A stretch of 64,000 nucleotides of DNA, from the NCBI GenBank assembly GCA_937888715.1, contig CALARU010000177.1, positions 1 through 64,000 of the forward strand, written 5' to 3'. The translations under genes were made by a program, and so were the position numbers. Position 1 is the stretch's first letter, and every line of letters starts with the position of its first letter. The notes beneath the pieces are model-generated. The model made no database searches. It was given only the letters and a program-made list of their open reading frames with translations, and was not told the origin of the DNA. This document shows, piece by piece, positions 1 through 64,000 of the stretch. Origin of the DNA: an uncultured Planctomycetaceae bacterium. Lineage in GTDB: Bacteria > Planctomycetota > Planctomycetia > Gemmatales > Gemmataceae.

Positions 1-19
1 TTTCCAGCGATACAAAATA

Positions 20-2578
20 ATGCCTATACAAATGATAAAGAACAAGTTCTTATTAGGCCAAAAATTACTGGTACTAATGATTTTTTGCACTTTATTTTCT
101 CGTACGACTTTATCTCAAGAAAAAAATTTAACAAAAGAAATCGAAGAAACTGACAATATAACAATCAATAAAGATTACTGGAAAACATTCGAATCCCTTA
201 ATGATAAAAACAAAAAGAACTCCATCAATTCATCTTCACCTATCGCAATTACTTTTTTAAAAATCCCCGACAATCCTTTTGACACTATTACCGTAACGCA
301 CCCGTTCAGGCCAATTACAACTTACAAAGTAGAACCGATAAGTAAATTTTTTAAATTACCAGCATCAGATGAAGTCATTTTACGGCTAAGGGTAATTGAC
401 AAAAATTTCAGCTTTAAAGAATTGCTAACAACTGGCCCAAGTGCAATAAAAGAAATCGTGTTTTTCGAAGAAACACTCGCAGAAACAGTGCAAAAATTTA
501 TTGAAGGCCGTATCTCTTTGGGCACTAATGAATTTAGTTCAAGCATTGAGTTTTTCGAACGATTATTACTTGCAGAAGAAGTTCTGGAAAAAGGACTGCG
601 TTTGCATGATTCTGCGATTGCTACAGAAAAAAGAACTGGGGAAGGCTGGGGCAATATGCGCAAAATTCTTGCCAATAAGCTTCTTTCAATTCGAATCAGC
701 AAAATTCAAGTTTACACTGAAAAAAAAGACTGGGATCAGGCACTTTTCGAAATCTCAAAATTGTCTTCAGGTTCGCCTGATAAAGAAACTCTACAAAAAC
801 TTTCATCCTACTTAGTTGATGTCATTGATGGTTCAAACCAATCTGGGCTAATAACTTCAAAAACAAAAGAGTTATTATCTGTATTTCTTTTCCTTGAATC
901 AAAACTTTATCCAAATGACAACGACAAGCCGTTGTTAAATTTATTAAGAAAAAAATCAGATATGTTTTATAAGCAAGCTGAAAGTTCTAAAGAAAAAATA
1001 CCCCCTGAAAAAACGAAGGAGTTTTTACTAAGGGCACTTGAGTTGCAACCTGACCACATTAAAGCCAGGCAATTACTTGAAAAAATAAGTCCTCAAAAAG
1101 AAACATTAAAAGTTGGATTGCCAAAACTGCCTGAGTTTAACAATGAGCCCTTACTAAACGACTCTGAAATTCATGCTGCTGATTTGATTTATGAATCCCT
1201 CTTCAGAAAAGAAACTGGGGTTGACGGAAATTCGCGCACAGTTCAGGTGCTTGCATCCTCAAAAATCATACCTTCCCAAAATGGGGTGACTTTCAATCTA
1301 GTGCCATCAAGTTTCTGGTCCAATGGAAAACCGGTGACAGCTCCTGAAATCCATGCGAGCATGAAAAAAAACAAAACCCTTTCCTGGTTGCACTCCGACG
1401 AAAGCTTATTATTAAATTGGAATAACAACGACACCAATAGTTTTGAGGTAAAGTTTAAAAGTGAAATTCTTGATTCTTTTGCATTTTTTGATTTTAAAAT
1501 CATCCAAGAAAACAACACTAAAAATGGCAGCGGCCCCTACAGGTTTTCGAGCAAAGGAGCGGAACTTGGTAGAGAATATGTAGTTTTCAAAGCTCAGCCT
1601 TTTTATAGTTTCCGAAAGAAAAATATTGGCAAACCTATAATCCCAGAAATCCGATTTTACAAATCAAGCGACCCGGTAGACGATCTTATAACAGGAAAAA
1701 TAGATCTTGCAGTTAATCTAAACTTCCAAGAGATCACTAAAATTAAAAACCGAAATAATAGCCAACCTTTTAACTTCTCCCAGACTGGAACTTCACTTCC
1801 CAACAAACGAGTTTATTTTATTGCAGTAAACCCTCATAAAGGGGTATTAAAATCATCTGAAATCCGAAAAGCCATTGCACACTCTTTGCTAAGATCAAAA
1901 ATCCTCAATGATGTATGGATCGGTTCTGAAAAAGGAACGGCACATCAGGCATTAGAATCAATTTTTCCCAAAGATTATTCTTTTACGAATGGTTTGGAAA
2001 AGACCGAAAGCGCTTGGTCACAAGATTTGGCAAAAATTCTTCAAACTCAAGCTGCTGAAAATATTCCCAGACAAATTATGCTTCCCCTTTCGTTGAAATA
2101 CCCCTCCGGTGATGCAAAAACTACACAAGCAATTGATTTATTAGCTTCTCAAATCAAATCTACTCTTAAAATCGATGTCATACCAGAACCTATCGATTCA
2201 AGCTTGTACTTTAAAAAAATCATCGATGACCAAGACTACGAACTTGCTTATGCCTGGCATGATTATTCGGATGACAATTGCTCCTTATACCCTTTGCTTT
2301 TCAATTATTTCCGAAGCCATAGTGCAGAACCACAACATAATCAAAAATTGCAAGCTTTACTTGATACTGCAAAAACAACCATGCTGGCTTCAACCATTCC
2401 AGAAATGCTTGAATCGAAAAAAATCATGATCTCTCTTTTTGAGCAGGAACTTCCATTGATTCCTCTTTGGCAACTAGATCGGTATTGGGCCTGGCGAAAG
2501 GACTTGCAATTGAATTTTACGGATAGCTTGCATCTATTTCAAAATGCACCTTCATGGAAAAAAGAACCTAACACTTAG
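20..2578 (+). CDS. ABC-type solute-binding protein, family 5 (peptide/nickel type), with long N-terminal extension
   Basis: The 852-residue product starts with a basic segment and a hydrophobic stretch (about residues 12-32) that reads as a signal peptide. From about residue 363 to the end it resembles the SBP_bac_5 family: an opening stretch about an expected bound state (LIYESLF), a SSFWSNGKPVTA-like segment, and late 'RKAIAHSL' and 'AYAWHDYSDD' segments. Family members bind oligopeptides or similar ligands in the periplasm and hand them to an ABC permease. About 330 residues lie between signal peptide and binding domain; they are charged and helical, and the last part (ALELQPDHIKARQLL) is TPR-like. 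No permease or ATPase gene lies downstream in the window, so the transport partner is not shown. Its stop lies one base before the next gene's likely start, suggesting co-transcription. A second Met at 32 is an alternative start. Confidence 0.8.
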   Translation: MPIQMIKNKFLLGQKLLVLMIFCTLFSRTTLSQEKNLTKEIEETDNITINKDYWKTFESLNDKNKKNSINSSSPIAITFLKIPDNPFDTITVTHPFRPITTYKVEPISKFFKLPASDEVILRLRVIDKNFSFKELLTTGPSAIKEIVFFEETLAETVQKFIEGRISLGTNEFSSSIEFFERLLLAEEVLEKGLRLHDSAIATEKRTGEGWGNMRKILANKLLSIRISKIQVYTEKKDWDQALFEISKLSSGSPDKETLQKLSSYLVDVIDGSNQSGLITSKTKELLSVFLFLESKLYPNDNDKPLLNLLRKKSDMFYKQAESSKEKIPPEKTKEFLLRALELQPDHIKARQLLEKISPQKETLKVGLPKLPEFNNEPLLNDSEIHAADLIYESLFRKETGVDGNSRTVQVLASSKIIPSQNGVTFNLVPSSFWSNGKPVTAPEIHASMKKNKTLSWLHSDESLLLNWNNNDTNSFEVKFKSEILDSFAFFDFKIIQENNTKNGSGPYRFSSKGAELGREYVVFKAQPFYSFRKKNIGKPIIPEIRFYKSSDPVDDLITGKIDLAVNLNFQEITKIKNRNNSQPFNFSQTGTSLPNKRVYFIAVNPHKGVLKSSEIRKAIAHSLLRSKILNDVWIGSEKGTAHQALESIFPKDYSFTNGLEKTESAWSQDLAKILQTQAAENIPRQIMLPLSLKYPSGDAKTTQAIDLLASQIKSTLKIDVIPEPIDSSLYFKKIIDDQDYELAYAWHDYSDDNCSLYPLLFNYFRSHSAEPQHNQKLQALLDTAKTTMLASTIPEMLESKKIMISLFEQELPLIPLWQLDRYWAWRKDLQLNFTDSLHLFQNAPSWKKEPNT

Positions 2579-2579
2579 A

Positions 2580-3965
2580 ATGGATTCAAAATTGTTATTT
2601 AATTTAAATTTAATTTTCTTCGGAACCGGATGGGCTGGCGATATCCAACTTTCTTGGTTTACCGCAATCCCTTTTGCGTGTGTATTACTTTTGATCGCAA
2701 TAGGCCCAATGTTTTTCCACCATTTTTGGGAATCCGATAAAAACAAAAGCATTGTACTTTTGCTTTTGTCTTTACCTGTTGTTATTTATCTTTGGTCTAT
2801 CAGGGAAGCTACAAATTCCCAAAGCCTTTATGCTTTTCAACATAGCCTTGTGGATTACCTATGTTTCATGAGTTTAATTGGCTCACTTTATGTTGTTTCA
2901 AGTGGTATTGTTTTAAAGTTTAAATGGAAATCAACCCCTATACTAAATGCGGCATTACTTGCTTGCGGGGCAATTCTTGCAAATTTCCTAGGTACAACTG
3001 GCGCAAGTATTCTTTTATTTAAACCTTACATTTACGCCAACCGAAACAGAAACCATAAGGTTCACCTCGTTTTATTTTTTATTTTCATCGTCGGAAACAT
3101 GGGAGGACTCTTAACACCTTTGGGCGACCCGCCCTTGTTTTTAGGGTTCCTTAATGGCATTGATTTCTTTTGGACTATATCTCTTTGGCCCCAATGGTTA
3201 GTTGCAAACACTTATCTTTTAATAACTTTTCTAATTGTTGATTTTTATTACTGGCGCAAGGATCATGTTTCATTCAACTCTCACCAAAATGCCCATGAGG
3301 AAATTTTTCATTTTTTCGGGAAGCGCAATTTTATATTTCTTGGAGTGTTAGTTTTTCTAGTATTACTTCAATCCCCATCTTTTGGGAAACCTTTGGGCGC
3401 ATTGGTAGGAAAAATACTTCCAGTTAAAAATCTTACATTGCCAATTGTTCCTGCGGCGCTTGCCCAGTTGCTTGTGGCAGCATTAGCGTTCATAACTACA
3501 CCAAATTTAATGAGGCGAACCAATGATTTTTCTTGGTTGCCTATTCGTGAAGTTGCCATCTTGTTTGTCGGGATTTTTATTACTATGATCCCGGCATTAG
3601 AAATATTAAGGCAGCATAGTTCCAAATTAGCGCTTCATCATCCTTGGCAATATTTCTGGCTTACGGGTGGGCTATCCTCTATCCTTGACAATGCGCCAAC
3701 TTTTCTTGCTTTTACAACACTTGCTGCGGGCGATGAAGGAATTTCGTCCCTTTCTTTTTCTAAACCGATTATTTTGGCTGCGATTTGTTGCGGTGCGGTT
3801 TTTATGGGCGCTAACACTTACATTGGGAATGGACCTAATTTCCTTATTAAAGCCATGGCCGAAAAAAATCAGATTAAGATGCCTAGCTTCTTTACTTATG
3901 CCTTTTTGGCCTTTATTCTCTTTTTACCCTTATATTTAATCCTCTCTTTCATGTTTTTTGGATAA
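2580..3965 (+). CDS. NhaD-type sodium:proton antiporter (ion transporter superfamily)
   Basis: A 461-residue polytopic membrane protein with about 11-12 hydrophobic segments. Diagnostic stretches are 'PLGDPPLFLGF' (about residue 180), 'LDNAPTFLAF' in the C-terminal half and 'NGPNFLIKAMAE' near the end, which are typical of the NhaD/CitT ion-transporter fold. NhaD proteins exchange Na+ or Li+ for protons across the cytoplasmic membrane and help with salt and alkali tolerance. The ATG at 2580 is chosen because it directly follows the upstream stop at 2576-2578; the reading frame stays open to 2544, but that part would overlap the solute-binding protein and adds no recognisable residues. Cation specificity cannot be read from the sequence. 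Confidence 0.85.
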   Translation: MDSKLLFNLNLIFFGTGWAGDIQLSWFTAIPFACVLLLIAIGPMFFHHFWESDKNKSIVLLLLSLPVVIYLWSIREATNSQSLYAFQHSLVDYLCFMSLIGSLYVVSSGIVLKFKWKSTPILNAALLACGAILANFLGTTGASILLFKPYIYANRNRNHKVHLVLFFIFIVGNMGGLLTPLGDPPLFLGFLNGIDFFWTISLWPQWLVANTYLLITFLIVDFYYWRKDHVSFNSHQNAHEEIFHFFGKRNFIFLGVLVFLVLLQSPSFGKPLGALVGKILPVKNLTLPIVPAALAQLLVAALAFITTPNLMRRTNDFSWLPIREVAILFVGIFITMIPALEILRQHSSKLALHHPWQYFWLTGGLSSILDNAPTFLAFTTLAAGDEGISSLSFSKPIILAAICCGAVFMGANTYIGNGPNFLIKAMAEKNQIKMPSFFTYAFLAFILFLPLYLILSFMFFG

Positions 3966-4001
3966 TTTTTTCGGAATTTCACAGAGTTTTACTACATTAC
4001 C

Positions 4002-4029
4002 TTGCCTTTGTTACAGAAGGAATTAAGAT
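4002..4029 (+). promoter_or_regulatory. possible promoter of tRNA-His
   Basis: TTGCCT (4002-4007) and TAAGAT (4024-4029) are separated by 16 bases and end 10 bases before the tRNA. They match the sigma-70 consensus only partly. The call leans on position, since the tRNA stands alone between protein genes. Confidence 0.3.
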
Positions 4030-4039
4030 TACCGTATAC

Positions 4040-4114
4040 GGTGGGTGTAGCTCAGTTGGTTAGAGCGTCAGTCTGTGGCACTGAAGGTCGGGGGTTCAAT
4101 TCCCCTCACTCACC
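4040..4114 (+). tRNA. tRNA-His (anticodon GTG)
   Basis: The cloverleaf folds by eye: acceptor GTGGGTG/CACTCAC (one G-T pair), D arm GCTC/GAGC, anticodon stem TCAGT/ACTGA with loop CTGTGGC giving anticodon GTG, and T arm GGGGG/CCCCT around TTCAATT. The extra G expected at position -1 of tRNA-His is encoded at 4040 and can pair with the discriminator C at 4114. The 3' CCA is not encoded, so it must be added by the nucleotidyltransferase. Confidence 0.95.
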
Positions 4115-4201
4115 CTTATCAAATCTTTTTGCTGATCATTTTTATTTCTAATTCATCCACTTTTGATTATTCTTGATCAATTATCAAAATCGAGGGTCGT
4201 T

Positions 4202-5536
4202 ATGTTTAGTACAAATTTTGGCAAAGTAATTCTTCATTTACTGGTTGCTATGTTAACAAGCGGAACTGTTTTTTCTGATACCAACTGGCCTTCTTGGCGT
4301 GGCCCTCATGGAAACTCTGTATCCTATTCGAAATTACTTCCCACAAAATGGTCGGACAAAGAAAATGTAGCTTGGAAAGTACCCATTGTTGGGGATGGAG
4401 CAAGTTCCCCTTGCATTTGGGGCGATTCTGTTTTTCTTACTGCGCAAGAAGATGAAAAGTTAATGGCCCTAAAATTTGACTTTAAAACAGGAAAGAATTT
4501 ATGGTCTAAAGAATTAAGCACCGGTGAAGTAATTCGTGATCCCCTTCGAGGAAAACTTGGTGATCAACGAAGAAGACAAAAATTTCACAAACTTCATAAT
4601 CTTGCTAGCCCATCTCCGGTAACGGATGGAAAAGCCGTGGTCTTTCTATTTGGTAACGGCGATCTAGCTTGTACAAATTTCGAAGGGACTATTTTTTGGA
4701 AAAAGAATCTACAAAAAGATCAGGGAGTTTTTACAATCTGGTGGGGTTATGCAAACAGCCCGTTAATACATGATAATTTAGTCATTTGCACAGTCATGCA
4801 AGATTCTCTCGAGGATCTTGAAGGAGAAAAAGCACAAAGTTTTCTAATAGCTTACGACCTTACTACTGGTAAAGAAGTTTGGAAAACTCCGCGTAAAACG
4901 ATTGCGAAGGCGGAATCTTGCGATTCTTACACGACACCAATTTACCACAAGGCCGCAAAACAGACTCAAATTATTCTTATGGGCGGAAATCAGTTGGATG
5001 CCTACGACCCTAATACGGGCAAACAACTTTGGAAAAAAGAAGGCCTTAATGGGGGCAGAACAATAACTGGGCCTACCATTGAACAAAACACGGTTTATGC
5101 AACTCAAGGAATGCGAGGCCCATTGGTTGCTATCAATTTAGATAAATCTTCAGGGCTTCCGACCAACGAAAAAACAGCTTGGGAGTACACTAAAAACACT
5201 CCAGATTCGTGCTGCCCGGTAGGCGCCAACGGCCTTATTTTTATTATTAGTGATAATGGATTTGCTCAATGTTTGGACGCAAATAAAGGCACTAGTTATT
5301 GGAACGAAAGAATAGGCGGCGATTACAAATCCAGCCCTCTTGCGTGCAATGGAAAGATTTACTTCACCAATCTTGAGGGAGTTTGCACGGTCGTAGAAGC
5401 TACAAAAACATTCAATGTAGTAGCAAAAAACATCCTTGGGGAAGGAGTGATTGCATCGCCAGCGGTTTCTCGGGATCATTTGCTAATACGAACTCGAAAA
5501 AGTTTAATATGTATTGGAAATCCCTTTTCGAATTAA
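4202..5536 (+). CDS. PQQ-like beta-propeller repeat protein, secreted
   Basis: The 444-residue product has an N-terminal hydrophobic signal segment (residues 6-25, ending near VFSDTNW), then repeats of the PQQ-like quinoprotein blade type: 'DFKTGKNLWSKEL', 'DLTTGKEVWKTP', 'DPNTGKQLWKKEG', 'DANKGTSYWNERI'. The opening 'NWPSWRGPHGNSV' is common in planctomycete secreted PQQ/BamB-like proteins. Such propellers act as periplasmic scaffolds or PQQ enzymes; no catalytic residues can be named here, so the substrate is unknown. The ATG at 4202 is preferred over one 39 bases upstream because GAGGG lies at the right distance before it and because it leaves a clean signal peptide. Confidence 0.8.
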   Translation: MFSTNFGKVILHLLVAMLTSGTVFSDTNWPSWRGPHGNSVSYSKLLPTKWSDKENVAWKVPIVGDGASSPCIWGDSVFLTAQEDEKLMALKFDFKTGKNLWSKELSTGEVIRDPLRGKLGDQRRRQKFHKLHNLASPSPVTDGKAVVFLFGNGDLACTNFEGTIFWKKNLQKDQGVFTIWWGYANSPLIHDNLVICTVMQDSLEDLEGEKAQSFLIAYDLTTGKEVWKTPRKTIAKAESCDSYTTPIYHKAAKQTQIILMGGNQLDAYDPNTGKQLWKKEGLNGGRTITGPTIEQNTVYATQGMRGPLVAINLDKSSGLPTNEKTAWEYTKNTPDSCCPVGANGLIFIISDNGFAQCLDANKGTSYWNERIGGDYKSSPLACNGKIYFTNLEGVCTVVEATKTFNVVAKNILGEGVIASPAVSRDHLLIRTRKSLICIGNPFSN

Positions 5537-5711
5537 CAACAACTTGCGGAATGTCAAAGAATAACAAACCTAACGATTAACAGTTTTTTAACGCCTATTT
5601 TACTTGAACACCTGATTAATAATTATAATTCCCTCAAGTCAAACCACTTTAGGTTTACTTTGTATTGCATAATTCATTGAGTTTTATTCCACTTATCACA
5701 GATTACCAATC

Positions 5712-5915
5712 ATGTGCAAAGAAACCAAACTTGGACTGGCCTCTGGATTATTGATGATAATAATCATGGCAATCGGATTCCGCACAAATGATTCAACTAA
5801 GGACGATAAAATTTCAGATATGAAATCTGAAAAAGTCGTTCGAGAAAAGCAAAAGAACGATATTCAATTTCAAACCACTTCACGAAGCCCGAAAAATGGC
5901 CCGACCTTGGATTAG
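5712..5915 (+). CDS. small hypothetical membrane-anchored protein
   Basis: A 67-residue ORF with one hydrophobic segment (about residues 7-23) followed by a highly charged Lys/Asp/Glu-rich tail, as in small bitopic proteins. I do not recognise a family. The ribosome-binding site is weak. It stands alone between a plus-strand propeller gene and the end of the minus-strand ettA, 19 bases away. It could be a chance ORF, but the hydrophobic-then-charged pattern supports a real small gene. Confidence 0.45.
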   Translation: MCKETKLGLASGLLMIIIMAIGFRTNDSTKDDKISDMKSEKVVREKQKNDIQFQTTSRSPKNGPTLD

Positions 5916-5934
5916 TTTATAAACGCTGCAAACG

Positions 5935-7602
5935 TTAAAGTTTCCGATATTTAAAGCGCTTAGGTTTATCTGCATCTTCGCCCATACGCTGACGCCTTTG
6001 AGATTCATAAGCTTGGTAATTTCCCTCACACCAGACCACTTTTGAATCACCTTCAAAAGCAAGAATATGCGTTGCAATTCTATCTAAGAACCAGCGATCA
6101 TGGCTGATGACAACAGCACATCCACCGAAATTTAGCAGGGCTTCTTCAAGTGCTCGCAAAGTATCAACATCCAAGTCATTGGTTGGTTCATCAAGCAACA
6201 AAAGGTTTCCACCGCTGCGTAATAGCTTTGCAAGATGAACCCTGTTGCGTTCTCCACCTGATAATTCGCCAACTCGACGCTGTTGATCCTGACCTTTAAA
6301 ATTGAAGCGAGACACATAACCACGGGATGCAACCTTGGTTTTACCCAACATAATGTAATCTGTACCACCTGTAATTTCTTCGAAGACCGTATTTGTATCT
6401 ACCAAGGTATCGCGACCTTGCTGAACATAAGCAGGAACAACAGTTTCGCCAACGCGAAGGGTACCCGAATCTGGTTTTTCTTCGCCAACAATCATTCGAA
6501 ATAGAGTGGTTTTACCGGCACCGTTAGGCCCGATGATTCCAACAATCCCGCCCTTAGGAAGATTAAAATTAAGATCTTCGACCAAGATATTATCGCCATA
6601 GCCTTTTCGAACACCTTCAGCACGAACCACAAGATCACCGAGGTGAGGTCCGGGTGGAATCTGCATGACGAGCTCATCTTCTCGTTCTTCATATTCCTGA
6701 CTAGCCAGTTTTTCGTAAGCACTAAGGCGGGCCTTATTTTTAGCAATACGAGCTTTAGGGGCCATTCTTGCCCACTCGAGTTCTCTTGCAAGTGCTTTTT
6801 TCCTAGCTGTTTCTTGTTTCTCTTCTCTGGCAAGTCTCGCTTCTTTTTGTTCCAACCAAGAAGAATAATTCCCTTTCCATGGAATCCCCTGTCCACGATC
6901 CAACTCCAAAATCCATTGCGCAACATTATCTAAAAAGTACCGGTCATGGGTTACCGATACCACTGTTCCAGGGTAATTTTTAAGGGTTTTCTCAAGCCAA
7001 GCAACGGCTTCTGCATCAAGGTGATTAGTTGGCTCATCAAGCAGAAGAATATCGGGGCTTTCAAGCAATGTTTTACAAAGTGCAACTCTTCGCTTTTCGC
7101 CACCGCTTAATTGCGAAATCTTAGCATCAGGGGGAGGCAACCTCATGGCATCCATTGCCATTTCTAGTTTACGGTCAAGATCCCACGCATCAGCGGCATT
7201 AATAGCATCTTGAACGCGATCAAATTGGGCCTGAACTTTCTCCATTTCTTCTGGGGAAAGATCTTCGCCAAACTTCATCCCAAGTTCTTCGCTTCGGATC
7301 AACAATTTTCGGATAGGTTCAACAGCTTCTTCCAAATTTCCAAGAACATCTTTGGATTCATTCAAGCGGGGTTCCTGGGGGACATGTCCAATCGTAATAT
7401 TAGGGGCGGCTCGAACAGAGCCTATAAAATCCTTGTCTTGAAGTGCCATAATTTTAAGGAGCGAGCTTTTCCCTGCACCATTTGAACCAATAACTCCGAT
7501 TTTGGCCCCGGGGTAAAAAGAAAGCCAGATGTTTTTTAAAACCTCTTTCTTACCATACGCTTTGATAAGATTTTCAATTGTAAAGATATAATTATCTGAC
7601 AT
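5935..7602 (-). CDS. ettA: energy-dependent translational throttle protein EttA (ABC-F ATPase)
   Basis: 555 residues, the usual EttA length, with two ABC ATPase domains and no membrane part. Domain 1 has Walker A at residues 39-46 (GSNGAGKS), signature LSGGEKRRV at about 165-173 and Walker [12 protein letters not shown]; domain 2 has Walker A at about 358-365 (GPNGAGKT) and signature LSGGERNRV. The linker at about 245-300 is Arg/Lys/Glu-rich and includes '[20 protein letters not shown]', matching the tRNA-contacting linker of ABC-F proteins. EttA binds the ribosomal E site and gates the first peptide bond according to ATP/ADP. A modest AGGG site precedes the ATG. A ROK kinase gene lies upstream on the same strand, 115 bases away. 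Confidence 0.95.
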
Positions 7603-7717
7603 TTAAGAGCCCTTGCTTTGATTAAAACCCTACTTCGAATAACTTATTATGCTAACTTTAACTTATTAAAGAAAACTCACACTAGCTATGCCAGAAATTA
7701 AAAACAACTTAAACAGG

Positions 7718-8398
7718 CTATTTTATATTTTTGATTTTTGTAGGTGCCTTATTATCCCAAAAACGAACGCCACCTAAAAATGCAAAACTGTTATCACCCT
7801 TTTTAACCCCTTCAGGCAGAGAATCAAGTTTTTTGATATTTCCGCCCCCCAACACCACATAATCAGCGACCATCGCATCTTTTAGCAATTTAATAACTTC
7901 GAATACATTATCTTGCCAATGTTTACGACTGGAGCGATTCAAAGCTTTTACGCCAACATAATACTCGAAACTTTTATTTTTCTTGAACGGAAGGTGCCCA
8001 GCTTCAAGTGCAGCAACCACGCCATCAACAATCAAAGTTGTACCCAGCCCGGTGCCGAGGCCAAGAAACAACATTCTTCCACCTTCATAACAACCTAATG
8101 CCTGCATCGCAGCGTCATTGATAATTCGAACTGGTTTCCCAAAAGCTTTTTGAAAGTCAATATTCACCCAACCTGACCCGAGATTAACAGGTTCATTTCT
8201 AATTTTCCCATTAACAACCGGGCCGGGAAAACCAATGGTAACACAATCATAAGCCCAATCTTTGGAGTTTTCTAGAACCCCAGCAACCATTTCCTTACCA
8301 GTAATATTGGTGCCAGAAGGAAATTTTCGCACTTCATCTTTATTAGAAACCTTGATTTTTATATTAGTACCACCAACATCAATAACTAAAACTTTCAT
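7718..8398 (-). CDS. ROK-family sugar kinase, polyphosphate-glucokinase-like
   Basis: A 226-residue protein with the ROK/actin-like ATPase phosphate motif DVGGTN at residues 7-12, the 'GFPGPV' segment, a second phosphate loop LGLGTGLGTTL, and a later 'LGGGN'. The 'EAGHLPF' segment fits the polyphosphate glucokinase branch, which phosphorylates glucose using polyphosphate or ATP. It is shorter than typical ROK kinases (about 250-300 residues), and I see no Cys-rich zinc motif. Start ATG at 8398 has a good AAAGGTG site. It is divergent from the class III fructose-bisphosphatase gene, placing two sugar-phosphate enzymes around one 181-base intergenic region. Glucose specificity is inferred. Confidence 0.75.
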   Translation of the reverse strand: MKVLVIDVGGTNIKIKVSNKDEVRKFPSGTNITGKEMVAGVLENSKDWAYDCVTIGFPGPVVNGKIRNEPVNLGSGWVNIDFQKAFGKPVRIINDAAMQALGCYEGGRMLFLGLGTGLGTTLIVDGVVAALEAGHLPFKKNKSFEYYVGVKALNRSSRKHWQDNVFEVIKLLKDAMVADYVVLGGGNIKKLDSLPEGVKKGDNSFAFLGGVRFWDNKAPTKIKNIK

Positions 8399-8579
8399 AT
8401 TAATTCACCTTTCCCTGAATCATCATTTACCAATAAAATCACCCTAACAATTGGGCGATCAAAATACACTTTTATTTTAGCAATAATTTGATTAATTAAT
8501 AAGCCCTGATTGATTATCAAACCAATACTTGTTAATGATAATGAATGAGTAAATTTTTCAGCGCACAAGGAAGCACTAA

Positions 8580-10529
8580 ATGGCTCTTGATATCAAAATA
8601 AGTCCCGAAGAAATCACCGCACTTACGCCGTGGAAAACCTTATTCCCAAACATTGACTCAGCATTAGCGGAAGTTGCAAGACTTGAAGCTCTACTTACCC
8701 TGCCCAAGGGCACAATTCACATCATAAGCGATATCCATGGCGAATACACAAAACTTAGGCATGTCATTAACAATGCTTCAGGAAAACTTCGCCCATTAGT
8801 TGAAGGTTTATTCGGCAATATTATGCCGCCCATGGAATTAAGAGAATTCCTTACTCTCATCTTTTACCCCAGAGAAATGCTTGATGCAATTAAACCAAGA
8901 TTAGAAAACCCTGCAACTGAAAGAGAATTCTGCCACAAAAACCTCAAGCATTTATTCTCAATCTTGCGCGTTCTTTCAAAACGATACGGGCTTGAGAAAA
9001 TTTACAAAATATCTCCGATTGATTACCGCGACTTATTTATCGAACTACTCCATGAACCTTCTGCAGACCGAGGCAATGAGTACTACTCCGCCCTTATTGA
9101 TACTATTCTTGAAAATGGCAAAGGACCGGAATTAGTTCACTTAACCGTTCGAGCAGTGCGCAACCTTGCTATCGACGAGTTAATTATCGCAGGCGATTGT
9201 TGGGATAGAGGCCAGCGAGGCGACAAGGTGGTTGATTACATGATGGTTCAACCCAATGTTGCCTTCACTTGGGGGAATCATGATGCAGCTTGGCTAGGGG
9301 CATGCATTGGCAACGAAGCGCTAATCGCCCATGTTGTCCGCATTTCTCTCCGATACAGAAATATTCTTCAGCTTGAAGAGGGTTACGGCGTACCCCTGCA
9401 GCCAATCGAATATCTGGTTCGCCATGTTTATAAAGATGACCCTGCTTTATGTTTCAAACCAAAAGCTGAAGGACTGCGCGAACCCGTAATGCTTGCAAGG
9501 ATGCAAAAAGCAATTGCAATCATCCAGTTCAAACTTGAAGGCCAAATGCTGGCTAGAAGGCCTGAATGGAATCTTACCCATCGTAGATTGCTTCACACAA
9601 TTAACACTAACGACAAAACAATCATGATTGATGGCAAGGTATGCCATCTGAAAGACACTTCATTTCCCACGATCAATCCAAATGATCCTTACACGCTTAC
9701 CGAAGATGAACAAATCTGCCTTGAAAAACTTAAAACATCTTTCCTTTCAAGCGATAAGCTTTTTAATCACATGCGCTACCTCCGCGATAGAGGTTCAATG
9801 TACCTAGTGCGCGACAATCACTTGATCATCCACGGATGTGTACCTGTTGATGCCAACGGGGAATTCCAATCGCTGATAATTGATGGCATACCAAGAAAAG
9901 GAAAAGAGCTTTACGATGTTCTTAACGATATTTTTTCTCGTGCAATAGAAAGCCCTACCGATTATGACCGGGATATGATGTGGTATTTATGGTGCGGCCC
10001 CCGCTCGCCTCTTTTCGGGAAAGAACGAATTGCAACATTCGAAATTGATCTTGTTGAAGAACACGAAACCCATGCTGAAGAGAAAAACGCTTTTTTCGCC
10101 CTCATGCACGAAGCCGATTTTTGTGACAAAATCATGGTTGAATTTGGGGTTGATCCCGTACCAGGCCTTATAGTTAATGGCCACATCCCCGTTAAAATTG
10201 ACAAGGGAGAATCCCCAATCAAGAGAAGCGGTAAAGCCATCACCATTGACGGCGCATTTTCTCGGGTTTACGGCGACCATGGCTACACCCTAATTCTAGA
10301 ACCCGAAGGTACTTATCTTGCAAAACATTACCATTTCGAATCGGTAGAAGCTGCGGTACGAGATGGCGTCGATATCATTCCTTCTATTTCCGAAATCCGC
10401 CACTGGAACCCGATTCGTAAAGTAGCCCAAACAGAAAGCGGCGAGTACCTCCGCATTAGAATTAAAACCCTTAAAAAACTTATCGTTGCATACCGCAAAA
10501 ACCTTCTCCAACAGGGACGCTACTCTTAA
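8580..10529 (+). CDS. fbp: class III fructose-1,6-bisphosphatase
   Basis: 649 residues, normal for the class III (FBPase_2) family. The calcineurin-like metal-site motifs are visible: DIHGEY at residues 51-56, GDCWDRG at about 205-211, GNHD near 232 and IVNGHIPV near 528. The enzyme hydrolyses fructose 1,6-bisphosphate to fructose 6-phosphate in gluconeogenesis. An AAGGAA site lies shortly before the ATG. The stop codon (TAA, 10527-10529) touches the ATG of a GH13 glycosidase, which implies translational coupling and a shared role in carbohydrate turnover. Identification is by motif and length. Confidence 0.93.
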   Translation: MALDIKISPEEITALTPWKTLFPNIDSALAEVARLEALLTLPKGTIHIISDIHGEYTKLRHVINNASGKLRPLVEGLFGNIMPPMELREFLTLIFYPREMLDAIKPRLENPATEREFCHKNLKHLFSILRVLSKRYGLEKIYKISPIDYRDLFIELLHEPSADRGNEYYSALIDTILENGKGPELVHLTVRAVRNLAIDELIIAGDCWDRGQRGDKVVDYMMVQPNVAFTWGNHDAAWLGACIGNEALIAHVVRISLRYRNILQLEEGYGVPLQPIEYLVRHVYKDDPALCFKPKAEGLREPVMLARMQKAIAIIQFKLEGQMLARRPEWNLTHRRLLHTINTNDKTIMIDGKVCHLKDTSFPTINPNDPYTLTEDEQICLEKLKTSFLSSDKLFNHMRYLRDRGSMYLVRDNHLIIHGCVPVDANGEFQSLIIDGIPRKGKELYDVLNDIFSRAIESPTDYDRDMMWYLWCGPRSPLFGKERIATFEIDLVEEHETHAEEKNAFFALMHEADFCDKIMVEFGVDPVPGLIVNGHIPVKIDKGESPIKRSGKAITIDGAFSRVYGDHGYTLILEPEGTYLAKHYHFESVEAAVRDGVDIIPSISEIRHWNPIRKVAQTESGEYLRIRIKTLKKLIVAYRKNLLQQGRYS

Positions 10530-12035
10530 ATGCCATTTGAACCACCCAGGCCAACCTTATTTGAAATCAATACGCGAGTTTATTTAAATGAACTGGGTAA
10601 AAGGCTTAACAAAACGGCATCTCTAGATGATGTACCCGATTCCCTGCTGCTTGATCTGGCAAACAAAGGCTTTGACTTTCTCTGGTTTTTGGGAGTCTGG
10701 CAAATCGGGTTTGCAGGTAAAAATGTTTCAAGGTCTACCGAAGCTTGGCAGCAAAGTTTTCGCAATTGCCTTCCCGATTTAACTCAGGCAGATATCACCG
10801 GTTCGCCTTTTGCTATCCAAGGTTATGAAGTTGATTCAATCTTAGGCGGCCCTGAGGCGTTGGCAAGATTACGCAAAAGAATGCAGGCGTTTAATCTAAA
10901 ACTATGTTTAGATTTTGTGCCAAACCATACCGCACTAGATCACCCTTGGGTAGAAACAAATCCTGAGTTCTACATCCGAGGTGAAGATGTAGACATTAAT
11001 TCCCAGCCTGAAAATTACATTAACATCAAATCAAAAAAGGGAGAACAAATATTTGCATATGGAAGAGACCCCTACTTTTCTGGTTGGCCTGATACACTGC
11101 AACTCAACTACTTCAATGCTCAATTTCAAACAGAAATGAAAACTGTTTTAAAAACCATCGCCTCTCAATGTGATGCCCTGCGATGCGATATGGCAATGCT
11201 AGTCCTTTCCCATGTTTTCAAAAAAACCTGGGGAACCCGAACAACACTTGGAAACAACAACCATTCCGAAAATGATTTCTGGCCCCTGGCAATCAAAGAA
11301 GTTAAATCCTTAAAGCCAGAATTCAAATTTATTGCGGAAGCATATTGGGATCTAGAGTGGGAACTTCAACAGCAAGGGTTTGATTACACTTACGACAAAA
11401 GATTATACGATAGGTTGGCCCACGAAAATGCGATGGTAGTAAATTCGCACTTACAAGCTGAGTGGGAATATAGTCAAAAAATGGTACGGTTTCTTGAAAA
11501 CCATGATGAAAAACGATCTGCTGATGTTTTCTTCACAGAAAAGCAATGTGCTGCAGCAGTTATCACTTTCTTTGCCCCGGGTTTGCTTTTTTTTCACGAA
11601 GGCCAGTTCGAAGGCTGGAAAAAGAATGCTTCCGTGCACCTTAACAGGCGCCCAGAAGAAAAACCTTCCGAAGCATTGATGAGTTTTTACACCGCCCTTC
11701 TTCTTTCTCTGAAAAATCCAGAAATTAAAACAAGCACCTTTCAATTACTTTATGCCAAACAACCTTACGAAAACGATATTTCATTCAATCAGTTTGTATG
11801 TGCACTTCGCATCAGCAAAACCGGAAAAGCAAATCTCGCTGTTGTCAATTATGGGCCTTCACAGGCACAGTGTTTTTTGCCTCTGCCGCTACCTGAAATC
11901 AACAATAAAACAGTTACGCTAAAAGACAAACTAGGTCCAAATATTTACGAGCGAGAAGGCAGTAAATTAACCAGTGAAGGTTTATATTTAAACTTGCCTC
12001 CATGGGGCTATCACCTATTTGAAATTTCTGTTTAA
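10530..12035 (+). CDS. GH13 alpha-amylase-family glycosidase
   Basis: 501 residues without a signal peptide, so probably cytoplasmic. The four GH13 regions can be read: DFVPNH at 128-133, RCDMAM near 217-222 (the Asp as catalytic nucleophile), AEAYWD near 269 (Glu as acid/base) and LENHDEKR near 322. A C-terminal beta region follows. Family members hydrolyse or transfer alpha-glucans, maltodextrins, trehalose or sucrose; the exact substrate cannot be told. The gene starts directly after the fbp stop, and an MDR reductase follows 23 bases later, so the three form a likely operon. Confidence 0.85.
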   Translation: MPFEPPRPTLFEINTRVYLNELGKRLNKTASLDDVPDSLLLDLANKGFDFLWFLGVWQIGFAGKNVSRSTEAWQQSFRNCLPDLTQADITGSPFAIQGYEVDSILGGPEALARLRKRMQAFNLKLCLDFVPNHTALDHPWVETNPEFYIRGEDVDINSQPENYINIKSKKGEQIFAYGRDPYFSGWPDTLQLNYFNAQFQTEMKTVLKTIASQCDALRCDMAMLVLSHVFKKTWGTRTTLGNNNHSENDFWPLAIKEVKSLKPEFKFIAEAYWDLEWELQQQGFDYTYDKRLYDRLAHENAMVVNSHLQAEWEYSQKMVRFLENHDEKRSADVFFTEKQCAAAVITFFAPGLLFFHEGQFEGWKKNASVHLNRRPEEKPSEALMSFYTALLLSLKNPEIKTSTFQLLYAKQPYENDISFNQFVCALRISKTGKANLAVVNYGPSQAQCFLPLPLPEINNKTVTLKDKLGPNIYEREGSKLTSEGLYLNLPPWGYHLFEISV

Positions 12036-12058
12036 CAACAAATAGAGCTACGAACATA

Positions 12059-13066
12059 ATGAAAAGCTATTTGGTTCAACCAGGTTCTGGCATCGAAAAC
12101 ATGCAATTATCAGAAATCGAGAGACCAAGTCTTCAGTCAAGAAAACTTTTATTGAAGATGCTAGCTTGGTCTTTGAATTATCGGGATTTACTTGTTGCTG
12201 GCGGACAATATGGGCTCGGACTTCCTTCGCCATTGATTCCAATATCTGATGGTATAGGCGAAATAATTGAATCTAACACAGAACTAGGCGGGTTTAAAAT
12301 CGGTCAGCGTGTTGCACTTTCATTTTTCCCTGATTGGCACGATGGCTTAATTACGGCGCCAAAAACGAAAAAATCATTAGGTGGCACTTCACAAGGATTA
12401 CTTGCGGAGTTTGTTACTTGTTCACCTTCGGAAATAGTTAGCGTTCCCCAATTTCTATCAAATGAAGAGGCCGCAACTTTACCTTGCGCAGCATTAACCG
12501 CTTGGAATGCATTATTTGAAACGACTACAAATTCCCCCGAAAAAAAAGTCCTAACGATTGGAAGTGGCGGAGTTTCGATTTTCGCTCTTCAATTTGCAAA
12601 ATCCGCTGGGTACAAAGTTGTTTCAATTTCACGAAGCGTGCAACATCTTAATCAACTTAAAGAACTAGGCTTAGACGAAGGTTTTGATTTAATTAATAAT
12701 CCGAAGTGGGGAGATACTATTCGTAAATCATCTTTTGGTGAAGTTGATCACGCCATTGAACTTGGAGGCGCAAACACTCTTCCCCAATCCATAAAAGCAA
12801 CGCGAGTCGGTGGCGAAATCAGTCTTATTGGAGTCTTGGCGGGAAATGAAGCTGAATTTAATCCCCTTCCTATCATCATGAAGTCGATAAAATTACAGGG
12901 GATTTTTGTTGGGTCTATTGCGATGTTCAACAGAATGAATTCCTCAATTGAACAAAATAAAATAAAGCCTGTTATTGATAAAGTATTTAAATTTGAAAAC
13001 TCACTTGATGCATTTGCACACATGGCTAAAGGAAATCATTTCGGGAAGATTTGTATCAGTATTTAA
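12059..13066 (+). CDS. MDR-superfamily NAD(P)-dependent alcohol dehydrogenase / quinone oxidoreductase
   Basis: 335 residues of the medium-chain dehydrogenase/reductase fold: an N-terminal GroES-like domain (SLNYRDLLVAGG, DGIGEIIES, FKIGQRVA) and a Rossmann domain starting at GSGGVSIFALQFAK (about 174). The family reduces or oxidises alcohols, aldehydes or quinones with NAD(P)H. The catalytic-zinc Cys/His set is not evident, so a quinone-oxidoreductase-like activity is as likely as a zinc alcohol dehydrogenase. No strong Shine-Dalgarno site is seen, consistent with expression from the upstream genes. Confidence 0.8.
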   Translation: MKSYLVQPGSGIENMQLSEIERPSLQSRKLLLKMLAWSLNYRDLLVAGGQYGLGLPSPLIPISDGIGEIIESNTELGGFKIGQRVALSFFPDWHDGLITAPKTKKSLGGTSQGLLAEFVTCSPSEIVSVPQFLSNEEAATLPCAALTAWNALFETTTNSPEKKVLTIGSGGVSIFALQFAKSAGYKVVSISRSVQHLNQLKELGLDEGFDLINNPKWGDTIRKSSFGEVDHAIELGGANTLPQSIKATRVGGEISLIGVLAGNEAEFNPLPIIMKSIKLQGIFVGSIAMFNRMNSSIEQNKIKPVIDKVFKFENSLDAFAHMAKGNHFGKICISI

Positions 13067-13187
13067 AAAGCTACCGATCTACAAATTACACTTTTAATAA
13101 TAATCAAGATTTGTAAGCAACATTAGTTATTCAAGGTGCCATTACCCGATTGATTATCAAAACCAAAACAATACAAAGCGTGTTTTG

Positions 13188-14267
13188 TCAATCATACCTG
13201 CCGCTTGCTTCTATTGGCCAAACATCAACCACTTTGCCGCTGCGTGATGCTACAACACTTCGGTGAAGGTTCATCGTTGCACAACAATGAGCAGTAACCA
13301 CTTCGCGTTTATCACCAATTTCGGGCAAAGGAGAGCCAACACATTCGACCCGGGTGTGTTCTTCCGCCAATTTAAAAATCTTTTCGTCAGGCTTGCCCTT
13401 GATAATTGGCATGCCAAAATCTTTTGAAATTGCTTTACTACCAGCATCGAGAACATAAAGGCCAGTGCGCCTGCTAATCACAGTAGAAAGAACCGTAAGT
13501 GAAGGCTGAAACTCAGGCCGGACTTCATTATAAATACAATCCATGAGTAGGAATGAACCCGGTTGAATTTCATCAATTCCCTCTGCTTGAACAGCAAACT
13601 CCCAAGTACCTGTTCCCGCCGTCGTAACTAACGGCACTTCAATACCATCATTTTCAATCAATCTCCTGGTGTTTACGAGGGAAGCGAATGCTTCAAAAGC
13701 CTTTTTGGTTTTTTCTGTTCGATCTAACATAAGTTGGAGATGGCCATCGTAACCCTGAAGGCCAGAGAACCTAATGTTTTTAGTTGCTACGATTTTTTTC
13801 ACAAGATCCAAAGTAGGTATACCAGGGAAAGTACCACACCGGTTCATCCCAATATCAACTTCGGCAAGAACATCGAAGGAAGTATTAAATTTTTGGGCAA
13901 AGTTGCTTAAAGCAAAGAGGTGCTCCTCACAATCGATGCAAACTTTAACTTTAGACTTTGTTTTTAAAGAATCAACTCGGGCAATTTTAAGATCACCCAC
14001 GATTTCATTTGCGATCAGAATATTTTTTACACCTATATCCGCCAAAACCTCAGCTTCATTAAGTTTGGCACAAAGAAAAGAACTATGCCCCTTCCCCATT
14101 AGATATTTCACCAACCCGCCACATTTAAGCGATTTAAAATGAATACGAAGATTCTTCCCATTCAACCCATTCACCATGGTTTCAAGATTCTTATCTAAAA
14201 TATCTAGATCAATAATTAATTGAGGTGAATCCAATTCAAATACGGAAGCAGACTGGTTCCCACTCAT
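13188..14267 (-). CDS. D-threonine aldolase-like / DSD1-family PLP enzyme
   Basis: 359 residues with the alanine-racemase-type PLP barrel at the N terminus; 'IHFKSLKCGGL' (about 44-54) carries the lysine expected to bind PLP, and 'AEVDIGMNRCG' and 'VTTAGTGTWEF' line the barrel. The C-terminal part has an AHCCATMNLH segment, where this family places the His/Cys metal ligands. Relatives cleave D-threonine or dehydrate D-serine; I cannot choose between them. The ATG at 14267 is preferred to a GTG three bases earlier because a strong AGGGGG lies 6-7 bases before it. It is convergent with the MDR gene. Confidence 0.8.
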   Translation of the reverse strand: MSGNQSASVFELDSPQLIIDLDILDKNLETMVNGLNGKNLRIHFKSLKCGGLVKYLMGKGHSSFLCAKLNEAEVLADIGVKNILIANEIVGDLKIARVDSLKTKSKVKVCIDCEEHLFALSNFAQKFNTSFDVLAEVDIGMNRCGTFPGIPTLDLVKKIVATKNIRFSGLQGYDGHLQLMLDRTEKTKKAFEAFASLVNTRRLIENDGIEVPLVTTAGTGTWEFAVQAEGIDEIQPGSFLLMDCIYNEVRPEFQPSLTVLSTVISRRTGLYVLDAGSKAISKDFGMPIIKGKPDEKIFKLAEEHTRVECVGSPLPEIGDKREVVTAHCCATMNLHRSVVASRSGKVVDVWPIEASGRYD

Positions 14268-14437
14268 CACATACCCCCTAATTTAAATCGGACTTAAAGA
14301 AGCCCATCTAAACATGATAATCCTTTTTAATTATAAGGCGTAACTATAAACCTGCTATTGACTAAAACACTAGGATTGTGAAATAGCCATGTTCTATGGG
14401 CGATAATCATTAATTTCTAGGTATTAATTCAAATTTT

Positions 14438-16762
14438 ATGGGTATGAATGATTGGAATAAAACTGATCCGATAAGAAAGCGCCAAAGCAAGTGGCGAACT
14501 GCGTGGCAAATCCCATTATTTGTTTTAAGTTTAATTGCGTTAGGGATGGCCAATTTCCACAAAGCATCAACAAAAAACAAACCAAGTGATAAGAACAGCA
14601 TTGTGTTTGAAAAGTTAAATACACTTGTAAAAGGATCAGATTTTAATGCAGCACAATCGGCTTGCAGAGAAATCATTGAAAAAACTATCTCAGATCCAAT
14701 ATTACAAAGTCAGGCTAAAATATATTTTGCTGAGATCTCAATGTTAAAAGATGAAAGCGAAACCATTGTTATAGATTGGGATGAAGCATTAAAAACATTA
14801 AAAAGTATCCAGCAAGAGAATCTTTCAGAAGATGAGCAACAAAAGTACAAGTTCTTATATGCCAAGGCTTGCATTTTGTTGAAGGTGGAGATGAAAGAAG
14901 CATTAGAACAATTAGAAAAAGCAAATCTTGAAGCAGATAGAAATCCGGAGTGCTTGAATTTGCTTTCACTTGGATACATGAGATCATTAGAACCAGATTT
15001 TATCAAAGCCCTCAAAGCCAACGAAGAGTTCAGAAACATACCACTTCTTCCAGAAGAGAAGAGAATTCCTGCACAAATATTAGGTGGGGAATTACTGATG
15101 AAATTGCAACGCCCAGATGAAGCAAGAAAAGTACTTCAAAACATTAATTCCCGTAAGAACCCGACCCTAGAAATCAAAGCAAGACAACTTCTCGCACTCA
15201 GTTACATGGAAGAAAACCTATGGCTTGAATCTGTCAATATTTGGAAACAAGTATTAGATTCACCAAAAGAAGTCTTAACTGATGCTGGAAAGCCTTTATA
15301 TTTTCTTGGTGTATGCTTAAAAAAGATTGATCTTATAAAAGAAGCAGAAAAAGCTTGGGTTGAATGCGAAGAAAAAAGCCAATCTGATGAGCGCTATGCA
15401 GCTTCATTCCAGCTAGCACAGATTCATTTTGAAAACAAAAATTTCCTGCAATTAACGAACAGCCTTGAAATATTGGTCAGAAATTGCAAATCGGAGGAAG
15501 ACTGGAAAAACAAATACTTCAGCACGAAACAAGTGCAAAACATATTTGAAAAATCACAAATAGAATCTGTCCAGCTTTCTAATTTTGAATTGGCATTAAG
15601 AATCAACGATTCACTCCGAAAAATATTCCCCCTTTACATCGCATTAAGTTTCAGGGCGGATGTTTTAAATTCATGGGCCGAAGTAAAGCTTAAAGAATCA
15701 TCTGAGATTTCCGATAGTGCCAAGATAAAGGCATTACAGCAGGCCAGCACAAAACTACTTGTTGATGCTGCCAACTTAAATGTAAAATCATCGAATCAGG
15801 CCGGAACTGCATCGAGGTCTTCAGAAGAATTATGGAAGGCGGTAGGCAGATATCGCAAAGGAAAAGATTTGCCCAAAGCCCAGGAATGCCTCCTAAAATT
15901 CATAAATTCAGCAGGTATAGACAATCGTTTAGGAAACGCCCTTTATCAGCTGGGTGATGTGCAAAAAGAATTAGGAAATATTGATGAAGCCAAAAACTCT
16001 TATTTAACATCATTAAAATACCGGGGGCCGCATACTTATAATGCAAGGTACCAACTTGCCTTAATACACATCGAGAAAAACGAACTGGATCAAGCGGAAG
16101 AAACTTTAGAACAAAATCTGCAACTTCTTCGATTTGACCCTGACACAGATGCTCAAGAAAAATCGTTGTTCGCAATTGGTTCGATATTCTTCCAACGAAA
16201 AAATTATCGCATGGTTGTCAGGCGTTATGAAGAAGCCCTGGAACGATTTGGTAAAAACAATCAAGCGGTAAGGGCGAGACTGCAATTAGCAGAGGCATAC
16301 CGCCAACTTGCAAATCAGGAACAACAAAACTTCATCCTTGGAGAAAAAACAACGGATGAAACCAAGACCCATTACCAAGCAGAACATCGAAAATGGTTGC
16401 AAAAATCTGCTGATACCTATCAAGATCTGGAACAACTTGCAGACTCCCCTCTTGGAATTACCCAACTTTCAGAGGAAGAACGCCTACTCATCCCCTTGCT
16501 TGCTGCAGAATGTAAATTCAACATGGGCCAGTATGAAGGTGCGATGCTAATTTACACTAGGTTAGCAGCCAAAACCCGAGGCAAAAAAGAGATGCTTCAC
16601 GCTTTGGGTGGTATGGTTCGATGCCATTCAGCTTTGGGCCAATTCGACTTGGTTTCCCAAAGGTTGGCAGAACTGAAATCCCAATTAAATGACATGGACG
16701 ATTCGGTTCGCAAAGAATGGGAACCATGGCTAGCTATTGCAAGCAAACCAATTCAAAAATAG
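14438..16762 (+). CDS. TPR-repeat protein, membrane-anchored
   Basis: 774 residues with a basic N terminus, one hydrophobic segment (about 26-41, IPLFVLSLIALGMANF) and then almost entirely helical repeats. TPR-like units include 'PLYFLGVCLKKIDLIKEAEKAW', 'GNALYQLGDVQKELGNIDEAKNSY' (about 498-520) and 'ARYQLALIHIEKNELDQAEETL'. TPR arrays mediate protein-protein contacts; planctomycetes have many such proteins with unknown partners. It most likely faces the periplasm. Two ATGs six bases apart (14438, 14444) are both possible starts. It precedes ilvD by 132 bases, with no evident functional link. Confidence 0.75.
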   Translation: MGMNDWNKTDPIRKRQSKWRTAWQIPLFVLSLIALGMANFHKASTKNKPSDKNSIVFEKLNTLVKGSDFNAAQSACREIIEKTISDPILQSQAKIYFAEISMLKDESETIVIDWDEALKTLKSIQQENLSEDEQQKYKFLYAKACILLKVEMKEALEQLEKANLEADRNPECLNLLSLGYMRSLEPDFIKALKANEEFRNIPLLPEEKRIPAQILGGELLMKLQRPDEARKVLQNINSRKNPTLEIKARQLLALSYMEENLWLESVNIWKQVLDSPKEVLTDAGKPLYFLGVCLKKIDLIKEAEKAWVECEEKSQSDERYAASFQLAQIHFENKNFLQLTNSLEILVRNCKSEEDWKNKYFSTKQVQNIFEKSQIESVQLSNFELALRINDSLRKIFPLYIALSFRADVLNSWAEVKLKESSEISDSAKIKALQQASTKLLVDAANLNVKSSNQAGTASRSSEELWKAVGRYRKGKDLPKAQECLLKFINSAGIDNRLGNALYQLGDVQKELGNIDEAKNSYLTSLKYRGPHTYNARYQLALIHIEKNELDQAEETLEQNLQLLRFDPDTDAQEKSLFAIGSIFFQRKNYRMVVRRYEEALERFGKNNQAVRARLQLAEAYRQLANQEQQNFILGEKTTDETKTHYQAEHRKWLQKSADTYQDLEQLADSPLGITQLSEEERLLIPLLAAECKFNMGQYEGAMLIYTRLAAKTRGKKEMLHALGGMVRCHSALGQFDLVSQRLAELKSQLNDMDDSVRKEWEPWLAIASKPIQK

Positions 16763-16894
16763 TTCTTCAAAATATTCTTCAACCCTTCCTTTATTTTATT
16801 CATAAAACATACCCATGAGATTCTCCTTGGGTTACCTTGGATTCTCCCTGGTTCAACCAGGCTACCATTATTTAACTTTGCCGGAGGTTCTGTC

Positions 16895-18580
<1,686 letters not shown>

Positions 18581-18627
18581 TTAAGTAATGATTGGCAGAG
18601 ACTAGTTCCAGTTATAACGATTAAAAC

Positions 18628-18668
18628 GACCCGGAAACATAGGCACTTTGGCCTTTCCGGGTCTTTTT
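18628..18668 (+). terminator. rho-independent terminator of ilvD
   Basis: A perfect 10-bp stem, GACCCGGAAA (18628-18637) with TTTCCGGGTC (18654-18663), is followed by five T (18664-18668), 48 bases past the ilvD stop. Confidence 0.9.
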
Positions 18669-18730
18669 GTTTCATCTTCCCTGCAACTTTTGCGATGATT
18701 CATTCCTGTACTTTCTTAAGGGATGATTCA

Positions 18731-19117
18731 ATGGAACTTTCTTCTTTAATTATTGCTCTAAATCTTATCAGTGCAAATCAAGTTATCGTTGATGGTGTTG
18801 TAGGTAGACCTACCCCTGCGATTCTTTTTGCTGATCCACCGCCACCAGAAAAAATGATTTTCTACCCTAAAGAGAGTGCCTACAGCCATTGGCAAAATCT
18901 TGCAGTCGATAGACTAGGAAACTTCAGGCCCCGCGTTGTTTATTCACCCAACGGTTCTTTTTATCTTTACAACGGCATGTCCTATCCGTTCACCGATTCA
19001 CGGACAGGGAATTTCTCCCCCACGGAGTTAGGGTTCAAATCTTTTTACGCACCTAAGTCGGAAGTAGAAGTAATAGAAGTTATTAAAGAAGAAGTAATAA
19101 TCGAAGAAAAAAAATAA
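18731..19117 (+). CDS. small hypothetical secreted protein
   Basis: A 128-residue product with a short hydrophobic N terminus (about residues 3-17) that may be a signal peptide, a Pro-rich stretch (DPPPPE), an aromatic-rich middle (YPKESAYSHWQNL; NGSFYLYNGMSYPF) and an acidic/basic tail of alternating Glu, Val, Ile and Lys. I do not recognise a family. The ATG at 18731 is chosen because AAGGGATG sits just before it; an ATG 36 bases upstream is less likely. It has its own terminator hairpin downstream, shared with the convergent bamA. Confidence 0.6.
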   Translation: MELSSLIIALNLISANQVIVDGVVGRPTPAILFADPPPPEKMIFYPKESAYSHWQNLAVDRLGNFRPRVVYSPNGSFYLYNGMSYPFTDSRTGNFSPTELGFKSFYAPKSEVEVIEVIKEEVIIEEKK

Positions 19118-19161
19118 CGGCATCCAACCCCCCGAGGCTAAGCCTCTTTTTTTGGATGCCG
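19118..19161. terminator. shared terminator hairpin between convergent genes
   Basis: A 10-bp stem CGGCATCCAA (19118-19127) / TTGGATGCCG (19152-19161) encloses a second inverted repeat, GAGGC/GCCTC, followed by a run of T (19147-19153). It sits between the small secreted protein gene and the 3' end of bamA. Confidence 0.75.
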
Positions 19162-19181
19162 CATTGAATTAGTAAAACCGA

Positions 19182-21539
19182 TTAGCGGAAGAATCCCATC
19201 CAGAAACTGAAGAGTTGAGTTCGATCGGTATCAGCTTTGACGATTGGGAAACCAAAATCCAAAGCAATTGGTGTTGGCCCCAACATTGGAACCACAAACC
19301 TTAAACCTGCACCAGCAGAAACTCTGTAATCAGTTATTTTACTGATGTTTGCTTCAACCGTACCGCTATCAATAAACCCGACCATAAATATCTGATCGTT
19401 AGCCTTAAGAGGGACCTGATACTCCATGGAGTTGAGGAACATGAAGTCACCACCAACCATGTAACCATTTGTATTCGGGCTAACACCTCTGAACTGGAAG
19501 CCGCGCATCGATCTAAAACCACCTGCAAAGTATCGTTCGTAAACGGGAGTTTCATCACCAGCCCAAGAGAACTGGGAACGAAGGGCCATTACATGGCGAC
19601 CGCTACCATCCGCACGCTGATACATGGTTATAAATTTATTCATTTCGACAGAAACCAAGGGGAAGTTATAGGCCCCAAAAGCTTGCTCAAAGGATAAATC
19701 AAAGATGCTACCCTCAGTAGCTCGAAGGTAAGAATCTCTAGAATCCCTGGTAACATTGGCTCGTAAACCGAGGAGGAAATTCTGACCTTCTACTGAAGTA
19801 TAATCGGAAGGTGCTCCTGCAGGAATATTATAAACACCCACATCTTCAATTCTTAAACTAGCATTAGCATTCCAGTACTGGTTCAGTTTTCTACCTAAGG
19901 TAAACCTGCCACCTGCACGGGTTTCATCATATTCTGTAAATCTGCGTGTGTAATAATAGCCGCTAGCGCCAAAACTAAACAAAGAATCGAACAAGAATGG
20001 TTCGCGGAAACTAGCAGTATAACGTTGCAACTGGGTACCAGGCACAGCTTCCAATCGGAATTCCTGACCAGCACCTCTAAAGGCGCCGCCACTCATCAAA
20101 TCATCTAAACTCGTAGGAATTCTGCTTATATCAAAGTTTCGCTCATTAAGAACGATACTACCATTCATACCCGCATCCGAGTTAACGCCAACGCCAAAGA
20201 GAAGGCTACCGGTGCTTGCCTCCTGAACCGTTACCAACAAATCTTTGAATTCAGATTCCAGATCTGGATCTAGAACGGTGACGGTTGGCCGCACTCCTTC
20301 AGCAGAAGCTTCGAAAATATTTAATCTTGCAAGATTCTTCTCTGCCAATCTTAAATCAGGATAAGTAAGAACCTGACCTGGGAACAAAGGCACCTGACGA
20401 AGAATTACATTTTGTTTTGTTCGTTCATTACCCACCACAAACACTTGCCCAACACGAGCGGGGGGCCTTTCAAATGCTTCATATTGAATTCTTACCAAGC
20501 CTGGAACATCTGGAGAAAACACCGGTACTGGATTTAAGCGCATTTCACGGCCAGAGTAACCCACATAATCTTCCATCAACTTCTTATCTTCGTTGATTTT
20601 GCTTTCGTTAAAGTATTCCCCGCCTTTGATTTTGCTCAACTGCTCAATTTGCTCCGCAGGCATGGATTTAAGGTTTACAACTTGGGGAGTTCCCTGAACT
20701 TGATAACGAATGCCTTCTCTAATATGAAAAACAATATCTACTTCCTTACCATCGGGTGTCCAAACCAATTCTCGCGAAACATGAACATCCAGATAGCCAA
20801 AAGACTTATAATATTCTTCAAGTTTGACAGCATCGGCATCTGCCATCGCGCTATTATAAGTGCCACCAAATAACCCCATGAACTTCTTGGAAGTTTGAAT
20901 ATGGGTTGCAAGCACCGCACCCCGAACAAATTCCTGACCTTTAAAGTCGACAGACCGAACTTTGACAAGCGGGCCTTCTGTAATATTGAATATCACTTCT
21001 TTATCAGCAGAATCGCCACCTTTAAGCAAATCGCAACTTGCAAAGGGACGCCCTTGCTCGTTGTATCTTCGAACGATTGCCTGACAGGCAAGCTTATTGG
21101 TTATAGGGCTTAAAGGTTTCCCTTTAGATACCAAACTTAACTGACCAAGCTCATCTTCCTTAAGGTGCTTTGCCCCAAGATAAGTAACATTCTGTACAAC
21201 ACTGGGAAATTCTTTTATTAGGAAAAAGATGTTAACCTTTCCATCAGGAAGACTTTCGATTCTTGGGTCAATGTGAGCGAACTGCTTGGTCGCCATTAAT
21301 TTGCGTACATCATCTTGGATTACATTAGACTGATATTCCTTACCAGGCTTTGTTGCTAGTTGTGAGGTAATTGCCTGGGTTGCAACAACCCGGTTACCCT
21401 GAACAATCACATCTGCAATCATCAACTTGCCTGGAGAGGCAGGTTGTTGTGCAAGAAGATTGCTTAGGAATAAGCAAATGAACACCGCTGCAAAGAGCGG
21501 ATGAATAAGACTCAGTTTATTTCTATTTCGTACCAGCAT
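19182..21539 (-). CDS. bamA: BamA/Omp85-type outer-membrane protein assembly factor
   Basis: 785 residues: a signal peptide (about 1-28, basic start then LFAAVFICLFLSNLLAQ), POTRA-like repeats to about residue 420 (first: IADVIVQGNRVVATQAI; later: RVGQVFVVGNERTKQNVI) and a C-terminal beta-barrel region with alternating residues and the conserved 'FRSMRGFQFRG' (VRGY-like) loop motif. The last residue is an aromatic-adjacent Arg rather than Phe/Trp (ending FWMGFFR). BamA folds and inserts beta-barrel proteins into the outer membrane. The start at 21539 is preferred over a longer frame because it gives a signal peptide and has an AGGG site. With the Kdo genes it supports a real outer membrane. 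Confidence 0.88.
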   Translation of the reverse strand: MLVRNRNKLSLIHPLFAAVFICLFLSNLLAQQPASPGKLMIADVIVQGNRVVATQAITSQLATKPGKEYQSNVIQDDVRKLMATKQFAHIDPRIESLPDGKVNIFFLIKEFPSVVQNVTYLGAKHLKEDELGQLSLVSKGKPLSPITNKLACQAIVRRYNEQGRPFASCDLLKGGDSADKEVIFNITEGPLVKVRSVDFKGQEFVRGAVLATHIQTSKKFMGLFGGTYNSAMADADAVKLEEYYKSFGYLDVHVSRELVWTPDGKEVDIVFHIREGIRYQVQGTPQVVNLKSMPAEQIEQLSKIKGGEYFNESKINEDKKLMEDYVGYSGREMRLNPVPVFSPDVPGLVRIQYEAFERPPARVGQVFVVGNERTKQNVILRQVPLFPGQVLTYPDLRLAEKNLARLNIFEASAEGVRPTVTVLDPDLESEFKDLLVTVQEASTGSLLFGVGVNSDAGMNGSIVLNERNFDISRIPTSLDDLMSGGAFRGAGQEFRLEAVPGTQLQRYTASFREPFLFDSLFSFGASGYYYTRRFTEYDETRAGGRFTLGRKLNQYWNANASLRIEDVGVYNIPAGAPSDYTSVEGQNFLLGLRANVTRDSRDSYLRATEGSIFDLSFEQAFGAYNFPLVSVEMNKFITMYQRADGSGRHVMALRSQFSWAGDETPVYERYFAGGFRSMRGFQFRGVSPNTNGYMVGGDFMFLNSMEYQVPLKANDQIFMVGFIDSGTVEANISKITDYRVSAGAGLRFVVPMLGPTPIALDFGFPIVKADTDRTQLFSFWMGFFR

Positions 21540-21789
21540 GAACAAACCCTTGAGTGGGTATCGGGTATTTCGCAAGGCGGGGGGTTCAATAAGGTAACTT
21601 GAATGAAGTGTCAATATGAATTGAATAAAGTTCATCGGCTAAAGTAGTTTTCGGCTTTAGTCATAGTTCAAAAAAACTGATTTTTGAAATTATTTGCAAA
21701 GAAAGGCACATTAATTGGCCTTATCTCATAAAAATATAAGTAGAGATCTTTTGAAATATACCACGGTTACGATAACTTACACAATTTGA

Positions 21790-22800
21790 ATGGGTTTAAA
21801 TATGAACAATCACACTTGCCTTATAACCGGAGCTGGTGGTTTGGTTGGCAGCAGCCTTGCAGAAGCATGCGTTAAAAGAGGTTACAAAGTTAAAACCTTG
21901 ATTCGTTCGGGTTCGGATGGTTCTTTTTTGGAAAGGCTAGGGGTTGAGGTAGTCCGGGGGGATTTACAAGATGAAAACCTGCCCAAAGAAGCAACCCAAG
22001 GGGTTGATACTGTATTTCACTGTGCAGCTAAGGTTGGAGATTGGGGCACTATTGATTCTTATAGGCAAGTAAATGTGGAAGGCCTTCGAAAACTTTTAGA
22101 TTCACTTGACCCCACCCAACTCTACAAGTTTATCCATTTCAGCAGCTTGGGGGTTTACGAAGCTAGGCACCATCACCAAACCGATGAATCCACCCCACCA
22201 CCTGATCAACACTTTGATGGTTACACCCAATCGAAGATGGAATCTGAAAAACTGGCACTTCAGTATCACAAAGAAAAAGGTTACCCAATCGTGGTTTTAA
22301 GGCCCGGGTTTATTTATGGCCCCCGAGACCGTACTGTTCTACCTAGGCTTATGGAAAAACTTAGAACTAAAGAAGTGAAGTACATAGGCAGTAGTAGTTA
22401 TGCCATGAATAATATTTTTGTGGGCAACCTAGTGCAAGCAGCATTTCTGGCCCTTGATAACCCTAATGCAGTGGGCCAAGTATTTAACCTCACCGATGGC
22501 GAGAAAGTAAGTAAAAAACGATTTATCACGACCATTGCCAAGGGCATGAATCTGCCCTCGCCATTTTTCTTACCTGTTCCGCTTTGGCTTGTGAAATTCA
22601 TTGCAAGCTCTATGGAAAAGAAAGCTTTAAAGCGCGGAGCCCTAGAAGCACCAAAAATCACCAAAGCCAATATAAAGTTCCTAGGCCTAAACCTTGATTT
22701 CAGTATCGAAAAAGCAAAACGAATCTTAGGCTATGCCCCTGCTAAAACTTTTGATGAGGGAATGGCTGAAACACTGAATTGGTACAAAAACAAATCCTGA
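21790..22800 (+). CDS. NAD-dependent epimerase/dehydratase (extended SDR)
   Basis: 336 residues with the SDR nucleotide motif GAGGLVGS near residues 14-21, 'DTVFHCAAKVGDWG' and the active-site pair in 'YTQSKMESEK' (YxxxK). 'VLRPGFIYGP' is the usual extended-SDR segment before the substrate domain. It resembles the 3-beta-hydroxysteroid dehydrogenase/isomerase and sugar epimerase branches; the substrate is not determined. ATGs at 21790 and 21802 are both possible. It begins a same-strand run of five genes. Confidence 0.82.
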   Translation: MGLNMNNHTCLITGAGGLVGSSLAEACVKRGYKVKTLIRSGSDGSFLERLGVEVVRGDLQDENLPKEATQGVDTVFHCAAKVGDWGTIDSYRQVNVEGLRKLLDSLDPTQLYKFIHFSSLGVYEARHHHQTDESTPPPDQHFDGYTQSKMESEKLALQYHKEKGYPIVVLRPGFIYGPRDRTVLPRLMEKLRTKEVKYIGSSSYAMNNIFVGNLVQAAFLALDNPNAVGQVFNLTDGEKVSKKRFITTIAKGMNLPSPFFLPVPLWLVKFIASSMEKKALKRGALEAPKITKANIKFLGLNLDFSIEKAKRILGYAPAKTFDEGMAETLNWYKNKS

Positions 22801-22877
22801 AAATCATTCAAGAATACTCTTTGCGATCATCATCAATAAAGTTAGATTAAGCGAATTACATTTTTAAAGGAGTTTGC

Positions 22878-23426
22878 ATGAGCCTTCATGGAAAGAAAAT
22901 TATTCTACTTCTGGAACAACAATATCAAGAAATGGAAGTATGGTACCCCTACTACAGGCTTAAAGAAGCTGGGGCAGAAGTGGTAATGGTTGGACCTGAA
23001 GCAAACCATTCCTACCCAAGCAAGCTTGGTTACCCTGCTAAAAGCGAAGTTGCTGCCCGAGATATCAACCCCTCCGATTTTGATGGCATCATAATACCAG
23101 GTGGGTTTGCACCCGATTTCATCCGAAGATCCGAAGCTATGATCAAGTTGGTCAGCGTGATGGCAGAGCAAGGAAAAATGATCGCTGCTATTTGCCATGG
23201 ACCTTGGGTATTATGCTCCACTCAGGCATTGAAGGGCAAGAAAGCCACTTGCTTCTTTGCCATTAAAGATGATGTCATCAATGCTGGGGCGGATTATGTA
23301 GATGCAGCGGTGATTCGCGATGGGAATCTAGTTACCAGCAGAAAGCCCGATGACCTGCCTGTTTTCATGACAACAATTTTCGAGGTGTTGACCCAAACCA
23401 AGAGTTCAAAAGCAAACACCAAGTAA
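22878..23426 (+). CDS. DJ-1/PfpI-family protein (type 1 glutamine-amidotransferase-like)
   Basis: 182 residues covering the whole DJ-1/PfpI fold. The nucleophile elbow 'AAICHGPW' holds the reactive Cys near residue 105, and 'IIPGGFAPDFIRR' gives the upstream Gly-rich loop. Relatives (PfpI, YhbO) act as stress-linked deglycases, hydrolases or peptidases; activity is not settled for the family. A strong AAAGGAG site precedes the ATG. It lies 77 bases after the epimerase and 44 before xylA. Confidence 0.88.
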   Translation: MSLHGKKIILLLEQQYQEMEVWYPYYRLKEAGAEVVMVGPEANHSYPSKLGYPAKSEVAARDINPSDFDGIIIPGGFAPDFIRRSEAMIKLVSVMAEQGKMIAAICHGPWVLCSTQALKGKKATCFFAIKDDVINAGADYVDAAVIRDGNLVTSRKPDDLPVFMTTIFEVLTQTKSSKANTK

Positions 23427-23470
23427 ACTTTGATATTTTACACGGTTATTTTTTACGAAAGGACAGTTTC

Positions 23471-24637
23471 ATGTCATCCCATTTTTATGCTCCAGTTAAA
23501 GAAGACAAATTCGCCTTTGGCATTTGGTGCCTGCAAAATAGGGGCCGAGATCCGTTTGGCGACCAAACACGCCCCGAGATTTCCGCTTTGGATTGCATCA
23601 AAGGCCTTGCAGATCGAAATTGCTACGGTTTTGAATTCCACGACAACGACATCATTCCTTTTGGTGCCTCCGCAGCCCAAAGCGACGCTATTGTTTCAGG
23701 CATTAAAAAATGTATGTCTGACAACAATATCAAAGCAACCATGGCAACAACCAACAACTTCTATCATCCCATTTTCAAGGATGGCGCTTTCACCAGCACC
23801 GATCCTGCAGTAAGACTTTTCGCAACCCAGAAAGTTATGCGTTGCATCGATATTGCAAATGAACTAGGCTCCGAAATATTTGTCTTCTGGGGAGGTCGTG
23901 AAGGCGTTGAAGTTGATGCCAGCAAAGACCCGATCGAAGCGTTCAAATGGTTTAGAGAATCTTTGAACTTCCTTTGCAATTATGTTCGAAGCCAAGGTTA
24001 CAATATCAAATTCAGCCTTGAACCAAAACCTAACGAACCCCGTGGCGATTTGTATCTGCCCACCGTAGGCAGTGTTCTTGCTTTTATCAACACGCTTGAT
24101 CACCCAGACATGTGTGGTATAAATCCTGAAACAGCCCACATCAAGATGGCAGGGTTGAACCCTTACCATGAATTTGCCCAGGCCCTTGATGCAGGCAAGT
24201 TGTTGGATGTGCATCTTAATGGTCAAAAGCCTTTGCGTTTCGATCAAGACCTTACTTTTGGTAGCGATGATCTTAAAGAAGCATTTTTCACCACAAAGCT
24301 TCTTATAGATCATAAGTATGCTGGGACGATCGGATTTGATTGTCACCCTTACCGTACTGAATCCAACCCTTGGGATTTCGTAGATAGAAACCTGCGCACC
24401 TACAAAATCATGCAAGAAAAAGTCAAACAGTTCAACGAAAACAATGAGATCCAAAGCATCCTCAAGGAAGTCCACGGGGCATCCAAAAACTTGCAAGGCT
24501 CGCTTTCAAAGTTCACTCCTGAAGCTGCGACCAAGCTTAAAGAAATGACCTTTGATCCCACTGCACTTGCATCAAGAAAACTACCTTATGAAAAGCTCGA
24601 TCAGTTATTGACCGAACTTATCCTAGGGGTTCTTTAA
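23471..24637 (+). CDS. xylA: xylose isomerase (class I type)
   Basis: 388 residues, the length of the short (class I, actinobacterial-type) xylose isomerases. Metal and substrate segments are present: 'FEFHDNDIIPFG' (His catalytic region), 'ATTNNFYHPIFKDGAFTS', 'FWGGREG', 'LEPKPNEPRGD', 'INPETAHIKMAG' and 'DVHLNGQ'. The enzyme interconverts D-xylose and D-xylulose, and glucose and fructose. AAAGGA lies before the ATG. No xylulokinase or transporter is adjacent, so a general aldose isomerase role is possible. Confidence 0.95.
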   Translation: MSSHFYAPVKEDKFAFGIWCLQNRGRDPFGDQTRPEISALDCIKGLADRNCYGFEFHDNDIIPFGASAAQSDAIVSGIKKCMSDNNIKATMATTNNFYHPIFKDGAFTSTDPAVRLFATQKVMRCIDIANELGSEIFVFWGGREGVEVDASKDPIEAFKWFRESLNFLCNYVRSQGYNIKFSLEPKPNEPRGDLYLPTVGSVLAFINTLDHPDMCGINPETAHIKMAGLNPYHEFAQALDAGKLLDVHLNGQKPLRFDQDLTFGSDDLKEAFFTTKLLIDHKYAGTIGFDCHPYRTESNPWDFVDRNLRTYKIMQEKVKQFNENNEIQSILKEVHGASKNLQGSLSKFTPEAATKLKEMTFDPTALASRKLPYEKLDQLLTELILGVL

Positions 24638-24665
24638 CTAAACAGCTTTTGAAAGTAGGCGTGAT

Positions 24666-25043
24666 ATGGCTCCTAATCATTCTCCAAAGTTTCTGGCTAT
24701 TGCACACGATGCAAAAAAAAATGTCAAAGAAACCACGGTACTTGATGTAAAATCACGCCTCGACAAAGGCGAAAAACTTCTGCTCATCGATGTCCGCGAA
24801 GAAAGCGAATTCGCAACGGATCATATCCTTGGTGCTATTCACCTCAGTAAAGGTGTAATCGAAAGAGACATTGAATTAGCGGTACCTGACCTTGCAATTG
24901 AAATCATTCTTTATTGTGGTGGAGGCTTCCGCTCTGCGCTTTCCGCAGAAAATCTGGCCAGAATGGGTTACAGCAATGTGATATCCATGGATGGCGGGAT
25001 CCGAGTATGGCGAGAAAACGGATTCCCCCTTACATCCCATTAA
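24666..25043 (+). CDS. rhodanese-domain protein (sulfurtransferase-like)
   Basis: 125 residues forming a single rhodanese domain. 'LLIDVREESEF' marks the N-terminal part and 'ILYCGGGFRSALSAENL' carries the active-site Cys near residue 84 with the usual loop. Such proteins carry persulfide sulfur for sulfur transfer or cyanide detoxification. It sits 28 bases after xylA and 11 bases before the acyltransferase gene; the reading frame of the latter remains open inside this gene but is probably not used there. Confidence 0.88.
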   Translation: MAPNHSPKFLAIAHDAKKNVKETTVLDVKSRLDKGEKLLLIDVREESEFATDHILGAIHLSKGVIERDIELAVPDLAIEIILYCGGGFRSALSAENLARMGYSNVISMDGGIRVWRENGFPLTSH

Positions 25044-25054
25044 AAAGCATAAAA

Positions 25055-26827
25055 ATGATTTCTATCGCTTATCTAGTTGCATCTTTAATTAGAACCTTTG
25101 CCGATTTTTTTGCACTGTCTTTTATAATTGCAGCATCTAAAGCAAATTACCATGGGCTAGATACGCCGAGTATTTTATTACTCCATCTAGCAATAGGATT
25201 CACCTTTTCTGGGTTTGTTTTTTCGCTTCGCAAAAGCCGCAGCGACATTATTCTTGCTTCTTTTGGCTCTTTACTCTCACTCGGATTTTTGAGTATTCCT
25301 TTATTTACAGGTTTTTTTCCCGATCCAATCTTTCTGGGCTTCGCCATGGGATTAGGGCGCTCCTTCTGGAATAGCTCACTCCTTCTAGCTGCCAACCAAA
25401 ATAAAACACTTGCTCGCAGCATCGATAATGCAGGAATGCTTTTAACCACGCTGCTATTACCTTTTAGCATTTTTGCAGCAATAAACATCTTACCTGCACC
25501 AGATCAAGTAATTTTTTCATTGTTTTCAATGCTATGTATTGCACAAGCATGTAGTTTATTTTGTACAGGTGCGTTTTACCTAATTTGCAATCATGAATCC
25601 CCTGAATCCCTACCCGAAAACGCTAAGATTTACCCATCAACTTGGAGAGATGATTTAATCCCGTTGATCGCAAGAAGCTTGATCTCTGGCATCATACTCG
25701 GGCTATGTTATTTATTCATTATTGAAGCCAATGGCTTTGTTTCGGATTCAAAACATCTTGCACTAATTAGCATTAGTAGTTTTGTTGGGGTTTTGTTTTT
25801 TTACATCATCAATCACCCACTTAGAACTATCGGGACTGCGCCTTGGGGGCTGTTCTTATCAGGTGCAAGTTTGATGTTTTTTGTTTTATATCCGGCCAAC
25901 ATTATTCCATTAACAATTCTTACAAGCCTTGGGATTGCAAATGTTTTAACCTGTTGTAGGCGCGCTTGCCGCCCTGAAGATTTACTTTCGACATCTCCAG
26001 CAATGTTATTGTTCAATTTTGCACCCTGGTTTTTTGCAATTGGTTTTGGGTGGCTGTTCTACCAACTAAAACTCACGCCAATGCTAGCAGGCATTTTGCT
26101 GATTTTAGCTGGGTTAATTCTCACTTGGGTTACTCTTCGTGCGTTCTTAGAACAACTCCTTTCTATTGCTTTAATTCTTCCCTACAAAATGACAACTTAT
26201 GGGGCTGGAATAGAACAAATGCCTTACCGCGGCCCAGTCATTATGATTGCAAATCATGCAGCATACCTTGATCCTTTTTTAATCGGGAAAGTTGTAACAC
26301 GCAGAATCATCCCCATGATGACCAGTGTTTTTTATGATTTGCCTGTAATCTACTGGTTGATGTCAAAAGTGGTAAAAGCGATCCGGGTGGAAGCTGCAAC
26401 TTTCAGAAGAGAAGCCCCTGAGTTAAATGACGCCATCGAGGCATTAAGGCGGGGAGAATCGCTGTTGATATTCCCAGAAGCCAGACTTCGCAAAAAAGAT
26501 GATCAACTTCTATTCCCCTTTGGCCAGGGAATATGGCACATACTAAATCAGCTACCTGAAACGCCAATCGTTCCAATCTGGGTGGAAGGCGCCTGGGGAA
26601 GTTATGCCTCTTATTACAAAGGCCCTCCTTTCGCCAACAAGAGAATGGATTTCCGTAGAGAAATCAAAATTATCGCAGGAGAAGCAAGAGTCATACCAAA
26701 AGAACTACTTGCAGAACACAGGTTGACAAGAAAATATCTGCAAGAAGTTGTATTGGAAAATCGAACAATCATCGGTCTTCAAAACACCGAATCAGAACCA
26801 AACGAAGATCTTGCAAAGCTTGATTAA
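25055..26827 (+). CDS. membrane-fused 1-acyl-glycerol-phosphate acyltransferase (PlsC-like)
   Basis: 590 residues in two parts. Residues 1 to about 375 form about ten hydrophobic segments resembling a transporter/MFS-like domain. The C-terminal 210 residues are a PlsC domain: HX4D motif NHAAYLD with His near residue 400, 'FPEARLRKKDDQ' in place of the usual FPEGTRS block, and 'PIVPIWVEG'. PlsC domains add the second acyl chain to lysophosphatidate at the membrane. The multi-pass part resembles the LplT (lysophospholipid flippase)-acyltransferase fusion Aas in layout, without the AMP-ligase part seen in that protein; this comparison is inference. The ATG at 25055 is preferred because earlier codons overlap the rhodanese gene. 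Confidence 0.8.
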   Translation: MISIAYLVASLIRTFADFFALSFIIAASKANYHGLDTPSILLLHLAIGFTFSGFVFSLRKSRSDIILASFGSLLSLGFLSIPLFTGFFPDPIFLGFAMGLGRSFWNSSLLLAANQNKTLARSIDNAGMLLTTLLLPFSIFAAINILPAPDQVIFSLFSMLCIAQACSLFCTGAFYLICNHESPESLPENAKIYPSTWRDDLIPLIARSLISGIILGLCYLFIIEANGFVSDSKHLALISISSFVGVLFFYIINHPLRTIGTAPWGLFLSGASLMFFVLYPANIIPLTILTSLGIANVLTCCRRACRPEDLLSTSPAMLLFNFAPWFFAIGFGWLFYQLKLTPMLAGILLILAGLILTWVTLRAFLEQLLSIALILPYKMTTYGAGIEQMPYRGPVIMIANHAAYLDPFLIGKVVTRRIIPMMTSVFYDLPVIYWLMSKVVKAIRVEAATFRREAPELNDAIEALRRGESLLIFPEARLRKKDDQLLFPFGQGIWHILNQLPETPIVPIWVEGAWGSYASYYKGPPFANKRMDFRREIKIIAGEARVIPKELLAEHRLTRKYLQEVVLENRTIIGLQNTESEPNEDLAKLD

Positions 26828-26858
26828 TAAACATCGAACAAGCCAAGCCCTTCCAAAT

Positions 26859-29800
26859 TTAATTTGCACCAATCTTAAGTGGCTCCTTACTGAGGATGGA
26901 AAAATACAATCCATGCTCGCCTTCGCCATTGTTGATCTTAATCAAGATAGGATTTGCGCCCTTTTTAAGCTTCACTGCAACAGAATTTCTAGCAGGTTGA
27001 GCAGCAAAATGGTTCATATCTTTAAACACTTCAGCATTATTCACCCATACCTTGACGCAATCATCAGCACCAACAAGAATTGTTGATTCTTGGTCAATGG
27101 GCGAATCAATCACTTGATAAAGGTAAGAGATAATGCTTTTATTTTCAGGAGAAAAATGCAAAGCAAGATTCAAATAGCCATTGGAAGATGCACGCACTTT
27201 AGACCAAGCAACTGGTCCGGTCTTACCTTTTAGCTTCTTTTCCAATTCGACCTTGGCTTCTAGTTCACCCATTTTTTCAAAGTTTTCATCTGAAACACCA
27301 TTTTCGAATGGGCCGATAATATGAAACCATTCTGGAGAAAATGCTGCAGTCTGAAGTGTTGCAAGATAATCAACCAAGTCGATCAAATCCTGTTCACTCA
27401 TGCTGTTGATCAAATCGGAAGGCATAAGAGAATTAGGGCCTTTAGCCTTCGATTCAACATCCTTTCGATCGATTTTGTAATCCTTACCGTTACCATCACG
27501 GAGAACAATCAATTCTGGAGATTCTTCAACAATCAAGCCAGTAAGAACCTGACCTTTTTTGGTTTCAATTATCCATGTGAGGTATTGATCAGCAATAGCC
27601 TTATTAGGATTGATAAGGGACTCGTAAAGGTTTTCCTTGGTTCCTTTCTTGCCAATCATGGAAAGATCGGGGCCAATAGCACCACCACTGCCCTGAACTG
27701 AATGGCATTTCAAGCACTGCAATTGGGAAGTTCCACTAGAAGCCATTAAGGCTTTACCACGAGCGATATCGCCCTTTTTAAGTGCTAGCACACTGAGAGC
27801 GGGCAGTTTTTTAGGATCTAGTTTTCCGGGTGCAGGATAAGCAATCATCGCTTTATTCCGAAGATCTTGATAAGGGCTATTGCGCAACAACCTGCCAACA
27901 TCCTGCTTTAATTCAGCAGGGATTTCACCCTTGCCATTAAGCAATAGGAAATCAGATCCATTCCTTGTGCCTGATAAAGCATTGGCAACCAAAGTTCTTT
28001 TAGTTAAAGGTGCAGTTTGATCACTGAATACTGTTTGCAATGCAATCATTGCAGCTTGAATCCCTGAAACCTTGCCCTTGGTTTGCCCTAAAGCAGCAAG
28101 GGAATTTGCAGCATCCTGTGAGTAGCTGTTATTTTCCTGCAATACTTTTGTCAGGGTATCAACAGATAGTTTTTCAGGCAGAGCGCCCAAGGTAGCAATG
28201 GCTTGTTTTTGCACTCGCCCATCTTTATTTGCCAACGCCAACTTACTAACTTGTTCAACAACACCTTTTGGTTTTGCAGCTTCAATAATTCCGAGGGCAA
28301 GCCTTTGGTCATCAGAATCACCCGCAAGTAATTCGTTTACCGATTTTAGAAGATCTGGGTTGGAAGTAACCGCAGACCATTTCCCGGGTAAATAGATTTT
28401 AAGCCATTCGACTGCTTTTTCACGAACTTCAATACTTGCCTTTGATTTAACCAAGCCGACAAAAGTAAGGGCATCATCAGGACTATCATTAGAGGCAAGG
28501 ATGTTAATAATTTTAAGTTTTTGCTCGAGTGGAATTTCAGCCTTGGTCAGCATTTCGCCCAACCCAGCCATCATATCTTTTGGCCTTAATTCAAAAACAA
28601 GATCCCCTACTGCGGGTGACCAGACAGAGAATTGCTTTTTGAAATCCGCAAGGAAGAGTTCACGGTGTTTGGGATCCGTGCCTGCAGCAACACCAATGGC
28701 TTTTAAGAGAAAAACATCTTTGCCATCATATTTTTTTGCAAGGTTATAGAACCACTGTTTGGAATTATCATCATCTGATTCGCGAATGTTAACCAAGATT
28801 TCGCGGGCAACCCCCGGTCCCCCATTGGCGAGAAGAAAATCCACCCGTGTTTTTTCTTCAGCATTAAGGCCCATCAACCCGGGGTGTGCATCGACAAGCT
28901 TCCGGATTTCGAGCCATTTGAATTCTTCGCGTTGTTCAAGGCCTTTAGGAAGCTCTTTGGGAAAATCAACAAACCATAGAATTCTTGCAGCAGCCCAAGG
29001 TTTTTGAGCAATATCAGGATCAGCAAAAATCATCTTGGCGAGTGTATTCCTCTTGGAAGCATCCATTGCAATAATATGTTGCAATGCAATATATCGAGTT
29101 GCATTACAGCCTGAAGAAAGGCCAGAAATGATGCCTTCATTCGTAGAATAATCAATAGCTGGAACATGGGATTTCGAACCTTTGGGAGCAAGTCGATAAA
29201 TACGCCCCTTAGTGGTATCCCCCATGCCATGCCCACCAACACCAGGATCATACCAGTCTGCGACAAAAACAGAACCATCGGGTGCAACCTTGACATCGCT
29301 GGGGCGGAACCAACCATCGGTACTGGAAATCATGTTTTCTTGTTCAACCGAAAAACCTGCGCCATCGATTTTTGTATGGTAACAGCGCAAGTTTCGGGGG
29401 CCAGCATCGGTATGTAAAGGTTGGCCCTGATACTTTGCGGGAAGTAATTGCGCTTCGTACATACACATGCCAGTGGGGCTGCCAAAAAAAGTGCGCAATA
29501 TTTTAGGAACGATACCTGGGTCTTCTTCATGCCAATGGGTTTGGCCAGGCCCACGGGGATGATAGCCAAAATTACCACCGGGCATCACATAGCAAATACG
29601 CGTCTGTTGATTCCCATCATCATCGTTATCACTAATGAAAACGGTGCCATAACTATCAACCGCGGGCATGTAATTATTGCGGAAATTATGAGCAATAAGC
29701 TGAAGGTTTTTACCATCAAGATCGCAACGCCAAACAGTACCTGCTCTAAGATCGGTATTATTGGATGACCACTTTTTACCTTTGCCATCGGCAGACTGAA

Positions 29801-30395
29801 GATCTTTGACACCTGTATCGCCTATGGAAAAATACAATTTCCCATCGGGCCCAATGGAAATACCATGCACGCCATGATCATGATCAAGCCCTTGGAAACC
29901 TGTTAACAATTTGGTCGGAGGGCCATCCGCTTTGTCATCCCCGTCTTTATCTTCAAGCACCATGATATCAGGAGATTGGCAATAAAAGACTTTACGACCG
30001 AGGCCTTTAACATCCTTTGCAACGGCAATACCAAGTGGCGACATGACATGGGGTGCTTGGTAAAAAGTGGTGGACTTGTCGGCCTTACCATCGCCATCGG
30101 AATCGATGAGGATAACAATTCGATCGCCTTCAGATCGAAGAGGAGGCTGGTTGCGCAATTTTCTTCGATAGTTGACTGCTTCGCAAATCCAAGCCCTGCC
30201 CTTTTCATCAATATCGAAGGTAGTGGGATTAACAAACAGAGGTTCTGCGGCCCAGACTTTAAGTTCCATACCTTCAGGAACGGAAAAAGTAGCTTCGGCT
30301 TTTTCTAAAGGGATTTGAGCCATTGCCGAATTTTGGACAGCTAAAAAGCCAACCAAAAGAATTATAGAAAATGAAAAAGCAGTTCTAATAGTCAT
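26859..30395 (-). CDS. PVC-type membrane-bound dehydrogenase with HEAT repeats and c-type heme
   Basis: 1178 residues: a signal peptide (to about residue 27, ending SAMAQ), a beta-propeller sugar-dehydrogenase-like domain (about 30-400) with 'GLDHDHGVHGISIGPDGKLYF' and 'VADWYDPGVGGHG', helical HEAT-like repeats (about 420-840), one CxxCH heme site (QCLKCHS, about 890) in a cytochrome c domain, and a C-terminal beta-sandwich ending in a 'GANPILIKINNG' segment. This domain order is typical of large secreted planctomycete redox proteins thought to oxidise sugars or related compounds. The ATG at 30395 is favoured by a GGGG site and a clean signal peptide; a Met 12 bases upstream is also possible. 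Substrate unknown. It is convergent with the PlsC gene. Confidence 0.9.
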   Translation of the reverse strand: MTIRTAFSFSIILLVGFLAVQNSAMAQIPLEKAEATFSVPEGMELKVWAAEPLFVNPTTFDIDEKGRAWICEAVNYRRKLRNQPPLRSEGDRIVILIDSDGDGKADKSTTFYQAPHVMSPLGIAVAKDVKGLGRKVFYCQSPDIMVLEDKDGDDKADGPPTKLLTGFQGLDHDHGVHGISIGPDGKLYFSIGDTGVKDLQSADGKGKKWSSNNTDLRAGTVWRCDLDGKNLQLIAHNFRNNYMPAVDSYGTVFISDNDDDGNQQTRICYVMPGGNFGYHPRGPGQTHWHEEDPGIVPKILRTFFGSPTGMCMYEAQLLPAKYQGQPLHTDAGPRNLRCYHTKIDGAGFSVEQENMISSTDGWFRPSDVKVAPDGSVFVADWYDPGVGGHGMGDTTKGRIYRLAPKGSKSHVPAIDYSTNEGIISGLSSGCNATRYIALQHIIAMDASKRNTLAKMIFADPDIAQKPWAAARILWFVDFPKELPKGLEQREEFKWLEIRKLVDAHPGLMGLNAEEKTRVDFLLANGGPGVAREILVNIRESDDDNSKQWFYNLAKKYDGKDVFLLKAIGVAAGTDPKHRELFLADFKKQFSVWSPAVGDLVFELRPKDMMAGLGEMLTKAEIPLEQKLKIINILASNDSPDDALTFVGLVKSKASIEVREKAVEWLKIYLPGKWSAVTSNPDLLKSVNELLAGDSDDQRLALGIIEAAKPKGVVEQVSKLALANKDGRVQKQAIATLGALPEKLSVDTLTKVLQENNSYSQDAANSLAALGQTKGKVSGIQAAMIALQTVFSDQTAPLTKRTLVANALSGTRNGSDFLLLNGKGEIPAELKQDVGRLLRNSPYQDLRNKAMIAYPAPGKLDPKKLPALSVLALKKGDIARGKALMASSGTSQLQCLKCHSVQGSGGAIGPDLSMIGKKGTKENLYESLINPNKAIADQYLTWIIETKKGQVLTGLIVEESPELIVLRDGNGKDYKIDRKDVESKAKGPNSLMPSDLINSMSEQDLIDLVDYLATLQTAAFSPEWFHIIGPFENGVSDENFEKMGELEAKVELEKKLKGKTGPVAWSKVRASSNGYLNLALHFSPENKSIISYLYQVIDSPIDQESTILVGADDCVKVWVNNAEVFKDMNHFAAQPARNSVAVKLKKGANPILIKINNGEGEHGLYFSILSKEPLKIGAN

Positions 30396-30529
30396 CGAAT
30401 ACCCCATTCAGGCCAGAAAATAGACAACCAAAGCAGGATTTAATAATACTCTAAATCCAGTGAGAATTAAAAGGTGTTTATTGAAATGCGTTGTTTTTTT
30501 AAACTCAGCCTGATCTGTGCGAAATTAGA

Positions 30530-32695
30530 TCAGGAGCGATAATTAACAGTAAGCCATTGAACTAAGGCCGTATGCCTTTTTCTGTGATCCTGCCTAGATA
30601 TTGCAATTTCCAGCGCTTTTTTTGTTCCAACCACAATCACTAACTTTTTACCCCGGGTAATTCCCGTGTAAAGCAAATTTCTTTGCAGCATCATGTAATG
30701 CTGGGTATGTATGGGAAGTACCACTGCTGGATATTCTGACCCCTGCGATTTGTGGATAGTTAAAGCATAAGCAAGCGAGATTTCATCAAGTTCGCCAAAA
30801 TCATAAACCACCAAACGGCCTTCAAAATCAACCGTAAGCTCCTTCTCTGATTCATTGATTTCCTTGATGAAACCAACATCACCATTGAAGACTTCTTTCT
30901 GGTAATTGTTTTGCATTTGAATGACTTTATCGCAGTTGCGGAATTTGGTACCAAACCTTTCAATCTCAATTCTGCCTGCAAGAGGATTCAACAAATCCTG
31001 CATTTTCCGATTGAACTCCCCTGCCCCCAATTCTGTGCGATTCATTGGTGTAAGAACTTGAATATCCTTCATGGGATCGAAATTAAATTTTTTGGGAATT
31101 CGATCATGCACCATAGCAAGAACTTTTTCTGAAACCTGAAGCGGGGCCTCAGACTCAATAAAAAAGAAATCCCCTTCTGCATTTGGAGCAGAATCGGGGA
31201 ATTCCCCATGTAATACAGAATGAGCTGCACGAACAATAAAACTACGCCCAGCTTGGCGAAAAATCTTGGTCAGCCTGACGGTGCTAAACATTCGGGAATC
31301 AATCATATCTGAAAGAATTCTGCCAGGACCAACTGAAGGAAGTTGATCAACATCACCAACTAAAAGCAGGCAGGCATGTGCAGGAACTGCCCGCACTAGG
31401 TGGTGCATTAGCACGGTATCAACCATGGAAGTTTCATCAACCACAACAAGATTAGCTTCTAAAGGCTGGGATGGGTCACGCCTGAAGCCTCCGATAGAAG
31501 CATCAAATTCCAAGGTGCGATGAATGGTTTTAGCTTCTCTGCCAGTACTTTCTGCGATCCTTCGTGCGGCACGGCCTGTAGGGGCACATAAGACACAAGT
31601 TTTTCCAAATTTCTCAAAAAGGTCGAGAATCAAGCGGATAATCGTGGTTTTTCCAACGCCTGGGCCACCTGTTAAAATCAGAATCTTTTTGGCAGACGCC
31701 ATCTGCACCGCTTGCAATTGCTGCTCATCCAACTCCAGCCCACTTTTCGCAAGAATGTTTTTGATTTCACTATCGCAGTTTTTGGAATGAAGTGGATGGG
31801 CCCCTGTTGCTAATTTAAGCAAATTAGCTGCGAGGTTTTTCTCTGCGGTGTATAAAGCTTTTGCAAAAGCCCACTTCGATCCATAAACCGAATCGATGAT
31901 GACAACCCCAGATTCAACTTCTGATGCAAGCGCTTCTTGAATAATAGCTATTGGAATAGTCGTCAGTTGAATTGCATGATCAATTAATTCTTCTTCTGGA
32001 ACGCCAACATGGCCTTCATTTGCAAGGCGCTCCAAAGAGTAATAGATTGCAGCGCGGGCCCTTTCAAGGCCATGGGGGTTGATACCTATTTTTTGTGCGA
32101 GTTCATCGGCAGTCTGAAACCCCACACCTCTAATATCCTTTGCCAGTCGGTATGGGTTTTCACGAATAAGGGTGACAGCGTCCTGCCCATAGGTTTTAAA
32201 AATCCTAAAAGCTCTTGCGGTTCCTATTCCATAGGATTGCAGGAAAACCATGATGTCTCGAATGGTTTTATTTTCTTTCCAGCTTTGGCGAATGAGTTCG
32301 ATGCGTTTTGGCCCCAGTCCTTTTATCTGTTTAAGAAAGCTGGGAGACTCATCAATGATTTGAAGTGTTTTAAGGCCAAACACGGTTACGATTTTTTGGG
32401 CATAGCTGGGCCCAATTCCTTTAATAAGGCCGGACCCTAAATATTTTTCAATACCCGCAAGGGAATGGGGAGGGGAACAACGCAATGCTGCAGCTTTAAA
32501 TTGAGGACCGTGATCACGGTCTTGAATCCATGTCCCTTCACCCTCGAGAAATTCCCCTGCGTTTACAGAAGGCAGATTTCCTATTACTGTTACGAGGCCA
32601 ATTTTTCCACGAACATGCACTTTTAGAACAGCAAAGCCATTTTCTGGGTTATGAAAAGTAACTCGTTCAATGACCCCAGACACAATTTCATTCAT
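30530..32695 (-). CDS. recD2: RecD2-type ATP-dependent DNA helicase
   Basis: 721 residues, the size of RecD2. Order: N-terminal OB-like part (SGVIERVTFHNPENGFAVL), helix-hairpin-helix region (KGLGPKRIELIRQSW; GIGTARAFRIFKTYG), superfamily 1B helicase motor with Walker A 'TGGPGVGKTT' (about 335-345), Walker B 'VVDETSMVD', and the C-terminal motif 'TIHKSQGSEYPAVV'. RecD2 is a 5'-3' helicase acting in DNA repair outside RecBCD; no recB or recC is seen nearby. It reads away from the divergent lipoprotein gene at 33084. Confidence 0.95.
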   Translation of the reverse strand: MNEIVSGVIERVTFHNPENGFAVLKVHVRGKIGLVTVIGNLPSVNAGEFLEGEGTWIQDRDHGPQFKAAALRCSPPHSLAGIEKYLGSGLIKGIGPSYAQKIVTVFGLKTLQIIDESPSFLKQIKGLGPKRIELIRQSWKENKTIRDIMVFLQSYGIGTARAFRIFKTYGQDAVTLIRENPYRLAKDIRGVGFQTADELAQKIGINPHGLERARAAIYYSLERLANEGHVGVPEEELIDHAIQLTTIPIAIIQEALASEVESGVVIIDSVYGSKWAFAKALYTAEKNLAANLLKLATGAHPLHSKNCDSEIKNILAKSGLELDEQQLQAVQMASAKKILILTGGPGVGKTTIIRLILDLFEKFGKTCVLCAPTGRAARRIAESTGREAKTIHRTLEFDASIGGFRRDPSQPLEANLVVVDETSMVDTVLMHHLVRAVPAHACLLLVGDVDQLPSVGPGRILSDMIDSRMFSTVRLTKIFRQAGRSFIVRAAHSVLHGEFPDSAPNAEGDFFFIESEAPLQVSEKVLAMVHDRIPKKFNFDPMKDIQVLTPMNRTELGAGEFNRKMQDLLNPLAGRIEIERFGTKFRNCDKVIQMQNNYQKEVFNGDVGFIKEINESEKELTVDFEGRLVVYDFGELDEISLAYALTIHKSQGSEYPAVVLPIHTQHYMMLQRNLLYTGITRGKKLVIVVGTKKALEIAISRQDHRKRHTALVQWLTVNYRS

Positions 32696-33083
32696 GGGCT
32701 ATGGAATCCGAAACTAGGAAATAACAGTAGTAATCTTACCTAAATTGCACGCAGTTAGTTAAAAACCAATTAAAATTTCCAAAGAAGTTTAAACAAAAGT
32801 CTCTATTTCAGCTCAGGGATTGCCTACTTTTCATACATTTCAGAAAAAACACCCCCTCCCGGCAACCTATTTAACCCACATTAATGATTCGATTTTGCCA
32901 ATAATGCTGAAAAGGGAAATGGGGAAATATTTACTGATTTTGTTGAAAGTAATGACTGTAATTTGTCGATCAATTAATTAGAGCGACTTATTTTTGTTTT
33001 ATGGTGCGGGCTTTGTGCCCAAACCAAACTTGAAATGTTTTCAAGAAGTTTTTCCTTGTTCTTGGTTTGTATAGGGGGTTGGC
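32696..33083 (+). other. 388-base intergenic region with a structured leader
   Basis: The region between divergent recD2 and the lipoprotein gene has no convincing gene. Bases 33008-33069 contain a GGGC/GCCC hairpin (33008-33020), an 8-bp outer stem CAAACCAA/TTGGTTTG (33020-33027 with 33062-33069), and inside it a 7-bp hairpin CTTGAAA/TTTCAAG (33029-33045). A GGGGG ribosome-binding site (33074-33078) follows directly. This looks like a folded 5' leader for the downstream gene. Confidence 0.45.
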
Positions 33084-34616
33084 ATGAAGCGGATCTATGG
33101 AAGTATTCTGACGCTGGCAACTCTAAGTGGTTGCGTAACAACCGAAAACAGTGGCGGTAGTTATATGGCACAACGCCGTACCGAACAAAACCCTATCTCC
33201 CAAGATAGTATTGGCCGGGGCACTTACACCGCTCAATCAATACCCGGAGTTCAGGGGCCATGGGGTGCACCCGTGCCTGTAGCCGGCGCTTACAGAGCAA
33301 ACCCCATCTCTGGAGAAGCTGCTGCCAAAGCAATGATTGCCAACAGCGTTCCTCTTTCGATGGTGCAACAAGCATCATTCAAGCCAGGCAGAATACCTGC
33401 CTCGCAAAACCCAATGCAACAGGCAATGGCAGGAATGCCCCCAGGCGCAATGATGCCCGGTGGTATGCTTTCACCTCCCGGAATGCCAGCAATGCCCGGT
33501 ATGCCCGGTATGCCAGGTGGAAATAGCTCCGGCATGACACTCGCAAACCTTGGTATGCCAATGGGTGGCCATGGCGGAATGATGGGCGGAGCCCCAGCAA
33601 ATATGCCAGGCGCAGTAAACGCAATGGGCGCACTGACAGGTGGTGGCGCACCATCAGCCCCGATGCCAGTACAAAGAACTGAAGTCAGGTTTATTGAACC
33701 AGCAGGCATGAAAATCTCATGGTTTGCTCCTGGTTCAGACGGCAAACCTGGTTTTAACTCGCAATACCTTGAATCCCCCGGTCGATATAACTTCCTTCAG
33801 GCTGCAATATATCGCCTGAAACTTAGCGAAGTCCCAAATCGCCCTGGTGTGGAACTTTACCCTACCTTGGAAGTGGTACCCAGCACAGGCAAGACCAACA
33901 CTTTCCTAGCACATAGCTCGGTTCCTGTAAGCTTTACGGAAGAAGATTTCCAACAAGTTGCAGCAGGTAATTTTGTGGTCAAGGTTGTTTATCTTCCAGA
34001 CCCACAATTCCAAGACCTTGCAACCGCAGGTGGTTTGGATGAAGTTGTATCTTCCAGACTTGAACCAGGTGTTGACCCGATCGCTGAAGCTCAACGAAGA
34101 GGTAGCATTCTCTTGATCGTAAGATTAGGCAACATCGACTTGGAAGCGCCAAACACTCCAGCAATGGATGCACCTCCCGGAGGCGGCATGAGAATGCCAG
34201 TTCCCCCACAAGGAATGCAGGGCGGACCAGGCATGGGACGAATGGTGCCTTATGGTATCTCAGGCCCCGGGCCAATGCCTGGCCAACAGGGCATGCAAAG
34301 AATGCCAAGCATGCAGATGATGCCTGGTACGCCACTTAATCTTCCAAGTGTACCAAACATTGAACCCAAAACTTTGCCTTCCCCAACCTCGCTTCCTACT
34401 ACCAGTATTAAGGAAGTGCCCGGGATAACTACAAGCCAGACTAATAATAATGAAGAAACAACGATAATTCTCAAAAAGGAAACGCTTCCTTCAACAGGAA
34501 CCTTACCCCCAACAGGATTAGAAATTGTTCCAGGTAATAATGGAATCACCACTAAGGTTCCAGAGATTAAAAGCGGAGTACCGCAATCAATAATCCCACC
34601 TTTTGTAAACAAGTAA
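33084..34616 (+). CDS. Met/Gly/Pro-rich lipoprotein with an unnamed envelope domain
   Basis: 510 residues. A lipobox (LSGC) places the lipidated Cys at position 17. Residues about 110-190 and 365-420 are low-complexity, rich in Met, Gly and Pro. Between them (about 197-350) is a folded domain with 'VELYPTLEV', 'VVKVVYLPD' and 'QRRGSILLIVRLG', clearly homologous to residues 35-180 of the next gene product. The C terminus is Thr/Pro-rich. I do not recognise a named family; both proteins look like planctomycete cell-surface components. GGGGG precedes the ATG, and a folded leader lies upstream. A terminator hairpin follows. Confidence 0.75.
   Translation: MKRIYGSILTLATLSGCVTTENSGGSYMAQRRTEQNPISQDSIGRGTYTAQSIPGVQGPWGAPVPVAGAYRANPISGEAAAKAMIANSVPLSMVQQASFKPGRIPASQNPMQQAMAGMPPGAMMPGGMLSPPGMPAMPGMPGMPGGNSSGMTLANLGMPMGGHGGMMGGAPANMPGAVNAMGALTGGGAPSAPMPVQRTEVRFIEPAGMKISWFAPGSDGKPGFNSQYLESPGRYNFLQAAIYRLKLSEVPNRPGVELYPTLEVVPSTGKTNTFLAHSSVPVSFTEEDFQQVAAGNFVVKVVYLPDPQFQDLATAGGLDEVVSSRLEPGVDPIAEAQRRGSILLIVRLGNIDLEAPNTPAMDAPPGGGMRMPVPPQGMQGGPGMGRMVPYGISGPGPMPGQQGMQRMPSMQMMPGTPLNLPSVPNIEPKTLPSPTSLPTTSIKEVPGITTSQTNNNEETTIILKKETLPSTGTLPPTGLEIVPGNNGITTKVPEIKSGVPQSIIPPFVNK
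33483..33518 (+). repeat. 9-base in-frame tandem repeat (ATGCCNGGT-like)
   Basis: Four copies of a 9-base unit (ATGCCAGCA, ATGCCCGGT twice, ATGCCAGGT) encode Met-Pro-Ala/Gly repeats in the lipoprotein's low-complexity part. Copy number could vary by slippage without breaking the frame. Confidence 0.8.
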
Positions 34617-34633
34617 AGGTGAGAGAAACTAAC

Positions 34634-34673
34634 GCCGGCGGTCGGGGCTACAATCCTCGAACGCCGGCCTTTT
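34634..34673 (+). terminator. likely terminator after the lipoprotein gene
   Basis: GCCGGCG (34634-34640) pairs with CGCCGGC (34662-34668), continued after one mismatch by TCGGGG/CCTCGA (34642-34647 with 34655-34660), with a 7-base loop and a short T-run (34670-34673). The T-run is weak, so readthrough to the next gene is possible. Confidence 0.65.
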
Positions 34674-34727
34674 GATTACCTTGTTCTATGGCACGAAGAT
34701 TTGGCAAAATTTCCATGAGGCTTTTCG

Positions 34728-36371
34728 ATGCTTCACAAATACACAATCTCTCTGACATGCGCCTTGCTGATCAGTCAAATTACTTACTCCCAGCAAATGG
34801 TAATGGGGCCAAACATTGGCCAATCACCAGTACTATGGTTAAATTTCATCGCGCCAGAAGGAATAAAAACCACAATATATCCTGGTAACAACAGGCAATT
34901 CTCACTGCCCGAAAAACAGATGGTTGGCATGAGGCCGGGTTATGTGTATCGCTTCAAAATGAATCATATTCCAGGAAACCCTGAAGCAGAGCTCTACCCG
35001 ACCTTAGAAGTAAGAGGCAGCTTGCAAATGCCGAAAGTTGCAAACCCTTTAAACTTTCCCGCACCCATTAGAATTAACAAGCTTGAAATTGAATCTGCGC
35101 TCAAGGGCAACTTGATTACAAAAGTTGTCTACCTAGAAGATTCAGAAAAAGCTGAACCAGTAACCACTACAATTGAAAACCCAATCGAATCCTATGTTCC
35201 TGCTGATTCGAATCTGGTGCAAGATGCCAGAAATCGAGGTAGGGTAATGGTCATCTTCCGCATGGGTGGAAAAACAATCAGCGAACAGGAATTACAAGCG
35301 AATTCAATTCCCGGAACCGTACAACTCGAGGGCGAAAAGTATTTGCCCACTCCTAGGTTTGCACCTATTATCCCTTACGAATCTTTCGCTTTTTTTGACC
35401 CTAAGCTTGGGCCACGATTTTCCAAAGCAGAACTGATTTACGATGGTGGGGATCAAATACCCAAGGCAGGCTATGATAATCAAGGAACCCTTCAGGGCGT
35501 GAACCCCGAAGATACCATTGCTCAATACACCGATACCAGTGGCAAAAAAAGAATTGCACGATCTAACCGTGTTATCCTTTCCGCACCAAGATTTGCAATC
35601 CTTGCACAAGAAACCGTTTGGGCTAATGTGAATACGGTTCAAACTTTCAACGAACAAAAAGCAACCATCACGGATAGCCAGTATCGCACCAACACACCAA
35701 GTCTTCAGGCAAGGGCTATGAATCATCTCAACAGCTTCAAGGGCGACCTAAGGCTAAAGGGCACCGAAAACACCGTAGGCTTGGGGGAAATCCATCGACT
35801 TGAAATTTTAAGGGCTCAAACTCTTGATCTTATAGTCAGAGAATCGATCAATTCTGAATCTACCATGAGTGCGCGAGACAAACAAAAAATTGCCTTTAAG
35901 CGACAAACTGAAAATGTTAAAAAGTTTTCTTCCTCACTGGGTCTAAGAGAAAATGATGGCATCGAAGGAACTAGCGTGGTGGCACGAATTCAAAATGGCG
36001 CTGAAGTGATCAAAGCAAATGTTCAAACACGCGAAATTGTAATCACCGAAGATGAAGCTTGCGAAATAGAAACCGATAAGCCTCTTTCTCTTTTAAAACT
36101 TGCAGATAAACCTACTGCAAAGGTTGGCGAAATTGTCACCTTTACTCTTCGTTACACGAATCTGGGCAGCAAACCCATGTCCGATATCGCAGTTACCGAC
36201 AGCCTTGCAACCAGGCTAGAATATGTTCCAAGTACCGCAGTTTCTGATCGCGATGCAGTTTTTACCATTCAAAAAAATGAATCTGGCTCACTGGTTTTAC
36301 ATTGGGAGATCACGGGCAAATTAATGCCAAAAGAATATGGCATCATCCGTTTCCAAGCCAGAGTGCGATAA
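34728..36371 (+). CDS. secreted protein with shared envelope domain and C-terminal DUF11 repeat
   Basis: 547 residues. A signal peptide covers about residues 1-21 (ending ITYSQ). Residues 35-180 match the central domain of the upstream lipoprotein: 'FIAPEGIK', 'AELYPTLEV', 'GNLITKVVYLED' and 'RNRGRVMVIFRMG' align in order. The last 95 residues (about 452-547) are a DUF11/conserved-repeat domain: 'PTAKVGEIVTFTLRYTNLGS', 'DIAVTDSLATRLEYV'. DUF11 is an Ig-like fold common in surface proteins. A middle section of about 260 residues is unassigned. The tandem arrangement suggests duplication and a joint role in the envelope. Function unknown. Confidence 0.78.
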   Translation: MLHKYTISLTCALLISQITYSQQMVMGPNIGQSPVLWLNFIAPEGIKTTIYPGNNRQFSLPEKQMVGMRPGYVYRFKMNHIPGNPEAELYPTLEVRGSLQMPKVANPLNFPAPIRINKLEIESALKGNLITKVVYLEDSEKAEPVTTTIENPIESYVPADSNLVQDARNRGRVMVIFRMGGKTISEQELQANSIPGTVQLEGEKYLPTPRFAPIIPYESFAFFDPKLGPRFSKAELIYDGGDQIPKAGYDNQGTLQGVNPEDTIAQYTDTSGKKRIARSNRVILSAPRFAILAQETVWANVNTVQTFNEQKATITDSQYRTNTPSLQARAMNHLNSFKGDLRLKGTENTVGLGEIHRLEILRAQTLDLIVRESINSESTMSARDKQKIAFKRQTENVKKFSSSLGLRENDGIEGTSVVARIQNGAEVIKANVQTREIVITEDEACEIETDKPLSLLKLADKPTAKVGEIVTFTLRYTNLGSKPMSDIAVTDSLATRLEYVPSTAVSDRDAVFTIQKNESGSLVLHWEITGKLMPKEYGIIRFQARVR

Positions 36372-36394
36372 ACTTTAACTTCACTGAAACGAGT

Positions 36395-36919
36395 TTAGTT
36401 TTTTGCCTTTTTAAGAATCTCTTCCAACTTCGCAGGCAACTTTTCTACCTCAGCTTCATCCTTTGCCTTCAGTGCATGTAAAACTTTTCCTGCCTTGAAA
36501 ACAAATACCTCCGTAACTGAATCCGTAGATAGCCTATAAGCAGGCGGGCCAGGATTATATTCAAATCTGCCTACGGGTGTGCCCGCCAAATTATGCTCGT
36601 TTGCCCATTTCAACAAATTAGCATCCTGCAAACTATCGTCACTTATTAAAGTTACCCAACCTTTAAATTCTGGCCTCGCTTTTGATTGCTTTTCAATTAG
36701 CACTGCGACTTTGGATAACCCTTCCGACATCTTTCTGGTAAAAACAATCACACCTTCTTTTTCAGATTGTTCACATACATAACAATGCAACTTCCCTCTT
36801 TCAGGACCTGAAGCCACCAACATCGTATAAGGGGGTACTTTTTTGTTTAATAACCCAGCATGTTCAGCCAGCATTAAACTCGGCAGAATAAGTAGAATAA
36901 AAGGTATTACGTTTTGCAT
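36395..36919 (-). CDS. hypothetical secreted protein with a CxxC, possibly thioredoxin-fold
   Basis: 174 residues with a signal peptide (about 1-18, FILLILPSLMLAE). A CYVC pair (about 46-49) lies near the N terminus of the mature part, and the following 'GVIVFTRKMSEGLSKVAVLIEK' and 'FKGWVTLISDD' segments alternate strand and helix as in thioredoxin-like proteins. The C terminus is Lys/Glu-rich. I cannot assign a family with certainty; a redox role is inference from CxxC. An AGGG site precedes the ATG. Convergent with the DUF11 gene. Confidence 0.65.
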   Translation of the reverse strand: MQNVIPFILLILPSLMLAEHAGLLNKKVPPYTMLVASGPERGKLHCYVCEQSEKEGVIVFTRKMSEGLSKVAVLIEKQSKARPEFKGWVTLISDDSLQDANLLKWANEHNLAGTPVGRFEYNPGPPAYRLSTDSVTEVFVFKAGKVLHALKAKDEAEVEKLPAKLEEILKKAKN

Positions 36920-37192
36920 GGGATTTTGCCCTATTCAGGTAGGTTTAACTTAACAACTTGATTTTACTCTTTTTCCTTACCAAATCAAAGCTGATTGCCT
37001 TCAAATCCTAAAACCCTCTAAACCACCCATTCAAACATAGTTAAATTGTTTAAAATAGATCATAGTTCCACGGTCGATCTTGACGAATTACTTAGATAAA
37101 GAGATCTTGTAAAACTTGATGCTAATAGTGCATAGGAAGGTACTTAGGCAGAATAGATTTACAAAGTCTTAGACTTAGGCCAAGGAAGGCTC

Positions 37193-38239
37193 ATGATAAA
37201 GTCTGGATCACAAGGAATTGATTTCATTAATTCTCAAGCAATTGATTTTGCTCGGGAAGTTCTGCGCGAAGAAGCTGCGGCTTTAAATCTCGTTGCACAA
37301 AGACTCGATGAAAATTTCTTGCTCGCGCTTCAAGCTATTTGGGAAATGACTACCCAAAAGGTAGGCAGAATTGCAATTACCGGCACAGGCAAAAGCGCTG
37401 ATGTTGGACTAAAAATGGTTGGCACCCTAAATTCTACGGGAACTCGAAGCTATTTCTTGGATGCAGTAAGGGCAGTGCATGGCGATCTTGGAATGCTTCA
37501 CCCTGAAGATATTGCACTTGTTCTATCGCACAGCGGAGAAAGCGAAGAAATACTTAGGCTGCTCGGCCCATTGCAAGAACATTGCAAAAAAATAATTGGC
37601 CTGACTGGAAACAAATACAGCACACTCGGAAAAAAAGCGGACATCACCATTGCTTATGGCCCGCTAGATGAAGTTTGCCCATTAGGATTAGCTCCTAGTG
37701 CCAGCAGCACTTCGATGATAGCCCTGGGTGATGCCATGGCTTTTTGCCTGATCAAGGCGAATCAATTTTGTCAGGAAGACTTTGCAAAGTTTCATCCTGC
37801 GGGCAGCCTTGGAAAAAAACTCATGCGGGTCGAAACCGTCATGCGTCATGGGCATGAACTTCGCTTAGCATCTGAGCAAGATACCGTGCGGACAGTATTT
37901 TCCAAATCAAGCCAACTCGGCAGAAGAACGGGTGCGGTAATCCTGATCGATTCAGATGAGAAACTCTGCGGCATCTTCACCGATGGCGATCTGGCCCGTT
38001 TAATCGAGACCAGAAACGACAATGCATTAGACAAACCTATTTCAGAAGTGATGACTAAAAACCCTAAGACAATACTTCTGGGTTCAAAGGTTGTTGATGC
38101 AATTGAACTCATGAAACTAAAAAAACTCAGTGAAATCCCGGTTGTTGACGCAAGTAATATCCCCAGGGGATTGCTCGACATTACCGATCTGATCAGCCTT
38201 GCGCCTGCCATGGTTATCCCTTCATCCAAGGTGGCGTAA
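37193..38239 (+). CDS. kdsD: D-arabinose 5-phosphate isomerase (KpsF/GutQ family)
   Basis: 348 residues: a SIS sugar-isomerase domain (about 30-190) with 'GTGKSADVGLKMVGTLNSTG' and 'LVLSHSGESEEI', then two CBS domains (about 210-340: 'VMRHGHELRLA', 'GIFTDGDLARLI', 'VMTKNPKTI', 'LLDITDLISL'). The enzyme converts ribulose 5-phosphate to arabinose 5-phosphate, the first step of Kdo synthesis. AAGGAAGG precedes the ATG. kdsC begins 9 bases after the stop, so the two steps are in one operon. Confidence 0.95.
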   Translation: MIKSGSQGIDFINSQAIDFAREVLREEAAALNLVAQRLDENFLLALQAIWEMTTQKVGRIAITGTGKSADVGLKMVGTLNSTGTRSYFLDAVRAVHGDLGMLHPEDIALVLSHSGESEEILRLLGPLQEHCKKIIGLTGNKYSTLGKKADITIAYGPLDEVCPLGLAPSASSTSMIALGDAMAFCLIKANQFCQEDFAKFHPAGSLGKKLMRVETVMRHGHELRLASEQDTVRTVFSKSSQLGRRTGAVILIDSDEKLCGIFTDGDLARLIETRNDNALDKPISEVMTKNPKTILLGSKVVDAIELMKLKKLSEIPVVDASNIPRGLLDITDLISLAPAMVIPSSKVA

Positions 38240-38247
38240 TAAAGAAA

Positions 38248-38787
38248 ATGACTGCAACCAAAACACTTACACTTTCAGAACGATGCAAAGCAATTAAGCT
38301 AATTGCAATGGATGTTGATGGCGTGCTAACGCAGGGTGGGATCATCCACGACGGCACGGGCAAGGAGTGGAAAGTTTTCCATGTCCGCGATGGCTCGGTG
38401 CTTAAAAAACTCAACAAGTTTGGTATTGCCACAGCTATCATCACGGGGCGAAGTTCTGTTGTTGTCGAATACAGGGCAAAAGAACTTGAAATTGACATGG
38501 TTTTCCAAGGGGTGAGTAATAAAGCAAAAGCCCTCGAAGAAATTATTTCATCGACTGGCATCTCTGCCCAAGAAATCGCATACATCGGCGACGACCTTGC
38601 TGATATTTCGATTATGAAGTCTTGCGGTTTGGCAGCTTCGCCTAACGATGCTTGTTTTGAAGTCCGAAATTGTGCGAACTTTGTGAGCAAAAATCCCGGT
38701 GGTAAATCTGCGCTGCGTGATCTCGTAGAAATCATTCTGAAAGTTCAGGGAAAGTGGAATCACCTATGTGCATCCCACTTAAATTAA
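38248..38787 (+). CDS. kdsC: 3-deoxy-D-manno-octulosonate 8-phosphate phosphatase (HAD family)
   Basis: 179 residues, the small cap-less HAD-IIIC type. Motifs: DVDGVLTQG (about 31-39, nucleophile Asp), 'ITGRSS' (motif II), and 'YIGDDLADISIM' (motif IV). KdsC removes phosphate from Kdo 8-phosphate to give Kdo. It sits between kdsD and the LptC-like gene; the Kdo-8-phosphate synthase gene (kdsA) is not in the window. Confidence 0.93.
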   Translation: MTATKTLTLSERCKAIKLIAMDVDGVLTQGGIIHDGTGKEWKVFHVRDGSVLKKLNKFGIATAIITGRSSVVVEYRAKELEIDMVFQGVSNKAKALEEIISSTGISAQEIAYIGDDLADISIMKSCGLAASPNDACFEVRNCANFVSKNPGGKSALRDLVEIILKVQGKWNHLCASHLN

Positions 38788-38825
38788 TTAATCGAGGCGC
38801 AGTATGACGAAGGAGTGGTTCTAAC

Positions 38826-41800
38826 GTGTGGACTCCGAAGCGAATCTTAATCCTTGGATTCGGGTTCTCCCTATTTATGGCGTTGTACTTTGTTTACGCC
38901 TATTTTTTGGGAGCAATCGATGGTATTCCCCCGCTGCCCCTTGCTTTTAGTGCTCGGGCCAAGGAAGATCTTCCACCACTTCCAGTAAGACCGACCAGCA
39001 GAGTTGTTACAAAATTACAACAAGCATTCGGGCTCGATTGCCCTGAAGTTCAAAGAAAAATCAAAATCGAACTTAACTCACGCAGCATGCTTTTTGCAGC
39101 AGATAGTTTCCAGATCGAACCAGATGGTAGAGTACGCTTACTTCCTTTGAGTGTCGTAGTTTTCAATAAAGATAAGAATGAAAACAAGCCTTTGGAAATC
39201 AACACCATCCGAGGCGAGGTTGCCTATCTGAAGTTTGACCGACCAATCGTAAACCTGACCGACATCGGGAGTAGGAAGATTATTGGTGGAGAAATTTCCG
39301 GAAAAATAGAGATAATCAACAACCGTAAAACTCCATCGCGGGATGATGATCTTTTCATTTTCATTCCTAAGGGGCCTTTGTTTTACCAAGAAAACAAACA
39401 GCTCATTTGGACAGCCGATTCAATTCACCTTACCGACAACCATAGCAAACCTAGGCCAACAGAAATTCATGGCCAAGGTATGGAAATGGAACTTTTAACA
39501 GAAGCATCCCTACTCCCTACAACGAATCAAGCCAAGAAAACAAAGAGCGATAATATTCTTGGGGTTAAAAGAATCAAACTGCTTGCTCAGGTGGATATGC
39601 ATCTTTATGTAGATAATGATTCGAGCTTTTTAGGCGCAACCCCCGAAAAAGAAAAAAAAGAAGCTGCCAAAGGACTTCCCAAAGAAAAAGCACATATTGG
39701 CATCAAAACCTTGGGAACTTTCGATTACCTCATTCAAAAAGGTCGAGATATTGCTACTTTTGATGCCTGCGTTTCTCCTGGCACTCCAAAACGAGATGTC
39801 ATTGTTACCAGACATCATGAAGGAAAAGGGCTAATCGACCAATTGGTTTGTGAAAAGCTCGAAATCAATTTAAAACGAAAAGACAGTGTAGGACCAACTT
39901 CAGGTGTTCAAAGCGAAGAAAAAAGCCTTAGCTCTGGCATTGATATTGAAAACGCCCTCGCTATTGGAAAAGAAGTTGTTTTAATTTCTGAGGAAGAAAA
40001 ACTTGAAGCACATGGCAACAGCTTCTTTTATGATGCCAAAACATCGACAGCAACCTTAAAAGGTTCACCCGAGATGTGGGCAATAAAAGAAGGAAATGTT
40101 CTTCATGCGGTTGATATGACAATCCAAAACGAAAAAGCTGACCCTAAGAACCCTGCTGCAAAATCATTCCAAAAAGCTACCGCAAAAGGGCCGGGCCGGA
40201 TCGATATCACGGAAAAAGACAAAAAAGGCAAACCTGTTCGAGCCACCTGGAAAGATCAACTCGTTTCTACCAGGGAAGGAAATTTTGATTTGCTTATCCT
40301 CACTGGCGATGCAAGGTTTGATGATCCATTGCATGACCAAAATTTACATGCGGACACTTTAAAAGTTTGGCTTAAAACTGCAGGGCCAAACAAACCAGCT
40401 ACCAGTGATGCTTCGAAAAACAAGGAGCAACCTCTTCAAGAAGCAGTGATCCCTTCCGGATCAGGAAAAAAACTCCACCGGGTTGAAGCAATTGGGAATG
40501 TATCCGCAGATTCCAAAGACCTGATCATCCGAGACAGCGGCAGGCTTTCAGCTTGGTTCAAGGAAGTATCCACAAAGAATGCAATAACCGTCAGCAATAC
40601 CTCTGCGCCCAATCAACCAAAACCTACTGTTGCTTCACAAAATAATACGACTCAGCCTACTCCACCAATTTCTGTTATTCCCAATATGGAAGTGAAAATT
40701 GATGGAATAAACAATAACAACAAAAAAACTTCCACTGCTCCTCGGCCCATTCATTTGTCTGCTAGGTCTATCGAGGCTTGGGTCGACCAAGTTGAAAACA
40801 AAAACAAACTCGAAAGGTTTTGGACTGAAGGTTCTGTCACCGTTAGGCAGGATTCTGAAAAACCTGGCGAAAAAGGTGTCGATATCAAAGGCGACACTTT
40901 ACAAATGACTGCTCATCCTGACGGTAATTTCCTTGTCGTAACTGGCGACTTGGCCCAACTTCGTATGGATCGGATGTTAATCGTTGGCCCTGAAGTTAAC
41001 ATAGATCAAGCCAACAACAAAGCTTGGGTAAATGGGGTTGGTGCAATGCAAATGGAAAGCACAACCAACTTCCAAGGAACCAAACTAAACAAAGCGGTCC
41101 CTATGGAGGTCCATTGGAATAAATCGATGTTCTTCAATGGGAAATTTGCTGAGTTTCATGGCGGCATTCAAGCTGAACAAGAAAACTCACGCTTAGCCTG
41201 CCAGTCGATTCAAGTCTTTTTTGATAGGGCGGTTTCTTTAAAAGGTGGAAATAAATCTGAGCAACCCGCTCGAGTTCAAAATCTGGTATGCGACAGAAGT
41301 GTCAGGGTTGAAGAAATCATCCGCGAAGACGACAAAATCATCAAGTACCATCGAATTCAATCAATCACTCTTTCGATGAACAAACTCGACAAGGATGATC
41401 TGGATGGAAAAGAAGGCAGCGATGGCAATGAAGTGCGTGCTTCAGGGCCTGGAGAAGTTAGAATTATGCAGCGCAGCGGAGGCGACATCTCTTTAACGCC
41501 CCTTGGTCAAGAAAAACAAAACCCTGATGAAATAAAAACCAATAGCAAGGCCACCGAAGATGAGATGAAACTTACCCAAGTAAGTTTTTTACGAAGCATG
41601 TACGGCAACAGCAAAAGAAACACTGCAACATTCCTAGAAAATGTCAGAGTTTTAAATTTCCCCTCTGAAAATCCAAACATTGAAATTGATCTTGAATCCG
41701 TCATGGATCATCTTCCCAAGGGAGGAATGTATCTGCGTTGCGACAGGTTAGATGTATTAAGCAAACAAGGCAAAAACAAATCCCAGCAGGAAATGATCGC

Positions 41801-42041
41801 AAAGGGTAGAGTCATTGTGCAAGCGCAAGAGTTTTGGGGCAGAGCAGAACAAGTCTCTTATGAAGAGGCAAAAGAATTGGTTGTTTTTTATGGTGGAGAA
41901 ACAGGCCTTGCAACTTTGTACAAAAAGACGCGGGTCGGTGTTCCGCCTGAAGAAATCAAAGGCAAAAAAATTACCTACAATCGTACTTCGGGCCAATTTA
42001 AAATCGATGAGGGTCGCTGGCTGAACAGCGGTTCTAATTAA
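38826..42041 (+). CDS. giant LptC/OstA-like LPS-export protein
   Basis: 1071 residues. One N-terminal hydrophobic anchor (about 6-27) is followed by a long beta-rich, charged periplasmic region. Short segments such as 'EINTIRGEVAYLKF', 'KLEAHGNSFFYDAKTSTATLKG', 'LLILTGDARFDDPLHDQNLHADTLKVWL', 'EGSVTVRQD' and 'NGVGAMQMES' fit the repeated jelly-roll of LptC/LptA (OstA) proteins, which carry LPS from the inner to the outer membrane. LptC is normally about 190 residues and LptA about 180, so this could be a multi-unit bridge. The start is GTG at 38826, 10 bases after AAGGAG (38810-38815). Placement behind kdsD-kdsC supports the LPS role. Identity is by pattern and context. Confidence 0.72.
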   Translation: MWTPKRILILGFGFSLFMALYFVYAYFLGAIDGIPPLPLAFSARAKEDLPPLPVRPTSRVVTKLQQAFGLDCPEVQRKIKIELNSRSMLFAADSFQIEPDGRVRLLPLSVVVFNKDKNENKPLEINTIRGEVAYLKFDRPIVNLTDIGSRKIIGGEISGKIEIINNRKTPSRDDDLFIFIPKGPLFYQENKQLIWTADSIHLTDNHSKPRPTEIHGQGMEMELLTEASLLPTTNQAKKTKSDNILGVKRIKLLAQVDMHLYVDNDSSFLGATPEKEKKEAAKGLPKEKAHIGIKTLGTFDYLIQKGRDIATFDACVSPGTPKRDVIVTRHHEGKGLIDQLVCEKLEINLKRKDSVGPTSGVQSEEKSLSSGIDIENALAIGKEVVLISEEEKLEAHGNSFFYDAKTSTATLKGSPEMWAIKEGNVLHAVDMTIQNEKADPKNPAAKSFQKATAKGPGRIDITEKDKKGKPVRATWKDQLVSTREGNFDLLILTGDARFDDPLHDQNLHADTLKVWLKTAGPNKPATSDASKNKEQPLQEAVIPSGSGKKLHRVEAIGNVSADSKDLIIRDSGRLSAWFKEVSTKNAITVSNTSAPNQPKPTVASQNNTTQPTPPISVIPNMEVKIDGINNNNKKTSTAPRPIHLSARSIEAWVDQVENKNKLERFWTEGSVTVRQDSEKPGEKGVDIKGDTLQMTAHPDGNFLVVTGDLAQLRMDRMLIVGPEVNIDQANNKAWVNGVGAMQMESTTNFQGTKLNKAVPMEVHWNKSMFFNGKFAEFHGGIQAEQENSRLACQSIQVFFDRAVSLKGGNKSEQPARVQNLVCDRSVRVEEIIREDDKIIKYHRIQSITLSMNKLDKDDLDGKEGSDGNEVRASGPGEVRIMQRSGGDISLTPLGQEKQNPDEIKTNSKATEDEMKLTQVSFLRSMYGNSKRNTATFLENVRVLNFPSENPNIEIDLESVMDHLPKGGMYLRCDRLDVLSKQGKNKSQQEMIAKGRVIVQAQEFWGRAEQVSYEEAKELVVFYGGETGLATLYKKTRVGVPPEEIKGKKITYNRTSGQFKIDEGRWLNSGSN

Positions 42042-42074
42042 AAAAATCCCCCGACTGCATAAACAATCGAGGGA
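42040..42074 (-). terminator. terminator of the minus-strand DUF1080 gene
   Basis: An 8-bp stem with one mismatch, TCCCCCGA (42047-42054) with TCGAGGGA (42067-42074), is followed on the minus strand by a run of T (A at 42040-42046 on the plus strand). It lies just past the end of the DUF1080 gene. Confidence 0.75.
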
Positions 42075-42100
42075 TCTATCTGAGCTTTTATACGATTCGA

Positions 42101-42724
42101 TTAAGGCAGTTCAATTACTTCAATCTTTTTGATTTTCACGGTTGAACCTGGGTCATGCTGCTGAATAGCAAAATGGCCTTCAACCAATTTAAGATTATCC
42201 CCAGTCAACTTGGTGTCGACAGTAATTTTACCATTCACCTTGATTACAACATGCTCGCCATCCGCCAAAACTTCCTGAGTAAAGAAAGTATCAGGTTTTA
42301 CAAGTTGCTCATAAATAAGGCAATCTTTAACATTGTAAAGGCTACCAGTGCGAACCTTGTCGCCACCTGAACTGTTAATTTGTGCTTCCAGTCCTTTAGG
42401 GAATGCTTTGCCAAATTTGGTTCGGAAATATTGTCCACTATTACCTTTATCGCTGATGGAAACTTCTAATTTATACCTGAAATTCTTGTAGTCTCCTTTT
42501 TCGCTAAAAAGGTGCCCAGCCGTTCCTGTGCCAACGATCATACCGTCAACAACTTCCCATTTAGCTTTATCATCCGGGTGGGTTTTCCAACCAGTTAAAT
42601 CTTTGCCATTAAAAAGGGAAACCCATTTCTCATCTTTCGCATCAGCAGCTATTAAAGTGCTATGCAAAAGAACGGTAGAAATTAAAACTGTGAAAAACAA
42701 ACGGAACACGGTGAACCTATTCAT
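42101..42724 (-). CDS. DUF1080 (3-keto-disaccharide hydrolase family) secreted protein
   Basis: 207 residues: a signal peptide (about 1-27) and a single concanavalin-like jelly roll with the family opening 'WVSLFNGKDLTGWK', 'WEVVDGMIVGTG', 'NFRYKLEVSI' and 'GNSGQYFRT'. DUF1080 proteins are abundant in planctomycetes and include a 3-keto-disaccharide hydrolase, suggesting carbohydrate breakdown outside the cytoplasm. The substrate here is unknown. A good AGAGGG site precedes the ATG; a terminator hairpin follows. Confidence 0.88.
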   Translation of the reverse strand: MNRFTVFRLFFTVLISTVLLHSTLIAADAKDEKWVSLFNGKDLTGWKTHPDDKAKWEVVDGMIVGTGTAGHLFSEKGDYKNFRYKLEVSISDKGNSGQYFRTKFGKAFPKGLEAQINSSGGDKVRTGSLYNVKDCLIYEQLVKPDTFFTQEVLADGEHVVIKVNGKITVDTKLTGDNLKLVEGHFAIQQHDPGSTVKIKKIEVIELP

Positions 42725-42810
42725 TAGATGACCCTCTTAAGAGAAAAAAGCAACTCAAAATTTAGTCTAACTGATCTTGATACAGTTGAAAAAGAAAAAG
42801 GCTCAAAGAT

Positions 42811-43716
42811 TCAAAACCCATCGGGTTTAGTTTTAACAGGATAGTATCGCCAAAATAAAGCTGCAAGCAGTAACCCGCCACCCATCCAAGTGCTTATTGT
42901 AGGCGCATCTTTCTCCGGTGCGATCAAATAAGCCCAGACCGGGCTAAGCACTGGTTCCAACAATGTAAGAATTCCAGCTTCTTGAGGGCTTATGATTTTC
43001 AAACTTTTGGCGGTCATCAAATAAGGCAGGCCTAACTGAAAGACACCGAACATAAAAAGAATAAGCAGTTGATTCGTAGTAGGCAATGGCATCGTCATTA
43101 CGAATGGCATTAAAACCAAAGCCGCAACAAGGAGATTACAAAAAGTAATCCAGGCAGGCGAAACATCATGCAGAGAGCGGATACCAGTTAGAACAAAGGC
43201 ATAGGTAAGGCCGCTACCAAGTGCGATCAAAATTACCACGCCCTCCCCCGCATGCCAACCACCTATTACAATTATGATGATGCCAACCAACGCTGGAAAA
43301 ACAGCTTGGATGGCTCTTAGATCAGGCTTTTCTTTCAGCAGGAATATCGAAAAAAGAACACACCAAATAAGTGATGTATACTGAAGTAGAATGGCATTTG
43401 CAGCAGACCCCATGGCAAGAGCGGTTACAAACAAGGCATTCATGATTGCAAATGAAATGGATGTAAAGACCATGCCCTTTGCAAATCTAACATCTTTTAA
43501 GCGCACAAAAAGGCTGATGCCTAGGGATGCAAATAAAACGCGAAAGAATGCCATTTGCAAAGGATGGATCTCAGGGCTAGCACCATTTTCGAACGTGGTT
43601 TGCAACCATCTTGTAAAAAATCCACTGGTGCTCCAAAGGATTGACGCAATGATCAACAAGGCTCTAGCCTTCGACAATCCAGCCGAAGACTCTGATTCTA
43701 TTTGCTTAGTTGTCAT
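42811..43716 (-). CDS. EamA/DMT-family transporter
   Basis: 301 residues with about ten hydrophobic helices in two five-helix halves, the drug/metabolite transporter layout. The N-terminal 'WSTSGFFTRW' and the second-half 'LLEPVLSPVWAYL' are typical EamA segments. Members export amino acids or metabolites; the substrate cannot be predicted. The start overlaps the stop of the upstream GNAT gene by four bases (ATGA), so the pair is translationally coupled. Confidence 0.85.
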   Translation of the reverse strand: MTTKQIESESSAGLSKARALLIIASILWSTSGFFTRWLQTTFENGASPEIHPLQMAFFRVLFASLGISLFVRLKDVRFAKGMVFTSISFAIMNALFVTALAMGSAANAILLQYTSLIWCVLFSIFLLKEKPDLRAIQAVFPALVGIIIIVIGGWHAGEGVVILIALGSGLTYAFVLTGIRSLHDVSPAWITFCNLLVAALVLMPFVMTMPLPTTNQLLILFMFGVFQLGLPYLMTAKSLKIISPQEAGILTLLEPVLSPVWAYLIAPEKDAPTISTWMGGGLLLAALFWRYYPVKTKPDGF

Positions 43717-44198
43717 GAATTATTTGTTTTCAAATCGGATTGAGGCCTGCAATTCTTCTGAAAAACCTCATACCCTGCATGTTGCATCCCTACTTTTCGA
43801 TAAACTTCTTTGGCAATCAAATTATGGATTTCAACATAAAGCCTTATTGCTACAACATCCAATTGAGCCAAAGCTAACATTTCAACATGATTGAATAAAG
43901 ATTTAAAAACACCCTTTCCCCGAAAACTAGGCACTACATAAACACTTTGAATCCACCAAATCCAACCATTGCGCCAGTCGCTCCACTCAAACGTAAACAT
44001 CATCTGCCCAATAGAAGAACCTTTATATTCTGCAAGAAAATACGAACCTTTGGCAGAATCATTGAGGCAATTAGCAACGCCCAAGGAAACAACTTGGTCG
44101 TCAAGTACCAGTGATTCTGTTTCCAAAGCCAAAGCTTTGTTCATTTTAACAATGGAAACTACATCTTTTTGATTCGCCTTTCGAACATTTATCGACAT
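43713..44198 (-). CDS. GNAT-family N-acetyltransferase
   Basis: 161 residues of the GNAT fold. 'VYVVPSFRGKGVFKSLFNHVE' carries the acetyl-CoA pyrophosphate-binding R/QxxGxG/A-like loop (FRGKGV) and 'KEVYRKVGMQHAGYEVF' the C-terminal strand-helix. The family acetylates amines; the acceptor is unknown. It overlaps the EamA gene by four bases, which suggests that the pair modifies and exports a related small molecule, but this is inference. It is divergent from apt, with 65 bases between. Confidence 0.85.
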   Translation of the reverse strand: MSINVRKANQKDVVSIVKMNKALALETESLVLDDQVVSLGVANCLNDSAKGSYFLAEYKGSSIGQMMFTFEWSDWRNGWIWWIQSVYVVPSFRGKGVFKSLFNHVEMLALAQLDVVAIRLYVEIHNLIAKEVYRKVGMQHAGYEVFQKNCRPQSDLKTNNS

Positions 44199-44263
44199 AA
44201 TTGCCTTTATGACAAGTGGGGGCGGGTTTTAATAATCATTCTATAATTTTGGAGCGCCTTTTG

Positions 44264-44776
44264 ATGAAACTTGAATCTTTCATTCGCGATATCCCTGATT
44301 TTCCCAAACCTGGAATTATGTTTAAGGATATCACGCCTTTATTAAGCGACCCAAATGCATTTCAATCTTCGATCAACAGCCTGCAGGAATTAGTGAAATC
44401 AGTCAAAATTGATGCGATTGCTGCAGCAGAAGCTCGGGGCTTCTTATTCGCTGCACCTTTGGCACTACAATTAAAAAAACCTTTGATTCTTTTAAGAAAG
44501 CCAGGAAAATTACCCTATAAAACCCATTCTTTACGCTACGATCTGGAATATGGCAGTGCGGAATTGCATATGCACACCGATGCGTTTAAGCCAGGCGACA
44601 ATATATTGCTTATTGACGATGTTTTGGCTACTGGCGGGACAATGAAGGCAGCTTGCGAATTAGTAAAAAAAGCGGGTGGGAACGTCGCAGCATGCGCCTT
44701 TTTAATAGAATTAAGTTTTTTAAAGGGAAAAGATCAGCTCCAAGGATACGAATATTTTAGCCTTGTTACTTACTAA
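44264..44776 (+). CDS. apt: adenine phosphoribosyltransferase
   Basis: 170 residues from the ATG at 44264, matching normal Apt length; an in-frame codon 48 bases upstream is rejected because GGAG (44251-44254) sits correctly for 44264. Family segments: 'IPDFPKPGIMFKDITPLL' at the N terminus, 'AAAEARGFLF', 'LRKPGKLPYKT' and the PRPP motif 'LLIDDVLATGGT'. It converts adenine and PRPP to AMP. hisI follows 18 bases downstream, joining purine salvage and histidine synthesis genes that both draw on PRPP/adenylate. Confidence 0.95.
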   Translation: MKLESFIRDIPDFPKPGIMFKDITPLLSDPNAFQSSINSLQELVKSVKIDAIAAAEARGFLFAAPLALQLKKPLILLRKPGKLPYKTHSLRYDLEYGSAELHMHTDAFKPGDNILLIDDVLATGGTMKAACELVKKAGGNVAACAFLIELSFLKGKDQLQGYEYFSLVTY

Positions 44777-44794
44777 TAAAATTTTGCCTAGAGA

Positions 44795-45172
44795 ATGAAC
44801 ATGTTAGATTTTTCCAAGACCGGTGGTTTGATTCCTGCGATTGCACAAGATGCCAAAACAGGCGAAGTTTTAATGCTTGCCTACATGAATGAAGAGGCTT
44901 TTAATGAAACCCTGAAAACCGGGAAAGCTGTTTATTTCAGTAGAAGCAGGAATAAACTTTGGCGTAAAGGCGAGGAAAGCGGGCATTTCCAGATCGTCAG
45001 AGAACTTTTTATCGATTGTGATGCGGATACAGTACTAGTTAAAGTTGAACAAATTGGCGGGGCTGCATGCCATGAAGGGTTTTCTTCCTGCTTTTTTCGT
45101 AAATTAAACGATGGTAAGACCGAAGTTATTGGATCGAGAATCTTTGACCCTTCAAAGGTGTATAAGAAATGA
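44795..45172 (+). CDS. hisI: phosphoribosyl-AMP cyclohydrolase
   Basis: 125 residues, a stand-alone HisI without the HisE phosphohydrolase domain. '[13 protein letters not shown]', '[17 protein letters not shown]', the metal motif 'DCDADTVL' and the Cys-containing '[15 protein letters not shown]' are all present. It opens the adenine ring of phosphoribosyl-AMP, step three of histidine synthesis. An alternative ATG is two codons downstream. Its stop overlaps the hisG start by four bases. Confidence 0.96.
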
Positions 45173-46050
45173 GCAACCCTAAGATTTTACGCGTGGGAAT
45201 TCCTGCTGGCAGTTTGCAGGAAGCCACGGGTGATTTATTCCGCAAAGCTGGATATAAACTAACTTTTCAGTCCAGAAGTTATTACCCTTCGATTGATGAC
45301 CCCGAAATTCATTGCACCTTGATCAGGGCTCAAGAGATGCCCCGCTATGTCGAAAATGGCTCGCTTGACTGTGGCCTTACCGGTTTCGACTGGGTTCAAG
45401 AAAGCCAGGCTGATGTTACTATCATGACGGAACTGGTTTTCAGCAAAGTTAGCAAAAGACCTGTCCGATGGGTTTTAGCTGTGCCCGAAAATTCTGAAAT
45501 CAAAAACATCTCAGACCTTAAAGGCAAACGCATTGCAACCGAGGTGGTCAATATCACCAACCGTTGGCTTGCAAGCCACAAGGTCGAAGCTCAAGTGGAA
45601 TTTAGTTGGGGCGCAACCGAAGTCAAACCTCCAAGATTCGCTGATGCAATTGTCGATGTAACTGAAACAGGAAGCTCATTAAGGGCTAACCAGTTAAGAA
45701 TTGTTGCAGAACTTCTCGAAAGCACGACCCGCTTCATTGCAAATAAGGCTGCTCACGAAGATTCTTGGAAACGTAAGAAAATGGACGACATGGTGCTAAT
45801 GCTGAAGGGTGCTTTGGCAGCAGAGGGCAAAGTCGGGTTAATGATGAATGTGCCTCAGAGTTCCTTGGAAGAAGTATTAAAAATATTGCCTGCTCTGCAA
45901 AAACCCACTATTTCTTCTCTGTCAGATCCTTCTTGGGTCGCATTAAACACCATCCTAGATGAAAGCGTTGTTAGGCATATAATTCCAAAATTAAGCTTGG
46001 CAGGGGCCAAAGGAATTGTGGAATACCCTCTTAACAAAATCATTGAATAA
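45169..46050 (+). CDS. hisG: ATP phosphoribosyltransferase, long form
   Basis: 293 residues. The catalytic domains carry the PRPP loop '[17 protein letters not shown]' (about 160-176) and the C-terminal 75 residues form the regulatory ACT-like domain of the long-form enzyme. HisG joins ATP and PRPP in the first, histidine-inhibited step of histidine synthesis; the long form normally needs no HisZ. The ATGA overlap with hisI indicates translational coupling. A degraded metallophosphoesterase follows. Confidence 0.96.
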
Positions 46051-46053
46051 AAC

Positions 46054-46859
46054 ATAAAAATAGCATTCACCGCAGACTTACATCAGCCAATCACCCCTTA
46101 TGGCAGATTGAATAACTGGTAAAAGAGATTTCAGAATTTGGGCCAGATGTTCTTATTCTGGGTGGAGATTTGGAAGAATCAGTTCAGGATTTCGAAAAAT
46201 GTCTGCGTCTCTTTCGAAAATCTTTTACCTGCCCTTTGCTTGTTTACCTTGGGAATCACGACTTATGGGTACGAAGATTTAGCGACAGTAAAAAATTATG
46301 GTTTGAAGAGTTACCTAAAATCACCAAGGATTCAGGATGCACTTGGCTTGAGGGTAGTTCTTATGTGCAAAATGGCATTGGGATTGCGGGTACCATTGGC
46401 TGGTACGATTATTCTGCAGTAGATTCTGGGATTACTCACTCTGAGTTGCATTTTGCCCAAGAAAAATTCAATTTCAATAGTGGCGCATTAATAGTTGATT
46501 GAGAATGGTCGGATCCTGAATTTGCGATGCGGGTTTCGGGCCCCTTCTTGGATCAATTAAACGCTTTGAATAATAATCCTGCGGTTCATAACATCATTGC
46601 TGCAACTCATTTCCCGATATTAGAAGAACAAATGCACCGGGATGTTCACAAATCAGGCTGGGCCTTTTCCAATGCCTACGCTGGAAACCTCACCTTGGGT
46701 AAGCAAGTTCTTAAAATAAAGAAGTTAAATCAAGTATTGAGCGGACATACCCATATTAGCAAAAGCGGCTCAACATAATGAAACACTATAAACTCCGCAT
46801 TTTGTCAAGTATTAGAAGCAGATTATCAAAAACCCGCCATGATAGGTCTTGCAATTTAA
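46054..46859 (+). pseudogene. decayed calcineurin-like metallophosphoesterase
   Basis: Conceptual translation across lesions gives a nearly complete metallophosphoesterase: 'KIAFTADLHQPITPYGRLNN', then 'DVLILGGDLEES', 'CPLLVYLGNHDLWVR', 'AATHFPILEEQ', 'LSGHTHISKSG' and a C-terminal 'ADYQKPAMIGLAI'. The DLH, GGDL, GNHD and GHTH blocks are the metal-binding motifs of the family. Lesions: ATA at 46054 where ATG is expected, a frameshift near 46117, an in-frame TGA at 46500-46502 and tandem stops TAA TGA at 46776-46781; the frame then runs on to 46859. It lies 3 bases past hisG. Confidence 0.85.
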
Positions 46860-47004
46860 AGCACAAATCGGCCATTAAGGAAGAGTGAAAAATTAGAGTT
46901 CAAAATAGGTTGGCTTTACCCAACTAACCTATCTGGCAATTATCGTAAAAACTTTGCTTTTCACTTAAGCGTGACAAATTAACACGCCGATATAAAACTG
47001 TGGC

Positions 47005-47037
47005 GGTGTAAAAGGATTTACACCCAAAGAAACTTTG
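47005..47037 (+). promoter_or_regulatory. two tandem hairpins in the MMPL leader
   Basis: A perfect 8-bp stem GGTGTAAA/TTTACACC (47005-47024, 4-base loop) is followed at once by CAAAG/CTTTG (47025-47037, 3-base loop), ending 24 bases before the ATG at 47062. A third inverted repeat, ATAGGTT/AACCTAT, lies at 46905-46932. No T-tract follows, so a terminator is unlikely. Confidence 0.45.
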
Positions 47038-47061
47038 CTCTGGCAATGGAGTTGCAAGGGA

Positions 47062-49434
47062 ATGTACCGCTGGTTAGGCCAATTGGCCGCCAACCACCCT
47101 TGGAAGATCTGTTTAGCGTGGCTTCTATTTGGAGTTACCGCAGCATTTCTAGCACCCTCTTGGGAAAAAAACTCCCAGGACGATGATATTCGCTTTCTGC
47201 CTGCTCGTTGCGACAGCGTCCGCGGATACAAACTCTTAGAAGAAGCCTTCCCGAACGACATTTTTGCAAGCAAAGTCATATTCCTTGTTGAAAGAAAACA
47301 AGGCCCTTTCACTCCTGAAGATTACACTTATCTCGATCAAGCCGTTACTGCAATCAAGCAATTGGCAAAGGATGAACCCGATCTGCAAATCGGAAAGGTC
47401 CTTTACGAAAAAGAACCTGTAATAGGAAAAAAACTTAAAAGCATCGATGAAACTTGCACCTTGGTGCAAATTTGCCTGGCTACGCCTTTCATGGCTAACC
47501 AAACGCGTTTAACAGTCGATAAAGCTGAGAAAGTATTTAGAGAACATTTTCCCACCCAAGAAGGTGGGGCGGTTCAAATTAAAGTAACCGGTATCGCTGC
47601 AGTAGGTAGAGATTTAATTAGCGCTGGTGCATCCAGCCTGGATAGTACAACTCTAGCCACGATTCTATTGGTGATTGTAACCTTGTTATTCGTATATAGG
47701 GCCCCTGGACTAGCGATCATACCGTTAATCACCATCGTTCTATCCGTTTGGATTGCACTCAATTTATTAGCGCTCTGCACCTTGATCAAAGGTTTTCACC
47801 TGATGAATATCAGCAAGATATTTGCCATCGTGATGCTTTATGGTGCAGGCACTGATTATTGCCTATTCCTGATTAGCCGTTACCGTGAAGAATTATGCAA
47901 TGGTTTAAACCCCAAGGACGCAATCGCTGCTGCGGTTGAGCATGTGGGGCATGCCATTGTTGCTAGTGCAGGAACGGTAATATGCGGGCTAAGCTTAATG
48001 ATACTGGCGGAGTTTGCCAAGGTTCGTTGTGGCGGGCCTGCAATCGCATTAGGCTTGACTGTTGCATTATGCGCATCGTTAACGCTAGCGCCTGCTTTAC
48101 TAAGGCTATGTGGTCAATTGGCGTTCTGGCCTGGAAAACTACCTGTTGCAATTGCTCCGGAAAAAGAACATGCCGCTTGGTTCCGCTTTGGCGATATGGT
48201 TGTTTCCCACCCAATTAGGGCCTTAGCGGTGATTACCGTTGCACTCGTGCCCCTTGCAATCATTGGCCTTCAAGTAACGCCCAATTACAACACCACAGGT
48301 GAGCTATCTAGAAAAAGCCAAAGCGTTCTTGGATTACAAGCAATACAAGAACATTTTACTCCAGGCGAACTTGGGCCTGTAATTGTGCTACTTGAGTCTA
48401 ATAAGCCTTGGGACAACCAAGAAGGCAAAAGACTTTTAAGCCACTTGAGTCAGGGTTTTCTAAAACTTTCCGGGGTTTCCGAAGTACGAAGTTTAACTCA
48501 ACCTCTGGGCCTGCCTGTTAAAGAACCAAAGGGCATTAATGAAGATGCGCAGGGCATCCTTAAAAAGCTCTGGTCCAATGTGTTGGCTGGAGTTGATGAC
48601 CAGATCATGCGGGTTGCACGCGAATATTATCTGGCAACTCTTGTAAACCGCGAAGGGCGCGAAAAAAACAAACTTAAATATATCACAAGGCTCGAAGTTG
48701 TTCTTAAAACTGACCCCTTCGAACTTGCGAGCCTGCCTACTTTGGATAGTCTTCGTTATTGGGCTAGAGAACAATTGCCTATCGCTGCTGGCAGATCCAG
48801 GGTTATCAATGCTGAAATTTATGGCCTTACTGTTGCTGCACAGGATATGTCCACCGTTACTGAATCCGACCGATTTAGAATCAACTGGATGGTTCTCGTT
48901 GGTATCTTCCTTATATTGCTCTATCTGGTTCGAAGCCCATGGCTTGCAGCTTATCTGCTTGTTACCGTTCTTTTCAGTTATTTTGTCACCCTTGGCGCAA
49001 CCGCATTGATGGCTCACTGGTACGATGGTAGAGCTATCGGAGAACTTGATTGGCGCGTGCCTTTCTTCTTGTTTATTATCCTTGTGGCTGTTGGCGAAGA
49101 TTACAACATATTCCTAATCACCCGAATGATTCAAGAAAAAGAGATTCACGGCGCAGTTGAGGGAACACGAAAGGCCTTGGCGCTTACCGGGGGAACGATC
49201 ACCTCGTGTGGACTAATCATGGCGGGCACATTTGCAACCCTAATGCTTGCAGGATTAAACACCTTGTTTCAGATAGGATTTGCTCTGGCATTTGGTGTTT
49301 TGCTTGACACTTTTATTGTAAGACCAATTTTAGTGCCTGCATTCACAGTGCTTATTTGGAAGAAGCTTGAAGGTTCAGAAACCGCAAAAATCCATCGACT
49401 TCGTTATCGCGAAAAATTGCGTAAGGCAGTATAA
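47062..49434 (+). CDS. MMPL-family RND transporter
   Basis: 790 residues with two repeats of one helix, a periplasmic domain and five to six helices. The motif 'GTDYCLFLISRYREEL' (about 283-298) and its second copy 'GEDYNIFLITRMIQEK' in the C-terminal half are the MMPL/RND proton-relay region. Such proteins export lipids or hopanoids or related compounds. The ATG at 47062 is chosen because AAGGGA precedes it and the first residues (MYRWLGQLAANHPWK) match the family start. A structured leader precedes it. Confidence 0.85.
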   Translation: MYRWLGQLAANHPWKICLAWLLFGVTAAFLAPSWEKNSQDDDIRFLPARCDSVRGYKLLEEAFPNDIFASKVIFLVERKQGPFTPEDYTYLDQAVTAIKQLAKDEPDLQIGKVLYEKEPVIGKKLKSIDETCTLVQICLATPFMANQTRLTVDKAEKVFREHFPTQEGGAVQIKVTGIAAVGRDLISAGASSLDSTTLATILLVIVTLLFVYRAPGLAIIPLITIVLSVWIALNLLALCTLIKGFHLMNISKIFAIVMLYGAGTDYCLFLISRYREELCNGLNPKDAIAAAVEHVGHAIVASAGTVICGLSLMILAEFAKVRCGGPAIALGLTVALCASLTLAPALLRLCGQLAFWPGKLPVAIAPEKEHAAWFRFGDMVVSHPIRALAVITVALVPLAIIGLQVTPNYNTTGELSRKSQSVLGLQAIQEHFTPGELGPVIVLLESNKPWDNQEGKRLLSHLSQGFLKLSGVSEVRSLTQPLGLPVKEPKGINEDAQGILKKLWSNVLAGVDDQIMRVAREYYLATLVNREGREKNKLKYITRLEVVLKTDPFELASLPTLDSLRYWAREQLPIAAGRSRVINAEIYGLTVAAQDMSTVTESDRFRINWMVLVGIFLILLYLVRSPWLAAYLLVTVLFSYFVTLGATALMAHWYDGRAIGELDWRVPFFLFIILVAVGEDYNIFLITRMIQEKEIHGAVEGTRKALALTGGTITSCGLIMAGTFATLMLAGLNTLFQIGFALAFGVLLDTFIVRPILVPAFTVLIWKKLEGSETAKIHRLRYREKLRKAV

Positions 49435-49437
49435 AAA

Positions 49438-49479
49438 AAGCGCACATCTTTAATTAAAGGTGTGCGCTTCATTTTTTTT
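49438..49479. terminator. bidirectional terminator between MMPL gene and rpsT
   Basis: A 14-bp stem, AAGCGCACATCTTT (49438-49451) with AAAGGTGTGCGCTT (49456-49469), is flanked by an A-run on the left and eight T (49472-49479) on the right. It can stop transcription from both convergent genes. Confidence 0.92.
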
Positions 49480-49490
49480 ATTTTAACAAA

Positions 49491-49760
49491 CTACTTTGCA
49501 GCAGTCTTTTTGTTCATAATTTTGCTGAGTTGGGACTTCAATCTTGAAGCCTTATTAGCATGCATGGTTCGCTTTGCTCCAGCTTTATCAATCTTACTTG
49601 ATGCAAGATTGAACTGCTTTTGCAATTCTTCAGCCGAACCTTCAGATGCATTCCTTACATTTTTTACAAGCAAGGTAATGTCACGAAGAGCAGCACGGTT
49701 AAGTGCACGCCTTTTTTCGGACTTGCGCAAGTTCTTCTTGGCACTGCTCGTGTGAGGCAT
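49491..49760 (-). CDS. rpsT: 30S ribosomal protein S20
   Basis: 89 residues, highly basic, matching S20: 'MPHTSSAKKNLRKSEKRR' at the start, 'RAALRDITLLVKNV' and the C-terminal 'GAKRTMHANKASRLKSQLSKIMNKK'. S20 binds 16S rRNA early in 30S assembly. The ATG at 49760 is preferred over a codon 15 bases upstream because AGGAG precedes it and it gives the standard N terminus. It stands alone, with its own strong terminator. Confidence 0.97.
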   Translation of the reverse strand: MPHTSSAKKNLRKSEKRRALNRAALRDITLLVKNVRNASEGSAEELQKQFNLASSKIDKAGAKRTMHANKASRLKSQLSKIMNKKTAAK

Positions 49761-49857
49761 AGAAACTCCTGTCAATCGATTAGCGGGTCAAAAATATTCG
49801 TCAAGTAATTAGTTTAATAGCAACAATAGCAAGCGACAAGGGTCATGAACGCAATTC

Positions 49858-51456
49858 TTACCACTCTAGGGAGTGGACTTTTGTCCACGCCTTCATGTTT
49901 TCTTCGAGTAGCGGTTCCTTATTGGTTATAAAAACACTCAGCAAATCGTCCTCGGAAACCAGCGAATTAAGCCACTTCGATTTACCTTGTAAGTCTATTG
50001 GCAGATTAAACTTAGGGCCTCCTCGCTGAGACTCAACCAAGGATTTAATTTTTGATTCTTTTACTTCTAGCAAATGAGATAAATCAATTGAAATCGAAAT
50101 AAACCCTTTGATTTCCTCGGAGCGCACAGTTTCTTTTAAAACACTTAAAACATTTTTTACATACAGGGTTACTTCATCATCGGTCAGTGATTTTCCTGGA
50201 AAAATATTCTCGAGAAGATCGGGTAGGCCTTTGGGAACTACGATCAAGCGTGCCTTTTCCAACAAGAAACCCGCACCCAAATTAACTTTCATTTCTTCGT
50301 TTTGCCTTCGCTCGATTTCAATTTTCCTTATAAATGCCCGCTTTTGTATCCCCGCACTTATCCCCAAACGAACCAAGCTTGGCAACCTGGCACCAAATTT
50401 ATCTAAAATCCCTTTTCGCACACAGGCCTTAGCAAGCTTATCGAGACGCAGGGATATTTTATCCAAGACATTTCGATCCACCTTATTGGCTAAAGAATTA
50501 CCCTGAGGTTTGGCCACTTGGGAGAACGCCCAATTACGCGTGTTTTTAGCTAAATAAGCAAAAGTCGACCTTAGAGAAGGATCTACATCGCCCACCTGAT
50601 GCCAATGCATTTTAAGCATCTTGGGGCAAGCCTCAATCCAAGCGTCCAGAAAGGCCCGAGTAAGGTTCAATGATTTTTCTTTATTGATTTGTATTTCAGG
50701 TCGAAACAAAGGGCTATAATTTAATCCCCTGAACCAACCCGGGGCACTAGGAAAATTCAAATGCAGTACACCCAAAACCCCAGAAGTCTCTAAGCACACA
50801 TCCATAACGCTCAACGCATTTTTTAAAAGTTTTGTATCGATTCTAGGTTGCTCTAACGCTAAATATTCTGCACCTTCAAAATGAATTTGTTTTGATGCGA
50901 GATTTTTTATGTTTGAAATGAATTCTTTTGGACTCTGCAAAACCATATCGAGCCAATCTTCTTTAACCCACGAAGTCGCCAGAAGCCCATCCGGGAAGGT
51001 GATACCCTCCATCTGAATCCAGCCTTCTTGAATTCCCGCAGCGAGGTCGGGAGTTAGAACCGAATTCAGCATTTTATGGCGGTTGAATTCTTGAGGTGTT
51101 TTAACATTTTTGCTAGGAAACAATTCAGTCCCTAATTCTAAAGAACCAGAATCAAATTCAGCTTTATAGGCAAATTCAGGGTATTTCAGAGCAATATCGG
51201 GGTGCCCAAATTCTCGAACCGTTCGAGTCACTGCAAATATTATATCTTCCTGCTTTAATGTAGCACCAGGGTTTTCTGATGCCAGAAAATACGATGTTGC
51301 ATCTGCCAATTCTCTTGCAAGAAAAGGATCAGGCTTACCCAACATTACTCCCGTTTCATATAAGTCTTTGCAGATATGATCTTCTTGGAATGGCACTAAT
51401 CTGCCATCCTTTTTTATAATCCAAGCGGGCAAAGGTGGGGCATCTGGGTGCTTCAT
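49858..51456 (-). CDS. ATP-cone domain protein of unknown function
   Basis: 532 residues. The first 95 carry an ATP-cone: 'IIKKDGRLVPFQEDHICKDL', then 'EDIIFAVTRTVREFGHPDIA' and the 'YPEFAYKAEF' tail. This nucleotide-binding domain normally regulates ribonucleotide reductases or NrdR. 'LTPDLAAGIQEGWIQMEG' (about 135-152) is reminiscent of the residues after the ATP-cone in NrdD/NrdJ-type reductases, but I see no glycyl-radical (RxCGY-like) motif, B12-site or Cys-rich zinc motif in the C terminus. It may be a diverged, non-catalytic relative; that is inference. ATG at 51456, with a TTG three bases earlier; no clear ribosome-binding site. Confidence 0.6.
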   Translation of the reverse strand: MKHPDAPPLPAWIIKKDGRLVPFQEDHICKDLYETGVMLGKPDPFLARELADATSYFLASENPGATLKQEDIIFAVTRTVREFGHPDIALKYPEFAYKAEFDSGSLELGTELFPSKNVKTPQEFNRHKMLNSVLTPDLAAGIQEGWIQMEGITFPDGLLATSWVKEDWLDMVLQSPKEFISNIKNLASKQIHFEGAEYLALEQPRIDTKLLKNALSVMDVCLETSGVLGVLHLNFPSAPGWFRGLNYSPLFRPEIQINKEKSLNLTRAFLDAWIEACPKMLKMHWHQVGDVDPSLRSTFAYLAKNTRNWAFSQVAKPQGNSLANKVDRNVLDKISLRLDKLAKACVRKGILDKFGARLPSLVRLGISAGIQKRAFIRKIEIERRQNEEMKVNLGAGFLLEKARLIVVPKGLPDLLENIFPGKSLTDDEVTLYVKNVLSVLKETVRSEEIKGFISISIDLSHLLEVKESKIKSLVESQRGGPKFNLPIDLQGKSKWLNSLVSEDDLLSVFITNKEPLLEENMKAWTKVHSLEW

Positions 51457-51597
51457 CAAGACTATAATAGGATTCTATCGATCAAGTGGTAAGGAAAGAA
51501 ATCCTTCGACCAGACACCTTGACAGCTAAACACTAGTTGTGCCAATCTTTATGATTGCGAATCATTTAGTTTTTTAAGCAGGCACAAGGAAGTGCAA

Positions 51598-54006
51598 ATG
51601 GCATCAGCTTCATATGGATGTTTATCATTGGTAATCCCTGCATACCGGGAAGAAAAAGGTATTGGCAATGCAATCATTGAAGCAGAAGAAGCTTTATCTT
51701 TGTTAAATCTGAGCGATTATGAAATTCTAATAATTGATGATGGCAGTTCGGATGCAACTTTTGAAGCTGCCTCGCAAATGGCCAGCCTTTATTCGCACAC
51801 AAAAATCATCAGACATGAAAACAATCAAGGATACGGTGCAGCCCTTCGTACGGGATTCGAGGCGGCTCGTTTTGAATTCGTGGCATTTACCGATGCTGAC
51901 TGCCAATTTTATCTTGAAGACCTTTCTAATTTACTTGAAGCAATCAAAAGTTCGGACATCGCTGCAGGATATCGATTTGACAGACAAGACCCGAAGTTGC
52001 GTATCTTTTTATCCAAAGGCTACAACTTTTTAGTGCATTCTCTTTTAGGGACTGGCGTTAGAGATTGTGATTGCGCATTAAAGATATTTCGAAAATCCGC
52101 TCTTAATAAAATCCTTCCCGATGCTAAAAACTTTTTCGTCAACACCGAGATGTTTCACAAAGCTGCTTGCAACGATCTGATCATCAAGGAAGTGCCTGTA
52201 AGGCACAGATTGCGTTATGCGGGAAGTAGCAAAGTGGGCTGGATGGAAGTTCCCAAAACTTTAAAAACGCTTATCCCGTACGTTTTTAGCAATCATTTTT
52301 TCAACGGCCCGGAACAAACACCTCCTTTTAAAGCTTGGAAGAAAAGTGAGAGGCTGGCGTATTTTTCAGGTGCTATGATGTTGCTCATTTTTTCCGCACT
52401 ATTATTCGCATCGAGTCTCCGGGCGCCTCTGCTAGAACCTCAGGAAGCTAGGTATGCAGAAGTTCCCAGAGAAATGCTCCTTCAGAACGAATGGGTTGTG
52501 CCTTTGCTTCATGGCAAACCCTACTTGGATAAGCCTCCTCTTACCTATTGGGCCGTGATGGGCCTTTATCAAATCTTTGGTGTTCACGATTGGGCAGCAA
52601 GATTACTTCCATGCTTTGCAGGTATTGCTTCAGTTTTTGTTTTGGTTTTTTGGGGAATTAATGCAAAGGCTCATTGGGAAGGACTGATCGCAGGATTTAT
52701 TTTATGCCTTACCAACAGATTTATTTATTTAGAACGAATGCTGGCCCCAGACACACTACTCTGCTTATGGGTCACTTTAGGATTATGCCTCGGATTTCTA
52801 GCTTGCAATCAAAAGAAAATTAATCTTTTCTGCTGGCTGGGCTTCGGTATTTGCATGGGCTTGGGCATTCTTACCAAAGGCCCCGTCGCAATCATTCTTT
52901 TGGCTTTGCCCGTCGCATTATGGACATTCCTTGACCAACGCGCTTTTAAGCCTGGAATAAAATCTTGGTTGGTACCGATCACCACTGCGATTTTAATTTC
53001 AATTCCTTGGCAGGTTGCGATTGCGTTAAGAGAACCTGATTTCTTTCAGCATTTTTACATCGGCCAGAACGTTCTAAGATATGTCGCACCTTATGACCAC
53101 GAGGAGCCCTTCTGGTTTTTCCTACCTCAATTGCTATTCGGCATGATGCCATGGATTTTTATTCTGCCTGGACTGGTAATCTCGTTGTTTCAAACAAAAA
53201 CAAGTAAGCAGCAATTAGGATCCTTTGCGGGATTTGGATTGTTGACGGGATTGGTCATATTATTCTTTTTTTCGATGGGATTAAGCAAGAGGCCGATATA
53301 TCTTTTGCCTGTATTGCCGCCCCTTGCAATCGCCCTTGGTTGTCAAGTCCAGGCGATTATTTGCCCGAAAAACGAAGGGCTTTTTTGGAAAACATTGTTA
53401 ACCCCTGTTTCAAATGGTGCATTTAACTTCTTGGGTATCCTTCTTTTAGCAGGATTTGGCGTTTCTTTTGCAGGTATGTTTCGGGGGATTTTTAAGCCAG
53501 GCACCGGATTTACTCTTGGATTTATTTTTCTGACGGGCCTATGCATCTGGATTATTCTTAAAGCTGGAAAACCAGAAAGAAAACTTTCCTTCGCAGTCAC
53601 TGCTGGAGTTCTTTTCTTAACGCTTTATGCTGGAATCAGGGAAATTCTCCCAGCTTACAACCATATATTTTCATTGCGGGGGCATCTTAGGGCCCACCTT
53701 AAAGCGGAAAAACAATTGCCTTCACTCGTTGTTTGTTACCCGCATTTATGGGATTCTGCTCCGTTTTACCTCCCCGATGCAGAAGTCGTTTCTTTCTCCA
53801 GAAATGAAAAATCCTTGTTGCTCAAGTTTCTTAATGAAAGGCCAAACACTCTGCTTCTTATAAAATCAGGGAAGGACAGAAAAGAATTGGTGCAAGAGTT
53901 ACCCGAACACTTGGAATTTTATGCGGGTGTTCAACCAGGGACCGTTACGGTAGGATGGGTAAGGAAAAAGTCGTCCGATGAGCTGATAGGGAAATTGGTA
54001 CCTTAA
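51598..54006 (+). CDS. glycosyltransferase: GT2 domain fused to ArnT/PMT-like (GT83) membrane domain
   Basis: 802 residues. Residues 1 to about 235 are a GT2 (DPM1-like) glycosyltransferase: 'LVIPAYREEKGIG', 'IIDDGSSDAT' and 'TDADCQF' (DxD-type site). From about 255 on lie about eleven hydrophobic helices with the ArnT-type motif 'EPQEARYAEVPREML' near 282 and 'GKPYLDKPPLTYW' near 305. GT2 members build polyprenyl-phosphate sugars; ArnT-type enzymes then transfer such sugars to lipid A or proteins. A fusion joins donor synthesis and transfer in one chain. The ATG at 51598 follows AAGGA by 7 bases; a GTG six bases earlier is too close to that site. Confidence 0.85.
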   Translation: MASASYGCLSLVIPAYREEKGIGNAIIEAEEALSLLNLSDYEILIIDDGSSDATFEAASQMASLYSHTKIIRHENNQGYGAALRTGFEAARFEFVAFTDADCQFYLEDLSNLLEAIKSSDIAAGYRFDRQDPKLRIFLSKGYNFLVHSLLGTGVRDCDCALKIFRKSALNKILPDAKNFFVNTEMFHKAACNDLIIKEVPVRHRLRYAGSSKVGWMEVPKTLKTLIPYVFSNHFFNGPEQTPPFKAWKKSERLAYFSGAMMLLIFSALLFASSLRAPLLEPQEARYAEVPREMLLQNEWVVPLLHGKPYLDKPPLTYWAVMGLYQIFGVHDWAARLLPCFAGIASVFVLVFWGINAKAHWEGLIAGFILCLTNRFIYLERMLAPDTLLCLWVTLGLCLGFLACNQKKINLFCWLGFGICMGLGILTKGPVAIILLALPVALWTFLDQRAFKPGIKSWLVPITTAILISIPWQVAIALREPDFFQHFYIGQNVLRYVAPYDHEEPFWFFLPQLLFGMMPWIFILPGLVISLFQTKTSKQQLGSFAGFGLLTGLVILFFFSMGLSKRPIYLLPVLPPLAIALGCQVQAIICPKNEGLFWKTLLTPVSNGAFNFLGILLLAGFGVSFAGMFRGIFKPGTGFTLGFIFLTGLCIWIILKAGKPERKLSFAVTAGVLFLTLYAGIREILPAYNHIFSLRGHLRAHLKAEKQLPSLVVCYPHLWDSAPFYLPDAEVVSFSRNEKSLLLKFLNERPNTLLLIKSGKDRKELVQELPEHLEFYAGVQPGTVTVGWVRKKSSDELIGKLVP

Positions 54007-54061
54007 TTATTACGGTTCTACATATTGACCGAAACTACCAATCCCTTCTAGACTTGCATAA

Positions 54062-54107
54062 TTGAACAGCGTCCACATTGTTGTATACTTTCGTTTTTTC
54101 TGAGGAG
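54062..54107 (+). promoter_or_regulatory. possible secA promoter and ribosome-binding site
   Basis: TTGAAC (54062-54067) and TATACT (54084-54089) with a 16-base spacer fit a sigma-70 promoter moderately. GAGGAG (54102-54107) is a strong Shine-Dalgarno site for the secA ATG at 54115. Confidence 0.45.
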
Positions 54108-54114
54108 TGGCGCG

Positions 54115-57100
54115 ATGCCCGTGCAGACAAGCTTTCTTGACCGATTAATTGAATTTTTCAGCTCTTTCCCCGAAATGGTTGGCAAATTACTGCTTAGCAT
54201 ATTAGGCGATAGCAACGAACGATATGTCCGATCTCTTGGTTTTGTTCGTTCCAACAAACCCGATAGCGTTCCGAAAATCACGCCAGGCACTATTCTTGCC
54301 AAAATCAACGATGTTGAGCCTGAAATGCTGGCTCTAAGCGATGATGAGCTAAGGCAAATGGCAACCAAACTTCGCGCTAGGCTTGCACAAGGCGAAACCT
54401 TGGATTCGCTTTTACCGGTTGCTTTTGCTGCCTGTAGAGAATCTGCCCGAAGATCCAAGAACATGAGGCACTTCGATGTGCAGATGCTTGGTGGTATTGT
54501 CTTGCATCGGGGTAACATCGCAGAAATGGTTACCGGAGAAGGCAAAACTTTAGTTGCAACTTTGCCTGCAGTATTAAACGCCATTGAAGGCAAAGGCGTT
54601 CATGTAATCACCGTAAATGATTACCTTGCTAGGCGTGATTGCGAGTGGATGCTACCCATCTACCGCGGGGTCGGTTTATCTGCAGGGTTCATACAAAGCG
54701 ACATGGATCCAGTTCAAAGGCGCGAAGCTTACGAATGCGACATCACCTACGGCACCAACAGCGAATTTGGTTTTGATTACCTACGCGACAACATGAAACC
54801 TGCGCGATGGGGCGATAGTAGTTACGATGCCTATGGCCAGCAATGTCAGAAAGGGCTTCATTTTGCAATTATTGATGAGGTGGACAACATCCTTATTGAT
54901 GAAGCGCGAACTCCTCTTATTATTTCCGGTCAAGCATTCAGCGATCTTCGCAAGTACACCAAAGCAAACGAAGTCGCTGTTCGACTTGCAGACCTGCAAA
55001 GAAATGCCACTAAAGATTCTGCTGAAGCAGGGTTCTTAAACGGACCGTTTTTCGAAGTCAAAGAAAAAGAACATACTTGCCATCTTACCGATGATGGTAT
55101 TCGCAAAGCAGAAGAGCTTGCTGGTGTTGAAAGCTTTTACACTGCAGGAAACATGGAATGGCCCCATCTCATTGATAACTCCCTAAAGGCCCACCATCTT
55201 TACAAAAAAGACAAACAATATGCTGTTATGAACCACCCGGAATCGGGCGAGATGAGCATCGTTATTATCGATGAATTCACTGGCCGTCTTATGGTTGGCA
55301 GGCAATGGTCCGATGGTTTGCATCAAGCTGTCGAGGCCAAGCATTATCGTGAGGGTGTTAAAATCAAGGAAGAAACTCAGACCTTGGCAACCATTACCTT
55401 GCAGAACTTCTTCAAGCTTTACAAAAAGGTTTGCGGGATGACAGGCACTGCGATGACCGAAGCGGATGAATTCTGGAAAATCTACAAGCTTGAAGTTTTC
55501 GCAATCCCTACAAACAGGCCTTTAATTCGCATAAATCATGCGGACACCGTATTCCGTAGCGAAAAAGAAAAATGGAAAGCAGTGGTCGAAGAGGTTGTTG
55601 AAGTTCATCAAACAGGCAGGCCCATCCTTATTGGCACCACCGATGTTGATAAATCCATCAAGCTTAGCGAACTCTTGAAACGAAAAGGTATCAAGCACGA
55701 ACTTCTTAACGCACTTCCCGAACACGCTGCACGCGAATCGGAAATCGTTTCTCAAGCAGGAAGAATTGGCGCACTAACCATTGCGACAAACATGGCTGGG
55801 CGCGGTACCGACATTATTCTCGGGGGAAATCCCGAAGCTATGGGTTGGGCCGTTCTTAAAACTAAATATGCATCCCGATTGGAAGTACCTGAAGACGAGT
55901 GGAAAATCATCATTACGGACATCGAAACCAAAGAAAAGACCAAAGAAGAAGGACGCAAGGTTAAAGATTTAGGCGGCTTACATATCGTTGGAACTGAACG
56001 ACATGACTCACGCAGAATTGACAACCAATTGCGTGGTCGAGCAGGCAGGCAGGGCGACCCAGGTTCCAGCCGTTTTTATCTTTCACTTCAAGATGATCTC
56101 ATGCGTATTTTCATGGGCGAATGGGTTGCAAATGTTTTAACTAGATTGGGTATGGAAGAAGGCCAGGCTATTGAAAGCCCAATGGTCAGCAGGCAGATAC
56201 AAAAAGCTCAGAAAAAAGTTGAGGAAAGACATTTCGAAAGCAGAAAACATCTCCTCGAATACGATGAGGTCATGGACACCCAGAGGCGCAGGGTTTACGG
56301 GTATCGCCAAGAAATCTTAAACGACACCAATTGCAAGATTCGAATCCTTGAGATGATTGCGCATCAAATTAAAATGGCAATCGATCGTTTCCTAGATCGC
56401 AAATATGGTGCGGATAGTTTCGCGCAATATGCATCCGACAAACTGGGCGTGGAATTCAAAGGCTCGGACTTTGACCGGTCCACTTTTGAAGAAGCAGAAC
56501 TTTACGCCAAGAATAAGGCACACTCGGTCACCCTCACCCAGCTCCAGGATTTCATCGAAGAAAATCTTGGATCGGATGATGAAAGTGAATGGAACTGGCA
56601 AGCTCTTACCAATCAGGTTAACAAGCGCTGGGAACTTGAAAACGCTGAGAAAACCCTTAAATCCGTTGGCAAAAGCGATCTTGTTGAATATCTTGCCCAG
56701 CAAACAGAAGACTCTGTTGAAAAAATAAGCCTTCAAGAAGGCTCTATTTTACTGCAATCTAAATGGGGCCTTGCATCTTTGTTAAACTGGATGAAATTAA
56801 AGTTCCAGATCGATGTTCCTGAAAGCAGCCTTACGAATCAACCTTCCCCCGAAGTTGAAAAAATACTGGTTGGGAAAGCCAAGGAGCTTTATCGCCAAAA
56901 AGAAATTACATTCCCTGTTGCTGCGGGCATGGCTAAATTTATGAATGAAGGCCCCGCCTCTCAGGCTGTTCCCGGAAGCCAAAAATATAATCGTGAAGGC
57001 TTATACAGATGGGCCCAATCCAGATTCCATCAGTTTGCTAACGATCTTTCTGAAGAAAGTTTCCGCACTCTTTCTCGTGCTGAAATACAGCAATTACTAG

Positions 57101-57783
57101 TTCTGGTCAGTTCTAAAGCCATGCCCGAAATTGGTCAGGCTGATATCGACCATAAACTCGGAGAGGCATTTCATGGCACACAGGTTTCCGAAGAGGGCGA
57201 TGCCAAAGATCTTTGCGATTACATGCGCACACAACTCCAAATCGAAATTCCTACAGAAAAGCTGACTGGCGTTTCGCAAGATGCTGCTAGGCAGATCATG
57301 TGGAATGTCTTTGATGATCACTATCGCCCTGAAATGCGCATCATGGAACGTGGATTGGTTCTTGCCCAACTTGATAGTACTTGGAAAAATCATCTTTATG
57401 TGATGGATCATTTACGATCCACCGTAGGATTACGAGGCTATGCCCAAGAAGACCCAAAGACTGTTTACAAACGCGAAGGCATGAAAGAATTTGAAGCGAT
57501 GTGGGAAGGCGTTGAAGAAAGAGTCAGCGAAATTGTTTTCCGCATGGAAGATGCTGATGAAGTCCAAGATACTGTTTGGGTTATCGGGTCTGCTGTCCAC
57601 GAAGCTGCCCCGAAGCTTCAAGCTCCGGAAGCTCAATCAGGTGGCGCTCCCGAAGAGATCAAACAAGATAAAAAGGTTGAAACTATCAGGAACTTTGGCG
57701 AACGAATCGGCAGAAATGACCCCTGCTCTTGTGGTAGTGGCAAAAAGTTTAAAAACTGCTGTATGCGCACTAATGCGGTTTAG
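54115..57783 (+). CDS. secA: preprotein translocase ATPase SecA, enlarged form
   Basis: 1222 residues against about 830-950 in most bacteria. Walker A 'MVTGEGKTL' at about 138-146, DEVD 'IIDEVDNILIDEARTP' at about 251-266, 'MTGTA' and 'NMAGRGTDIILGG' (DEAD motor 2) and 'GRAGRQGDPGSSRFYLS' are all present. The extra length falls between about residues 750 and 1085, in the helical wing/scaffold part, before 'ERGLVLAQLDSTWKNHLYVMD'. The C terminus has the zinc SEC-C motif 'NDPCSCGSGKKFKNCC' (about 1199-1214), which contacts SecB or the ribosome in other bacteria. SecA drives unfolded proteins through SecYEG. waaA follows after 40 bases. Confidence 0.96.
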   Translation: MPVQTSFLDRLIEFFSSFPEMVGKLLLSILGDSNERYVRSLGFVRSNKPDSVPKITPGTILAKINDVEPEMLALSDDELRQMATKLRARLAQGETLDSLLPVAFAACRESARRSKNMRHFDVQMLGGIVLHRGNIAEMVTGEGKTLVATLPAVLNAIEGKGVHVITVNDYLARRDCEWMLPIYRGVGLSAGFIQSDMDPVQRREAYECDITYGTNSEFGFDYLRDNMKPARWGDSSYDAYGQQCQKGLHFAIIDEVDNILIDEARTPLIISGQAFSDLRKYTKANEVAVRLADLQRNATKDSAEAGFLNGPFFEVKEKEHTCHLTDDGIRKAEELAGVESFYTAGNMEWPHLIDNSLKAHHLYKKDKQYAVMNHPESGEMSIVIIDEFTGRLMVGRQWSDGLHQAVEAKHYREGVKIKEETQTLATITLQNFFKLYKKVCGMTGTAMTEADEFWKIYKLEVFAIPTNRPLIRINHADTVFRSEKEKWKAVVEEVVEVHQTGRPILIGTTDVDKSIKLSELLKRKGIKHELLNALPEHAARESEIVSQAGRIGALTIATNMAGRGTDIILGGNPEAMGWAVLKTKYASRLEVPEDEWKIIITDIETKEKTKEEGRKVKDLGGLHIVGTERHDSRRIDNQLRGRAGRQGDPGSSRFYLSLQDDLMRIFMGEWVANVLTRLGMEEGQAIESPMVSRQIQKAQKKVEERHFESRKHLLEYDEVMDTQRRRVYGYRQEILNDTNCKIRILEMIAHQIKMAIDRFLDRKYGADSFAQYASDKLGVEFKGSDFDRSTFEEAELYAKNKAHSVTLTQLQDFIEENLGSDDESEWNWQALTNQVNKRWELENAEKTLKSVGKSDLVEYLAQQTEDSVEKISLQEGSILLQSKWGLASLLNWMKLKFQIDVPESSLTNQPSPEVEKILVGKAKELYRQKEITFPVAAGMAKFMNEGPASQAVPGSQKYNREGLYRWAQSRFHQFANDLSEESFRTLSRAEIQQLLVLVSSKAMPEIGQADIDHKLGEAFHGTQVSEEGDAKDLCDYMRTQLQIEIPTEKLTGVSQDAARQIMWNVFDDHYRPEMRIMERGLVLAQLDSTWKNHLYVMDHLRSTVGLRGYAQEDPKTVYKREGMKEFEAMWEGVEERVSEIVFRMEDADEVQDTVWVIGSAVHEAAPKLQAPEAQSGGAPEEIKQDKKVETIRNFGERIGRNDPCSCGSGKKFKNCCMRTNAV

Positions 57784-57823
57784 CACTGCATCTTGTATGA
57801 AAGGAATTTAGGGAAGGAATCCC

Positions 57824-59131
57824 ATGACCCTCTTTATAAATTCCTTTTATTTCCTAGCACTTATTCTCGCCTCGCCCTGGATTGTTTGGCGTTTCTGCTG
57901 GAAGGGCCGTTCCTTCCATAATTTTCGCACTCGGTTTACCGGTAATGTTCAAAGCCTTAGCGCTTCTGCCAATCAAAAAACCGTTTGGTTTCATGGCGTG
58001 AGTGTTGGAGAAATCCACCTCCTACGCCAAGTAGTTTCTACCATTCAAACTTCCAAGCCTGATTGGTTTGTCGTGGTTTCTTCATCCACAGACAACGGGC
58101 TTTTGGAAGCACAGAAGTGCTTTAAAGGCATTCCTGTAATTCTTTTCCCTTTGGATTTCTCTTGGGCTATCAACAAAGCACTTTCCCAGATCAAACCTGA
58201 TCTTATTGTTTTGGCAGAAAGCGAAATTTGGCCCAACTTCCTTCATTGTTGTAAAGCTAAAGATATTCCTGTTGCAGTAATTAACGGCAGAATGAGCCCA
58301 CGAACTCAGGCTCGCTATCTAAACTTCCCCTGGGTTGCCAAGTCTTTCTTTTCAAAAATTAGTGCCTTTGCTCTTCAAAACATTGAAACCGAAAAGTTCC
58401 TGCATCGCATCGGGGTTTCACCAATTTCAACCAGAGTCACTGGGTCTATCAAATTTGATGGCGTAACTTTTTCCCGCAACGATCCTAACATCGAAAAATT
58501 CAGATCAATGTTTGGTATCAAACCTAATGAACTTGTCTGGGTTGCTGGCAGTACGCAAGATCCTGAAGAGCAATATCTACTTAACGCTTACATCGTATTA
58601 AAAAAAGAATTCCCCCTATTAAGGCTGATTCTTGTTCCTAGGCAGCCCGACCTTTTTAACCAAGTTAGAAAGCAAATTGAACTTACTGGATTACCTTTTA
58701 AAAACAGATCTGATCTTGGTCCCACAGTAGCGCCTGACGATTCCATTATTCTTGTCGACACTTTAGGTGAACTTCGCTTTGTCTGGGGCTTGGCAGATAT
58801 TGCTTTTGTTGGTGGCAGCATGGACGGGAAAAGAGGCGGGCAGAATATGATTGAACCTGCAGCCTATGGCAGCGCTGTTTTCTTCGGAGATAAAATTTGG
58901 AATTTCAAGCAAGTTGCCCAGCAACTTATTCAAGCAGGTGGGGCTTCCATGATTTCTTCCCCTACTGTTCTTGAATCCACCGCTAGAAATTTGCTTGCCA
59001 ATGAATCTTTAAGAATACAAATGGGCCACAATGCCAAAGATTTTGTTATCTCTCAACAAGGCGCTACTGCTAAAACTATTCTTATGCTTGAAGACTTCCT
59101 TTGCCAAGATTCACGCAATCTGGCAGCATAA
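57824..59131 (+). CDS. waaA: Kdo transferase (3-deoxy-D-manno-octulosonic acid transferase)
   Basis: 435 residues of the GT30 family. An N-terminal membrane anchor (about 4-22) precedes 'VWFHGVSVGEIHLL' (about 50-63, with the catalytic Glu), 'DWFVVVSSSTDNG', 'LAESEIWPNFL', 'VTGSIKFDG' and the C-terminal 'FVGGSMDGKRGGQNMIEPAAYG' donor-site loop. WaaA adds Kdo to lipid A precursor at the inner membrane. This completes, with kdsD and kdsC 19 kb away, evidence for Kdo-containing LPS. It is next to secA and a class IV aminotransferase gene 24 bases downstream. Confidence 0.95.
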   Translation: MTLFINSFYFLALILASPWIVWRFCWKGRSFHNFRTRFTGNVQSLSASANQKTVWFHGVSVGEIHLLRQVVSTIQTSKPDWFVVVSSSTDNGLLEAQKCFKGIPVILFPLDFSWAINKALSQIKPDLIVLAESEIWPNFLHCCKAKDIPVAVINGRMSPRTQARYLNFPWVAKSFFSKISAFALQNIETEKFLHRIGVSPISTRVTGSIKFDGVTFSRNDPNIEKFRSMFGIKPNELVWVAGSTQDPEEQYLLNAYIVLKKEFPLLRLILVPRQPDLFNQVRKQIELTGLPFKNRSDLGPTVAPDDSIILVDTLGELRFVWGLADIAFVGGSMDGKRGGQNMIEPAAYGSAVFFGDKIWNFKQVAQQLIQAGGASMISSPTVLESTARNLLANESLRIQMGHNAKDFVISQQGATAKTILMLEDFLCQDSRNLAA

Positions 59132-59155
59132 TCTCTGTGATCAGGGTTATTCTTT

Positions 59156-60094
59156 GTGGACAATAATTCGAATCTAGCTTGGATCAATGGCAACTTTATC
59201 CCACAATCTGAAGCGGCAATTACGCTTCATGATGCTGGGTTTGTCATGGGCGCCACCGTCACGGACATGAGCCGTTCTTTTGCGCACAAACCTTTTATGC
59301 TCAAGGAACACATCCAACGTTTCATGGCTCATTGCGAAGCTTGTTTTATCATCATTAAAAAAAGTGAAGTAGAATTCATAAAAGCTGCTGAAGAATTGAT
59401 TGAAAGAAACTGCCTGCTTCTAAAACCTAATGAAGATCTGGCCTTGGTACTTTTGGCAACGCCCGGCCCGATTGGGTTTTATCTTGGTGAACCAGGTGGC
59501 GCAGGGGACAGTTTACCTACTTTGGGGATGCACACTTTCAAACTCCCCTTTCATCGATACCGCCCTTGGGTTGAAAATGGTGTTGAATTACTCACCAGTT
59601 CAATTTTGCAGCCTTCACCTTTATCCATTAATCCTTCCATCAAACAGCGTAGTAGAATGCATTGGTGGATTGCTGAAAGGGAAGTTAAAAAACGATCAGC
59701 AACAGCAATGGCTTTATTGCTTGATGAAAATGGCTTTCTGACAGAAACTGCGTCTTCGAATTTAATAATTCTTCAAGATACTTCCAAAAGTGGTGTAGAC
59801 CTCAAGATTTTAACCCCGAAGCCTGACAAAGTTTTGGATGGCATCGGCCTGCGCATAGTTAAATCGTTTGCCAGGGATTGTGGATTTTCTTGGATTGAAG
59901 CTGATATTTTGCCTGCAGATGTTAAGCCTGCAGATGCAGCTCTGATTACCAGCAATTCTTTTTGTTTTGCACCCGTAAAAAGCCTTAATGGAATCCAGCT
60001 TAGTCGATTTAAGTGGTTTAATGAAAAACTACTTGGCTATTGGCAAAAACAAGTACATTTAGATTTTCACGACCAGATTCTAAAAAACTTGTAG
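59156..60094 (+). CDS. class IV aminotransferase (branched-chain aminotransferase / ADC-lyase family)
   Basis: 312 residues. 'AWINGNFIPQSEAAITLHDAGFVMGATVTD' is the family opening; the PLP lysine lies in 'NPSIKQRSRM' (about 160-169), and 'FLTETASSNL' (about 198-207) is the PLP-phosphate segment. The fold covers branched-chain aminotransferase, D-amino acid transaminase and aminodeoxychorismate lyase, which I cannot separate by eye. The start is a GTG at 59156 preceded by an AGGG site. No other amino acid genes adjoin it. Confidence 0.87.
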   Translation: MDNNSNLAWINGNFIPQSEAAITLHDAGFVMGATVTDMSRSFAHKPFMLKEHIQRFMAHCEACFIIIKKSEVEFIKAAEELIERNCLLLKPNEDLALVLLATPGPIGFYLGEPGGAGDSLPTLGMHTFKLPFHRYRPWVENGVELLTSSILQPSPLSINPSIKQRSRMHWWIAEREVKKRSATAMALLLDENGFLTETASSNLIILQDTSKSGVDLKILTPKPDKVLDGIGLRIVKSFARDCGFSWIEADILPADVKPADAALITSNSFCFAPVKSLNGIQLSRFKWFNEKLLGYWQKQVHLDFHDQILKNL

Positions 60095-60287
60095 ACATCG
60101 CCATTCCTTCCAATTACTTTATCTGAGTATTTCCTAATTGTTATAGTATGACGAGTTAGGTTTAAGTTTCGGCTCGTTGCCGAGATACTTTCTTAAAATT
60201 CTTGTTTCTTTCAAGACAAGTTATTGCCATGATGTGGCTCAAGTATCAATTGTTTAGAAACAACTTTGAGTGATTAGTAAGGAAATT
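60095..60287 (+). promoter_or_regulatory. leader of hppA with three small inverted repeats
   Basis: The 193-base upstream region holds TCGGC/GCCGA (60169-60183), TCTTG/CAAGA (60200-60216) and a near-loopless TTGTTT/AAACAA (60250-60263). A TATAGT box at 60142-60147 could be a -10 element, but no good -35 is seen. AAGGA (60279-60283) is the ribosome-binding site. Confidence 0.35.
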
Positions 60288-63146
60288 ATGATGATGAAGC
60301 TTTTTTCACGGAAGACAAAACCATTTGCCCCCAGAGGGCTTTGGATGATGGTAGGGTTTCTTGCTTTGGGCCTTATGGGCGCTAGCGGCATTGGCACTGG
60401 AGGAACCGGCGAGGGCGGTGACAATTGGCACCCCTTCGGCCTTTTCAGCAGTGATTCTAACTTCACTACATTCGAAAAGATCGCACTTGTTGTTAATCTA
60501 TGCGTTGCTTTATCTGGGCTCTTTTACGCTAAAATCCTTGCAAACTATGTTAACAGCCAACCTAATGGCACCCCTGTAATGCAGGAAATTGCCAAGGCTG
60601 TCCGCGAAGGCGCAAACGCTTATCTTTCCAGACAATTTAAAGTTATTATCTGGCTCATTTTAATTCTTGCTGCTGTTCTTACTGTTACCAAATGGCCTTG
60701 GCACGAACCTGATAACAACACCGAAAAGCAAATCGCTATCGGCCGTGGTATCGCATTCCTTATGGGTTCTATTTTCAGTGCAATGGTTGGTTATTTCGGT
60801 ATGAGCATGGCAACCATTGGAAATCTTAAAGTTGCAACTGCTGCACGCTCTAGAGAAAACGGCTTCGGCATGGCCCTGCAGATTGGTTATCGTTCCGGAA
60901 CCGTAACGGGCATGTTAACCGATGGCCTTGGCCTTCTTGGTGGCACGCTTATTTTTCTTTACTATGGTGAAAAAGCCTTCGAAGTTCTTCTAGGCTTCGG
61001 ATTTGGTGGCACCTTGCTGGCATTATTCATGCGAGTTGGTGGTGGTATTTACACCAAAGCTGCTGATGTTGGTGCAGATCTTGTTGGTAAAATCGAAGCT
61101 GGTATTCCTGAAGATGATCCAAGAAATGCTGCAACAATTGCTGATAATGTTGGCGATAATGTTGGCGATTGCGCAGGTATGGCTGCAGATATTTTCGAAA
61201 GCTATGAAGTTACCATTGTTGCAGCTCTTATTTTAGGTCTTGCTAGCTTTGGCCACATGGGGGTTATCTTCCCTCTTTTGGTTCACGCCATTGGTGTTAT
61301 TGGAAGTATTATTTCAACCTCGCAAGTCAAAGCTGAAAAATCTAAAGGTGTTAAGGCAGCCATGGCTGCTGTTACCAACGGGTTTTGGTTGGGTGCTGTA
61401 ATCAGCGTTATTGCTATCTGTGCCTTGGGGGCATTGTATCTTCGCCCTACTCCAGAATATTTGATCGGTGAATCAATAAAACGCGGGCTTTATACTGAAC
61501 CAAGCTTTGTTGAAAGCCTGACAAAGGCCAACCCCGGGTCAACTCTGGTACCCCTAGTTATCAAATCCAGGGATGAACTGAAAAAACTTGATTCCGTCTC
61601 CCGTGATAAATATTCTGCAGATCGTGAAAAATATGTTGCTGATTTGACTTCGATCTGGAAGAAATCCACTCCAGAAAACCAATCTTTAATTGCTCTCAAG
61701 AAGGACTTGCCTTTAGAAGGCGGCAGTACAACCACTATGGTTAGGATTGCTCAAACATACATGCCTCTTTATGTCGGTTTTGATTATCGACCTATCTTGA
61801 CATGCTTGATTGGTATCGCCTTGGCTCTTGCACTTCACTGGTGTACAGATTACTGGACCAGCACCGAACACGATCCCGTCAAACAACTGGCGAAGTCTTG
61901 TCGTACTGGGCATGCAACCAACATCATTTCCGGTATTGCACTTGGTTATGAAAGTGCGGTTTGGTCTGTGTTGATTATTTCGGTCGCTCTTCTCGGGTCT
62001 GTTTTGGTCTACAGCGGCACCAACCCAATCTTTATTGCTTATGGTGTTGCAATGTGTGGTATCGGCATGCTTACCCTTACAGGCAACATCATTAGTATGG
62101 ATGTTTTTGGGCCTATTGCTGACAACGCAAACGGTATTGGTGAAATGGGTTACAATCGTGACCAGAACAACCAACCTTTACCTCCTGAAGATCCTAACTA
62201 CATGAATGAAGAAGATTATAAAATTGCTCGTCAGACCCTTGCAGATCTTGATGCCGTGGGGAATACCACCAAGGCTATTACCAAGGGTATTGCTATTGGT
62301 TCTGCTGTTCTTGCTGCAGTCTCGTTGTTTGCCAGCTTTATCGCTGTCGTAGCAACAGGAAAAGGCGAAGACGCTATCACCACGCTGACTGCTGCTGAAT
62401 TTGCTGAAGGGGCTGCCAAGCTCAATCTTGCTGATTCTTATGTTTTCATCGGTATGCTTTTGGGTGGTGCGGTTCCTTTCCTTTTCAGCAGTATGACTAT
62501 CCGAGCAGTTGGTCGCGCTGCTTTCTTGATCGTTCAAGAATGTCGTGCTCAATTCCGTGATAAAGAAATCTGGGCTGGAACGAAAAGGCCAAACTACGGC
62601 AGAGTAGTCGATATTTGTACCAGTACTGCTCAGAAAGAACTCGTTGGACCTGGTTTATTGGCGATCTTTGCCCCTGTCGTTGTTGGTTTTGCCATGGGGC
62701 CTTATGCCCTTGGCGGATTCCTTGCTGGTATGATTCTCATTGGCCAGATGCTTGCCGTTTTCATGGCTAACGCAGGTGGTGCTTGGGATAACGCCAAGAA
62801 AACTATCGAAGACCAACCTAAAACTTCAACCTCTGGAAAGGGTTCTGAAGCTCATAAGGCTTCGGTTACAGGCGATACGGTTGGCGATCCTCTTAAAGAT
62901 ACCGCTGGCCCTGCTATCAACCCTCTTATCAAAGTTATGAACATGGTTAGTCTTTTAATTCTACCACTGGTTATGAATTACAATCTTAAAGATGGTAACA
63001 TTGTTAGCCAACGCTACACCATTGGCCTAGCCATTCTTGGCGTTGGCTTAATAGCTGTCGCTTGGGCTTGGTGGCAATCCAACAAGGAAAGCGACGAGAT
63101 GAAAGCCATTGATGAAGAACTTTCCAGAGTAGTCGCAGGGGAGTAA
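60288..63146 (+). CDS. hppA: membrane-bound proton-translocating pyrophosphatase (K+-independent type)
   Basis: 952 residues with about 16 membrane helices. The substrate site 'DVGADLVGKIEAGIPEDDPRN' (about 260-280) and 'DNVGDNVGDCAGMAADIFE' are diagnostic, as is 'DTVGDPLKDTAGPAIN' near the C terminus. The Lys in 'GNTTKA' (about 655-660) is the family marker of potassium-independent enzymes, which pump H+. The enzyme hydrolyses pyrophosphate and builds a proton gradient. It is longer than usual (about 680-800); about 100 extra residues lie at 390-490 (GESIKRG to TMVRIAQTYMP). Of several nearby ATGs, 60288 lies 5 bases after AAGGA; 60291 is also possible. A terminator follows. Confidence 0.95.
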   Translation: MMMKLFSRKTKPFAPRGLWMMVGFLALGLMGASGIGTGGTGEGGDNWHPFGLFSSDSNFTTFEKIALVVNLCVALSGLFYAKILANYVNSQPNGTPVMQEIAKAVREGANAYLSRQFKVIIWLILILAAVLTVTKWPWHEPDNNTEKQIAIGRGIAFLMGSIFSAMVGYFGMSMATIGNLKVATAARSRENGFGMALQIGYRSGTVTGMLTDGLGLLGGTLIFLYYGEKAFEVLLGFGFGGTLLALFMRVGGGIYTKAADVGADLVGKIEAGIPEDDPRNAATIADNVGDNVGDCAGMAADIFESYEVTIVAALILGLASFGHMGVIFPLLVHAIGVIGSIISTSQVKAEKSKGVKAAMAAVTNGFWLGAVISVIAICALGALYLRPTPEYLIGESIKRGLYTEPSFVESLTKANPGSTLVPLVIKSRDELKKLDSVSRDKYSADREKYVADLTSIWKKSTPENQSLIALKKDLPLEGGSTTTMVRIAQTYMPLYVGFDYRPILTCLIGIALALALHWCTDYWTSTEHDPVKQLAKSCRTGHATNIISGIALGYESAVWSVLIISVALLGSVLVYSGTNPIFIAYGVAMCGIGMLTLTGNIISMDVFGPIADNANGIGEMGYNRDQNNQPLPPEDPNYMNEEDYKIARQTLADLDAVGNTTKAITKGIAIGSAVLAAVSLFASFIAVVATGKGEDAITTLTAAEFAEGAAKLNLADSYVFIGMLLGGAVPFLFSSMTIRAVGRAAFLIVQECRAQFRDKEIWAGTKRPNYGRVVDICTSTAQKELVGPGLLAIFAPVVVGFAMGPYALGGFLAGMILIGQMLAVFMANAGGAWDNAKKTIEDQPKTSTSGKGSEAHKASVTGDTVGDPLKDTAGPAINPLIKVMNMVSLLILPLVMNYNLKDGNIVSQRYTIGLAILGVGLIAVAWAWWQSNKESDEMKAIDEELSRVVAGE

Positions 63147-63177
63147 CCAACTCTGCGGGATCTACTATGATAAATCT

Positions 63178-63208
63178 AGGCAGGGCAATTTATTCGCCCT
63201 GCCTTTTT
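63178..63208 (+). terminator. rho-independent terminator between hppA and cstA
   Basis: A perfect 9-bp stem AGGCAGGGC (63178-63186) / GCCCTGCCT (63196-63204) with a 9-base loop is followed by a T-rich tail to 63208 and beyond. It ends only 22 bases before the cstA ATG, so cstA has no room for an ordinary promoter between. Confidence 0.92.
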
Positions 63209-63230
63209 ATTTTTAACAAGGTGCGAACTG

Positions 63231-64000
63231 ATGCTCTTAACATCCCTATTTGGAAATGTTTTCTACTCGCAAGCTGGGGATCATGTGGTATGGCATGCCA
63301 TGCCTATTCTTCTTTTTGCACTTTGTTGCCTGGCAATTGCATATCGCTATTACAGCGCTTTTCTGGCTGCAAAAGTTGCATGTCTTGATGATTCAAAAGT
63401 AACGCCTGCTCACTTATTCAATGATGGTCAAAACTATCACCCTACTAATAGGTGGGTTTTATTTGGGCATCATTTTGCTGCTATCAGCGGGGCGGGACCA
63501 CTCATCGGGCCGGTCCTCGCAATCCAATATGGTTACATGCCTGGATTGCTTTGGCTGGTTATCGGGGTATGTTTGGCAGGTGCTGTACAAGATATGTTGG
63601 TTTTAGCCGCCTCGGTTCGTAGAGGCGGAAAATCTCTTGCTGAAATTGCAAGGTTAGAACTTGGGCCTTTAGCCGGTGTTTTATCCTCGGCTGCAATTCT
63701 TTTTATCGTGATCATCGCTCTTGCTGGTTTAGGATTTGTCGTTGTAAAGGCCTTGGGGGGTGAAACTATTCCATTCCCAAAGGGCACTAGAATCGATATC
63801 CCTGCAGGCGAAAAAATCGTTCTTAACTCTTCTCGATCCAACGACAAAGAAACCATCTACAACTTCCCTCCGGGTTGCACTCTTTACTTCACAAAAACAT
63901 CTGCACCTGCAAGGCGAGATGCTGAATTCCAAATCGTTCTTCCTACCACAGGTAAACTTCCAGAAATCGCCTTGGAACTTGATGGGAAGCCGATCATTCT
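63231..64000 (+). CDS. cstA: carbon starvation protein CstA-family transporter, 5' part
   Basis: The reading frame is open from the ATG at 63231 to the window end (256 codons) and is cut there. The CstA N-terminal block is clear: '[34 protein letters not shown]' contains the conserved HHFAxIxGAGPxxGP segment (about 85-103), with several helices around it. CstA-family proteins import peptides or pyruvate. From about residue 173 a hydrophilic stretch of at least 80 residues ([14 protein letters not shown] onward) continues to the end of the window, an unusual insertion after the fourth or fifth helix. AAGGTG (63219-63224) precedes the start. Confidence 0.9.

Follow-up and report, generated by a model that had tools for sequence, protein, structure and literature searches.

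What is the role of an ATP-cone on a protein that shows no reductase active site? The question is raised by positions 49858-51456 of the window (the whole stretch of 64,000 nucleotides of planctomycete DNA analysed in this study), where the original prediction had placed such a protein without giving a strand. Analysis of these positions revealed an open frame of 532 amino acids on the minus strand, with an ATG at 51456 and a stop at 49858-49860; the plus strand across the same positions is full of stops. The gene, its parts and its downstream neighbour are as follows.

49858..51456, minus strand: NrdD-like pseudoenzyme gene with ATP-cone, 532 amino acids (open frame, dN/dS, homologues)
51181..51420, minus strand: ATP-cone, residues 13-92 (PF03477 match weak here, clear in relatives)
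49861..51120, minus strand: barrel resembling NrdD but lacking the glycyl-radical domain, residues 113-532 (fold and profile-profile matches)
50449..50526, minus strand: short Cys-free stretch at the position of the NrdD CCR finger loop, residues about 311-336 (hhalign, motif table)
50599..50604, minus strand: Trp285-His286 (conserved in all 30 Gemmatales homologues; the His is aligned to one that does not vary among planctomycete NrdDs)
49491..49760, minus strand: rpsT (ribosomal protein S20), directly downstream (arrangement shared by 7 of 37 loci)

The gene is present as a single copy in its own genome (4.56 Mb in 414 contigs, 99.57% complete). Homologues were found by profile in 38 of 59 near genomes, own genome counted, and all seven genomes of the window's genus carry it, with zero stops in the same-genus copies. 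Five comparisons with congeners gave dN/dS values of 0.07-0.10 over the 532 codons and 0.05-0.09 for the cone part alone, the most distant pair being near saturation in dS. Chance or artefact as the origin of the frame is ruled out by this conservation and dN/dS, and positions 49858-51456 hold a real gene under purifying selection in the window's genus. The genes around it vary among Gemmatales, and no conserved gene for ribonucleotide reductase (RNR) was found among them except nrdR in four genomes; of 37 loci examined, 7 have rpsT directly after the gene and in the same orientation (49491-51456, minus strand, in the window). A scan for promoters and terminators found nothing above shuffled sequences. 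Elsewhere in the window, two plus-strand frames at 46170-46502 and 46527-46778 lie in the same reading frame, and 46170-46778 corresponds to a single frame of 269 amino acids in the relatives L031 and L032; the gene there carries an in-frame stop that is either real or a sequencing error.

The predicted N-terminal ATP-cone was recovered, and its absence, which would have spoken against the prediction, was looked for and did not occur. Residues 13-92 match Pfam PF03477 with an E value of 0.002 and 19.0 bits, so that the window copy (19.0-21.0 bits) does not reach the curated cut-off of 25.8; a congener (G004) exceeds it with 26.3 bits, 24 of the 25 aligned family members match PF03477 (best 2.6e-16), and a profile search of the PDB aligned the N-terminus to NrdD cones. 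At the positions of K50, R51 and K62 of Streptomyces coelicolor NrdR, described as nucleotide-contacting residues in the accessible text of PMC9110341, the window cone has Lys, Lys and His. Comparison of the 30 Gemmatales rows showed Lys at the K50 position in 21, and at the R51 position Arg in 21 and Lys in 3 more; both positions are lost in one row (L033, genome G034). His at the outer-site Lys (K62) position is found in the window's genus.

Beyond the cone, the prediction had counted about 430 residues with a faint resemblance to the start of class II/III reductases, and had suggested derivation from a reductase. The extent was correct and the kinship with reductases stood; the resemblance proved much stronger than faint, nearly full length, and narrower in parentage, pointing to class III NrdD. 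An AlphaFold model of the window protein (pLDDT 80.3, pTM 0.84) retrieved NrdD structures as the top rows of a fold search (4con, Z 22.2 over 382 residues, rmsd 3.9), and Foldseek matched it to 8p2c with 1.4e-16. A relative, L065 (JAKBCS010000125.1), was modelled better (pLDDT 86.5, pTM 0.88) and aligned with 4con at Z 26.2. Reductases of class I and class II also appear in these lists, as would be expected within a single superfamily, mostly lower than NrdD: the best class I row has Z 19.4 with the window model and 23.8 with the L065 model, and NrdJ structures stand in both lists beneath the best NrdD rows. Fold prediction thus returned NrdD as the best match, and a structure unrelated to the reductase barrel, the outcome that would have contradicted the prediction, was not obtained.

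Profile-profile comparison by hhalign of the family with nine planctomycete NrdDs gave an E value of 2.6e-24, in a match that runs as far as position 734 of 815, short of the Zn/glycyl domain. When the cone was deleted on both sides, so as to exclude a match driven by the cone, the E value was 1.5e-14 with a probability of 98.3 over 405 columns; an unrelated MMPL protein used as control gave 0.14, and the NrdJ of the same genome, compared as a single sequence only, gave 0.43 with a probability of 0.1. A cone-free HMM searched against PDB sequences found no NrdD and five weak unrelated matches; the homology of the barrel therefore rests on profile-profile and fold comparison, and the planctomycete NrdDs are the bridge. 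Pfam found nothing in the window protein beyond the cone, PF13597 has zero matches in the whole genome, and the best NCBIfam match of the window protein is PRK07111 at E 0.11, with no TIGR02487 above its cut-off. Overall, there is strong support for reading the approximately 420 residues after the cone as a trimmed class III RNR (NrdD) joined to an N-terminal cone, and for descent of the protein from a reductase.

Analysis of the catalytic parts agreed with the prediction that neither a glycyl-radical nor a zinc-Cys motif is present. A motif scan of the window protein found neither the CCR motif of the finger loop nor RxxGY, and no CxxC pair; the last 120 residues contain no CxxC, that is, no zinc Cys pairs, and in the hhalign comparison the CCR finger loop of NrdD falls in gaps of the family. 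The four Cys residues (29, 221, 277 and 345) are all isolated, and the check for conserved Cys that had been proposed found no Cys column at or above 40% in the 30 Gemmatales homologues. With no finger-loop Cys, zinc Cys, radical Gly or conserved Cys, the protein cannot carry out the known mechanism of RNR chemistry. The window protein is almost certainly a dead NrdD enzyme.

A total of 97 loci were read by motif and 86 were kept for a tree, the other 11 being fragments, over-extended frames and near-copies. Among the 86, 15 carry both CCR and RxxGY and are of the active type, five carry CCR without RxxGY, and two full-length proteins that keep GGQT and Cys pairs lack CCR as well as RxxGY; of the rest, 34 are further CCR-free proteins from outside Gemmatales and 30 are Gemmatales proteins. 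Judged by where they lie, two motif matches in dead rows are accidental (CCR just after the cone in L037, and RTAGF in L103). The two full-length forms (L099:4018-6384 and L179:1541-3895, in G094 and G139) lie beside nrdR and keep GGQT and the Cys pairs; CCR and the radical Gly are lost (RIADY in L099), and on these motifs they would mark an earlier step in this loss of catalytic parts. Four NrdDs of one family, f37 (L106, L175, L177 and L178, in G135, G164, G200 and G087), have CCR and Cys pairs and no C-terminal RxxGY; they represent either a second route of inactivation or enzymes whose radical domain is supplied elsewhere.

Comparison across Planctomycetota revealed that the gene immediately following nrdR is in many cases a true nrdD or one of these dead forms. 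The NrdR Zn-ribbon was found in 149 of 157 genomes and the family profile in 96. The 101 loci compared (one row per frame, with second stretches and the window's own row excluded) were split by PF13597 into 24 with at least 300 bits, taken as a strong NrdD match, and 77 without; linkage was defined as an nrdR Zn-ribbon at most 3 kb upstream in the same orientation, and the actual distances to the cone match are 324-764 bases. By this measure 19 of the 24 strong-NrdD loci and 63 of the 77 others lie directly downstream of the nrdR Zn-ribbon. PF13597 scores are about 330-660 bits for the CCR-bearing NrdDs, 314 and 320 for the two full-length dead forms, and from 157 down to 20 for the shorter forms. 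Three genomes (G093, G110 and G202) hold both kinds, a true NrdD of about 710 amino acids elsewhere and a short dead form beside nrdR. In the tree of 86 rows, a branch with SH-aLRT 99 sets all 30 Gemmatales rows apart, and next to them stand three rows of the same class that are dead and linked to nrdR; the tree, from a quick search and rooted at the midpoint, does not resolve the number of losses of catalysis.

Within the order of the window, 44 Gemmatales genomes (families f1 and f2) were compared, and 34 carry the pseudoenzyme. A clear NrdR, with Zn-ribbon and cone, occurs in five (G018, G029, G038, G040 and G041), all of them carriers, and is adjacent to the pseudoenzyme in four; weak Zn-ribbon matches without a cone (G013, G016 and G043) were not scored as NrdR. 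By the Zn-ribbon search, the remaining 29 carriers, including all seven genomes of the window's genus, have the pseudoenzyme without NrdR. Neither protein was found in 10 of the 44 genomes, and the pseudoenzyme is therefore dispensable. Parsimony on NrdR presence over 28 rows requires at least four changes, in which losses and gains are not separable. Overall, it seems that an nrdD linked to nrdR became catalytically inactive, that selection maintained it, and that it then outlasted NrdR.

The window's own genome has no NrdR Zn-ribbon (PF22811 search) and no NrdD. The proposed search for true nrd genes located one detected RNR, a class II NrdJ (PRK07562, 1941.7 bits) with no detectable cone, and the sole ATP-cone detected in the genome is that of the window protein (E 0.0016). 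Two further observations concern reductases of other genomes. The Gemmatales genome G016, which keeps the pseudoenzyme, has an additional cone-bearing RNR of 878 amino acids (G016:C10:64893-67088). NrdJ frames of 1581-2857 amino acids, against the usual 1220 or so, were found at G017:C661, G025:C256, G037:C9, G036:C250 and G010:C53, and at that size they contain large in-frame insertions, probably inteins.

We consider it likely on balance that the window protein is a nucleotide-responsive (ATP/dATP) regulator of deoxynucleotide supply that has lost catalysis. This is the best reading because it accounts for a cone on a dead NrdD scaffold, for the history beside nrdR and for genomes with a cone-less reductase; the original suggestion of a nucleotide sensor likewise fits the retained cone, that history and the selection, although some relatives have lost cone residues. 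In NrdD and NrdR, ATP or dATP at the cone alters the oligomeric state and with it activity or DNA binding, according to the accessible portions of PMC11226230 and PMC9110341. By this mechanism, the nrdR-linked nrdD would first have lost catalysis, with selection retaining the dead form; its cone would bind ATP or dATP, binding would alter the packing of the dead barrel with itself or a partner, and the altered packing would shift deoxynucleotide supply. The most plausible contact would be the cone-less class II NrdJ in the window genome, or NrdR where present; NrdJ is the first guess for the target because NrdR is absent. A more specific form, that in Gemmatales the dead NrdD serves in trans as a stand-alone "activity switch" by which dATP and ATP control the cone-less class II reductase, is put forward tentatively, as a possibility with the odds against it. 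The weak points of the regulator reading are the His at the outer site in this genus, the cone Lys/Arg that G034 and other genomes have lost, the absence from 10 of 44 genomes and the want of an RNR gene as a conserved neighbour.

Among the alternatives, the dead NrdD may be a co-regulator complexed with NrdR, cone to cone, that tunes the transcription of RNR genes. Consistent with this, 63 of the 77 loci that lack a strong NrdD match are linked to nrdR, and the pseudoenzyme is present in five of five NrdR-bearing Gemmatales genomes. A co-regulator of NrdR is nevertheless doubtful, as the Zn-ribbon search found no NrdR in 29 of the 34 Gemmatales carriers; moreover, true NrdDs are equally nrdR-linked, and the linkage may reflect inheritance from nrdD and not selection for a complex. 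A crude scan for twin NrdR boxes found none upstream of the genome's nrdJ or of the pseudoenzyme gene, and candidates upstream of nrdR in 11 of 52 loci, with a weak shuffle control.

It is improbable that the barrel has been repurposed as a new enzyme for a non-radical reaction, perhaps on a nucleotide. Trp285, His286, Arg363, Leu250, Phe251, Leu361 and Phe397 are invariant in 30 of 30 Gemmatales rows, and Arg328 and Glu197 are among the barrel residues that are invariant or nearly so; set against this, there is no standout cluster of metal ligands or nucleophiles and no conserved Cys, and the conserved residues may be structural. That the gene is a once-useful nrdD on its way out, now functionless, is very improbable. 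Variation in length, the loss of cone residues in some rows, stops inside 3 of the 44 match rows listed (G032, G035 and G016) and absence from 10 of 44 genomes could be so explained, but the dN/dS values strongly disfavour it for the window's genus, as do the lack of stops in same-genus copies and the residues invariant across 30 rows. The idea that the protein still works as a reductase, with the radical domain provided by a second polypeptide, can be set aside: separate frames of about 130-155 amino acids matching the glycyl end of PF13597 occur in some genomes of the phylum, but the loss of the finger-loop Cys as well, with no conserved Cys, refutes it under the known mechanism, and the window genome has no PF13597 match.

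Comparison with known systems places the protein nearest to class III NrdD (8p23/8p2c of P. copri, 4con of T. maritima), with which ATP-cone and barrel are collinear almost throughout; unlike these enzymes it lacks the finger-loop Cys, the zinc Cys pairs and the radical Gly domain, its GGQT loop is trimmed, and it has one cone where planctomycete NrdDs appear from sequence to have two. With the repressor NrdR (Zn-ribbon and ATP-cone) it shares the cone, here a putative sensor, and nrdR is its neighbour in most of the phylum; in contrast to NrdR it has no Zn-ribbon, has a dead NrdD barrel and persists where NrdR is gone. As the accessible text of PMC5794259 describes it, Leeuwenhoekiella blandensis NrdB likewise carries an ATP-cone outside a cone-less catalytic subunit, but it is a functional radical-generating subunit, whereas the window protein is a dead catalytic one. 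RNR pseudoenzymes as such are already known from betaherpesviruses, where, on the accessible text of PMC5469499 and PMC11772975, inactive homologues of the large subunit have taken another job; they are viral, homologous to the cellular class I subunit and act on host immune signalling, whereas the window protein is class III, bacterial and cone-bearing. No dedicated family for a dead NrdD with a cone was found in Pfam, NCBIfam, PADLOC or PHROGs, no description of one was found in literature that includes few subscription journals, and the word "Planctomyc-" is absent from the accessible text of the RNR-phylogeny and NrdR papers checked. A defence protein was rejected (PADLOC assigned zero families to the window protein; of 24 relatives, one had a single match, at 0.012), as was a phage origin (no PHROGs match for the window protein; phrog_487, "NrdD-like", in 3 of 24 relatives).

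If the trans-acting form of the regulator reading is true, the dead NrdD would replace both the cone in cis and the repressor NrdR, and ATP-cone proteins would then comprise three kinds: RNR subunits, NrdR and this one. Such a conserved third carrier of the cone, an RNR minus catalysis, would show the transition from reductase to regulator, and the stages in between would survive, beside nrdR, in a single phylum. It makes testable how dNTPs are balanced in bacteria that lack NrdR and whose sole RNR is a class II enzyme without a cone.
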